Positions 1-29,362 of a DNA stretch of 29,362 nt are shown one piece after another. The DNA is from a virus, in the IMG/VR virus record IMGVR_UViG_3300036806_000207, positions 1 to 29,362 of that record. The stretch is one strand, 5' to 3'. The notes below the pieces were generated by a model. It saw only the letters and a program-made list of their open reading frames with translations, was not told where the DNA came from and ran no database searches. How positions within the stretch are numbered: position 1 is the stretch's first letter; each line of letters opens with the position of its first letter. Both the position numbers and the translations under genes were made by a program.

Positions 1-1
1 T

Positions 2-142
2 CGGAGATTGAAGCCGCTGACACAGGCGCAGCGGGAGCGCGTGATCGGATGGGTGGCAGGGCACGTGGAGAACTGGGATACGGAGGAGCCGGATGGGCAG
101 AAGTTGATTCCTGGCGTTCCCGGGAAAGTAGAAGTGTTCTGA
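2..142 (+). CDS. C-terminal end of an unidentified phage protein (partial)
   Basis: This is the open tail of a gene that enters from the left edge of the window. Reading from base 2 gives 46 residues without a stop, ending in TGA at 140-142. The residues look like real protein: a charged helix (QAQRERVIGWVAGHVENW) followed by an acidic segment and a hydrophobic end. The stop overlaps the ATG of the next gene as TGATG, the coupling used throughout this window, which supports the frame. Nothing in the tail identifies its function. Confidence 0.6.
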   Translation, partial: RRLKPLTQAQRERVIGWVAGHVENWDTEEPDGQKLIPGVPGKVEVF

Positions 143-453
143 TGGACAAGGTGTTTCTGGTACAAACGGTTATCCTTCATGTTGACGGCGCGGCAGTGGT
201 TCGCCCCGTCGCGGTGTTTCGGCATAGCGAAGACGCCAAGAGGTTCTCAGGTGAGCAAGCCGATTTATTCCGCGCTCTGCTGCGAGCGGGCCTGACGGTG
301 CAGCTACCGAACGGTGGCTCTACGATTGTGACACCGGCGAACGACCTGCTTTCTCAGTTAGGTATCGCTCGGATCGAGCACTGTGTGGCCGAGGTGGGTA
401 TCGGTGGGTCGCTGTCCGGAGCTACGAAGTCTGGTACCATTCTTCAATCATGA
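142..453 (+). CDS. Small hypothetical protein, 103 aa
   Basis: No family is recognised. The ATG at 142 is preferred because it overlaps the upstream stop (TGATG). The longer reading from 49 would run through the end of the previous gene. The protein starts with beta-like hydrophobic residues (VFLVQTVILHV), then has a mixed helical middle with an arginine/leucine helix (FRALLRAGLTV) and a glycine/serine-rich tail. There is no signal peptide or membrane helix. Its stop overlaps the next ATG as ATGA. The position at the head of the virion block suggests a structural accessory or DNA-packaging role, but that is only context. Confidence 0.55.
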   Translation: MDKVFLVQTVILHVDGAAVVRPVAVFRHSEDAKRFSGEQADLFRALLRAGLTVQLPNGGSTIVTPANDLLSQLGIARIEHCVAEVGIGGSLSGATKSGTILQS

Positions 454-881
454 GCGGACTCGATATTCTGGACGACCTACCGGACGATGAGTTGATGGCT
501 CCCGAGGAGTATCCAGCGGAGCTCGTCCCGAAGACAGTCGGTGAGTTGATGAAAATCGCCGATGTCGAAGAGGAGCTTTACCGGGAGGGGCTTGAGATTT
601 TGCGAGGGGTGCAACGGTTTCACAAGGTTTCGGCGGACCAGGAAGGGCCTTCGGAGGAATGGATACTACAATTCGGCAAGGAGCAGGCGGAGGAGATGTT
701 TCGCCTGGCTCTGTTTGGGCAGATGTCCTCCCGGAATGCGCCCGTGGGGATCCGAGCTGCGGAGCACACGGTCCTCGGGATCGCGAAGGCACGGGCGCTC
801 CAACGAGTGCCTCCCGTACTGAGCCTCAACTTCATTTCGATGCCGGCCCCGGTCCTGCCGGAAATGGAAGTCGACGACTGA
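450..881 (+). CDS. Acidic helical protein, possible small terminase subunit
   Basis: A 143-residue protein. The first 25 residues are acidic and proline-rich (residues 7-20 include LDDLPDDELMAPEE). The rest is strongly helical, with a segment ending AEHTVLGIAKARAL around residues 104-117. That pattern, a charged helix followed by an RAAE...AKAR helix, is loosely like the oligomerisation part of phage small terminase subunits, which bind pac/cos DNA and hand it to the large subunit. The large terminase lies 2.5 kb downstream. No clear helix-turn-helix is visible, so a general helical structural protein is equally possible. The start is ATG, overlapping the previous stop by 4 bases. Confidence 0.4.
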   Translation: MSGLDILDDLPDDELMAPEEYPAELVPKTVGELMKIADVEEELYREGLEILRGVQRFHKVSADQEGPSEEWILQFGKEQAEEMFRLALFGQMSSRNAPVGIRAAEHTVLGIAKARALQRVPPVLSLNFISMPAPVLPEMEVDD

Positions 882-926
882 GGCTCGCGTTTGAAAAATT
901 GATAGAGGCGATTGGCGAGGTATTGA

Positions 927-1442
927 ATGCATGGGAAGAATGAGCGTCCCCCGCGGGACTACGGCGGCGTGGGCATCCCCGAGCACGAGGAGCCGCGCCA
1001 AAAGGAAGAAGCCCCGCGCCAGCGGCGCTGGTACCGACGCTTGTCGGACGGTCAGCTAGCATGGCTCGTGACAGACGAAGACGAGGACGATTCGGTGTGG
1101 GATAGAGACGAAGAGTTTTTCCCGCACATGCGACTCGATCGCGCCTCTGAGTGCATCCGCATCCGTGTTCCACTGAATGCTGACGGCGACGTCCCGCCGT
1201 TGATCAACGGCTGGAATAAGGCAACGGAACGCCGGCCGCTGACCCGCGGGCAGGTCGCACAGATTGTGTTCGACGCCGACCGGCGGCTCTGCTTTTTCTT
1301 CGGCGTCACTGATGCCTCCAGAAGGGAATGGGTGAGCCTGTCCGAGCAACAGCGCATGGAATGGACGCGGAAAGGACCGAAGTCAGGGCTTCGAAAAAAA
1401 TTGTGGGAGTCGATCTTCGAAGTCTTCAAGGATGAGCTGTGA
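927..1442 (+). CDS. Hypothetical protein, 171 aa, charged
   Basis: Not recognised. A 45-base gap precedes it, with a purine-rich GGCGAGG at 914-920 as ribosome-binding site for the ATG at 927. The first 35 residues are strongly charged and proline-rich and probably disordered. An acidic run (TDEDEDDSVWDRDEE) lies around residues 49-63. The second half (about residues 75-171) has a compact look, with IRIRVPL, a TRGQVAQIVFDADRRLCFFF strand-helix-strand stretch, and a tryptophan-rich lysine/arginine tail. There is no membrane segment. The stop overlaps the next GTG as GTGA, so it belongs to the late transcription unit. Confidence 0.55.
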   Translation: MHGKNERPPRDYGGVGIPEHEEPRQKEEAPRQRRWYRRLSDGQLAWLVTDEDEDDSVWDRDEEFFPHMRLDRASECIRIRVPLNADGDVPPLINGWNKATERRPLTRGQVAQIVFDADRRLCFFFGVTDASRREWVSLSEQQRMEWTRKGPKSGLRKKLWESIFEVFKDEL

Positions 1443-2308
1443 GCATCTTCATCCCGAAGCAGTTGTCGTCTGTTCTTCGGGAACGAGCCGTAGAAGAAAA
1501 TGGACTGTTTCCGTTCGTCAATCGGGAGCTGGTGCCGCTGCTGCGTCAGTTTTTCACTGTCTGGGGAAACCTCATCGTGTTCTTCTCGGGCGGACAGGAC
1601 GGGCAGGCGGTTCTTTCGGAAAGCGGCGAACTCACCTGGGGACAGGGAACGGGGCAGCCGGCCTTCACTCAGACCACCGCGCCGTTCACGATGCCTGCCG
1701 CGGGCGGGACGGTCTCCGTGGCCGTCACGAGTACTCTTGCGTTGGTGGCCGGACTCGACGTGTTCGTTCAGGGTGCAGGATACATGCTGGTGCAGTCGGT
1801 CACGGATTTGACGGACGCGGTGCTTCAGAACATCTCTACGGTGCGCACGAATCAGCCGGCGGGTACGGTCGTGCCGACCGGCAGCAAGGTCATTCCATCA
1901 GGGCCAGCAGGAAACAGCATGATTATCACACACTCTGAAGGTGTTCTGCTCGGTACCGATGAAACGACCGGGGTAACCATCGCGAACAACGCTACCACCT
2001 TATCCGCGGAGGCAGACATTCTGGGGGACGAAATTTCAGACGGTGAGCTGAACCTCTACATCAAGTTCACCAGCACGGCGACCATTGGGCTCGTCAACGT
2101 GTCGGCCTACCCGTCGCGTATTGCCGGACAGCCGTATCCCGACGGTGCCGGTGTCGTGGAAAGTATCGTTCCGAGTAACGGTACCAAGAAGGTCTGGATC
2201 GGGAGATTCAAGGCCTCCAGGTACCTCACGGTTTCCGTAGCAAATGTCTCTACCGGAGTGAACGCCACGAACGTGACCGTGGGCTACGACTTGTTCAAGT
2301 ACTCATGA
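1439..2308 (+). CDS. Virion surface or tail-fibre-like protein
   Basis: A 289-residue protein starting with GTG at 1439, overlapping the upstream TGA (GTGA). Residues about 75-155 match by eye a module common in phage tail-fibre and baseplate-type proteins: a strand PFTMPAAGGTVSVAV, then a VFVQGAGYMLVQSV-type core, then PAGTVVPTGSKVIPSGPAG. The C-terminal half (about 160-289) is beta-rich with many valine/threonine/asparagine strands and ends in a tyrosine-rich strand, fitting a jelly-roll-like or receptor-facing domain. It sits directly before a LamG-type gene and upstream of the terminase, an unusual place for fibre parts. It could instead decorate the head. The structural role is fairly likely; receptor binding is inference. 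Confidence 0.55.
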   Translation: MSIFIPKQLSSVLRERAVEENGLFPFVNRELVPLLRQFFTVWGNLIVFFSGGQDGQAVLSESGELTWGQGTGQPAFTQTTAPFTMPAAGGTVSVAVTSTLALVAGLDVFVQGAGYMLVQSVTDLTDAVLQNISTVRTNQPAGTVVPTGSKVIPSGPAGNSMIITHSEGVLLGTDETTGVTIANNATTLSAEADILGDEISDGELNLYIKFTSTATIGLVNVSAYPSRIAGQPYPDGAGVVESIVPSNGTKKVWIGRFKASRYLTVSVANVSTGVNATNVTVGYDLFKYS

Positions 2309-3099
2309 TTTCTTCACCGAACAGAATGAGTCGGTGCGAGCGCCTCTCCAGGGTCAGGGATGCAGAGGCGTCGTACCAGACTCTTGCTCGCGGGCTCGTG
2401 TTTGCGTACTCACAGCGACACGGCGCTCCGTTCGACGAGGTCACGGGGGCCACTGGCGTCCCGACGAGCGCAACGAGCGGAGCTGACCTGAACGTAGTCG
2501 GGACGCAGTTCACCGGCGGAGCGGACCTGGCTTCAGTGATCAACTTCGGTCAGTTCGATGGCACTGCCGACTTGAACGAATCGCCCGCTACGTGGGCCTT
2601 CTACTGCTCGTGGAACGCTGGAGCGAACAGATTCAGTCCCGCATGCCACGAGGACAACAACGTGGCTCACGGCTGGCAGGTTGGACAAGATTTATTCTCG
2701 GGCAACGCTGGCGCGGGGCTCACGCTGATCCGTAGCGTGAACGACATGCGGGCGCTCACGTCGATGGTCAACGTACCGATTGGTGTGCCGTTCACGTTTG
2801 TCGTTACGCACGACGGTTCGAGCACATCGGCGAACTGCAACATCTACATCGACGCGGTTCTTCAGGCGCACGGCGTGGCTGCTCAGAACGGCAACGGCAC
2901 GACGGGAGGCCCGGCGACCGCCGAAAGCCTATACCTCGGTCGTGGAAGGATACCGAGTCCAGGTGGCTCGCACAGTGGTTCGATCTACGTGGCTCTCATC
3001 GCCAACCGTCAGTGGTCACTGGCGGAAGTAGAGGCTTTCGACAAGAACCCGATGGCGGCAATCTCGAGGCCGAGGATGCTGCCGTGGTTCCCATTGTAG
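2305..3099 (+). CDS. LamG/concanavalin A-like virion protein
   Basis: A 264-residue protein starting with ATG at 2305, overlapping the previous stop; a second in-frame ATG lies at 2326. From about residue 95 the sequence shows the pattern of phage laminin-G/concanavalin-like jelly rolls: TWAFYCSWNAG, a central PFTFVVTHDGS strand, NCNIYIDAVLQ, then YLGRGR and the typical ending WSLAEVEAFDKNP followed by RPRMLPWF. That last signature recurs in LamG-domain phage proteins. Such domains bind glycans and sit on capsid or tail surfaces. Together with the gene before it, this forms a two-gene surface-protein pair upstream of the packaging genes. An extra N-terminal 60 residues probably anchor it. Confidence 0.65.
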   Translation: MISSPNRMSRCERLSRVRDAEASYQTLARGLVFAYSQRHGAPFDEVTGATGVPTSATSGADLNVVGTQFTGGADLASVINFGQFDGTADLNESPATWAFYCSWNAGANRFSPACHEDNNVAHGWQVGQDLFSGNAGAGLTLIRSVNDMRALTSMVNVPIGVPFTFVVTHDGSSTSANCNIYIDAVLQAHGVAAQNGNGTTGGPATAESLYLGRGRIPSPGGSHSGSIYVALIANRQWSLAEVEAFDKNPMAAISRPRMLPWFPL

Positions 3100-3108
3100 G
3101 AGGACAGG

Positions 3109-3264
3109 ATGCCGTTCAAGTCAAAGTCGCAGCAGAGAGCCATGGAGGCAAAAGCGGACCGTGGCGAGATCCCCAAGAAGACGATTCGGGAGTTCGAGCG
3201 AGCAACGGACTTCAGCAGACTTCCGGAACGAGTCAAAAAGAAAGTGAAGAAAAGGAGACGATGA
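3109..3264 (+). CDS. Tiny basic phage protein (MPFKSKSQQR-type), 51 aa
   Basis: A short gene preceded by an excellent ribosome-binding site AGGAGGA at 3098-3104. The protein starts MPFKSKSQQRAMEAK, the hallmark start of a widespread family of tiny phage proteins of unknown function, and ends in a cluster of lysines and arginines (VKKKVKKRRR). It is very basic and probably binds nucleic acid or packs against capsid acid patches, but no role is established. Its TGA at 3262-3264 overlaps the ATG of the next small gene. Confidence 0.7.
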   Translation: MPFKSKSQQRAMEAKADRGEIPKKTIREFERATDFSRLPERVKKKVKKRRR

Positions 3265-3434
3265 TGCGAAAACCGAAACTGGGTTCAGGAGCGAGATTCG
3301 AAGCTATCGAAGAAAAAGCCGAGAGGGGTGGCGCCAGGAACCCGCGAGCCGTAGCGGCGGCCGTGGGCATCAAGAAGTACGGAAAGAAGAAGATGGCGAA
3401 GATGGCGGCGAAAGGACGCGCGCGGAAATACTGA
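3261..3434 (+). CDS. Tiny basic phage protein, 57 aa
   Basis: It starts at the double ATG at 3261, behind AAGGAGAC, inside the end of the previous gene. The reading upstream of 3261 is a shadow of the LamG and tiny-protein genes. The segment GARNPRAVAAAVGIKKYGKK, then KMAKMAAKGRAR, matches by eye a common small phage protein pattern (a short helix, a GRKKYGKKKF-like turn, a basic end). It is strongly basic. It is commonly found beside terminase or structural genes, with no known biochemical role. It ends in TGA directly abutting the GTG of the terminase gene. Confidence 0.65.
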   Translation: MMRKPKLGSGARFEAIEEKAERGGARNPRAVAAAVGIKKYGKKKMAKMAAKGRARKY

Positions 3435-4922
3435 GTGCAGGGCATCTACACACCGAGTCGCTGGGGCGCCGAATTCCACCAATTGAGCGTGGATGAGGCG
3501 CTCGGCGCTGGCTCTGCCGGCCCCGGAAAGACCATGGTTCTTCTCATGGACCCCATGTCTCAGGTGAAGGTCGAGGACGAACGTTGCAGGAATTCGCGGC
3601 ACAAGTTTCCGCTCCGGTGGGGACAGAGCAGGGGATGGGCGCTACATCTGCGCCGGACGATGCCGATGCTTGAGCAGACCATCGTCATCTCGAAGCGACT
3701 GTTCCCGCAAATCGATCCGAAGGCTGATTTTGCCGAACAGACCCATACGTGGACGTTCGGTAGCGGAATGCGCTACCAGTTCGGTCACTGCAAGGATATC
3801 GGCTCGTGGCAGCAGTATTTCTCAAATGAGTTCACATTCATCGGGTATGACGAACTCGTGCAATTCGACGAGGAGCAGTTCACACAGATCAACAGCCGAC
3901 TTCGTACGAGCGACCCCGTCCTTCGGCAGATGCTGAAGATTCGGGCCATGTCGAACCCCGTGATGCATCGTGAGGAGATGTCCGGAGCCGCCGTGCGTAA
4001 CCCACACTGGGTCCGAGACCGATTCGTGAAGCCGCACCGTGAGGGCAACGTGGTGATGAAGCGCAAGCTCGTCGACCACGAAGGCGCCGTGCGATGGTGG
4101 ACACGCATCTACAAGCCCGCGAAACTCTGGGACAACCCCGACAAGGAGTTCGTCCGAACGTACGAGCGGAACCTGCTGAACATGCCGTCGCACATGCGTC
4201 GGGCCCTCCTCGAAGGCGACTGGTGGGTGACGATGGGCTCGTTCTTCGGGGATGTCTGGAACGAGCGTTTGCACGTGTGCAAGCCATTCAACATTCCGCC
4301 GGACTGGAAGCGGTTTCGTTCGATGGACTGGGGTTACAAGGCGTATGGTGTCATCCACTGGTGGGCGATGGACTACGACGACAACCTGTTCTGTGAACGG
4401 GAATTCTCGTTCAAGGGAATGCACCCTCCTGAGGTAGCGAAGGAGATCGAGAGCATCGAGAAGTCGATGGGACTTTGGAAGAAGGGACGGAGTGTCATCA
4501 CTGGGCCGTCGGACACTCAGCTCTGGGAAGAGCGTGGAGAGACGAGCAAGAGCAAGTTTCAGGAGTTCGCCGAGTGCGGAGTGAACTGGGTTCAAGCGGA
4601 CAAGAAGAGCCGAGTGAAGAACGCTGGCCGGGTGTCGCACCGGCTGAAGGACCACGAAAACGGCACAACTACTCCTGGCCTCGTGTTTTTCAGCATCTGT
4701 GACCGAGCCATCGAGACGGTGCCTTCTATCGGAACGGATCCGAGCGATATCGAGTGTCCACTCGACGGGGGAGAAGACCACTGGTACGATTCCGTCGCCT
4801 ACGCATGCGCCTACGCTTCGCATGGCCGGCAAGGTATTCCCGCGCACCAGAAAGATGACGATGAGTTCAACGATGATCTCGCTATCGAGAAGCCCCGTGG
4901 GCGTCTGGGGTACGGTTGGTGA
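3435..4922 (+). CDS. terL: Terminase large subunit (DNA-packaging ATPase and nuclease)
   Basis: The 495-residue packaging motor protein hydrolyses ATP to pump DNA into the procapsid through the portal and cuts the concatemer. It starts with GTG at 3435, right after the previous stop. The Walker A motif GSAGPGKT is at residues 26-33. The Walker B motif FIGYDE has D139 and E140. The ATPase coupling region MSNPV follows around residue 175. The C-terminal RNase H-like nuclease begins with SMDWGY (D298), continues with a likely second acid in TGPSD (D360) and ends with EDHWYDS (D448, D452), the usual third acidic cluster. Length is normal for the family. The stop overlaps the portal gene start. 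All key residues appear intact. Confidence 0.95.
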   Translation: MQGIYTPSRWGAEFHQLSVDEALGAGSAGPGKTMVLLMDPMSQVKVEDERCRNSRHKFPLRWGQSRGWALHLRRTMPMLEQTIVISKRLFPQIDPKADFAEQTHTWTFGSGMRYQFGHCKDIGSWQQYFSNEFTFIGYDELVQFDEEQFTQINSRLRTSDPVLRQMLKIRAMSNPVMHREEMSGAAVRNPHWVRDRFVKPHREGNVVMKRKLVDHEGAVRWWTRIYKPAKLWDNPDKEFVRTYERNLLNMPSHMRRALLEGDWWVTMGSFFGDVWNERLHVCKPFNIPPDWKRFRSMDWGYKAYGVIHWWAMDYDDNLFCEREFSFKGMHPPEVAKEIESIEKSMGLWKKGRSVITGPSDTQLWEERGETSKSKFQEFAECGVNWVQADKKSRVKNAGRVSHRLKDHENGTTTPGLVFFSICDRAIETVPSIGTDPSDIECPLDGGEDHWYDSVAYACAYASHGRQGIPAHQKDDDEFNDDLAIEKPRGRLGYGW

Positions 4923-7105
4923 TGGCTGACCGAGGAGAAGTCTCGTCTGAGGACGAGCCGGTCATCGAAATCGACGACGCGCCAGGGCATGGCGGTTTCT
5001 ATCCGGACCTTTCGAAGCCCAACATGGTCCTTCAATTCGAGGCCGATTCGGACGGGAAGGCAGCGCTAGACGAAATCGCCGACAAGGTCATCCGAGACTT
5101 CGACGAAGCCTTCGACGGCAGCTCTCAGTGGCGGGAGCGGTACACCCAGGACTGGCGTATTTTCTGCGGAGAGCTGCCGAAAAAGACCTTTCCGTTCGAA
5201 AATTGCGCCAACGCGCATGTCCCCATCCTGATTACGAACGCGCTGCGGGTGGTCTCTCGTCTCTCTTCGGAGATTTTCGAGGACTATTCGGACGTTTTCA
5301 CGTTCACACCGGTGGGTTCGACCGATGAGGAGAGGGAAGAGGCTCGGATACTCACGATCCACGGAAATTGGCAAATCCGCGAGCAAATGGCGGACTTTTC
5401 GCGCCAACAGGAACGTGGGCTCCTGATGTACATCGTGACCGGGGACGTTACGAGCCATGCTTACTACGACTTCGAGCGCCGAGCGCCGCGGAACGTGATG
5501 CTCACGTGCGACGATTTCGTGACGCCGTACAGTCACGTGTCGACGATGCCGGACTACTCGGATGTTCCGTACCGGGTCGAGGTGCTTCGATACCAGCGGC
5601 ACGAGCTCCAGGCGATGCGTGACCAGTGGGAGCACGTAGACGATGTGCTCGAGGGGCGCATGACAGGAGACGACGACGAGCCGGAGGCGATGCTGTCGCA
5701 GGCGATGGCTGAGTTTCACGGCATAGAGGTACCAACGGCTCAGGATTCCGGCTCCTACAAGCTTCTCTGGTACGAGGGGTGGCTCGAGCTCCCGGGTCAG
5801 AACAAGGATCGCTTCTGTCAGGTGGTGGTGGACTACCAGACAAAGCAGGTTTTGAAGCTTGCGCTGCACGAGCGGGTGAACTGGGAGGACAAGGTCCGGT
5901 ACGACAACCAGATGGGGGAGATTGTCGGCTACAGGAACGCCCAGCAGCAGCACGAGCATGCGATGCGTCAGGTGCTTAAGGGCGCTGCGGCGCTTGGGCA
6001 AGCTCACATGGAGGGCCAGATGGGGCCGGAACACACGGTAGCTGCATCTCAGGCGCTGAGTCAGGCAGTGCCGCCGAAACCCCAGCCTCCGGCGTGGATG
6101 AGCGATCCGGAAGATCCGGAAGCGTCGCCTGCTGCGCCACGGATGGACCCAATCCACCTATACAGTCACGCCGTATGCATCGAGCCGCTCGCCGGAAATC
6201 TGGGGCTCTCGTACGGGCGCATTCTCTCGGACTACAACCTTGCGGCAAACACGCTGCTATCGCAGTTCATCGATGCCGCGACGGTGGCGAACGCTCCGCC
6301 GCTGCTCACCCCGGAGGACATTTCTTTCGAGAGCCCGATGGACATATCGCCTGGCAAGCAGATCAAGGTGATCGGTGCCATCGGTGCGGATCTGTCCACA
6401 AAGGTGATTCCGCTCAAGGGGTCACCCGGAAACCCCCAGATGGTCGAGCTGATCAACTTGATCTCAGGATGGGGCTCGGAGGCGGCACAATCGCCGGACG
6501 TGCTCTCTGGGGAGCCAGGTAAGTCCGGAGAGACGTATCGAGGCATCGCGACGCGCGTGGAGCAGGCCACGAAGCAACTTTCGTGGTTCGGGCGCCGGTA
6601 CGCTAATCCGTTTCTGAAGCAGCAGTTGATGAATATTGCGTGGCTGAACTCGGTGTTCATGAAGGACGAAGAGATCATCTCCGTCGTGAACAGCGCGCTT
6701 GGCTTTAGCGGCACCCTGAAACTGTCGCGGAAGATGTATCAGCGGGACTACAAGATTGAAATCCGTAGCGACCTTCGCTTTGCCTCTGAAGAGCAGCAGA
6801 TGGGTGAGGCCATGCAGGTGCTTCAGCTTGTCCAGGGCAATCCGCTTCTTCAGCAGAACCTGGCGCTTCAGTACAACGCCATCCGCGGGGTCTTCCAGGC
6901 AATGAAACGGTACGATTTGGTGAAGTTGCTGGGGACTCCGCCGGCCGCATCGCCAACATTCGGACCGCCGCCCGCGCCTCCCGGACCGCCTCCGGGTGCG
7001 ACGGGAACCCCTCCGGGGCAACCCGGCCAACCTCCTGGCCCTCCGGGGCCGCACCCAGTTTCTAGCAACGCGCCCGGAGTGGGCGGACCGGTAAAGGCAG
7101 CATGA
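4922..7105 (+). CDS. Portal protein
   Basis: A 727-residue protein that would form the dodecameric DNA-entry ring at one capsid vertex. The ATG at 4922 overlaps the terminase stop as TGATG; in-frame TTG (4916) and GTG (4919) are less likely. The N-terminal part (about 55-210) has the look of podovirus-type portals: SSQWRERYTQDWRIF, then FENCANAHVPILITNALRVV, and a conserved-looking VTGDVTSHAYYDF. The middle contains a long helix-rich wing. A segment rich in E/Q/M (about residues 620-650) suits the barrel helices. The last 60 residues are extremely proline- and glycine-rich and likely disordered. Position right after terL and size support the call. Confidence 0.85.
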   Translation: MADRGEVSSEDEPVIEIDDAPGHGGFYPDLSKPNMVLQFEADSDGKAALDEIADKVIRDFDEAFDGSSQWRERYTQDWRIFCGELPKKTFPFENCANAHVPILITNALRVVSRLSSEIFEDYSDVFTFTPVGSTDEEREEARILTIHGNWQIREQMADFSRQQERGLLMYIVTGDVTSHAYYDFERRAPRNVMLTCDDFVTPYSHVSTMPDYSDVPYRVEVLRYQRHELQAMRDQWEHVDDVLEGRMTGDDDEPEAMLSQAMAEFHGIEVPTAQDSGSYKLLWYEGWLELPGQNKDRFCQVVVDYQTKQVLKLALHERVNWEDKVRYDNQMGEIVGYRNAQQQHEHAMRQVLKGAAALGQAHMEGQMGPEHTVAASQALSQAVPPKPQPPAWMSDPEDPEASPAAPRMDPIHLYSHAVCIEPLAGNLGLSYGRILSDYNLAANTLLSQFIDAATVANAPPLLTPEDISFESPMDISPGKQIKVIGAIGADLSTKVIPLKGSPGNPQMVELINLISGWGSEAAQSPDVLSGEPGKSGETYRGIATRVEQATKQLSWFGRRYANPFLKQQLMNIAWLNSVFMKDEEIISVVNSALGFSGTLKLSRKMYQRDYKIEIRSDLRFASEEQQMGEAMQVLQLVQGNPLLQQNLALQYNAIRGVFQAMKRYDLVKLLGTPPAASPTFGPPPAPPGPPPGATGTPPGQPGQPPGPPGPHPVSSNAPGVGGPVKAA

Positions 7106-7317
7106 GCGACGATTTAGAGAATGAGGACAACAAGGCGGCGTGGATTCACGCTCCGTATACCAAAAAAATGGTGAAAGCCATCGAGGAACGTCTCGCTACC
7201 GAGAAGAAAACGTTGCTCGAGCAGGCCCTGACAAGCTCGGATGCGAAGGTCGCGGCCACAGCTGGCAGGATTCACGCTTTCCATGGGGTGCTATCGATGT
7301 TCAAGGAGAACAAATGA
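7102..7317 (+). CDS. Small helical protein between portal and head genes, 71 aa
   Basis: A short, charged, mostly helical protein starting with ATG at 7102 (ATGA overlap with the portal stop) and ending with TGA overlapping the next start. Two helices are suggested: MVKAIEERLATEKKTLLEQA and DAKVAATAGRIHAFHGVLSMF. It resembles by position the tiny linker proteins found after portal genes in many phages, but no family is recognised. It may assist portal or scaffold assembly. There is no membrane segment and no cysteine. Confidence 0.6.
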   Translation: MSDDLENEDNKAAWIHAPYTKKMVKAIEERLATEKKTLLEQALTSSDAKVAATAGRIHAFHGVLSMFKENK

Positions 7318-7955
7318 GCGGCGTATTGACGGGACTTGAGGCGACACCGGGCAGTGGTGCGTCATTTCTTGGTGACGATGACCCTATGACGGGGGCGATC
7401 CGGGCGCATCACATGTCCGGACCCGGAAAACTGGGTCTCCCGGAACTTCTCGAGAAGAAACGCCTGAAATACTGCATTCCGGACGAGGCTTTTCTCTATC
7501 AGCCGGTGTTCGATCAGGTGCTGGTGCAACAGATCCCACGTCGGGACCAGGAAAAGGGGAACGGTGCCGGTAAAATCCCGGGGACGAGACTCTATTCGAC
7601 CAAAAACACCGAATCCAGGATGATGCAGGAGCACCCGAGGGGGATCATCATCTCGGCCGGCGCTGCGGCGCTAGAAAGCTTCCTGTCGAATGGTGTGGAT
7701 ATCGGACACACGGTGATTCTGATGCGTCTGAGCCCGTGGCGGCTGCCGGTAGGCACAGTGTACGGCTACGGCGCAGAAATGTACGTGATGGTGCTCCATG
7801 CAGGCAACATCATCGCGTCCGAGGATTTGCGAGAGAAAATGAAGCTGCGCGAAGTGGCGTACGTGGTCGACAAGGAGACTTGTCAGGTCGTATACAAGGA
7901 TGAGACTGGGCACAAGTGGCTGCCGATCAAGAAAGAGAACGATCCGGAGTACTAA
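7314..7955 (+). CDS. GroES/Cpn10-like protein with terminal extensions
   Basis: A 213-residue protein. The ATG at 7314 is chosen because it overlaps the previous stop (ATGA). Residues 64-172 follow the order of a GroES (Cpn10) subunit. A first strand VFDQVLVQQI (compare DRVLV) is followed by a glycine-bearing loop GTRLYST where the GroEL-binding mobile loop lies. Next come PRGIIISAG (compare GEVLAVG), then SNGVDIGHTVIL (compare VKVGDIVIF), and a last strand plus turn MYVMVLHAGNIIASEDL (compare YLILREDDILAV). About 60 extra residues precede and 40 follow. Some phages carry cochaperonins (T4 gp31) that let host GroEL fold their capsid protein; this gene sits just before scaffold and capsid genes. 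A Cpn10-like fold serving a structural role is the alternative. No experiment or search supports this yet. Confidence 0.5.
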   Translation: MSGVLTGLEATPGSGASFLGDDDPMTGAIRAHHMSGPGKLGLPELLEKKRLKYCIPDEAFLYQPVFDQVLVQQIPRRDQEKGNGAGKIPGTRLYSTKNTESRMMQEHPRGIIISAGAAALESFLSNGVDIGHTVILMRLSPWRLPVGTVYGYGAEMYVMVLHAGNIIASEDLREKMKLREVAYVVDKETCQVVYKDETGHKWLPIKKENDPEY

Positions 7956-7956
7956 A

Positions 7957-8874
7957 ATGGCAAAGAAAAAAGAGACCATCGGAGAAGCGGCGCCACATCT
8001 CGAGCGGATGGAGGCGACTCTGTCCGATGATGCGGACGACGAGAGCGGTACTGAGATCTCGGTCGACGACGACGACGAGGAAGACCCGATCGACGTTGCG
8101 CCACAGGATCGGGGACCTTCTCGTAGAGAGAAGCGCGCGAATCGGTTTCGGGAGGCCAAGGAAGAGGCGGAGCGCGCACAGCAGGCCCGTATCGACGCGG
8201 AGCGGAACGCGGCGGCAGCCACGGAGCGAGCCCGGTTGCTCGAGGGAGCCTTGCAGCATGCGAATCAGCAGCGGCAGCAGCAGGTGGTGCAGGAAGATCC
8301 GGAGATCGACAACGCGCTCCGTGAGCAGGACAACATCGCGGCGGAATTTCAGGCTCGTCAGCTCGATCGGCATCGGCCCATCACGACGGATGAGCACAAG
8401 GAATTCATCCGCCGAGCCCGAATCAACGAAGGGCGGCTTCAGGAAGCCAGGACGCGGAAAGTACTTCGCGAGTCCGGAATTCGCCCGCAACCGAACCAAA
8501 TTGAGCAGGCCATCATGGCGCGGCATTCCGACGTATTCGCGAACCCATCGGCGGCGAACTGGGCGCAAGCCAGGCGAAACCAGAAGCTCGCGGAGGGTCG
8601 TCCAGACACCATGGACACCCTCGATGAGTCGATGGAAGAGGCTCGCCGGCAGTTCAAGATCGGGCGCCAACGCGAAGAGTCGGAGCTACGGGACCGTCTC
8701 GGAGGAGCCCCGCGCGGCGGTGCCGTGCAGCGATCGGAAACTGGTCGCCGAACAGTGAAGATGACGAAAACGTTCAAGAAAATGGCGGACGCGAAGTTCC
8801 CGCACATCAAGAACGACATGGAGCGGTACAAGGCTTGGGCGAAAATGTACGCTGTGAGTGATGACGACACTTGA
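7957..8874 (+). CDS. Putative scaffolding protein
   Basis: A 305-residue protein starting with ATG at 7957, one base after the previous stop. It has an acidic first third (an aspartate/glutamate run near residues 22-48). A long predicted coiled coil rich in E, A, R and Q follows (about residues 55-115). Further charged helices come next, and the end is basic (around VKMTKTFKKMADAKF). This profile and the place between portal and capsid genes are typical of scaffolding proteins, which guide capsid assembly and leave before packaging. There is no protease signature. The call rests on composition and position rather than on a recognised motif. Confidence 0.65.
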   Translation: MAKKKETIGEAAPHLERMEATLSDDADDESGTEISVDDDDEEDPIDVAPQDRGPSRREKRANRFREAKEEAERAQQARIDAERNAAAATERARLLEGALQHANQQRQQQVVQEDPEIDNALREQDNIAAEFQARQLDRHRPITTDEHKEFIRRARINEGRLQEARTRKVLRESGIRPQPNQIEQAIMARHSDVFANPSAANWAQARRNQKLAEGRPDTMDTLDESMEEARRQFKIGRQREESELRDRLGGAPRGGAVQRSETGRRTVKMTKTFKKMADAKFPHIKNDMERYKAWAKMYAVSDDDT

Positions 8875-9022
8875 CCGGGTTTCGCTGGTGATGTAGCGTT
8901 GCTGTATCGGCGCCGAAGGCTGCCAGCCGGAGCGTCAGAGACGGTGGTTCGGACCTCGCGAACTCGCCTGATACGTCAGAGGAAGCCTCGTCGGGCTGCG
9001 GTAGACGGAAGGCAGACGTATC
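8875..9022 (+). promoter_or_regulatory. Structured leader before the capsid genes
   Basis: At 148 bases this is one of only two sizeable gaps in the window. No coding reading is evident. It holds several dyads: the palindrome TCGGCGCCGA (8907-8916), GGCT/AGCC (8918-8928), GTTCG/CGAAC (8947-8963) and the left arm of the long stem described separately. No convincing -35/-10 pair and no hairpin followed by a T-run is seen. The likely role is in mRNA processing or translation control of the head genes. Confidence 0.45.
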
Positions 9023-9028
9023 ATGGCG
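8965..9028 (+). promoter_or_regulatory. Long RNA stem enclosing a start codon
   Basis: Bases 8965-8977 (CGCCTGATACGTC) pair with 9015-9028 (GACGTATCATGGCG). This gives 13 Watson-Crick pairs with one bulged T at 9024. A further T8964-G9029 wobble is possible. The enclosed loop carries a smaller hairpin GAGG-AAG-CCTC (8979-8989) and the purine-rich GGAAGG (9008-9013) that would serve as ribosome-binding site. The ATG at 9023-9025 lies in the stem, so folding could hold back translation of the gene at 9023. A protein or RNase acting on this stem is possible; none is known. Confidence 0.5.
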
Positions 9029-9517
9029 GCAGCGAAGCCGAGAGTTCAGCGAACCCCGCGACGTAGAGACCCACAGCTCAGGCCGAACCAGTTCATCGAC
9101 TGGACTTGCCTGAAGAACAAGGATCCGGGACGGGTCTACGTGTGGGCGGCGAGCGACGACGATGCATTCGGCGTCGGCTACTACGCTTCTCGCGGCTATC
9201 AGACGGAAATTCAGCATGAGGAGCCGGAGACGGTTTCTCGTGTGCAGGGACGGAACAAGCCCGGCAGTCCGATCGAGACGATGGGGCACACGCTCATGTC
9301 GATCGATTACGACTCCTGGAAAGACGGCTACGACAATGGCGGCAACGGAGGTCTCGGTCAACGGATCGGAGACGTGTACGAGAACGCCATCGTGAAGAAC
9401 AAGGGGTTCAAGGATCCGCAGCGCGGCATCAACGGTCCGGTGTGGACTGAAAACGTGAACGACGAAGAAGACCTTCGCCGTTTGGGACTCGATCCGGAGG
9501 AAGAGGCAGATGCCTGA
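9023..9517 (+). CDS. Small structural protein candidate before the capsid gene, 164 aa
   Basis: Not recognised as a named family. It starts with ATG at 9023, within the long stem noted above, with GGAAGG nine bases upstream. The first 25 residues are basic and proline-rich (RVQRTPRRRDPQLRPNQ), then WTCLKNKDPGRVYVWAA. The core includes a GYDNGGNGG turn and the end is acidic (DLRRLGLDPEEEAD). The mix of a basic arm and a compact domain suits a head-associated protein that contacts DNA or the capsid floor. It overlaps the next gene by 8 bases. Confidence 0.55.
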   Translation: MAAAKPRVQRTPRRRDPQLRPNQFIDWTCLKNKDPGRVYVWAASDDDAFGVGYYASRGYQTEIQHEEPETVSRVQGRNKPGSPIETMGHTLMSIDYDSWKDGYDNGGNGGLGQRIGDVYENAIVKNKGFKDPQRGINGPVWTENVNDEEDLRRLGLDPEEEADA

Positions 9518-10160
9518 CAACACGCACAGATACGGCTTTCGATGGGTTCGCTCTCTGACGGGGGAACCGGAACCGGCGATTCATCGCGTTCGGCTCGCGT
9601 CTGGGTACGCGGCAGCAGTAGGCGCTACCGGAGTTGGACTCGAAGCGGGCGATCCAGTGTCGCTCCTGAGCACGGGCTACACTCAGCTCTGTATCGGCGC
9701 GGAGGGAAGCCCAGGAACCCCCACGTACATCGTAATGGGGTTTGGGCCGCTCTACAATTCGCAGCTGGGTCGAATGGATCCGAGCCCCAACTACCCGACC
9801 GGTGGCATCACGTACTCGACGAATCTCGAGCGCATGTCATATGTATACGTGGCTCCCGCATTCGGAAGCGTCTGGTCGATCGACGTGGACGACAACACTA
9901 CGGCGGCCACGGAGGCCGCATACCTCGCCTTCATCGGCCAGAACGCGGACCACATTCTCGTCGCGGACACGACGAACGCGAATCGCCCGAAGGCAGATCC
10001 GCAGCTCCACATCACGGGGCATGCGACGACGAATACGCTCCACTGGAGAATCATCGACTACTCGCAAAGTGTGGGTATGGACTTCAGCGGGAAGTTCGTC
10101 TCGCTCCATGTCGAGGTCAACATCACCGGTGAAGGTCCCTTCACTCCGCTGGGAACCTGA
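9510..10160 (+). CDS. Putative head decoration or structural protein, 216 aa
   Basis: A 216-residue, beta-rich protein placed directly before the capsid gene, where phages often keep decoration (cement) proteins. It starts with ATG at 9510, behind GGAGG...AGAGG, inside the end of the upstream gene. The sequence alternates strands and turns (VSLLSTGYTQLCIG, TYIVMGFGPLYNS, KFVSLHVEVNITGEG). A segment near the middle (AAYLAFIGQNADHILVAD) looks helical. There is no signal peptide or coiled coil. No definite family is recognised. The alternative is a capsid-associated neck protein. Confidence 0.5.
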   Translation: MPDNTHRYGFRWVRSLTGEPEPAIHRVRLASGYAAAVGATGVGLEAGDPVSLLSTGYTQLCIGAEGSPGTPTYIVMGFGPLYNSQLGRMDPSPNYPTGGITYSTNLERMSYVYVAPAFGSVWSIDVDDNTTAATEAAYLAFIGQNADHILVADTTNANRPKADPQLHITGHATTNTLHWRIIDYSQSVGMDFSGKFVSLHVEVNITGEGPFTPLGT

Positions 10161-10169
10161 GGAGAGAAT

Positions 10170-11081
10170 ATGTCTGCAACGGTTTTCACGGGTACAGTGG
10201 CACACGCTCTCAAGAAGACCCTTCAGAGCATCGTCACGGATTCGACGGACGGCATCGAAGCGAAGACCATCATGCCGAAGTGGTACACCGAGCAGAATAT
10301 GCCGGACAACTGGATGGATGATCTTGAGGTCGCCGGCACTCCTCTGCTCGCGGAGAAGACGGACGGGGCTCAAATCCAGGCCCTCACCATCAAGGAAGGG
10401 TACCTATACCGGTACATTGCCCGAACGTTCGCCGGCAAGGTGATCGTGACCGAGGAGGCAATGGAAGACCAGAAGTATCCGCAGGTCATCGATGCCGCGG
10501 TTCGGCTGAAGCGGTCTTTTTGGAAGACGGTGGACGTCGATTCGACACTGCCGCTCATCCGGGCGACGAATTCGGCTTACGTGTACGGCGACGGGCAGAC
10601 GCTAGCTTCGGCTACTCATCCGTTGGCACAGGGGGGTTCGTTCTCGAACCAACTTGCGACGGCGCTTAGCCCGTCCAGGTCGGCTGTCATCATTGCGACG
10701 ACTCAGGTGATGCAGTACCCGTCTCAGGACGGCATCGTGGAAGGGTACACGCCGAAGTGCATCGTTCACCCGGTGGCCCAATGGGCGACCTGGAAGGCGA
10801 TTATCGGGAGCGAAAAGGCTCCGGAGCCGGGACAGTTCAACCAGATCAACGTGGCGTACTCGATGGGTCTCGACCTGGTGCCCAACAAGTACTGGAACAA
10901 CACCGTATCGAACTGGATCATGCTCACGGACGCGGAGGATGGCTTCAAGTTCCTGTGGCGCCGACGGATCCGAAACCGGACCTGGGTGGACAACGATCAG
11001 GATCTCATGAAGTACGGCGTTTCGGGTCGCTGGACCCGTGGCAACTCGAATCCTCGTTCCCTGCTCTTCTCGAACTCCTGA
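10170..11081 (+). CDS. Major capsid protein (HK97-like, Mu-type) candidate
   Basis: A 303-residue protein with a strong ribosome-binding site (GAGGAGAG at 10160-10167). Length, place after scaffold and decoration genes, and sequence style fit an HK97-fold capsid subunit. There is an early helix with IVTDSTDGIEAKTIMPKWY, then GYLYRYIARTFAGKVIVTEEA, where an E-loop or spine helix would be. The long spine region has VIDAAVRLKRSFWKTVDVDS. The ending DLMKYGVSGRWTRGNSNPRSLL resembles the closing strands of Mu-type capsid proteins. No N-terminal delta domain is obvious, in keeping with a separate scaffold. The assignment is by position and look; no search was possible. Confidence 0.75.
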   Translation: MSATVFTGTVAHALKKTLQSIVTDSTDGIEAKTIMPKWYTEQNMPDNWMDDLEVAGTPLLAEKTDGAQIQALTIKEGYLYRYIARTFAGKVIVTEEAMEDQKYPQVIDAAVRLKRSFWKTVDVDSTLPLIRATNSAYVYGDGQTLASATHPLAQGGSFSNQLATALSPSRSAVIIATTQVMQYPSQDGIVEGYTPKCIVHPVAQWATWKAIIGSEKAPEPGQFNQINVAYSMGLDLVPNKYWNNTVSNWIMLTDAEDGFKFLWRRRIRNRTWVDNDQDLMKYGVSGRWTRGNSNPRSLLFSNS

Positions 11082-11088
11082 GGACGAC

Positions 11089-12060
11089 ATGCCGGCAAAT
11101 CTACCCATCTTCGACCCGTATCCCTGGATCGGTACCGAGGGCGGCGCGTTCGCCGTTCCTATGGGACTCGGGATTCCGCCGAGCGCCCGCGTGACTTACG
11201 TGTGTAGTCTCGGGGTGCAGTCGGGAGATCCGGACCAAATCGGCGTCGGAGGCGTGATTCTGCCGACTTTGGCGGCTGGTCTCGCCGAGTGCAGAGCGGG
11301 GCGCGGCGACTACGTGGTGGTCCTTCCGGGGCATGCCGAGAACGTGGTTGACGGCCACATGCTTGACAACCTCGTGGCGGGCACCAATGTGGTGGGCTAT
11401 CCCACGCCGAATCAGAGTCTATCACCGGCGTTTTCATGGACGGCGACGGGATCGAACTGGGCGGTAGCGGCAGCGAACTGTACGTTCACTGGGCTTCGGT
11501 TGCTCTGTGACGGAGCAAACGGGATCACTTCGGCGATTACGGTCACCGCAGCGGGTGCCGTCTTCTCGGGAAACTACATTTCCTTGGCAAAAGGCGCAGC
11601 GCTGAAGTCTGCCATCGGAATTACGGTAGGAGCCGGAGCGGACGATTTCAACTTCATCGGCAACGAGGTGACCGGTACGGAGACGCACAACGTCACGGAC
11701 GGTATCAAGGTGACCGCTGCGGTGGTTCGTACTCGAATCTTGTTCAACGAGATGATTGCGAGCGCGACGGCTGCTAACGGACTCGTTCACGTGACTGGGG
11801 CGGCTCTTCGGATGCTTATCCGAGGAAACCGCATCTACAACACTCACACGGCTTCCTCGGCAGGGATCGCGTTTGACAACGTGGCCTCTGACGGCGTCTG
11901 CGATGGAAACTTGGTCGCAGTGATCAACACGGGAACCATCACGTCCGGTACAACGGGTATCGTCATCGGTGGATCGGCGGTACTCGTCAAGTTCTTCAAC
12001 AACCAGATCGTGAACGACAAGGCGACGAGCGGCATCCTCATGCCGACCGCGGACACCTGA
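11089..12060 (+). CDS. Right-handed beta-helix virion protein (first copy)
   Basis: A 323-residue protein. The ATG at 11089 lies behind GAGGAC and 7 bases after the capsid stop; the longer upstream reading overlaps the capsid gene. Repeats of VT/IS/AG strands with asparagine and glycine turns (for example FNFIGNEVTGTETHNVTDGIKV and MLIRGNRIYN) indicate a parallel beta-helix like pectate-lyase folds. The N-terminal GDYVVVLPGHAENV closely parallels GDFIVLLDGHTETL in the gene at 13148, so the two are probably paralogues. Such proteins occur as head fibres or appendages and in glycan recognition. No catalytic residues can be assigned. Confidence 0.6.
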   Translation: MPANLPIFDPYPWIGTEGGAFAVPMGLGIPPSARVTYVCSLGVQSGDPDQIGVGGVILPTLAAGLAECRAGRGDYVVVLPGHAENVVDGHMLDNLVAGTNVVGYPTPNQSLSPAFSWTATGSNWAVAAANCTFTGLRLLCDGANGITSAITVTAAGAVFSGNYISLAKGAALKSAIGITVGAGADDFNFIGNEVTGTETHNVTDGIKVTAAVVRTRILFNEMIASATAANGLVHVTGAALRMLIRGNRIYNTHTASSAGIAFDNVASDGVCDGNLVAVINTGTITSGTTGIVIGGSAVLVKFFNNQIVNDKATSGILMPTADT

Positions 12061-12066
12061 TAGCTC

Positions 12067-12093
12067 GCCCGGGGCTCCCCGCGGCTTCCGGGC
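12067..12093 (+). promoter_or_regulatory. GC-rich hairpin between the beta-helix and zinc-ribbon genes
   Basis: GCCCGG (12067-12072) and CCGGGC (12088-12093) form a 6-base-pair stem with a 15-base loop that can fold further. No T-run follows, so it is not a standard terminator. A ribosome-binding site AAGGA (12095-12099) lies directly downstream. The hairpin may protect the 3' end of the capsid messages or tune translation of the next gene. Confidence 0.35.
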
Positions 12094-12105
12094 CAAGGAT
12101 ACCCC

Positions 12106-12402
12106 ATGCGAACCATCCACAGACATCGGCCGGCAAGTTCCCCGAAGGGCGACTTCAGGGTCATCTGTGACTACTGCGGAGTTGAGTGGCTCCGTTCGCG
12201 CATGGTGCGGGACCGAGCGGGATATCTGGCATGTCCGGATGACCAGGCGGGGCTTGACGTAGTCACGTTGGCAGAGGAGAACGCGGCTGGCGCCTCGCAG
12301 CCGTTGGCGCCGCTCGGCACGCGCGATGGCGGCACTGTGGATTCGCTCGGCGATCCGGATCCGAATAACCCTAACCCGCCGCCGGTGTTCTACCCGCTAT
12401 GA
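12106..12402 (+). CDS. Small zinc-ribbon-like protein, 98 aa
   Basis: The protein has CDYCGVEW (cysteines 22 and 25) and then GYLACPDD (cysteine 43) after a gap of basic residues. This matches a common small phage protein with CxxC and CPxC halves that form a zinc ribbon, except that the fourth metal ligand position shows aspartate instead of cysteine. Asp or a nearby residue may take its place. The last third is low in structure and rich in proline and asparagine (DPDPNNPNPPPVF). It sits in the head-tail completion block and overlaps the next start (ATGA). Its role is unknown; a DNA- or protein-contact scaffold is likely. Confidence 0.6.
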   Translation: MRTIHRHRPASSPKGDFRVICDYCGVEWLRSRMVRDRAGYLACPDDQAGLDVVTLAEENAAGASQPLAPLGTRDGGTVDSLGDPDPNNPNPPPVFYPL

Positions 12403-13151
12403 CGCTCGCCGTCGCCAGAGGCACGGAGCTGACTATCTCGACGGTGGTCCGGCGCAGCTACCAGCTTGCGGGGCTGATGAACGCCGGACAGGGAACGAGT
12501 GATCCAACGTGGCTGGACAAGCTGGCGCTTGGGCAAGACCTGCTCCAGTCGATGCTCTTCTCCCTTCAGGCGGAGGGAGTGTTTGCTAGGCAGGTGGTTT
12601 TCTACTACCTGCCGCTCACAGCACCGACGACGCCAACCGAGGGGACGTACATCTACCCGCTGCCAGCCACGGTATTCGACGTTCTGGACGTCGCGATGTA
12701 CATCGACGCGAGCCAGACAGACGTCACCCAGGCTTCTGGGGAAACTCCGGTGCTTCAGAAAGACCGGGACACCTGGCAGCGGATGAGCAATAAGAACGCT
12801 CAGGCTCGGCCGATCATCTACTACGTAGACCGGACGACGTTTCCGATCCAGGTCTACGTGTGGCCAACGCCGAACGAGGCCGGGCACATTCGGTTTCAGA
12901 CGGTACAGTTGCCGGCGGACTCGGAAAACGGTAACGCTACGCTTGACCTCGAGCGCTACTGGCTGGACTTCGTCCTGTGGGAGCTCGCGAAACGGCTGGC
13001 CATCGCGAACTCGCTTCCGTCTGACAAGATTGCGCTTTTCGGAGCCGAATCGGCGAGGTCCAAGCAGTTGGCGAAGGCTTACTCACACCAGCATACCACC
13101 AACCAGATGCACGTGACGCAGGGGCCCTGGGGAAATCGGAGGTTTCGGTGA
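12399..13151 (+). CDS. P22 gp4-like head-tail adaptor
   Basis: A 250-residue protein with the pattern of podovirus tail-accessory/adaptor proteins that bind the portal from below after packaging. An N-terminal helical stretch (VVRRSYQLAGLMNAG, then LDKLALGQDLLQSMLFSLQAEG) precedes a strand-rich centre (YLPL, TYIYPLPATVFDVLDVAMY). The centre includes WQRMSNKNAQARPIIYYVDR and PIQVYVWPTPNEAGHIRFQ. The C-terminal part is helical with FVLWELAKRLAIANSLP. These landmarks (polar-WPxP-strand, then a final ELAxRLA helix) are typical of gp4-type adaptors. The start is an ATGA overlap with the gene before. The gp10-like protein at 15585 is its expected partner. Confidence 0.75.
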   Translation: MTLAVARGTELTISTVVRRSYQLAGLMNAGQGTSDPTWLDKLALGQDLLQSMLFSLQAEGVFARQVVFYYLPLTAPTTPTEGTYIYPLPATVFDVLDVAMYIDASQTDVTQASGETPVLQKDRDTWQRMSNKNAQARPIIYYVDRTTFPIQVYVWPTPNEAGHIRFQTVQLPADSENGNATLDLERYWLDFVLWELAKRLAIANSLPSDKIALFGAESARSKQLAKAYSHQHTTNQMHVTQGPWGNRRFR

Positions 13152-13960
13152 CCGTCAACATTCTACCGAACGGCATCGGGGAAAAGCTCGGGGACATCAT
13201 CGTCACTGGAGCGCCGCTCTATACTTCATCGGCCATCTGGTACGTGAACTCGGCCATCGGCAACGACTCGAACCCAGGGAAGACGAAGTCGCTGCCGTTT
13301 GCGACGATCGGAGCCGCCTACACCGCATCGAGTGCCGGGGACTTTATCGTCTTGCTCGATGGGCACACGGAGACCCTGACCACGGCGCTCGCGATTGCCA
13401 AGGCTGGTCTGAAAATCGTGGCCTCCGGTCAGTCGGCAGGAAAACCCACGTGCAAGCTCAATGTGAACGGAAGTTCGAACGAGGAGCTGTTCGCAATCAC
13501 TGCGGCCGGTGTGCAACTCAGAAACATCTGGTTTGCCCCGTCTGGGCAGAACCAGGGTTCCCTGAGCCGCATCGTCGTGACCGGAGCATCTTTCAGGTGC
13601 ATCGGATGCTATTTCGAACAGCAGAGCGGTGTCGATTTGGCACTCTTCGCGCTTGAGTTGAGCACGGGAGCCTCAAACGCTCGGATCGAGAAGACGACTT
13701 TCGTTTCCACACTAACGACTAGCCTGTTGCCGCAAGGAGGTCTGAACCTGTCGGCGTCCGGGCTCACGGACGTCGACGTCATCGGGTGCACCTTCTCTGG
13801 GCGTTACGGGACAGCGGCAATGCTCGTTCAGAGCCCGGTGACTCGGTTGAATGTCGAGAGCCCCACGCTACTACTCGGGGCCGAACTGATTCTGGACGCC
13901 CCAAATCCCGGGTATGTCATCATGCCGTCGGCCACCCAGGACGGGCTGGTGACCTGGTGA
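13148..13960 (+). CDS. Right-handed beta-helix virion protein (second copy)
   Basis: A 270-residue protein starting with GTG at 13148, overlapping the previous stop (GTGA). The N-terminus reads WYVNSAIGNDSNPGKTKSLP followed by PFATIGAAYTA, a start typical of phage beta-helix proteins. GDFIVLLDGHTETL then matches the first copy at 11089. Later rungs include AITAAGVQLRNIWFAP, SFRCIGCYFEQ and VDVIGCTFSG. It is shorter than the first copy. Cysteine pairs in RCIGCYF are notable. It probably sits on the head-tail region as an appendage; a catalytic role is not supported by any visible active site. Confidence 0.6.
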   Translation: MTVNILPNGIGEKLGDIIVTGAPLYTSSAIWYVNSAIGNDSNPGKTKSLPFATIGAAYTASSAGDFIVLLDGHTETLTTALAIAKAGLKIVASGQSAGKPTCKLNVNGSSNEELFAITAAGVQLRNIWFAPSGQNQGSLSRIVVTGASFRCIGCYFEQQSGVDLALFALELSTGASNARIEKTTFVSTLTTSLLPQGGLNLSASGLTDVDVIGCTFSGRYGTAAMLVQSPVTRLNVESPTLLLGAELILDAPNPGYVIMPSATQDGLVTW

Positions 13961-15585
13961 GAAGTGTAGCGGCTCTACTCTCTGGCATCGCGGGAGCCGG
14001 TCTCGGCGTTGCGGAGCTGTTCAAGCGCGGAACTGGTACCGACGCGAACATTTTCGCGGACTACCAGGGCAAGATTTCCATCGCGAACCCAGTGAACCTC
14101 GACGCGAACGGCGGCGCGACCGTCTATGTGAACGAAGAAGTCGACGTTCTCGTGAAGGGAGCGAATGGAACTTCAGTCCGCGAGTGGACCGAGATGGGAT
14201 CGGCGAACAACGTCGAGTACATCGGCCATAGCTTTACAGGTACTTCGTACGACGATGGCAGCAAAGGGACCGGGCAGCCGACAACTCTTCAGCAAATTCT
14301 GGACTTGTGGCTCGGAAGCGCCGGAGAGCCTGACTTCAACGTTCTCTTCGGTGGTGTGTCGACAACGATTCAGGGCGCCCTTGCTGGCTTCAGCGGCATT
14401 TTCTTCAACGTAAAAAATCCGGCGTATGGCGCGAAGGGTGACGGATTAACCGACGACACAACGGCCATCACGGCAGCCATGGCAGCGGCATCGGTTGTGC
14501 AGGGAATGGTATTTTTCCCGCCTGGCACGTACCGCGTAGTGAGCACGCTTTCTGTGCCGGCGAACGTGTCCATGGCCTGCACGGCTGGCGCGACACTGAC
14601 GATCGACCACGCGACCCAGGAGCTCCTGAAATTCGATATCGACACGACCGGGGCGCCTCAGCTTGTCTACGGATTCACGCTGACCGCGAGCCAGTCGAAC
14701 TCGGGTGATGTGGTTTTCGTGACGTCACAGGCGCAGGTCATCTTGGTAAACTGCGTCATCGGCAGCGCGAATGCTCACGGCTTCGGGCTGCATATGGACG
14801 CTAGCGGTACAAGCACCGTGTGGGCGAGCAAGTGCACGTTCAATTCAACGGGGGCGCTGCAAGCGATTTCGCAGGCGGACTCTACTGGCAAGCGCCTCTT
14901 CGTGGACGGGTGTTTCTTCAGTCAGTCGATCACTGGGATTGCCTCGAGCTTCATCAACGCGAACAACGCGGTCATCACGAACTCGGACTTCGTGACCGCC
15001 AGCGGGTCGCTCGGCCAGTTCGTTGGCTTCGGCAGCGTTTCGAACTCAAACTGCTCCATGTCGATTACCGGATGCAGGTTCGAGAATCAGGGCGGAGGAA
15101 CTCCGATCGGGTTCTTCCTGACCGTGAGAAGTGATACAGAAGGTTTTGCGGAGAGCGGAAACACATTCGTAAACGTGTCGGTTCTGTACGGGTTTTCGGT
15201 CGTCAGCCTGCCTACGACCCGGATCCCGTTCCAGCTCGGAAGCCGTATCGGAAACATGTTCAATGTGACCGACGACTCGGCCGCGACTCCGGAGTACGAC
15301 GGTATCTCCCACGATGTGGTGTGCATCAAGAGAACCACGAACGGCAATCAGACGTTCAAGGTGGGCATTCCTCCGTGGGAAGGTCTACGTCTGCTTGTCA
15401 TACTGTGGAACAAGAGCGGGGGAGCGAGTGGGACGCTGACGTACGGCAACAAGTTTCGCTCGAGCGGTAACACGATCAACATTGCCTCGGACGACACGTA
15501 CGCGACGATTCTTCTGGTTTCGAAGGCGAACAACTCGGGCACTCTTCAGTGGGCGCTGACGGCCGCGGTTGACAACGGTGTCTGA
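13957..15585 (+). CDS. Tailspike with pectate-lyase-type beta-helix
   Basis: A 542-residue protein starting with GTG at 13957 (GTGA overlap); the longer upstream reading is a shadow of the previous gene. Residues 1-80 form a virion-attachment-type domain (LFKRGTGTDANIFADYQG, then VYVNEEVDVLVKG). From residue about 150 the pectate-lyase-3 opening appears: NPAYGAKGDGLTDDTTAI then GMVFFPPGTY. After that come repeated strands to about 420 (for example VWASKCTFNS and CRFENQGGG) and a closing jelly-roll-like domain. This is the usual build of podovirus tailspikes, which bind and often cut surface polysaccharide. The exact sugar and active-site residues cannot be read. Confidence 0.75.
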   Translation: MRSVAALLSGIAGAGLGVAELFKRGTGTDANIFADYQGKISIANPVNLDANGGATVYVNEEVDVLVKGANGTSVREWTEMGSANNVEYIGHSFTGTSYDDGSKGTGQPTTLQQILDLWLGSAGEPDFNVLFGGVSTTIQGALAGFSGIFFNVKNPAYGAKGDGLTDDTTAITAAMAAASVVQGMVFFPPGTYRVVSTLSVPANVSMACTAGATLTIDHATQELLKFDIDTTGAPQLVYGFTLTASQSNSGDVVFVTSQAQVILVNCVIGSANAHGFGLHMDASGTSTVWASKCTFNSTGALQAISQADSTGKRLFVDGCFFSQSITGIASSFINANNAVITNSDFVTASGSLGQFVGFGSVSNSNCSMSITGCRFENQGGGTPIGFFLTVRSDTEGFAESGNTFVNVSVLYGFSVVSLPTTRIPFQLGSRIGNMFNVTDDSAATPEYDGISHDVVCIKRTTNGNQTFKVGIPPWEGLRLLVILWNKSGGASGTLTYGNKFRSSGNTINIASDDTYATILLVSKANNSGTLQWALTAAVDNGV

Positions 15586-17027
15586 TGGCAGAGGCGCCTA
15601 TCCCTTTCGGGAACGTGCAGGAGAGCGGGCAGGAAGAGCTCGCCGGGGCTTCCCCATTCGCCATCAACGTGATTACCGACGGCAAGGGCGCGGTGATGCA
15701 GCGGCCTGGCGTTGGTCCGTACGCAGGGGCGCCCGCAACGCCGATTGGTCTGCCGGTTGACATGATTTACGCCACAGTGGGCGGCGTGCTTCTCGTCGTC
15801 GCTGGCAGTGCTCCATCGCGGAATATCTACTCGGTGACCGCTGGCGGTGCGGGGAACCTGTCATCTGTCCTTTCGGGCGACCTTACGGGACCCGCCAGAC
15901 CGGTCATCGCGGAGGCCGAGGCGCTGGTGGTGCTGACCGCAGGAAGCCTTCCTCAGAAAGTCACGCTTCCGGGGCTTGTGTCGGCCAGACTTGGCGGGGT
16001 GCCCCCGAACGGCTTCAGTGTGGTGGCGAACTCATCGAGGCTTCTGATCGACAACCCGACCTTCTCGGGACAGGTGCAGTTTTCCGATGTATTCACGGGC
16101 ACCGTGACGTACGCAGGAGCGGAAACTTGGATTCCGGCAGTAGGCAACTCCGCTGGGTTCTTCAACGCGGCGGCCCGCCCGGATCCGGTTCAGGCGATCC
16201 GGGACAACACGAACGAGATTTTCGTCTTCGGCACTAGCACGCTACAAATCTTCGATCCCGACCCAACCGTTACGTACGCGCCAGCGGCGACCCGCGAAGT
16301 AGGGTGCTCGGCCGCACAGAGCGTCGTGAAGGTCGACCAGAGCTTCATGTGGCTCGATGACAAGCGTCGTTTTGTGGTTTCCGATGGTCGGACATTCCAA
16401 GTTTTATCTGACGCGATTCAGCAAACCTTGAACGACCTTTCGGTGGTCGGCGACTGCTTCGGGTACCGATTCGTTGAAGGCTCTGCCGATGCGCTCGTAT
16501 GGACATTCCCGACGGATGGCCGAACGTTCGTCTACCAGGTGGGAAAGGGCTGGGGCGAATGGCTCGGCTGGAACGACTCCCAGAACATCTCGGCACCGTT
16601 CGGTGTGACGGCTCACCATCTTCGGGCCGACCAGGATGTGAATGTCGTGAGCGTTGGACTTGGTCAGATTGCGAAGCTATCGCGAAACTTCTCGACGGAT
16701 CTCGGTGCGCGTTTCCAGGCTTCCGTGACGACTGGATTCAGTGACCAGGGAAGCGGGCTCCGAAAACAGTGCGTTTCCGTGCGTTTGTTTCTTCGGCGTG
16801 GGCAGACTGGCGAAAATCAAGGAGGGCGTCTCTGGTGGCGAGATACGCTCGGGACATGGGAGGGCGGCCTGAGATTCACCCTGGGAGCTACCGGCGACTA
16901 CGAATCGATGGTAGAATTCCGATCACTCGGTGTGTACCGGAAGCGTCAGTGGAAATTTGAGTTCTCCGGGACAGATCCCTTCGTCCTGGCTTCAGCGGCA
17001 GAAGAATTCTCCGTACTAGGAAATTGA
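15585..17027 (+). CDS. P22 gp10-like head-tail completion (DNA stabilisation) protein
   Basis: A 480-residue protein starting with ATG at 15585 in a TGATG overlap. The line AARPDPVQAIRDNTNEIFVF followed by GTSTLQIFDPDP is the hallmark of the P22 gp10 family: a doublet of D-P-(V/I)-xxI, then ELxxFG. A later strand SFMWLDDKRRFVVSDG gives a second blade-like unit. This family is a WD-like beta-propeller that joins adaptor and tail needle or spike and seals packaged DNA. Its neighbour at 12399 is the gp4-like adaptor, so the head-tail join is complete here. The N-terminus (INVITDGKGAVMQRPG) also fits. Confidence 0.8.
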   Translation: MAEAPIPFGNVQESGQEELAGASPFAINVITDGKGAVMQRPGVGPYAGAPATPIGLPVDMIYATVGGVLLVVAGSAPSRNIYSVTAGGAGNLSSVLSGDLTGPARPVIAEAEALVVLTAGSLPQKVTLPGLVSARLGGVPPNGFSVVANSSRLLIDNPTFSGQVQFSDVFTGTVTYAGAETWIPAVGNSAGFFNAAARPDPVQAIRDNTNEIFVFGTSTLQIFDPDPTVTYAPAATREVGCSAAQSVVKVDQSFMWLDDKRRFVVSDGRTFQVLSDAIQQTLNDLSVVGDCFGYRFVEGSADALVWTFPTDGRTFVYQVGKGWGEWLGWNDSQNISAPFGVTAHHLRADQDVNVVSVGLGQIAKLSRNFSTDLGARFQASVTTGFSDQGSGLRKQCVSVRLFLRRGQTGENQGGRLWWRDTLGTWEGGLRFTLGATGDYESMVEFRSLGVYRKRQWKFEFSGTDPFVLASAAEEFSVLGN

Positions 17028-17030
17028 GCG

Positions 17031-17435
17031 ATGGATATCCCATTTCTATCTGGACTGCTGGCCTCGGCGAAGTCCAACGAGAACGAGAACTCGCCTGCGG
17101 CGCTAGACCTTCGCACCGCCCTCGATAATGCGGCGAGAGCATACCAAAACATGGGCCCCGCAGTGAGCGGCGCCTACGGAAACATGCTCTCGAACGCGGC
17201 ACAGAACTATGCTCCCGCGGCGAACTATCTGAGCCAAGTTTGGGGCAACGGAGCTCCGACTACGGACATGGCGCATCAGGGAACCATCAACCCACAGACG
17301 GGCGCATTCACATCGTTCGCTCCGCCGCCGCAACCCGTCGGCGCACCTCCGCCGGGCCAAGTGGCTCCAGGTACAGGGGTCAACGGTGGCACGCAGCCGC
17401 TCATCTTCCCGGGCGCGAACCCGACGAAAGTCTAA
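17031..17435 (+). CDS. Small virion-associated protein, 134 aa
   Basis: An unrecognised protein starting with ATG three bases after the gp10-like gene. Residues 1-75 are helical with alanine, asparagine and glutamine (LDNAARAYQNMGP, then AAQNYAPAANYLSQVWG). The rest is proline- and glycine-rich (FAPPPQPVGAPPPGQVAPG). That composition resembles the first of the ejection-protein genes of podoviruses, small internal proteins. It is followed by two larger genes of similar composition. There is no signal peptide. Confidence 0.5.
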   Translation: MDIPFLSGLLASAKSNENENSPAALDLRTALDNAARAYQNMGPAVSGAYGNMLSNAAQNYAPAANYLSQVWGNGAPTTDMAHQGTINPQTGAFTSFAPPPQPVGAPPPGQVAPGTGVNGGTQPLIFPGANPTKV

Positions 17436-17439
17436 CGTA

Positions 17440-18423
17440 ATGGCAAGCGCTCCTCCTGCAATCGGCGGCATCTCGGCTGGTACCCCTGCTTGGGGTGGGC
17501 CAGGAAGTACGCTCATTGGTCCCGGCGATGCGGCGCCTAAGTACGACGTCAACGGGAACCACAACACCCAAGTGTACGGTACTGCGCCGCCCGCAATTCC
17601 GATTGGTGGCAGCCAGCCATCTACTCCGTTCCTTCAGCCGTCGGCGAACATCCAAGGTGCGAATCTCGCGCAGCCGGGCGCTGCCGAGTCTTTCTACGGG
17701 CAGAACCAAAACCAGTTCACGAACCCGAATGCTCTGCAACAGTACTGGAGTTCGGTAGGAAGCAACTTCAACAATCCTGGGAAGAACAATTCGCAGGCGG
17801 TCTTCAACCAGTTCCAGTCAACAGCTCCTCCGGACACTTCGTCCTATTACAACAACGCGGTACTGAACGCGAATTCGGACATCTCCAAAGCCATGGCCGC
17901 GCAAGGTCTCACCGGTTCTTCGGCGGCGCTCGGGCAGATGTCTGCGGCGGATCAGAATCTTCGCGCACAGCAGGCAAACGCAAACGCCTCGTATGCTCTT
18001 CAGAGAGGTCAACTTCAGGGGCAATTTGCGGGACAGGCGGACCAGACTACGCTCGCGAATCTGATGGGTGGCGGAACTATTGCTGGCAATGTGGCGGGGC
18101 AGAACCTGAATAGTCTGCTTGGCGGTGCCAGTACAGCTAACGCTGCCCAGCAGGCCCAGATGGCGCGCGAGGGCCAGGGATACAACCAGCTTATGGGGTA
18201 CGGTAACGCCGTGACAGGATCTGGAAATCAGATCGGACAAGCTGGCATCAATACATCGAATCAGCTATTGAACGACTACTTGACTTCGTCGGTAGCTGGA
18301 CCGTCTGCGACGTACGGCATCCAGGCGTCCAACGGCGGTGTTCCGGGCGGCGCGGCAGACATAATCGGCGGCGGCATCAACCAGGTCGGCGGCATGATGC
18401 TGGGTGGCATGGGAGGTCTCTGA
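17440..18423 (+). CDS. Internal virion (ejection-type) protein, Gln/Asn/Ala-rich
   Basis: A 327-residue protein starting with ATG at 17440. It is rich in Q, N, A, G and S, with few charged residues, and long stretches such as NASYALQRGQLQGQFAGQAD and SSAALGQMSAADQNL. The first 100 residues are proline-rich and probably flexible; the last 40 are glycine-rich (GGGINQVGGMMLGGMGGL). Low-complexity, alanine-rich internal proteins with such tails are common among podovirus ejection proteins that cross the host envelope with the DNA. It sits directly after the head-tail genes and before two larger proteins of the same kind. It is a candidate analogue of P22 gp7. Confidence 0.5.
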   Translation: MASAPPAIGGISAGTPAWGGPGSTLIGPGDAAPKYDVNGNHNTQVYGTAPPAIPIGGSQPSTPFLQPSANIQGANLAQPGAAESFYGQNQNQFTNPNALQQYWSSVGSNFNNPGKNNSQAVFNQFQSTAPPDTSSYYNNAVLNANSDISKAMAAQGLTGSSAALGQMSAADQNLRAQQANANASYALQRGQLQGQFAGQADQTTLANLMGGGTIAGNVAGQNLNSLLGGASTANAAQQAQMAREGQGYNQLMGYGNAVTGSGNQIGQAGINTSNQLLNDYLTSSVAGPSATYGIQASNGGVPGGAADIIGGGINQVGGMMLGGMGGL

Positions 18424-20096
18424 TGTTCGAGCAGTTCTTCGGGATCCACCCGATCGAAAAGCCGTACTGGGAACCGACGCCGCCGACGGCTGCTGAGGAG
18501 TTTGAGGCTGAACAGCAGAACTCCCGGCAACAGAAGGCTCTGGACGCCGAGGACAAGCGAAGCCGCGAGACGCTGGATGCAGCGGAGCGACGCCAGCAGG
18601 AAAATCTCGCGTCCGACGAGCGGCAGCAGTCCGCGCGTCTCGGCCAGCAGAACGATCAATGGCGCCAGGACAGTATCAGCAAACTCACGGACATCATGTC
18701 GTCGATGTACGCGAACGACTCTGAGACCGCTGACAAGCTGATGCCCATGCTCGCAGGCGTCGCCGGTGGCCTCGGTGTCGAGATTACGAACGGCGACCAG
18801 TCACAGGGGCCCGCGTCACAGGTGCCCGCGCCAGCGACTTCCCAGCGCCAGGCACCGATGCGTCTAGGGTTGTACGGGGCGCCGTTGCCCATGTCGATGC
18901 TCCCGCCGCCGGAGCCCGAGGAGCCGCCGGCTCAGGCGCCTCCGACGCCCACGCCTCCCGTTCCGCAGCCTTCGAACACGAGCACCCGGGAACTCCCGCG
19001 TGTACCCGGAGAAAACCTTTCGGCATACCTACAACGATGGGCGAGCTCCCAGGGGTACAATCCGAAGACGAAGACATTCGGGGAAGATCAGGAAGAAATC
19101 CCCGGTGAGCCGACGGAGGTGAAGGGACGTGCGCCGATGGAGACCATAACCACGCCTCCGAAGCCGGAGGACTTGGCGGCCCTTCAGGTGGCCGAAAAGG
19201 CGGCCGGGCTGCCCCCGCGCCCGACGACTCCGGTCGGGAAGGTATGGACGTTCCGTGATAAGCATACGGGGCGCACATGGAACTTCGACCCATCGGGGCT
19301 CACGGAACTTCAGCGCGGTTCGGCGCAGCGGTACGTAGACCAAGCTGTTGGGGCGGCAAACAAGGAAGAGGAGCCCGTCGCGCGCGCAGCCACGGCAGGT
19401 TCACGGACGCTAGCGGAGGCCGGGAAGGGCGTGGCTATCTACGAGAAAGAGGCAGATCGCATGGCGGCAGAGAAGCGCGCCAAGGAGATTGCGAAGAGAC
19501 CGCCCGCTGGTGGCGCATCGGCGGACCGTCTGGACTTCGTCGCTGGTCAGGAAGCGATTCAGCGGGCCACTGGGCTTCGCGAATACAAGAAGGACCTAGA
19601 TCAGCTCAAGTCACTCGAGCAGGGGAAAAGCTTACTGAAGGAGAGCCCGGGCGGTTTCGAGGTGAATGCTGTACAGCGTGCCCTGGCCATGGGCATGAAC
19701 ACCGGCGCGCTGACGGACAAGGACGTTGATTCCGTGGTGAAAAACCGCGACATAATCGAACGCGCCATGGACTGGATCAATGGAGGGGCCGTCGGCAATC
19801 TATCTCCGGAGACCATCAAGAAGCTCGCTGACCTCGTGGGTAAGAAGTACGACGAGAAGCAGCGCGAACTGAAGAACAGCTACGGTAGTGCCAAAAAGGT
19901 TCTCGGTCGCATGTCCAGAGAGGAGATGAAGCAGGGTGCCCAGGGGGAGATCGAAAGCGAGTTCGCCGAAATGCCGTTTTACGGGCAGGATGATGAGGAA
20001 CCGGCCATGAAGAAGAGCACCGGCAAGCCTGCGGCGATGTCCCCAGAAGAGGCACGCAAGCACCTCATGGAGAGGATGGGTGCCGGTGGACCCTAA
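18423..20096 (+). CDS. Large internal virion protein with coiled coil and Pro-rich region
   Basis: A 557-residue protein starting with ATG at 18423 (TGATG overlap). Residues 25-90 form a strongly charged coiled coil (EQQNSRQQKALDAEDKRSRE). Residues about 155-185 are proline-rich (PPPEPEEPPAQAPPTPTPP). A middle domain (about 245-300) contains VWTFRDKHTGRTWNFDPSG, a strand-turn unit. The last third is helical and charged (about residues 360-557). No enzyme signature is visible. Position and composition suit an ejection-type internal protein. It overlaps the next gene by 17 bases, an unusually long overlap here. Confidence 0.5.
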   Translation: MFEQFFGIHPIEKPYWEPTPPTAAEEFEAEQQNSRQQKALDAEDKRSRETLDAAERRQQENLASDERQQSARLGQQNDQWRQDSISKLTDIMSSMYANDSETADKLMPMLAGVAGGLGVEITNGDQSQGPASQVPAPATSQRQAPMRLGLYGAPLPMSMLPPPEPEEPPAQAPPTPTPPVPQPSNTSTRELPRVPGENLSAYLQRWASSQGYNPKTKTFGEDQEEIPGEPTEVKGRAPMETITTPPKPEDLAALQVAEKAAGLPPRPTTPVGKVWTFRDKHTGRTWNFDPSGLTELQRGSAQRYVDQAVGAANKEEEPVARAATAGSRTLAEAGKGVAIYEKEADRMAAEKRAKEIAKRPPAGGASADRLDFVAGQEAIQRATGLREYKKDLDQLKSLEQGKSLLKESPGGFEVNAVQRALAMGMNTGALTDKDVDSVVKNRDIIERAMDWINGGAVGNLSPETIKKLADLVGKKYDEKQRELKNSYGSAKKVLGRMSREEMKQGAQGEIESEFAEMPFYGQDDEEPAMKKSTGKPAAMSPEEARKHLMERMGAGGP

Positions 20097-22434
20097 GGAT
20101 ACAGCCGCACTGGCTGCGCTTCCAGCGGACGACCCGTTGCGGAAGAAGTTCGAGACATGGGTTGCGAAGTCCGCACCGGTCGAGTCTCCGCCGAAAATCG
20201 TTCCGAGCCCAGACGTGGAGCGTACCCGCAAGACCGCAGAGGCGGCAGCGCTGGTGCGCCCAAACGAGTTCGTTCCTCCGCCTCCGCTCCGGTTGCCCGG
20301 CGTCGAAGGGTTCATGACCCTGATGAACGGCAAAAAGTTCCATGAACCTCCCGTCGAAGAGGTACGGAACATGCTCCGGCAGAACCCGGCAATCGGTGCT
20401 GAAGCGGACCGTGTGGATGAAAATTCCCCGCTCTATCGGCACTATGCGGACGTCAAGTGGGCGCAGGCCTACGACGATGCGGCGAAGAACGGATACAGCA
20501 TCCAGCGACTGTCGGCCATCAGGCCTCCCGAGGAACAGGAATACCAGAACCGGTACGAGGGCAAAGGAGCCGAGGCCAACGCGCAGCAAATAGAAAATCG
20601 GTTTTTCAATGCTGCAACGGCGCACATGGGGCCCGCCATCGCTGATCGCGTGCTACCCCATCTGCCTTCATTCATGGGCGGTGATGACGAGGCAGCGCTG
20701 CTGAAACATGACATTGTCTCCGAAGGCCCATTGGAACAGGTGGGGTATGACGTTGGGTCGAGTCTTTTGCCCGGTAGTCTAGCGAGCAAAATAGCAGGCA
20801 GGCTAGGCAAAACCATGGGCGTTGCCCGTGGAATGGCTGGCGGAGCGGTCAGAGGGGTAGCGCAGGCCGCCGGTACCGCTGCGACTATCGGCGGGATTGA
20901 AGATGCTGCGGAACATGTGGCCGGAAACGACCAGGCGCCGGATATTGCGGACATGGGAGAACGCGCCCTCAATCGTGCAAAGAATCCAGTCAACTTGATC
21001 GGAGGGGTATTGGGTGGCGCGGAAGGGCTGAGCCGTGCACTCCGCCTCGGTCCATCTGGAGAGGCCATACGCCGTCTCGAGGACGTCGGAGGAGGTACGT
21101 CGCTTGCTCATGGCGTGAAAGCGCCGAAGGATGTGTGGCAGAATATCGACGAAGCCGAACGCCCTATCGAAGAGGGCGGCATCACCCGATACACCCCGCG
21201 GCAGGTGGCCGCGCAGAAGGCCGGCGCGTCGCTTCAGCAGGCGCTTGATGCACACAACGAGACGAAACTAGCTCCGCTTCAGCAGATCACTGAGCAGTAC
21301 CGTCAGAGCCCCCAGGGGCGTACGCCGGTTCCCCACTTGAATACCCTCCAGGCGGTCATAAAGTGGGTCCAAAAGAACCAGATGGCTCCTTCGACGCTCG
21401 TGGACTTCGTTCCGCCAAATCCTGACAGTGAGAGCGGTACTTTCTATGACGTGCTGGGTCTTCACAAGCCGGTGACGCGGCCTAACCCAGCGTACGATGC
21501 CAGCGTGCCTTTGGTGGACACGCGCCAAGCTGCGAAGATGGTAAAGCAGCTCGCAGAATTCGAGCCAATGAGCAAGGCGCAGGCATTGCAAGCCGTACAG
21601 GACGGCACGGCGATACGCATCGATCTGGCTGAGGCCGAGAGGCTCGGTTTCATTCGGAGCGAGGACATCGAGAAGCTGGGCATCCCCGACCACGCCGTGC
21701 CGATGATGGACTTGGTCCTCCGCTCGAAGGGTCTGACCGCCGAACAGTCGGACAGGGTCATCAATGAACTGAACCGTCTGACGCATGAGAGCAGTGCTAG
21801 GAAGGGTAGCCCGGATCCGTTCCTGCAAGAGCTCCATCAGGCTTTCCGTCAGGACCGCGAGCAGTTCGAGCCGAATGAAATCGTCGGTCACTACAAGGCT
21901 CCCGGTGGCTATACGGTGCCAGCATTCGGCTCCCCGAGGGTTAACGAGAGTTCCCCGCTGACTGGATGGGCCGCATTCAAGCAACATGAGGCGAACGTTC
22001 TCGACGAGGTTCATGCAATCCAGCGCCGTGCTGGCATTCGGAATCCAGACGAGCCGAACTCCTCCACGACCGAGGAAGACCTGGTGCGCTCGGCGCACGG
22101 GTTCGGTGGCGACGACCAGTTACGGAACGAAGCGTTGGAGGAAATTGCGCGACACGGAGACGGTGCCACCCGCAATCTCCGGATGGTTCCGGCCACGCAG
22201 GCCTATCAGGACTTGGCTGGCCTCAGCAAAGGGCGACAGGGACTCTTCAGCCGAGCGATTCAGGGGGCGGAGCTCCGGGCCGATGCGGCCGGAAGAAACC
22301 CGGCATTCCGCGCTGCCGTGGGCGAAGCGGGCTCCGAACGCGGGAGCGTGACACCGAAATCCGTACTCGAGCAACTCCGCCGAGCGCCCACACAAAGTCT
22401 GGTAGACTGGATTCGGGCGCAGTCGCCCCAGTAA
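20080..22434 (+). CDS. Largest internal virion protein, 784 aa
   Basis: It starts with GTG at 20080 (or GTG 20086), inside the end of the previous gene. The N-terminal 175 residues are helical and charged (KWAQAYDDAAKNGYSIQRL). A glycine/alanine-rich amphipathic region lies around residues 225-305 (LGKTMGVARGMAGGAVRGVA). Such regions occur in ejection proteins thought to form channels through membranes. The second half has mixed charged helices (for example AQALQAVQDGTAIRIDLAEAE). No transglycosylase (EXXS...) or peptidase signature is seen. It is a candidate for the P22 gp16 / T7 gp16-type component, without evident sequence identity. Confidence 0.5.
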   Translation: MPVDPKDTAALAALPADDPLRKKFETWVAKSAPVESPPKIVPSPDVERTRKTAEAAALVRPNEFVPPPPLRLPGVEGFMTLMNGKKFHEPPVEEVRNMLRQNPAIGAEADRVDENSPLYRHYADVKWAQAYDDAAKNGYSIQRLSAIRPPEEQEYQNRYEGKGAEANAQQIENRFFNAATAHMGPAIADRVLPHLPSFMGGDDEAALLKHDIVSEGPLEQVGYDVGSSLLPGSLASKIAGRLGKTMGVARGMAGGAVRGVAQAAGTAATIGGIEDAAEHVAGNDQAPDIADMGERALNRAKNPVNLIGGVLGGAEGLSRALRLGPSGEAIRRLEDVGGGTSLAHGVKAPKDVWQNIDEAERPIEEGGITRYTPRQVAAQKAGASLQQALDAHNETKLAPLQQITEQYRQSPQGRTPVPHLNTLQAVIKWVQKNQMAPSTLVDFVPPNPDSESGTFYDVLGLHKPVTRPNPAYDASVPLVDTRQAAKMVKQLAEFEPMSKAQALQAVQDGTAIRIDLAEAERLGFIRSEDIEKLGIPDHAVPMMDLVLRSKGLTAEQSDRVINELNRLTHESSARKGSPDPFLQELHQAFRQDREQFEPNEIVGHYKAPGGYTVPAFGSPRVNESSPLTGWAAFKQHEANVLDEVHAIQRRAGIRNPDEPNSSTTEEDLVRSAHGFGGDDQLRNEALEEIARHGDGATRNLRMVPATQAYQDLAGLSKGRQGLFSRAIQGAELRADAAGRNPAFRAAVGEAGSERGSVTPKSVLEQLRRAPTQSLVDWIRAQSPQ

Positions 22435-22441
22435 GGAAACC

Positions 22442-22747
22442 ATGCTCGACACCGGAACGGATTCTCTCGGAACATCGTTTTGCCAACTTGTCGTGTCGAG
22501 CTTCGGCGCTGCAACGGACTTGACGTCCGCCAATGCGAACGTGGCCGCTCTGTTCCCGACCGGTATCTCACCCGGACTGCCGCGGCATTTGCTGGTCACC
22601 GACGCAGGTTCGGGCACGAAGCAGGTGCAGTATACCGACCTGTTCGGAACATCGCACACGGTCACTGTGGCTCAGGGGATGTACCTGCCAGGGGCCCGGA
22701 CCATCGGCACAGCAACCACAGTTGGCCAGCTTCTGGTGTTGTTTTGA
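22442..22747 (+). CDS. Small beta-rich structural protein, 101 aa
   Basis: It starts with ATG at 22442 behind TAAGGAAACC. The protein is beta-rich and hydrophobic in alternation (FCQLVVSSFGAATDL, HLLVTDAGSGTKQVQYTDLF, then TATTVGQLLVLF at the end). The compact size and position just before the fibre gene suit a fibre-base or tail-tip protein. Its stop overlaps the following TTG as TTGA. No family is recognised. Confidence 0.5.
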   Translation: MLDTGTDSLGTSFCQLVVSSFGAATDLTSANANVAALFPTGISPGLPRHLLVTDAGSGTKQVQYTDLFGTSHTVTVAQGMYLPGARTIGTATTVGQLLVLF

Positions 22748-24543
22748 AAGTTAGCGAGTCGCTGCTGATGCGATATGGAGATGGATATGGCACCCCTCTC
22801 CCGATTCCGATGGTGGCGCAGGTGGGCGCTCCAGATATCCAAATCAGCGGGACGGCAGTTGAGGGCGGATCGCTGGATCTATCGTGGCTGCTCCCACCGA
22901 TCGGAACGACGTCTGTGACTTTCAAGGACGGAGCGACGACGATCAACACTGACAGCTCGGCGCCATGGGAATTCACGGTTACAGGACTCACGGCCGGGGC
23001 GCATGCCTATCACGCGGTTGCGTCCCCAGACGGCACAGACACCGGCACGGCGAATGTGTTCGTCGCTCCCGCGGCACCGAGCGTAGTAGCGCCGGTTGCA
23101 GAGGCCGTATCGGTCGGCGCGTCTGTGGCCCTTGATGTCACGACGATCGATGATTCGATCACTAGCGGCATCGATGCAGTGATAACGGGTCCGGCGTCTT
23201 TCACAACCACAATCCATCTGACTCTCTCTACAGGGCATTGGACAGGCTCTTGGAATACCTCGGGACTGTCCGCCGGTAATTATGTAGTTACATGTGTAAG
23301 GCACACCTCCGCGGGAGATGCGAGCGCCCTCGGGATTGCCATCTCCGTAGCAGCGGCATTTACTGTCCAAACAGACACACTGTTCGCCGCGGGAACGTGG
23401 ATCTCTCCGGCGAACTACAAATCGCTCTCTGGGACGGCGAATCATGTGCTCGTCGAGCTGTGGGGCAACGGCGGCGGCGGTAAGGCCGCTACTGGCGGCG
23501 GCGGAGGCGGGGCCTATGCCGCGGGCGATTTCGCAGGCGCAACTTCGACGGGCTACGCAGTCGGCGGTCTCGGTACGGTCGCAATCGACACCGACGGCGC
23601 AGATACTACGTTCAACACCTCGAGCATCGTCGCCAAGGGTGGTCAGGGGCGCACGAACGGGGGCGCTGGTGGCACCGCCGGCGCGAGCATTGGGACGACC
23701 AAATACACCGGTGGCGCGGGCTCGACAGGCGCTGGCAACGTTTTCGGCGGGGGCAGCGCGGGCAGCGCGGGCGATGCGTCCACGACTACGGGCGGCACTC
23801 CCGATGGCACTTATACTGCTGGATTTGGGATCGGGTCGAATCACTATGGCGCAGGTGGCGCAAGCTCCGGGTCATTGGGCCGGGCTGGCGGTGTGGGTCT
23901 TGCGGCAATGACTTACATGATACCCGGGGCAGGCGGCGCGTGCATCGCCTCCGCGCCCGTGATCACTCGCGACACGGCCGCTGCGTTGAGCCACACCGTG
24001 ACACCACCGGCCGGGAGCGGCGGAATGCTGATCTACGTGGTCGCGGGGGCGGGCGCCGCGACGTTGACCATGGTTGGCTTCACTACGTTGGCGCAAGCGT
24101 CAGAGGGATCAGTAGAACTTGCGTGCTTCTACGCCATCGACACGGGTTTACTAGGTACTACGATCACATCCACCGCAAGCATTCGGCTTCTGACTCGCGG
24201 TTTTCGTTTGACTGGACCTGACGGCACGAGCGCGCCGGGCACCCCATTTTGGACGACCTCTACGGGGAACTCTACTACACCCGATCCGCCGTCCAACACA
24301 GGGACAAGTGCATCGTATCTCGTCATTGCTGCAATCGGAATAGCACAAAGCGCTGCGGATATAGGGATCACTGCCGGACCTAGCGGATACGTGTCGGTGC
24401 GGCCGACGACCGCGGCCTTCGCGACGGGGCCCGCGCTACTAACTGCAGAGAAGTATTTCACGGGTACAACCGAGAACCCGGGCGCTGTCACGATGACTTC
24501 GAACCACTGGGCGGCAGGGACAATCTTCGTACCACCGGCATGA
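22744..24543 (+). CDS. Tail fibre with Ig-like and glycine-rich domains
   Basis: A 599-residue protein read from TTG at 22744, which overlaps the previous stop (TTGA); ATG 22768 is an alternative start 8 codons later. Residues about 30-110 and 112-205 look like two Ig-like/bacterial-Ig-type domains (for example PWEFTVTGLTAGAHAYHAVA and WTGSWNTSGLSAGNYVVTCV). Residues 208-400 begin TLFAAGTWISPAN, then VLVELWGNGGGGKAATGGGG, matching the glycine-rich tail-tip domains found in many phage fibres. The C-terminal part (about 405-599) starts SAPVITRDTAAALSHTVTPP and is beta-rich. The likely role is adhesion at the host surface; the receptor is unknown. Confidence 0.65.
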   Translation: MKVSESLLMRYGDGYGTPLPIPMVAQVGAPDIQISGTAVEGGSLDLSWLLPPIGTTSVTFKDGATTINTDSSAPWEFTVTGLTAGAHAYHAVASPDGTDTGTANVFVAPAAPSVVAPVAEAVSVGASVALDVTTIDDSITSGIDAVITGPASFTTTIHLTLSTGHWTGSWNTSGLSAGNYVVTCVRHTSAGDASALGIAISVAAAFTVQTDTLFAAGTWISPANYKSLSGTANHVLVELWGNGGGGKAATGGGGGGAYAAGDFAGATSTGYAVGGLGTVAIDTDGADTTFNTSSIVAKGGQGRTNGGAGGTAGASIGTTKYTGGAGSTGAGNVFGGGSAGSAGDASTTTGGTPDGTYTAGFGIGSNHYGAGGASSGSLGRAGGVGLAAMTYMIPGAGGACIASAPVITRDTAAALSHTVTPPAGSGGMLIYVVAGAGAATLTMVGFTTLAQASEGSVELACFYAIDTGLLGTTITSTASIRLLTRGFRLTGPDGTSAPGTPFWTTSTGNSTTPDPPSNTGTSASYLVIAAIGIAQSAADIGITAGPSGYVSVRPTTAAFATGPALLTAEKYFTGTTENPGAVTMTSNHWAAGTIFVPPA

Positions 24544-25349
24544 GGCGCCGAGATTTCCTAGCGGGCCTTTCCGCAATTGCATGCTCCACAAGGGACCCAA
24601 TGACGTTTTACATCGACTCGAACCCACATCCAACACATGGTCGCGGCGTCATTATGATATCGGGACAATCTAACAACCTCCAAATGGGGTATGGTAGTGA
24701 CCTCAGCGGGGGAGATTTAGTGTATCTTGCCGCGGATTCGAATATCTGGTACACAAATCTCGGATACTCCAATAAGACTACGCTCGAGTACAATATAGAC
24801 TGGGAGCCTTTGTCCACGACCAACACGCCCACGCATCTCGGCTATGAAATGGCGCTTGGACACACACTGGATGTTGCGGGAAAACGGTTTGCGCTATCGA
24901 AATATGCGCGCGGCGGGACCGCAATAGCCGAATGGACGTCTAACGGTTGGTTCGTCGAGGCGGCGGCCCGTCATACCGCGCAGATCGCCGCATTGGCCGC
25001 TGCCACGGGTGAAAATGTCTACCCCGCGGCGCTTATTTGGTGCCAGGGCGAAGACGAGAGATCTAACACCGTATCTACGTGGGCCGCGCAATTGGCTGCT
25101 GGAGTGGCCACTATTCGCCAAATAGTCGGCAGGATTCAGTTACCTGTCATAGTGGTCCAAACTCAGGACTACGACGGCTCCACTGACACAGGGATCCGTG
25201 CAGCAGAGGCAGCGTTTGTAGCCGCGGACGCTCACGCATCGCTCGTTGATACGTCGGCCTACCCGTACGCAAACCCGCCGCACTGGAATGCAACCCAATA
25301 CTGTCGGATAGGGGAGCTATGCAAAACAGCTCTAAATTTAGTGCTATGA
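24540..25349 (+). CDS. SGNH/SASA-type carbohydrate esterase
   Basis: A 269-residue hydrolase. Its GQSN motif (residues 42-45, S44 the likely nucleophile), then ARGGTAI (123-129), WCQGEDE (167-173) and PPHWN (H248) follow the order of the sialate O-acetylesterase/DUF303-like group of SGNH esterases. These remove acetyl groups from surface sugars. After the fibre gene, a tail-linked deacetylase acting on O-antigen or capsule is likely. Start choice matters: ATG 24540 (ATGA overlap) gives MRRRDFLAGLSAIAC, a twin-arginine-type signal, while ATG 24600, behind AAGGGA, gives a mature protein. G+C content is visibly lower than in the flanks, a sign of recent acquisition. Confidence 0.7.
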   Translation: MRRRDFLAGLSAIACSTRDPMTFYIDSNPHPTHGRGVIMISGQSNNLQMGYGSDLSGGDLVYLAADSNIWYTNLGYSNKTTLEYNIDWEPLSTTNTPTHLGYEMALGHTLDVAGKRFALSKYARGGTAIAEWTSNGWFVEAAARHTAQIAALAAATGENVYPAALIWCQGEDERSNTVSTWAAQLAAGVATIRQIVGRIQLPVIVVQTQDYDGSTDTGIRAAEAAFVAADAHASLVDTSAYPYANPPHWNATQYCRIGELCKTALNLVL

Positions 25350-25362
25350 AAACGACAGAAAT

Positions 25363-25395
25363 CCTCTGGCACCAATGTGGCAAGAGTTGGAGAGG
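25363..25395 (+). terminator. Hairpin after the esterase gene (terminator-like, uncertain)
   Basis: CCTCT (25363-25367) pairs with AGAGG (25391-25395) and CCAA (25372-25375) with TTGG (25387-25390), with a GGCA bulge and an 11-base loop. No T-run follows at once; T-rich sequence comes about 15 to 35 bases downstream. It may slow or end late transcription or protect the 3' end of the message. Confidence 0.3.
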
Positions 25396-25432
25396 CTGCG
25401 GCAACGGTAGTTAATTTGGTATTTTGATATTT

Positions 25433-25464
25433 TTGCGGAACCCGCGGCAATTGTGTGGTAGAAT
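25433..25464 (+). promoter_or_regulatory. Possible promoter with extended -10
   Basis: TGG-TAGAAT (25456-25464) matches an extended -10 (TGnTATAAT) with one mismatch. TTGCGG (25433-25438) is a poor -35 with a 20-base spacer, but an extended -10 may not need one. The AT-rich stretch just upstream could act as an UP-like element. It would start a message for the gene at 25499 and the cassette behind it. Confidence 0.35.
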
Positions 25465-25498
25465 TCGCCGTATCGGCTTTCTGAGAACAGGAGAAATC

Positions 25499-25675
25499 AT
25501 GCCCAACGGAACCTTCGCTATCATCACGACTCTCATCGGTGCGCTAGGCACCGCTCTCGCGTCGAATGGAATCGGTTCGACGGCGCTCGACGGTGCGCTA
25601 GTGACCGTGGCGCTCGCCATTGTGAGCCATTTCGCGCAGAACTCGGCGCCTCCGAAGGCCGCGGTGAAGGCGTGA
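25499..25675 (+). CDS. Small membrane protein, possible holin, 58 aa
   Basis: It starts with ATG at 25499 behind AGGAG; the longer reading from 25424 adds a tail from the intergenic region. Two hydrophobic stretches are visible, FAIITTLIGALGTALA (about residues 6-21) and ALVTVALAIVSHFA (about 33-46), separated by a short polar turn, so two membrane helices are plausible. The C-terminus is short, with lysines. Small two-helix membrane proteins beside an endolysin are often holins, which time lysis. The stop overlaps the next GTG. The holin role is inference. Confidence 0.5.
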   Translation: MPNGTFAIITTLIGALGTALASNGIGSTALDGALVTVALAIVSHFAQNSAPPKAAVKA

Positions 25676-26715
25676 TTCACCCGCGTATTCGCGCCGAGGT
25701 CGTAAAGGTGGCCTGCTTCGCCGCGGGAGGTCTACTGCTCGTCGCCGTGGCTGCCTGCTCGTCGCTCTTCCACTTCTCGAGTCCTTCGGCGCAAGCCGTC
25801 TCTTGTGCGGTAGGTGCCGACGTGCTTCCTGAACTCGAGGCCGACGCCGCAATCTGCGGCCCGCTCGCGCCAATGTGCGAGTCGCTACTCGTGACTGTGT
25901 TCGGGTACGGATGCTCCGGTGCCGTAGTGTCCGGAGCGAATCAGGCGGAGGCGACGGCTGCCGGGCTCAAGGCGGCGCGCGCGGCGAAGATCAGCTTGTT
26001 GCCATCCGCGATTGATCTCGCGGGCACCGCTCCGGCCATCTTCGATCAAGGAGACACCGGCTCTTGCTGGGCTCACGCGACCGCCAGGGCCGCCGCCAAC
26101 GCGCTTACGCTCAAGGCTCTCCCGCTGGGCTACGTGCCTTCTCCGGACTGCCTGTACCGTCTCGGACGTTGCATGATGCGCTCGGCGGGAGAGACTTCGG
26201 GACCGCTGACGGATACCGGTACCGACCCGTTCTACGGCATGATGGGCCTGTCCCAGTTCGGCGTGACGGTGATGGGACCGAGTGTCGACGGCCGCAACTC
26301 TGACTGCTCGACGACGAGCATCGGCAAAGAGCCCATCCTGTCCGAGCTTGAGCGCGAAGCTCGCGCGCTACTCGTCGGAGCGTGGCAAATCACTTCTACC
26401 GGAACGCAGCGACTCGCCGATATCTCCGCCGCGCTTGCCGCCAATCTGCCCGTGACCATCGGCGTGAATGCAGATCAGGCGCTCGAGGACTGGTCTCCCG
26501 ACAAGCCGCCGCTTGGCGCCCCGGACCCGGCGAATCTGCTCGGTGGCCACATGCTTTGTGTCGAAGGGATCACCGTGGCCGGAGATTTCGTCGTGGCGAA
26601 CTCGTGGGGCACAGAGTGGGGCGACTCCGGGCGCTTCCTCGCTTCGCCCGCATGGGTGCTCGACCCGGGCGTTGGCGATCTGTACGTATTCGGCGTCTTG
26701 CCGGGGAGCTACTGA
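25672..26715 (+). CDS. Papain-family (C1A) cysteine protease made as a lipoprotein
   Basis: A 347-residue protein starting with GTG at 25672 (GTGA overlap). The N-terminus has a basic head, a hydrophobic stretch and a lipobox-like VAAC with C29, so it is likely exported and lipidated. The catalytic set of papain enzymes is complete: Q126 (oxyanion) and C132 in DQGDTGSCWAHA, H293 in GGHMLCVEG, and N310 in VANSWGTEWGDSG. Spacing Q-C of 6 and H-N of 17 fits the family. Residues 30-115 carry four cysteines (45, 62, 69, 81) and could be a pro-region. Few phages carry such an enzyme. Sitting between holin-like and amidase genes, it may attack host surface proteins during lysis or infection. Confidence 0.8.
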   Translation: MIHPRIRAEVVKVACFAAGGLLLVAVAACSSLFHFSSPSAQAVSCAVGADVLPELEADAAICGPLAPMCESLLVTVFGYGCSGAVVSGANQAEATAAGLKAARAAKISLLPSAIDLAGTAPAIFDQGDTGSCWAHATARAAANALTLKALPLGYVPSPDCLYRLGRCMMRSAGETSGPLTDTGTDPFYGMMGLSQFGVTVMGPSVDGRNSDCSTTSIGKEPILSELEREARALLVGAWQITSTGTQRLADISAALAANLPVTIGVNADQALEDWSPDKPPLGAPDPANLLGGHMLCVEGITVAGDFVVANSWGTEWGDSGRFLASPAWVLDPGVGDLYVFGVLPGSY

Positions 26716-26716
26716 G

Positions 26717-27058
26717 ATGCGCGCCATTCTCCTCGTCGCTCTAGCTATCGCCTTTCTGCCAGCCGCGAGCTGCTCCAAGCCCGCTCCGGCGCCTCCGACG
26801 CCTCCTTCGCCGGTGCCCCCGCCAAGTCCTCGCGCAGACGCGGCGCCGCCACTTCTTGGCGACGCCTTCGATCAGGCATGCTCGGCGCTGGCTGCCGTCG
26901 GTTGTCCCGAAGGGAAGCCTTCGGATTGCGCGGCGGTCATGAGAAAGACGGCGGCTTCAGGCTTGACGACGGTGCCAGCAAACTGCCTTGCGAAAGCTGG
27001 GAGCGTCGCGGCGATTCGCGCTTGCGGAAGATTCGTATCGTGTGCGGGGGTGCCGTGA
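26717..27058 (+). CDS. Proline-rich, six-cysteine lipoprotein, 113 aa
   Basis: It starts with ATG at 26717, one base after the protease stop. It has a clear export signal with C19 at the end (LPAASC); the lipobox is a variant with alanine at -3. Residues 20-46 are proline/alanine-rich (KPAPAPPTPPSPVPPPSPR). Residues 50-113 have six cysteines (55, 63, 71, 90, 103, 109), with FDQACSALAAVGCPEG at the start, likely a disulfide-bonded helical bundle. In a phage lysis region a small proline-rich lipoprotein recalls Rz1-type outer-membrane spanins, yet the cysteine domain is unlike them. It could also be a partner, inhibitor or substrate of the adjacent protease. Confidence 0.6.
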   Translation: MRAILLVALAIAFLPAASCSKPAPAPPTPPSPVPPPSPRADAAPPLLGDAFDQACSALAAVGCPEGKPSDCAAVMRKTAASGLTTVPANCLAKAGSVAAIRACGRFVSCAGVP

Positions 27059-27177
27059 AACCTCTTGCTACTGCTGCTCTTCGCGGTGGTCGGGCCACAC
27101 CGGTTTCCGCTGCGGTGAGCGAGTTTTTTGGCTGGCTCGCGATACTCTTCCTCGGCGCCGTCGCCCTCTTCATGTGA
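27055..27177 (+). CDS. Tiny membrane protein, 40 aa
   Basis: It starts with GTG at 27055, overlapping the previous stop (GTGA), and reads MKPLATAALRGGRATPVSAA before a C-terminal membrane helix FFGWLAILFLGAVALFM that runs to the end. The short length and single helix suggest a membrane anchor or holin-type peptide. It lies between the lipoproteins and the amidase. No family is recognised. The coupled start supports that it is translated. Confidence 0.45.
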   Translation: MKPLATAALRGGRATPVSAAVSEFFGWLAILFLGAVALFM

Positions 27178-27181
27178 ATCC

Positions 27182-27352
27182 ATGTCGGACCGCTATCTCG
27201 ACGCACTCATTCGAGCCCGGGAAGCGGCTGCGACGTCCGTGACGGAACTCACGGCGGCGATCCGACAGTACCGTGAGGCCCAGTCTCGCGAGGAGATGCC
27301 GACGCAGCCGGAATTGCGCGTAGAGCTCAGAGCGGGTAGGAGTGAACGGTGA
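27182..27352 (+). CDS. Small coiled-coil protein, 56 aa
   Basis: It starts with ATG at 27182, a few bases after the previous stop. The sequence MSDRYLDALIRAREAAATSV, then TELTAAIRQYREAQSREE, predicts one amphipathic helix, followed by a basic tail. There is no membrane segment, so it is not an inner-membrane spanin by itself. Its stop overlaps the GTG of the amidase. It may act together with the membrane peptide before it; the function is unknown. Confidence 0.5.
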   Translation: MSDRYLDALIRAREAAATSVTELTAAIRQYREAQSREEMPTQPELRVELRAGRSER

Positions 27353-27990
27353 ATCCATTCGATCCATCGGCGCCCTTCATCCAAGCGAAGCATTTCACCT
27401 GGATATCTCCGCTGCACCCGCGCGTAGTGAACTTGCTCGAGCTCCATTCCGAAGAGAACCCGGACAAGCCAGGCTCTGCGCTCGCCGTCGCAAATTGGTT
27501 CGGCTCGACGCTTTCCCCGGAAGCCTCCCCGCATGCTTGCGTCGACCCTGTGCAGGTCGTTTGCTGCGTCGATCCGAAGGATATCTCCTGGGCGTGCGGG
27601 GCCGCGAACTGGGGCAGCTACAGCCTCGAATGCGGCGGCTACGCGAAATGGACGCGCGACGTGTGGCTCTCCGAAGGGCAAACTCCCATGCTCGGGCTCG
27701 CGGCATCGCACTTGAAGAAGGCGGCTGCATACTTCGGCATTCCAGCGGTATTGCTCTCCGACGACGACGTCGCGAAGTGCATCCTGGACTCGTGGCACCG
27801 TGAGCACGGCGTGCGGGTCACCGGTCCGCATCCGGGAGGCATCACGACTCATGCGCAGACGAATCGCGTGCTGAAGTCGTGGCAGACGAACGGACTGCCG
27901 AAGCCAGTGGGCGACCTGAGTCATACTGACCCGGGCGACGGTTTCCCGCTCGATGTGCTGATCCAAATGATCAACGAGGAGCCGACGTGA
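27349..27990 (+). CDS. Endolysin, Amidase_2-type N-acetylmuramoyl-L-alanine amidase
   Basis: A 213-residue enzyme expected to cut the amide between N-acetylmuramate and L-alanine in peptidoglycan. The GTG at 27349 lies behind GTAGGAG (27335-27341). Family landmarks are a strand ending LLELHSEEN (H33, likely zinc ligand), SPHACVD (H62), WACGAANWGSYSLECGGYA (substrate groove), GIPAVLLSDDD, then GGITTHAQTN (H168) and SHTDPGDGFP (H192, D194). In AmpD-like enzymes the last zinc ligands come from a His and the Asp of a DPG motif, which would be H168 or H192 with D194. There is no signal peptide, so it needs a holin. Six cysteines are unusual for a cytoplasmic enzyme. Confidence 0.75.
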   Translation: MNPFDPSAPFIQAKHFTWISPLHPRVVNLLELHSEENPDKPGSALAVANWFGSTLSPEASPHACVDPVQVVCCVDPKDISWACGAANWGSYSLECGGYAKWTRDVWLSEGQTPMLGLAASHLKKAAAYFGIPAVLLSDDDVAKCILDSWHREHGVRVTGPHPGGITTHAQTNRVLKSWQTNGLPKPVGDLSHTDPGDGFPLDVLIQMINEEPT

Positions 27991-28232
27991 GCACCCAAAA
28001 TGATATCGTTCGAGCGCTGAAAATCATTGCCGCTCAGCTCGAGAATATCTCCGAGCACGTGTCCGGCATACAACGTACGCAAGACGACGATATCGTTCCA
28101 GTTTTGGCGGCCACCTCCGATCGTGTCGGAGAAATGCAGGGACGACTGCTAGGCGTGGCCGATGCCATGGGAGAGCGGCTTAAAAATGTCGAGCAACGGC
28201 TCAGATCGCTCGAAGCGTCCTCTCTCCGCTGA
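27987..28232 (+). CDS. Small coiled-coil protein after the amidase, 81 aa
   Basis: It starts with GTG at 27987 in a GTGA overlap with the amidase. Residues 5-30 and 50-78 are heptad-like helices (IVRALKIIAAQLENISEHVS and GERLKNVEQRLRSLEASS). There is no membrane segment or signal. A trimer or dimer coil is likely. It overlaps the next gene by 47 bases. It might pair with the following membrane protein, but no role is known. Confidence 0.5.
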   Translation: MSTQNDIVRALKIIAAQLENISEHVSGIQRTQDDDIVPVLAATSDRVGEMQGRLLGVADAMGERLKNVEQRLRSLEASSLR

Positions 28233-28491
28233 GGCGCTACGTCAGGTCATTGAAGACATCGCCGACGGCGATTGGCGCGAGGACTCGTCTGTCACCGTCG
28301 TGGTGGAACAGCGCTCGAAGACGCCCCTCCCTGCTCCTGTGCGGATAGAGCAGGCGTCATCGGCGTCGATTCGTGTCGGACTGGGTGGTGTGCGGATCCG
28401 ACTGTCGCAGATGCCGCCATGGTTGGCGATCGTGTTTCTCGTAGCGGCTATCGGGTTCGTTGCGGCTGTCGCAAGCGGATTGCTACACTAA
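28186..28491 (+). CDS. Membrane protein with C-terminal helix, 101 aa
   Basis: It is read from ATG at 28186 (an upstream ATG at 28162 would add eight residues). A charged N-terminal part includes ALRQVIEDIADGDWREDSSV and a strand-rich SVTVVVEQRSKTP with RVGLGGVRIRL. The end is one membrane helix, PPWLAIVFLVAAIGFVAAVA, about residues 78-97. This is a tail-anchored layout, with most of the protein in the cytoplasm. It might be a holin, pinholin or antiholin-like regulator, or an anchor for the preceding coiled-coil protein. It ends in TAA at 28489-28491, just before the convergent gene cluster. Confidence 0.5.
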   Translation: MSSNGSDRSKRPLSAEALRQVIEDIADGDWREDSSVTVVVEQRSKTPLPAPVRIEQASSASIRVGLGGVRIRLSQMPPWLAIVFLVAAIGFVAAVASGLLH

Positions 28492-28504
28492 GGAGGATTT
28501 CATG
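28490..28504 (+). promoter_or_regulatory. Strong Shine-Dalgarno with ATG pointing into an antisense gene
   Basis: AAGGAGG (28490-28496) stands five bases before the ATG at 28502, a near-ideal rightward start signal. The reading behind it (to 28660, 52 residues, mostly S, R and A) has no protein-like pattern and lies fully antisense to the leftward gene ending at 28500. It looks like the remnant of a lost gene's start, a new overlapping gene, or chance. Confidence 0.4.
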
Positions 28505-28886
28505 GCTGCCACTTCATCCCGGTCAATTCCGCGAGAAATTCGCAAAGCTCTCGTGTCGTCCGCTGCGCCGCAAAAACGCTGTCTCGCCACATCATGTCCG
28601 CCGCGCAGAGCACGGCGAAATCTCCCGAGTGCCGCTCGCTCAGTTCATCGCGACCGATGACGCTAGAGGAGAACGGGCTCCTGCGTTCCGAAATCGTGCC
28701 GTCGAAGTGATACGACTTCGCGTTCCCGTACTCGTTGGGTTCCGCGGCGATCGCTTCTACGCCCAACCGGTCTCGAATCTCTATCGCGACCGCATTCATG
28801 CGCGCGAATTGCACGTCACGCTTGTCGTTCGCCGCATCGGATACCGCGACGAGTCTTTGAAGCGTTTTGATTTGTTCGTGTGTCAT
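28500..28886 (-). CDS. Leftward hypothetical protein, 128 aa
   Basis: A protein-like reading on the minus strand, starting with ATG at 28886 and ending with TGA at 28500. The first half is a charged helix (IKTLQRLVAVSDAANDKRD, then AIEIRDRLGVEAIAAEPNE). The second half includes HSGDFAVLCAADMMWRDSVF and TTRELCEFLAELTG. No membrane segment, signal or known motif is seen. The gene is coupled to the upstream zinc-ribbon gene by an ATGA overlap. Its direction, opposite to all late genes, suggests an early or middle gene. Confidence 0.6.
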   Translation of the reverse strand: MTHEQIKTLQRLVAVSDAANDKRDVQFARMNAVAIEIRDRLGVEAIAAEPNEYGNAKSYHFDGTISERRSPFSSSVIGRDELSERHSGDFAVLCAADMMWRDSVFAAQRTTRELCEFLAELTGMKWQP

Positions 28887-29059
28887 GTCGTTCGCGCCGT
28901 TTCTTGCCTACAGCCCAGCCACGCCATGAACTCATCCCAACATTTCGGATGCCACCAATGGACGACATCTGCCGCATCGTCTCGTCGCAGGGTGGCGCCC
29001 GGTTCGCCGCACCTTGTGCAGCGGTGAATGACACGGCTCACTGTCTTCTGTTGCTTCAA
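28883..29059 (-). CDS. Small leftward zinc-ribbon-like protein, 58 aa
   Basis: A short minus-strand gene. Its core reads VIHRCTRCGEPGATL, then VVHWWHPKCWDEFMAWLGCR, with CxxC at the start and HPKC plus a later Cys as further metal ligands. The stop (28883-28885) overlaps the ATG at 28886 (ATGA). The start is uncertain: TTG at 29059 overlaps the stop of the upstream gene as TTGA, a coupling also seen at 22744, while GTG at 29041 gives 52 residues. Small zinc-binding phage proteins like this often alter host enzymes or bind nucleic acid; nothing here tells which. Confidence 0.55.
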   Translation of the reverse strand: MKQQKTVSRVIHRCTRCGEPGATLRRDDAADVVHWWHPKCWDEFMAWLGCRQETARTT

Positions 29060-29343
29060 TTCGCGCCATCCTTTCCTTGAGCTTGATCACGAGCCTTAAC
29101 GTGAAGCCACTGCGCGAACCGTGCCACCGTCTCGGCGTCGTCTTTCGTGAGCGTCACGCCGCAATCGTCGGCGCATGCCTGGACGCGCTCCCGGCACTCG
29201 TCGAGGGTCTGCGTTTCGGCGTGCTTCGAGTGAAGGGGGCAGTGCTCAGAGTCGAGACACGGCTCACCAACAGCGGTACGGTCACACGTACAATCGCCGT
29301 GAACCGGGCACCAGAGTGCGGTCAAGCCGGTGCAGACATTCAA
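29056..29343 (-). CDS. Leftward cysteine/histidine-rich protein, about 95 aa (5' end uncertain)
   Basis: A minus-strand reading with the motifs LWCPVHGDCTC and EHCPLHSKHAE, the CPxH repeats of a small zinc-binding family often found in phages. A helical end follows (ETVARFAQWLHVKARDQAQ). The start is not settled: TTG at 29343 has AGGTGG just upstream. The frame stays open to the right edge, so the gene may begin outside the window. The ATG at 29339 is in another frame and stops soon. It probably belongs to an early-type leftward operon with the two genes after it. Confidence 0.55.
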   Translation of the reverse strand: MNVCTGLTALWCPVHGDCTCDRTAVGEPCLDSEHCPLHSKHAETQTLDECRERVQACADDCGVTLTKDDAETVARFAQWLHVKARDQAQGKDGAN

Positions 29344-29362
29344 AGGCGGCCACCTAGGGTAG

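Follow-up and report, generated by a model that had tools for sequence, protein, structure and literature searches.

We found that a lysis-type gene block in a tailed phage encodes, besides a candidate holin and a probable amidase endolysin, a papain-like protease of family C1A (g2). We propose, with our belief about evenly divided, that g2 is an envelope protease deployed together with the lysis genes and that it would cut envelope proteins at release. The window, that is, the whole stretch of DNA analysed here, covers one linear IMG/VR virus record from end to end (29,362 nt; IMGVR_UViG_3300036806_000207), so further phage sequence may be missing. On its plus strand, eight small, translationally coupled genes (25499-28491) close a rightward late operon, downstream of tail-fibre-like and SASA genes. 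The plausible ORFs beyond 28500 are on the minus strand, which indicates that the cassette ends the operon. The genes of the cassette and their upstream neighbour are as follows:

24540..25349, plus strand: SASA-type carbohydrate esterase, the upstream neighbour (PF03629, 3.2e-14)
g1, 25499..25675, plus strand: 58 aa, holin-like, hydrophobic segments at 5-21 and 30-46
g2, 25672..26715, plus strand: 347 aa, GTG start, C1A papain-like protease with a lipobox
g3, 26717..27058, plus strand: 113 aa, small Pro-rich, Cys-rich predicted lipoprotein
g4, 27055..27177, plus strand: 40 aa, single TM segment
g5, 27182..27352, plus strand: 56 aa, charged, probably helical, no family match
g6, 27349..27990, plus strand: 213 aa, Amidase_2-type endolysin, no signal sequence
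g7, 27987..28232, plus strand: 81 aa, coiled-coil-like
g8, 28186..28491, plus strand: 101 aa, one C-terminal TM segment (80-96)

The ORF coordinates and the junctions (in order, a 4-bp overlap, a 1-bp gap, a 4-bp overlap, a 4-bp gap, two 4-bp overlaps and a 47-bp overlap) bear out the original prediction of eight coupled small genes. Its suggestion that the block might have its own promoter did not hold up: zero sigma-70-like promoters were found in 24300-29362, where shuffled sequences give 1.1. That the block is a lysis-type cassette, as was also proposed, is backed by the fact that one coupled block brings together a holin-like protein, an amidase endolysin and a small lipoprotein, and by the above-chance proximity of C1A and peptidoglycan hydrolase genes in other phages that we describe below.

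Standard phage lysis consists of holin, endolysin and spanin steps directed against the membrane and the peptidoglycan. By its size, its two hydrophobic segments and its place at the start of the cassette, g1 is a candidate holin; a counterpart of 65 aa is found at the same position in L007, which encodes a relative of the g6 amidase, and in L003 and L066 the counterpart is fused to the next part. The g6 protein scores below the 26-bit Pfam cut-off for Amidase_2 (17.8 bits), but matches an endolysin family (PHROG 12609) at 2.3e-15, and its L007 relative (51% identity) is above the Pfam cut-off. H33 and H192 (SHTDPG motif), which we take from knowledge of the Amidase_2 family to be zinc ligands, are common to the window and L007, a comparison of two sequences only. 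L007 also has a counterpart of g4, a 36-aa single-TM ORF in the same place before the amidase. With regard to spanins, g3 has the features of an o-spanin in being a small Pro-rich lipoprotein, and no i-spanin, with an N-terminal TM segment, a periplasmic coiled coil and, in most cases, a gene that overlaps that of the o-spanin, was found in 25499-28491, the TM segments of g4 and g8 being C-terminal.

By sequence and by model, g2 is a xylellain-type papain of family C1A. It scores 29.7 bits against PF00112 (E=8.5e-7; cut-off 20.7), and the xylellain-type structure 3OIS is the top match both of a profile search (1.7e-88) and of a Foldseek search (1.3e-12, TM 0.69 by target), at an identity of only 22% in the fold alignment. 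The protein consists of a lipoprotein signal (1-29), a Cys-containing linker domain (~30-100) and a papain fold (~105-346), whose catalytic part was modelled by AlphaFold2 with a pLDDT of 65-98 per block, mostly >85. Its nearest relative is the protease of L003 (53-54% identity), which itself scores 34.7 bits against PF00112. Q126, C132, H293 and N310 are invariant among 68 aligned phage C1A proteins, so that the catalytic set stands as it was originally read, together with the lipobox Cys29.

This lipobox (VAAC, 26-29, with Ser at +2), along with a charged n-region and a hydrophobic stretch, makes g2 a predicted lipoprotein that would be lipidated and held in a membrane. The lipobox calls for g2 and g3 were made with our own regular expression, not with SignalP. 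When the same rule was applied to ~133 other phage C1A proteins, no lipobox was found and two had plain signal peptides; the lipobox seems to be special to the window copy. Most of the related proteases, including the 54%-identical one of L003, lack a signal of their own, and the lipoprotein form may therefore be confined to the window phage. Residues 30-100 correspond to the lipoprotein parts of L003, L066, L007 and L040 by position only, as no sequence homology was detected between them (z about 0). GC content by codon position shows no break at the junction between lipobox and protease, which argues for, but does not prove, a single reading frame rather than a frameshift artefact behind the fusion.

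C1A genes are common in phages. Many are lone genes of large phages, and many sit among nucleotide-metabolism, tRNA or structural genes. This sporadic distribution, together with the reported acquisition of xylellain-type C1A genes by phages through horizontal transfer (PMC10380794), would fit passenger cargo that has no part in release. However, among C1A-bearing records in which a peptidoglycan hydrolase could be detected, the C1A gene lies within 2 kb of the hydrolase in 10 of 21 (1.8 expected, P about 1e-6), and in 6 of 17 when the window and three near relatives are removed (1.4 expected, P=0.001). Because C1A genes are found near lysis genes and Cys-rich lipoproteins in several lineages, and because the catalytic residues are conserved, we regard cargo as very unlikely. 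On a tree of the proteases, lysis placement changes 9 times, with at least 5 changes forced by starred branches, which indicates that it was gained or lost repeatedly.

The individual cassettes are diverse. Gordonia phage Aleemily has the order lysin A-C1A-holin-lysin B, Negativicute-like contigs have the order C1A-amidase-holin, and Thermoanaerobacterium phage THSA-485A encodes a C1A peptidase in or beside its lysis genes; the C1A-bearing lysis cassettes include those of L005, L011, L012, L013, L085, L051, L040 and L132. In THSA-485A the protease and the endolysin have a C-terminal module in common (score 65, reached by 0 of 500 shuffles), as do the protease and amidase of L012, unlike those of L005, whose C-termini do not align. 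C1A is fused to endolysin domains in an Alicyclobacillus phage. In MMB025, the fusion partners of C1A are an Rv2525c-type glycoside hydrolase and PG_binding_1. A profile built from a wide set of 12 C1A proteins contained no conserved stretch that could be used for scanning, and searches of genome contigs with protease and amidase profiles returned no relative, and hence no host or prophage.

Such fusions raise the question of whether the C1A domain cuts wall peptides as a second endolysin activity. We think this quite unlikely, given that the solved structures nearest to g2 are protein-cutting xylellain and cathepsins, that the established activity of C1A peptidases is protein hydrolysis, and that the window copy would be lipid-anchored. 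It does find support in the muramidase-like and PG-binding domains of the MMB025 fusion, in the C39 and amidase lysins that adjoin C1A in Aleemily, and in the N5 domain of mycobacteriophage lysin A endolysins, which is predicted to belong to the papain family (PMC3314691). Alternatively, g2 could be a virion or entry protease belonging to the preceding tail region, since the cassette comes after tail-fibre-like and SASA genes and the C1A genes of L036 and L027 lie between structural-looking genes. The lipoprotein signal of g2 and the lysis genes on its other side make this highly improbable, as does the case of XacN1, in whose virion proteome lytic enzymes are reported but the C1 peptidase is not one of them (PMC5852040).

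A second recurrent feature is the Cys-rich lipoprotein. The predicted lipoprotein g3 has a lipobox (AASC, 16-19) with Ser at +2, a Pro-rich linker and six Cys after the lipid Cys, and its relatives adjoin C1A in L003, L066, L079, L110 and L120; another is found in L007. Pro/Cys lipoproteins next to C1A genes recur on three deep branches, and the order holin-like protein, Cys lipoprotein, C1A, Pro/Cys lipoprotein recurs in L003 and L066, even though the L066 protease is highly diverged. Cys-rich exported ORFs adjoin C1A in 8 cases (7 without one near-copy) against 0.83 expected, in a test that was designed after examples had been seen. A Pro/Cys lipoprotein profile scan returned only its two input sequences, and tblastn with two of these lipoproteins gave no match among reference phages. 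In L007, the cassette order is kept with an unrelated protein where the protease would be. The idea that this protein is a metalloprotease (HELCEMVLDP motif) found no support: it matched nothing in Pfam, PHROG, NCBIfam, PDB or phage sequences, and its predicted fold was uninformative (pLDDT 38). To the original question of whether protease, six-Cys lipoprotein and amidase stay together, the data answer with a linkage of C1A both to lysis genes and to genes for Cys-rich lipoproteins, but they do not show strict conservation of the whole cassette, given L007 and the mostly lone C1A genes of large phages.

The exported set possibly extends to the upstream SASA esterase, which begins with MRRRDFLAGLSAIAC, a start similar to a twin-arginine lipoprotein signal; in L003, a SASA protein starting MQLTRREFIAGAAALAC likewise lies upstream of the cassette. 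These proteins could instead serve receptor destruction or superinfection exclusion, with a lipid-anchored protease, the esterase and the Cys-rich lipoprotein stripping or masking phage receptors on the infected cell as well as on its debris, which would prevent both the loss of progeny and the entry of other phages. The predicted export and anchoring of g2, the signal-like esterase starts in both phages, and gut phages L018 and L021, where C1A directly follows lipoprotein genes outside lysis regions, are consistent with this. We nevertheless consider it unlikely, because g2 is tightly coupled to the amidase and holin-like genes, and because other lysis-linked C1A proteins have no signal, and so would act only once the holin opens the membrane, and carry wall-binding modules common to endolysins.

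Returning to an envelope protease acting at release, we infer from sequence how g2 might be exported, lipidated, timed and directed, and how it might affect lysis. The module would comprise end-of-infection genes of a tailed phage whose host is probably diderm (outer-membrane), a host type that we deduce from g2 and g3 being predicted lipoproteins. The protease would be made late, together with the holin-like protein and the amidase; its Sec/lipobox signal would take it across the inner membrane, and the lipid would anchor it in the envelope, with the +2 Ser directing it to the outer membrane if the E. coli rule applies. There, it may cut host envelope proteins, for instance surface-layer proteins, other surface proteins or tethers between outer membrane and wall, while the amidase destroys the wall, after which the envelope would fall apart and release the progeny. 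As its recurrent partner, g3 might be an anchor, a cofactor, an inhibitor or an o-spanin-like protein. More speculatively, an envelope protease (C1A) acting at lysis time may have joined holin and endolysin independently in several unrelated phage groups; in diderm hosts, with a dedicated Cys-rich lipoprotein partner, it would substitute for or supplement spanins enzymatically, by protein cutting instead of membrane fusion; we hold this broader scenario to be possible but doubtful.

The recurrence of C1A in lysis cassettes points to a lysis step against envelope proteins, beyond the membrane and the peptidoglycan, and the occurrence of similar proteases next to the lysis genes of several unrelated phages suggests that some phages, on exit, cut not just the cell wall but envelope proteins too. 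An envelope protease is also a candidate explanation for phages with no recognisable spanins. C1A lysis genes are a possible source of envelope-active proteases, and the pair of protease and Cys-rich lipoprotein is a new unit to seek in phage genomes.

A membrane-tethered protease was originally thought to lie outside any lysis scheme. This holds only in part, as C1A peptidases are on record in Caudoviricetes (PMC10380794), C1A genes are already present in annotated lysis regions (Aleemily, THSA-485A, MMB025), and papain domains are predicted in lysins (PMC3314691). What stands is the lipobox, seemingly special to the window copy, and the combination: we found no study of a papain-like or C1 peptidase in a phage lysis cassette in the open-licence literature searched, where the parts are of known kinds and their combination appears to be undescribed. 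The xylellain-type (3OIS) and Caudoviricetes C1A proteins have the same papain fold and Q/C/H/N set as g2, which differs from the xylellain type in its lipobox N-terminus and lysis-cassette location. The Aleemily and THSA-485A proteases are likewise inside or beside lysis genes, but have no lipobox, come from phages of monoderm or mycolic hosts, and have very low sequence identity to g2. The lysin A N5 domain (papain/C39-like, PMC3314691) is also a papain-clan peptidase in phage lysis, but it is a predicted wall-peptide cutter within an endolysin, whereas g2 is a separate, probably lipid-anchored C1A protein. Finally, g3 resembles the two-component spanins (Rz/Rz1) in being a small Pro-rich lipoprotein of outer-membrane type beside an endolysin, but the window block differs from Rz/Rz1 in that it has no i-spanin-type protein, its genes are not nested, and it includes a protease.

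The window, 29,362 bases long with 60% G+C, takes up the whole of a linear virus record. It is a tailed phage, since PHROGs recognise genes for the large terminase subunit, the portal and head closure. The terminase shares only ~31% identity with its counterparts in reference phages; the portal has one, weak match. The eight-gene coupled block predicted originally is present at 25499-28491, where neighbouring ORFs (g1 to g8) overlap or lie at most 4 bases apart. The ORFs beyond 28491 lie on the minus strand, and the block therefore closes a rightward operon. A promoter of its own, also proposed, was not found in a sigma-70-like search of 24300-29362.

Features of the window and of compared phage records
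Window, 24540-25349: SASA-type esterase, upstream of the cassette
Window, 25672-26715, plus strand: g2, C1A (papain-like) protease
L003 (IMG/VR 3300047314_000275): protease 53-54% identical to g2
L003, 2505-3329: SASA-type esterase, upstream of the cassette
L007 (3300036401_000325): amidase 51% identical to the predicted endolysin g6
L007, 4828-5646: 272-aa family-less protein, motif SHELCEMVLDP, between lipoproteins and amidase
Gordonia phage Aleemily: lysin A (C39), lysin A (amidase), hypothetical gene, C1A, holin, membrane protein, lysin B in a row
THSA-485A: GH25 endolysin, C1A, protein with hydrophobic start
Alicyclobacillus phage MMB025 (L014), 3923-6184: one 753-aa protein with Peptidase_C1, Big_1, Rv2525c-type glycoside hydrolase and PG_binding_1
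L005, L011, L012, L013: small coiled-coil/TM protein, C1A with Cu_amine_oxidN1-type tail (Pfam match demonstrated for L005), amidase, holin-like gene

The assignment of g2 as a C1A protease with a full catalytic set holds: it matches PF00112 at 29.7 bits (cut-off 20.7), and none of Q126, C132, H293 and N310 varies among 68 aligned phage C1A proteins. Residues 1-29 form a predicted lipoprotein signal, with a charged start, a hydrophobic stretch (13-29) and, as had been claimed, a closing lipobox (VAAC). The papain domain (~105-346) is confidently predicted and the N-terminal part before it poorly; codon-position G+C stays even over the junction of the two.

In L003, a g3 relative (46%) directly follows the protease, which begins past the lipobox part; that part is found instead where the holin-like ORF upstream ends. 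L066 combines a holin-like/lipoprotein ORF with a highly diverged C1A (24% over the aligned part) and a Pro/Cys lipoprotein, ordered as in the window. Compared with the window, these arrangements indicate, at the sequence level, that the order holin-like, Cys lipoprotein, C1A, Pro/Cys lipoprotein is kept while fusion points differ. The first lipoprotein part of the relatives resembles the window copy in position only, and the window and L003 form their own deep branch of the C1A tree (starred, support 99). L003 also carries two separate small hydrophobic ORFs, at 2286-2498 before the esterase and 5459-5935 before the protease; an inner start at 5648 would make the latter a stand-alone lipoprotein.

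The surroundings in L007 are those of the window (two-TM protein, lipoprotein, Pro/Cys lipoprotein, small TM protein, amidase, coiled-coil proteins), with the family-less protein in the place of the protease. The whole cassette is not shown to be strictly conserved: L007 keeps amidase and lipoproteins without C1A. The motif of the L007 protein, which belongs to no known family, might suggest a metal-dependent enzyme, a possible but unsupported reading.

A survey with a single criteria set, on the C1A strand of 1,268 kb of C1A loci, gave 14 Cys-rich exported ORFs. Eight directly adjoin C1A (7 without a near-copy) against 0.83 expected, a figure to be taken only as a guide because the criteria were fixed after the first examples had been seen. 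The ORFs span six C1A clusters (window/L003, L040, L066, L079/L080, L110, L120), and the Pro/Cys type resembles g3 in several (z scores: window-L066 8.0, L066-L120 5.8, L120-L007 7.8, L066-L079 7.1). The C1A proteins of L079, L110 and L120 group together in a single starred clade.

Scans for C1A relatives yielded ~133 distinct loci (32 clusters at 50% identity), and 49 records, picked by protease similarity and not by lysis genes, were searched for Amidase_2, GH25, GH108, phage lysozyme and GH19. Of the C1A-bearing records, 21 contained one or more of these hydrolases, in 10 cases within 2 kb of C1A (1.8 expected under random placement, P ~1e-6); leaving out the window and three close relatives gives 6 of 17 (1.4 expected, P=0.001). 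In THSA-485A, endolysin and protease have a C-terminal module in common. The four contigs with the Cu_amine_oxidN1-type tail are, at a guess from their make-up, Negativicute-like. Lysis placement requires 9 changes on the C1A tree, of which starred branches force at least 5, versus 13.2 with shuffled labels. By contrast, C1A lies far from lysis genes in jumbo and Streptomyces phages, and the one virion proteome consulted (phage XacN1, PMC5852040) does not list that phage's C1 peptidase.

Other arrangements were also seen. L116 (3961-4779 and 4869-5672), a phage contig, has a tandem pair of C1A genes, as does L118. Upstream of its C1A gene, L057 encodes a 355-aa exported protein (3058-4125) whose start resembles a subtilase propeptide, possibly placing two proteases near each other. 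In two gut phages, L018 (MT121960, 3630-4537) and L021 (MT836733, 3615-4351), a lipoprotein gene overlaps the C1A start; the region is one of nucleotide metabolism with dUTPase-like ORFs (in L018 also a ThyX-like one), not a lysis cassette.

The g6 amidase has no signal and would depend on the holin for exit. The window protease, to judge from its sequence, could leave the cytoplasm unaided and then be held by its lipid anchor. Lysis-linked C1A proteins of other phages mostly have no signal, with wall-binding modules shared or gained, and would have to exit together with the endolysin. Common to all would be a protease in the envelope at the time of lysis, and the most economical reading is that it may cleave envelope proteins to complete disruption. 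The main rival, that the protease destroys receptors, is favoured by the upstream esterase, whose start in the window and L003, RR(D/E)F(L/I)AG...AC, resembles a twin-arginine lipoprotein signal; the esterase is possibly a second exported envelope enzyme.

Our literature search found no description of a stand-alone, predicted lipid-anchored C1A protease that sits in a lysis cassette and has a recurring Cys-rich lipoprotein as partner. Papain-clan domains have been predicted in mycobacteriophage endolysins (PMC3314691), and xylellain-type C1A peptidases are already on record in tailed phages (PMC10380794). Xylellain (3OIS) is the top match both for the g2 fold (1.3e-12) and for the C1A family profile (1.7e-88).
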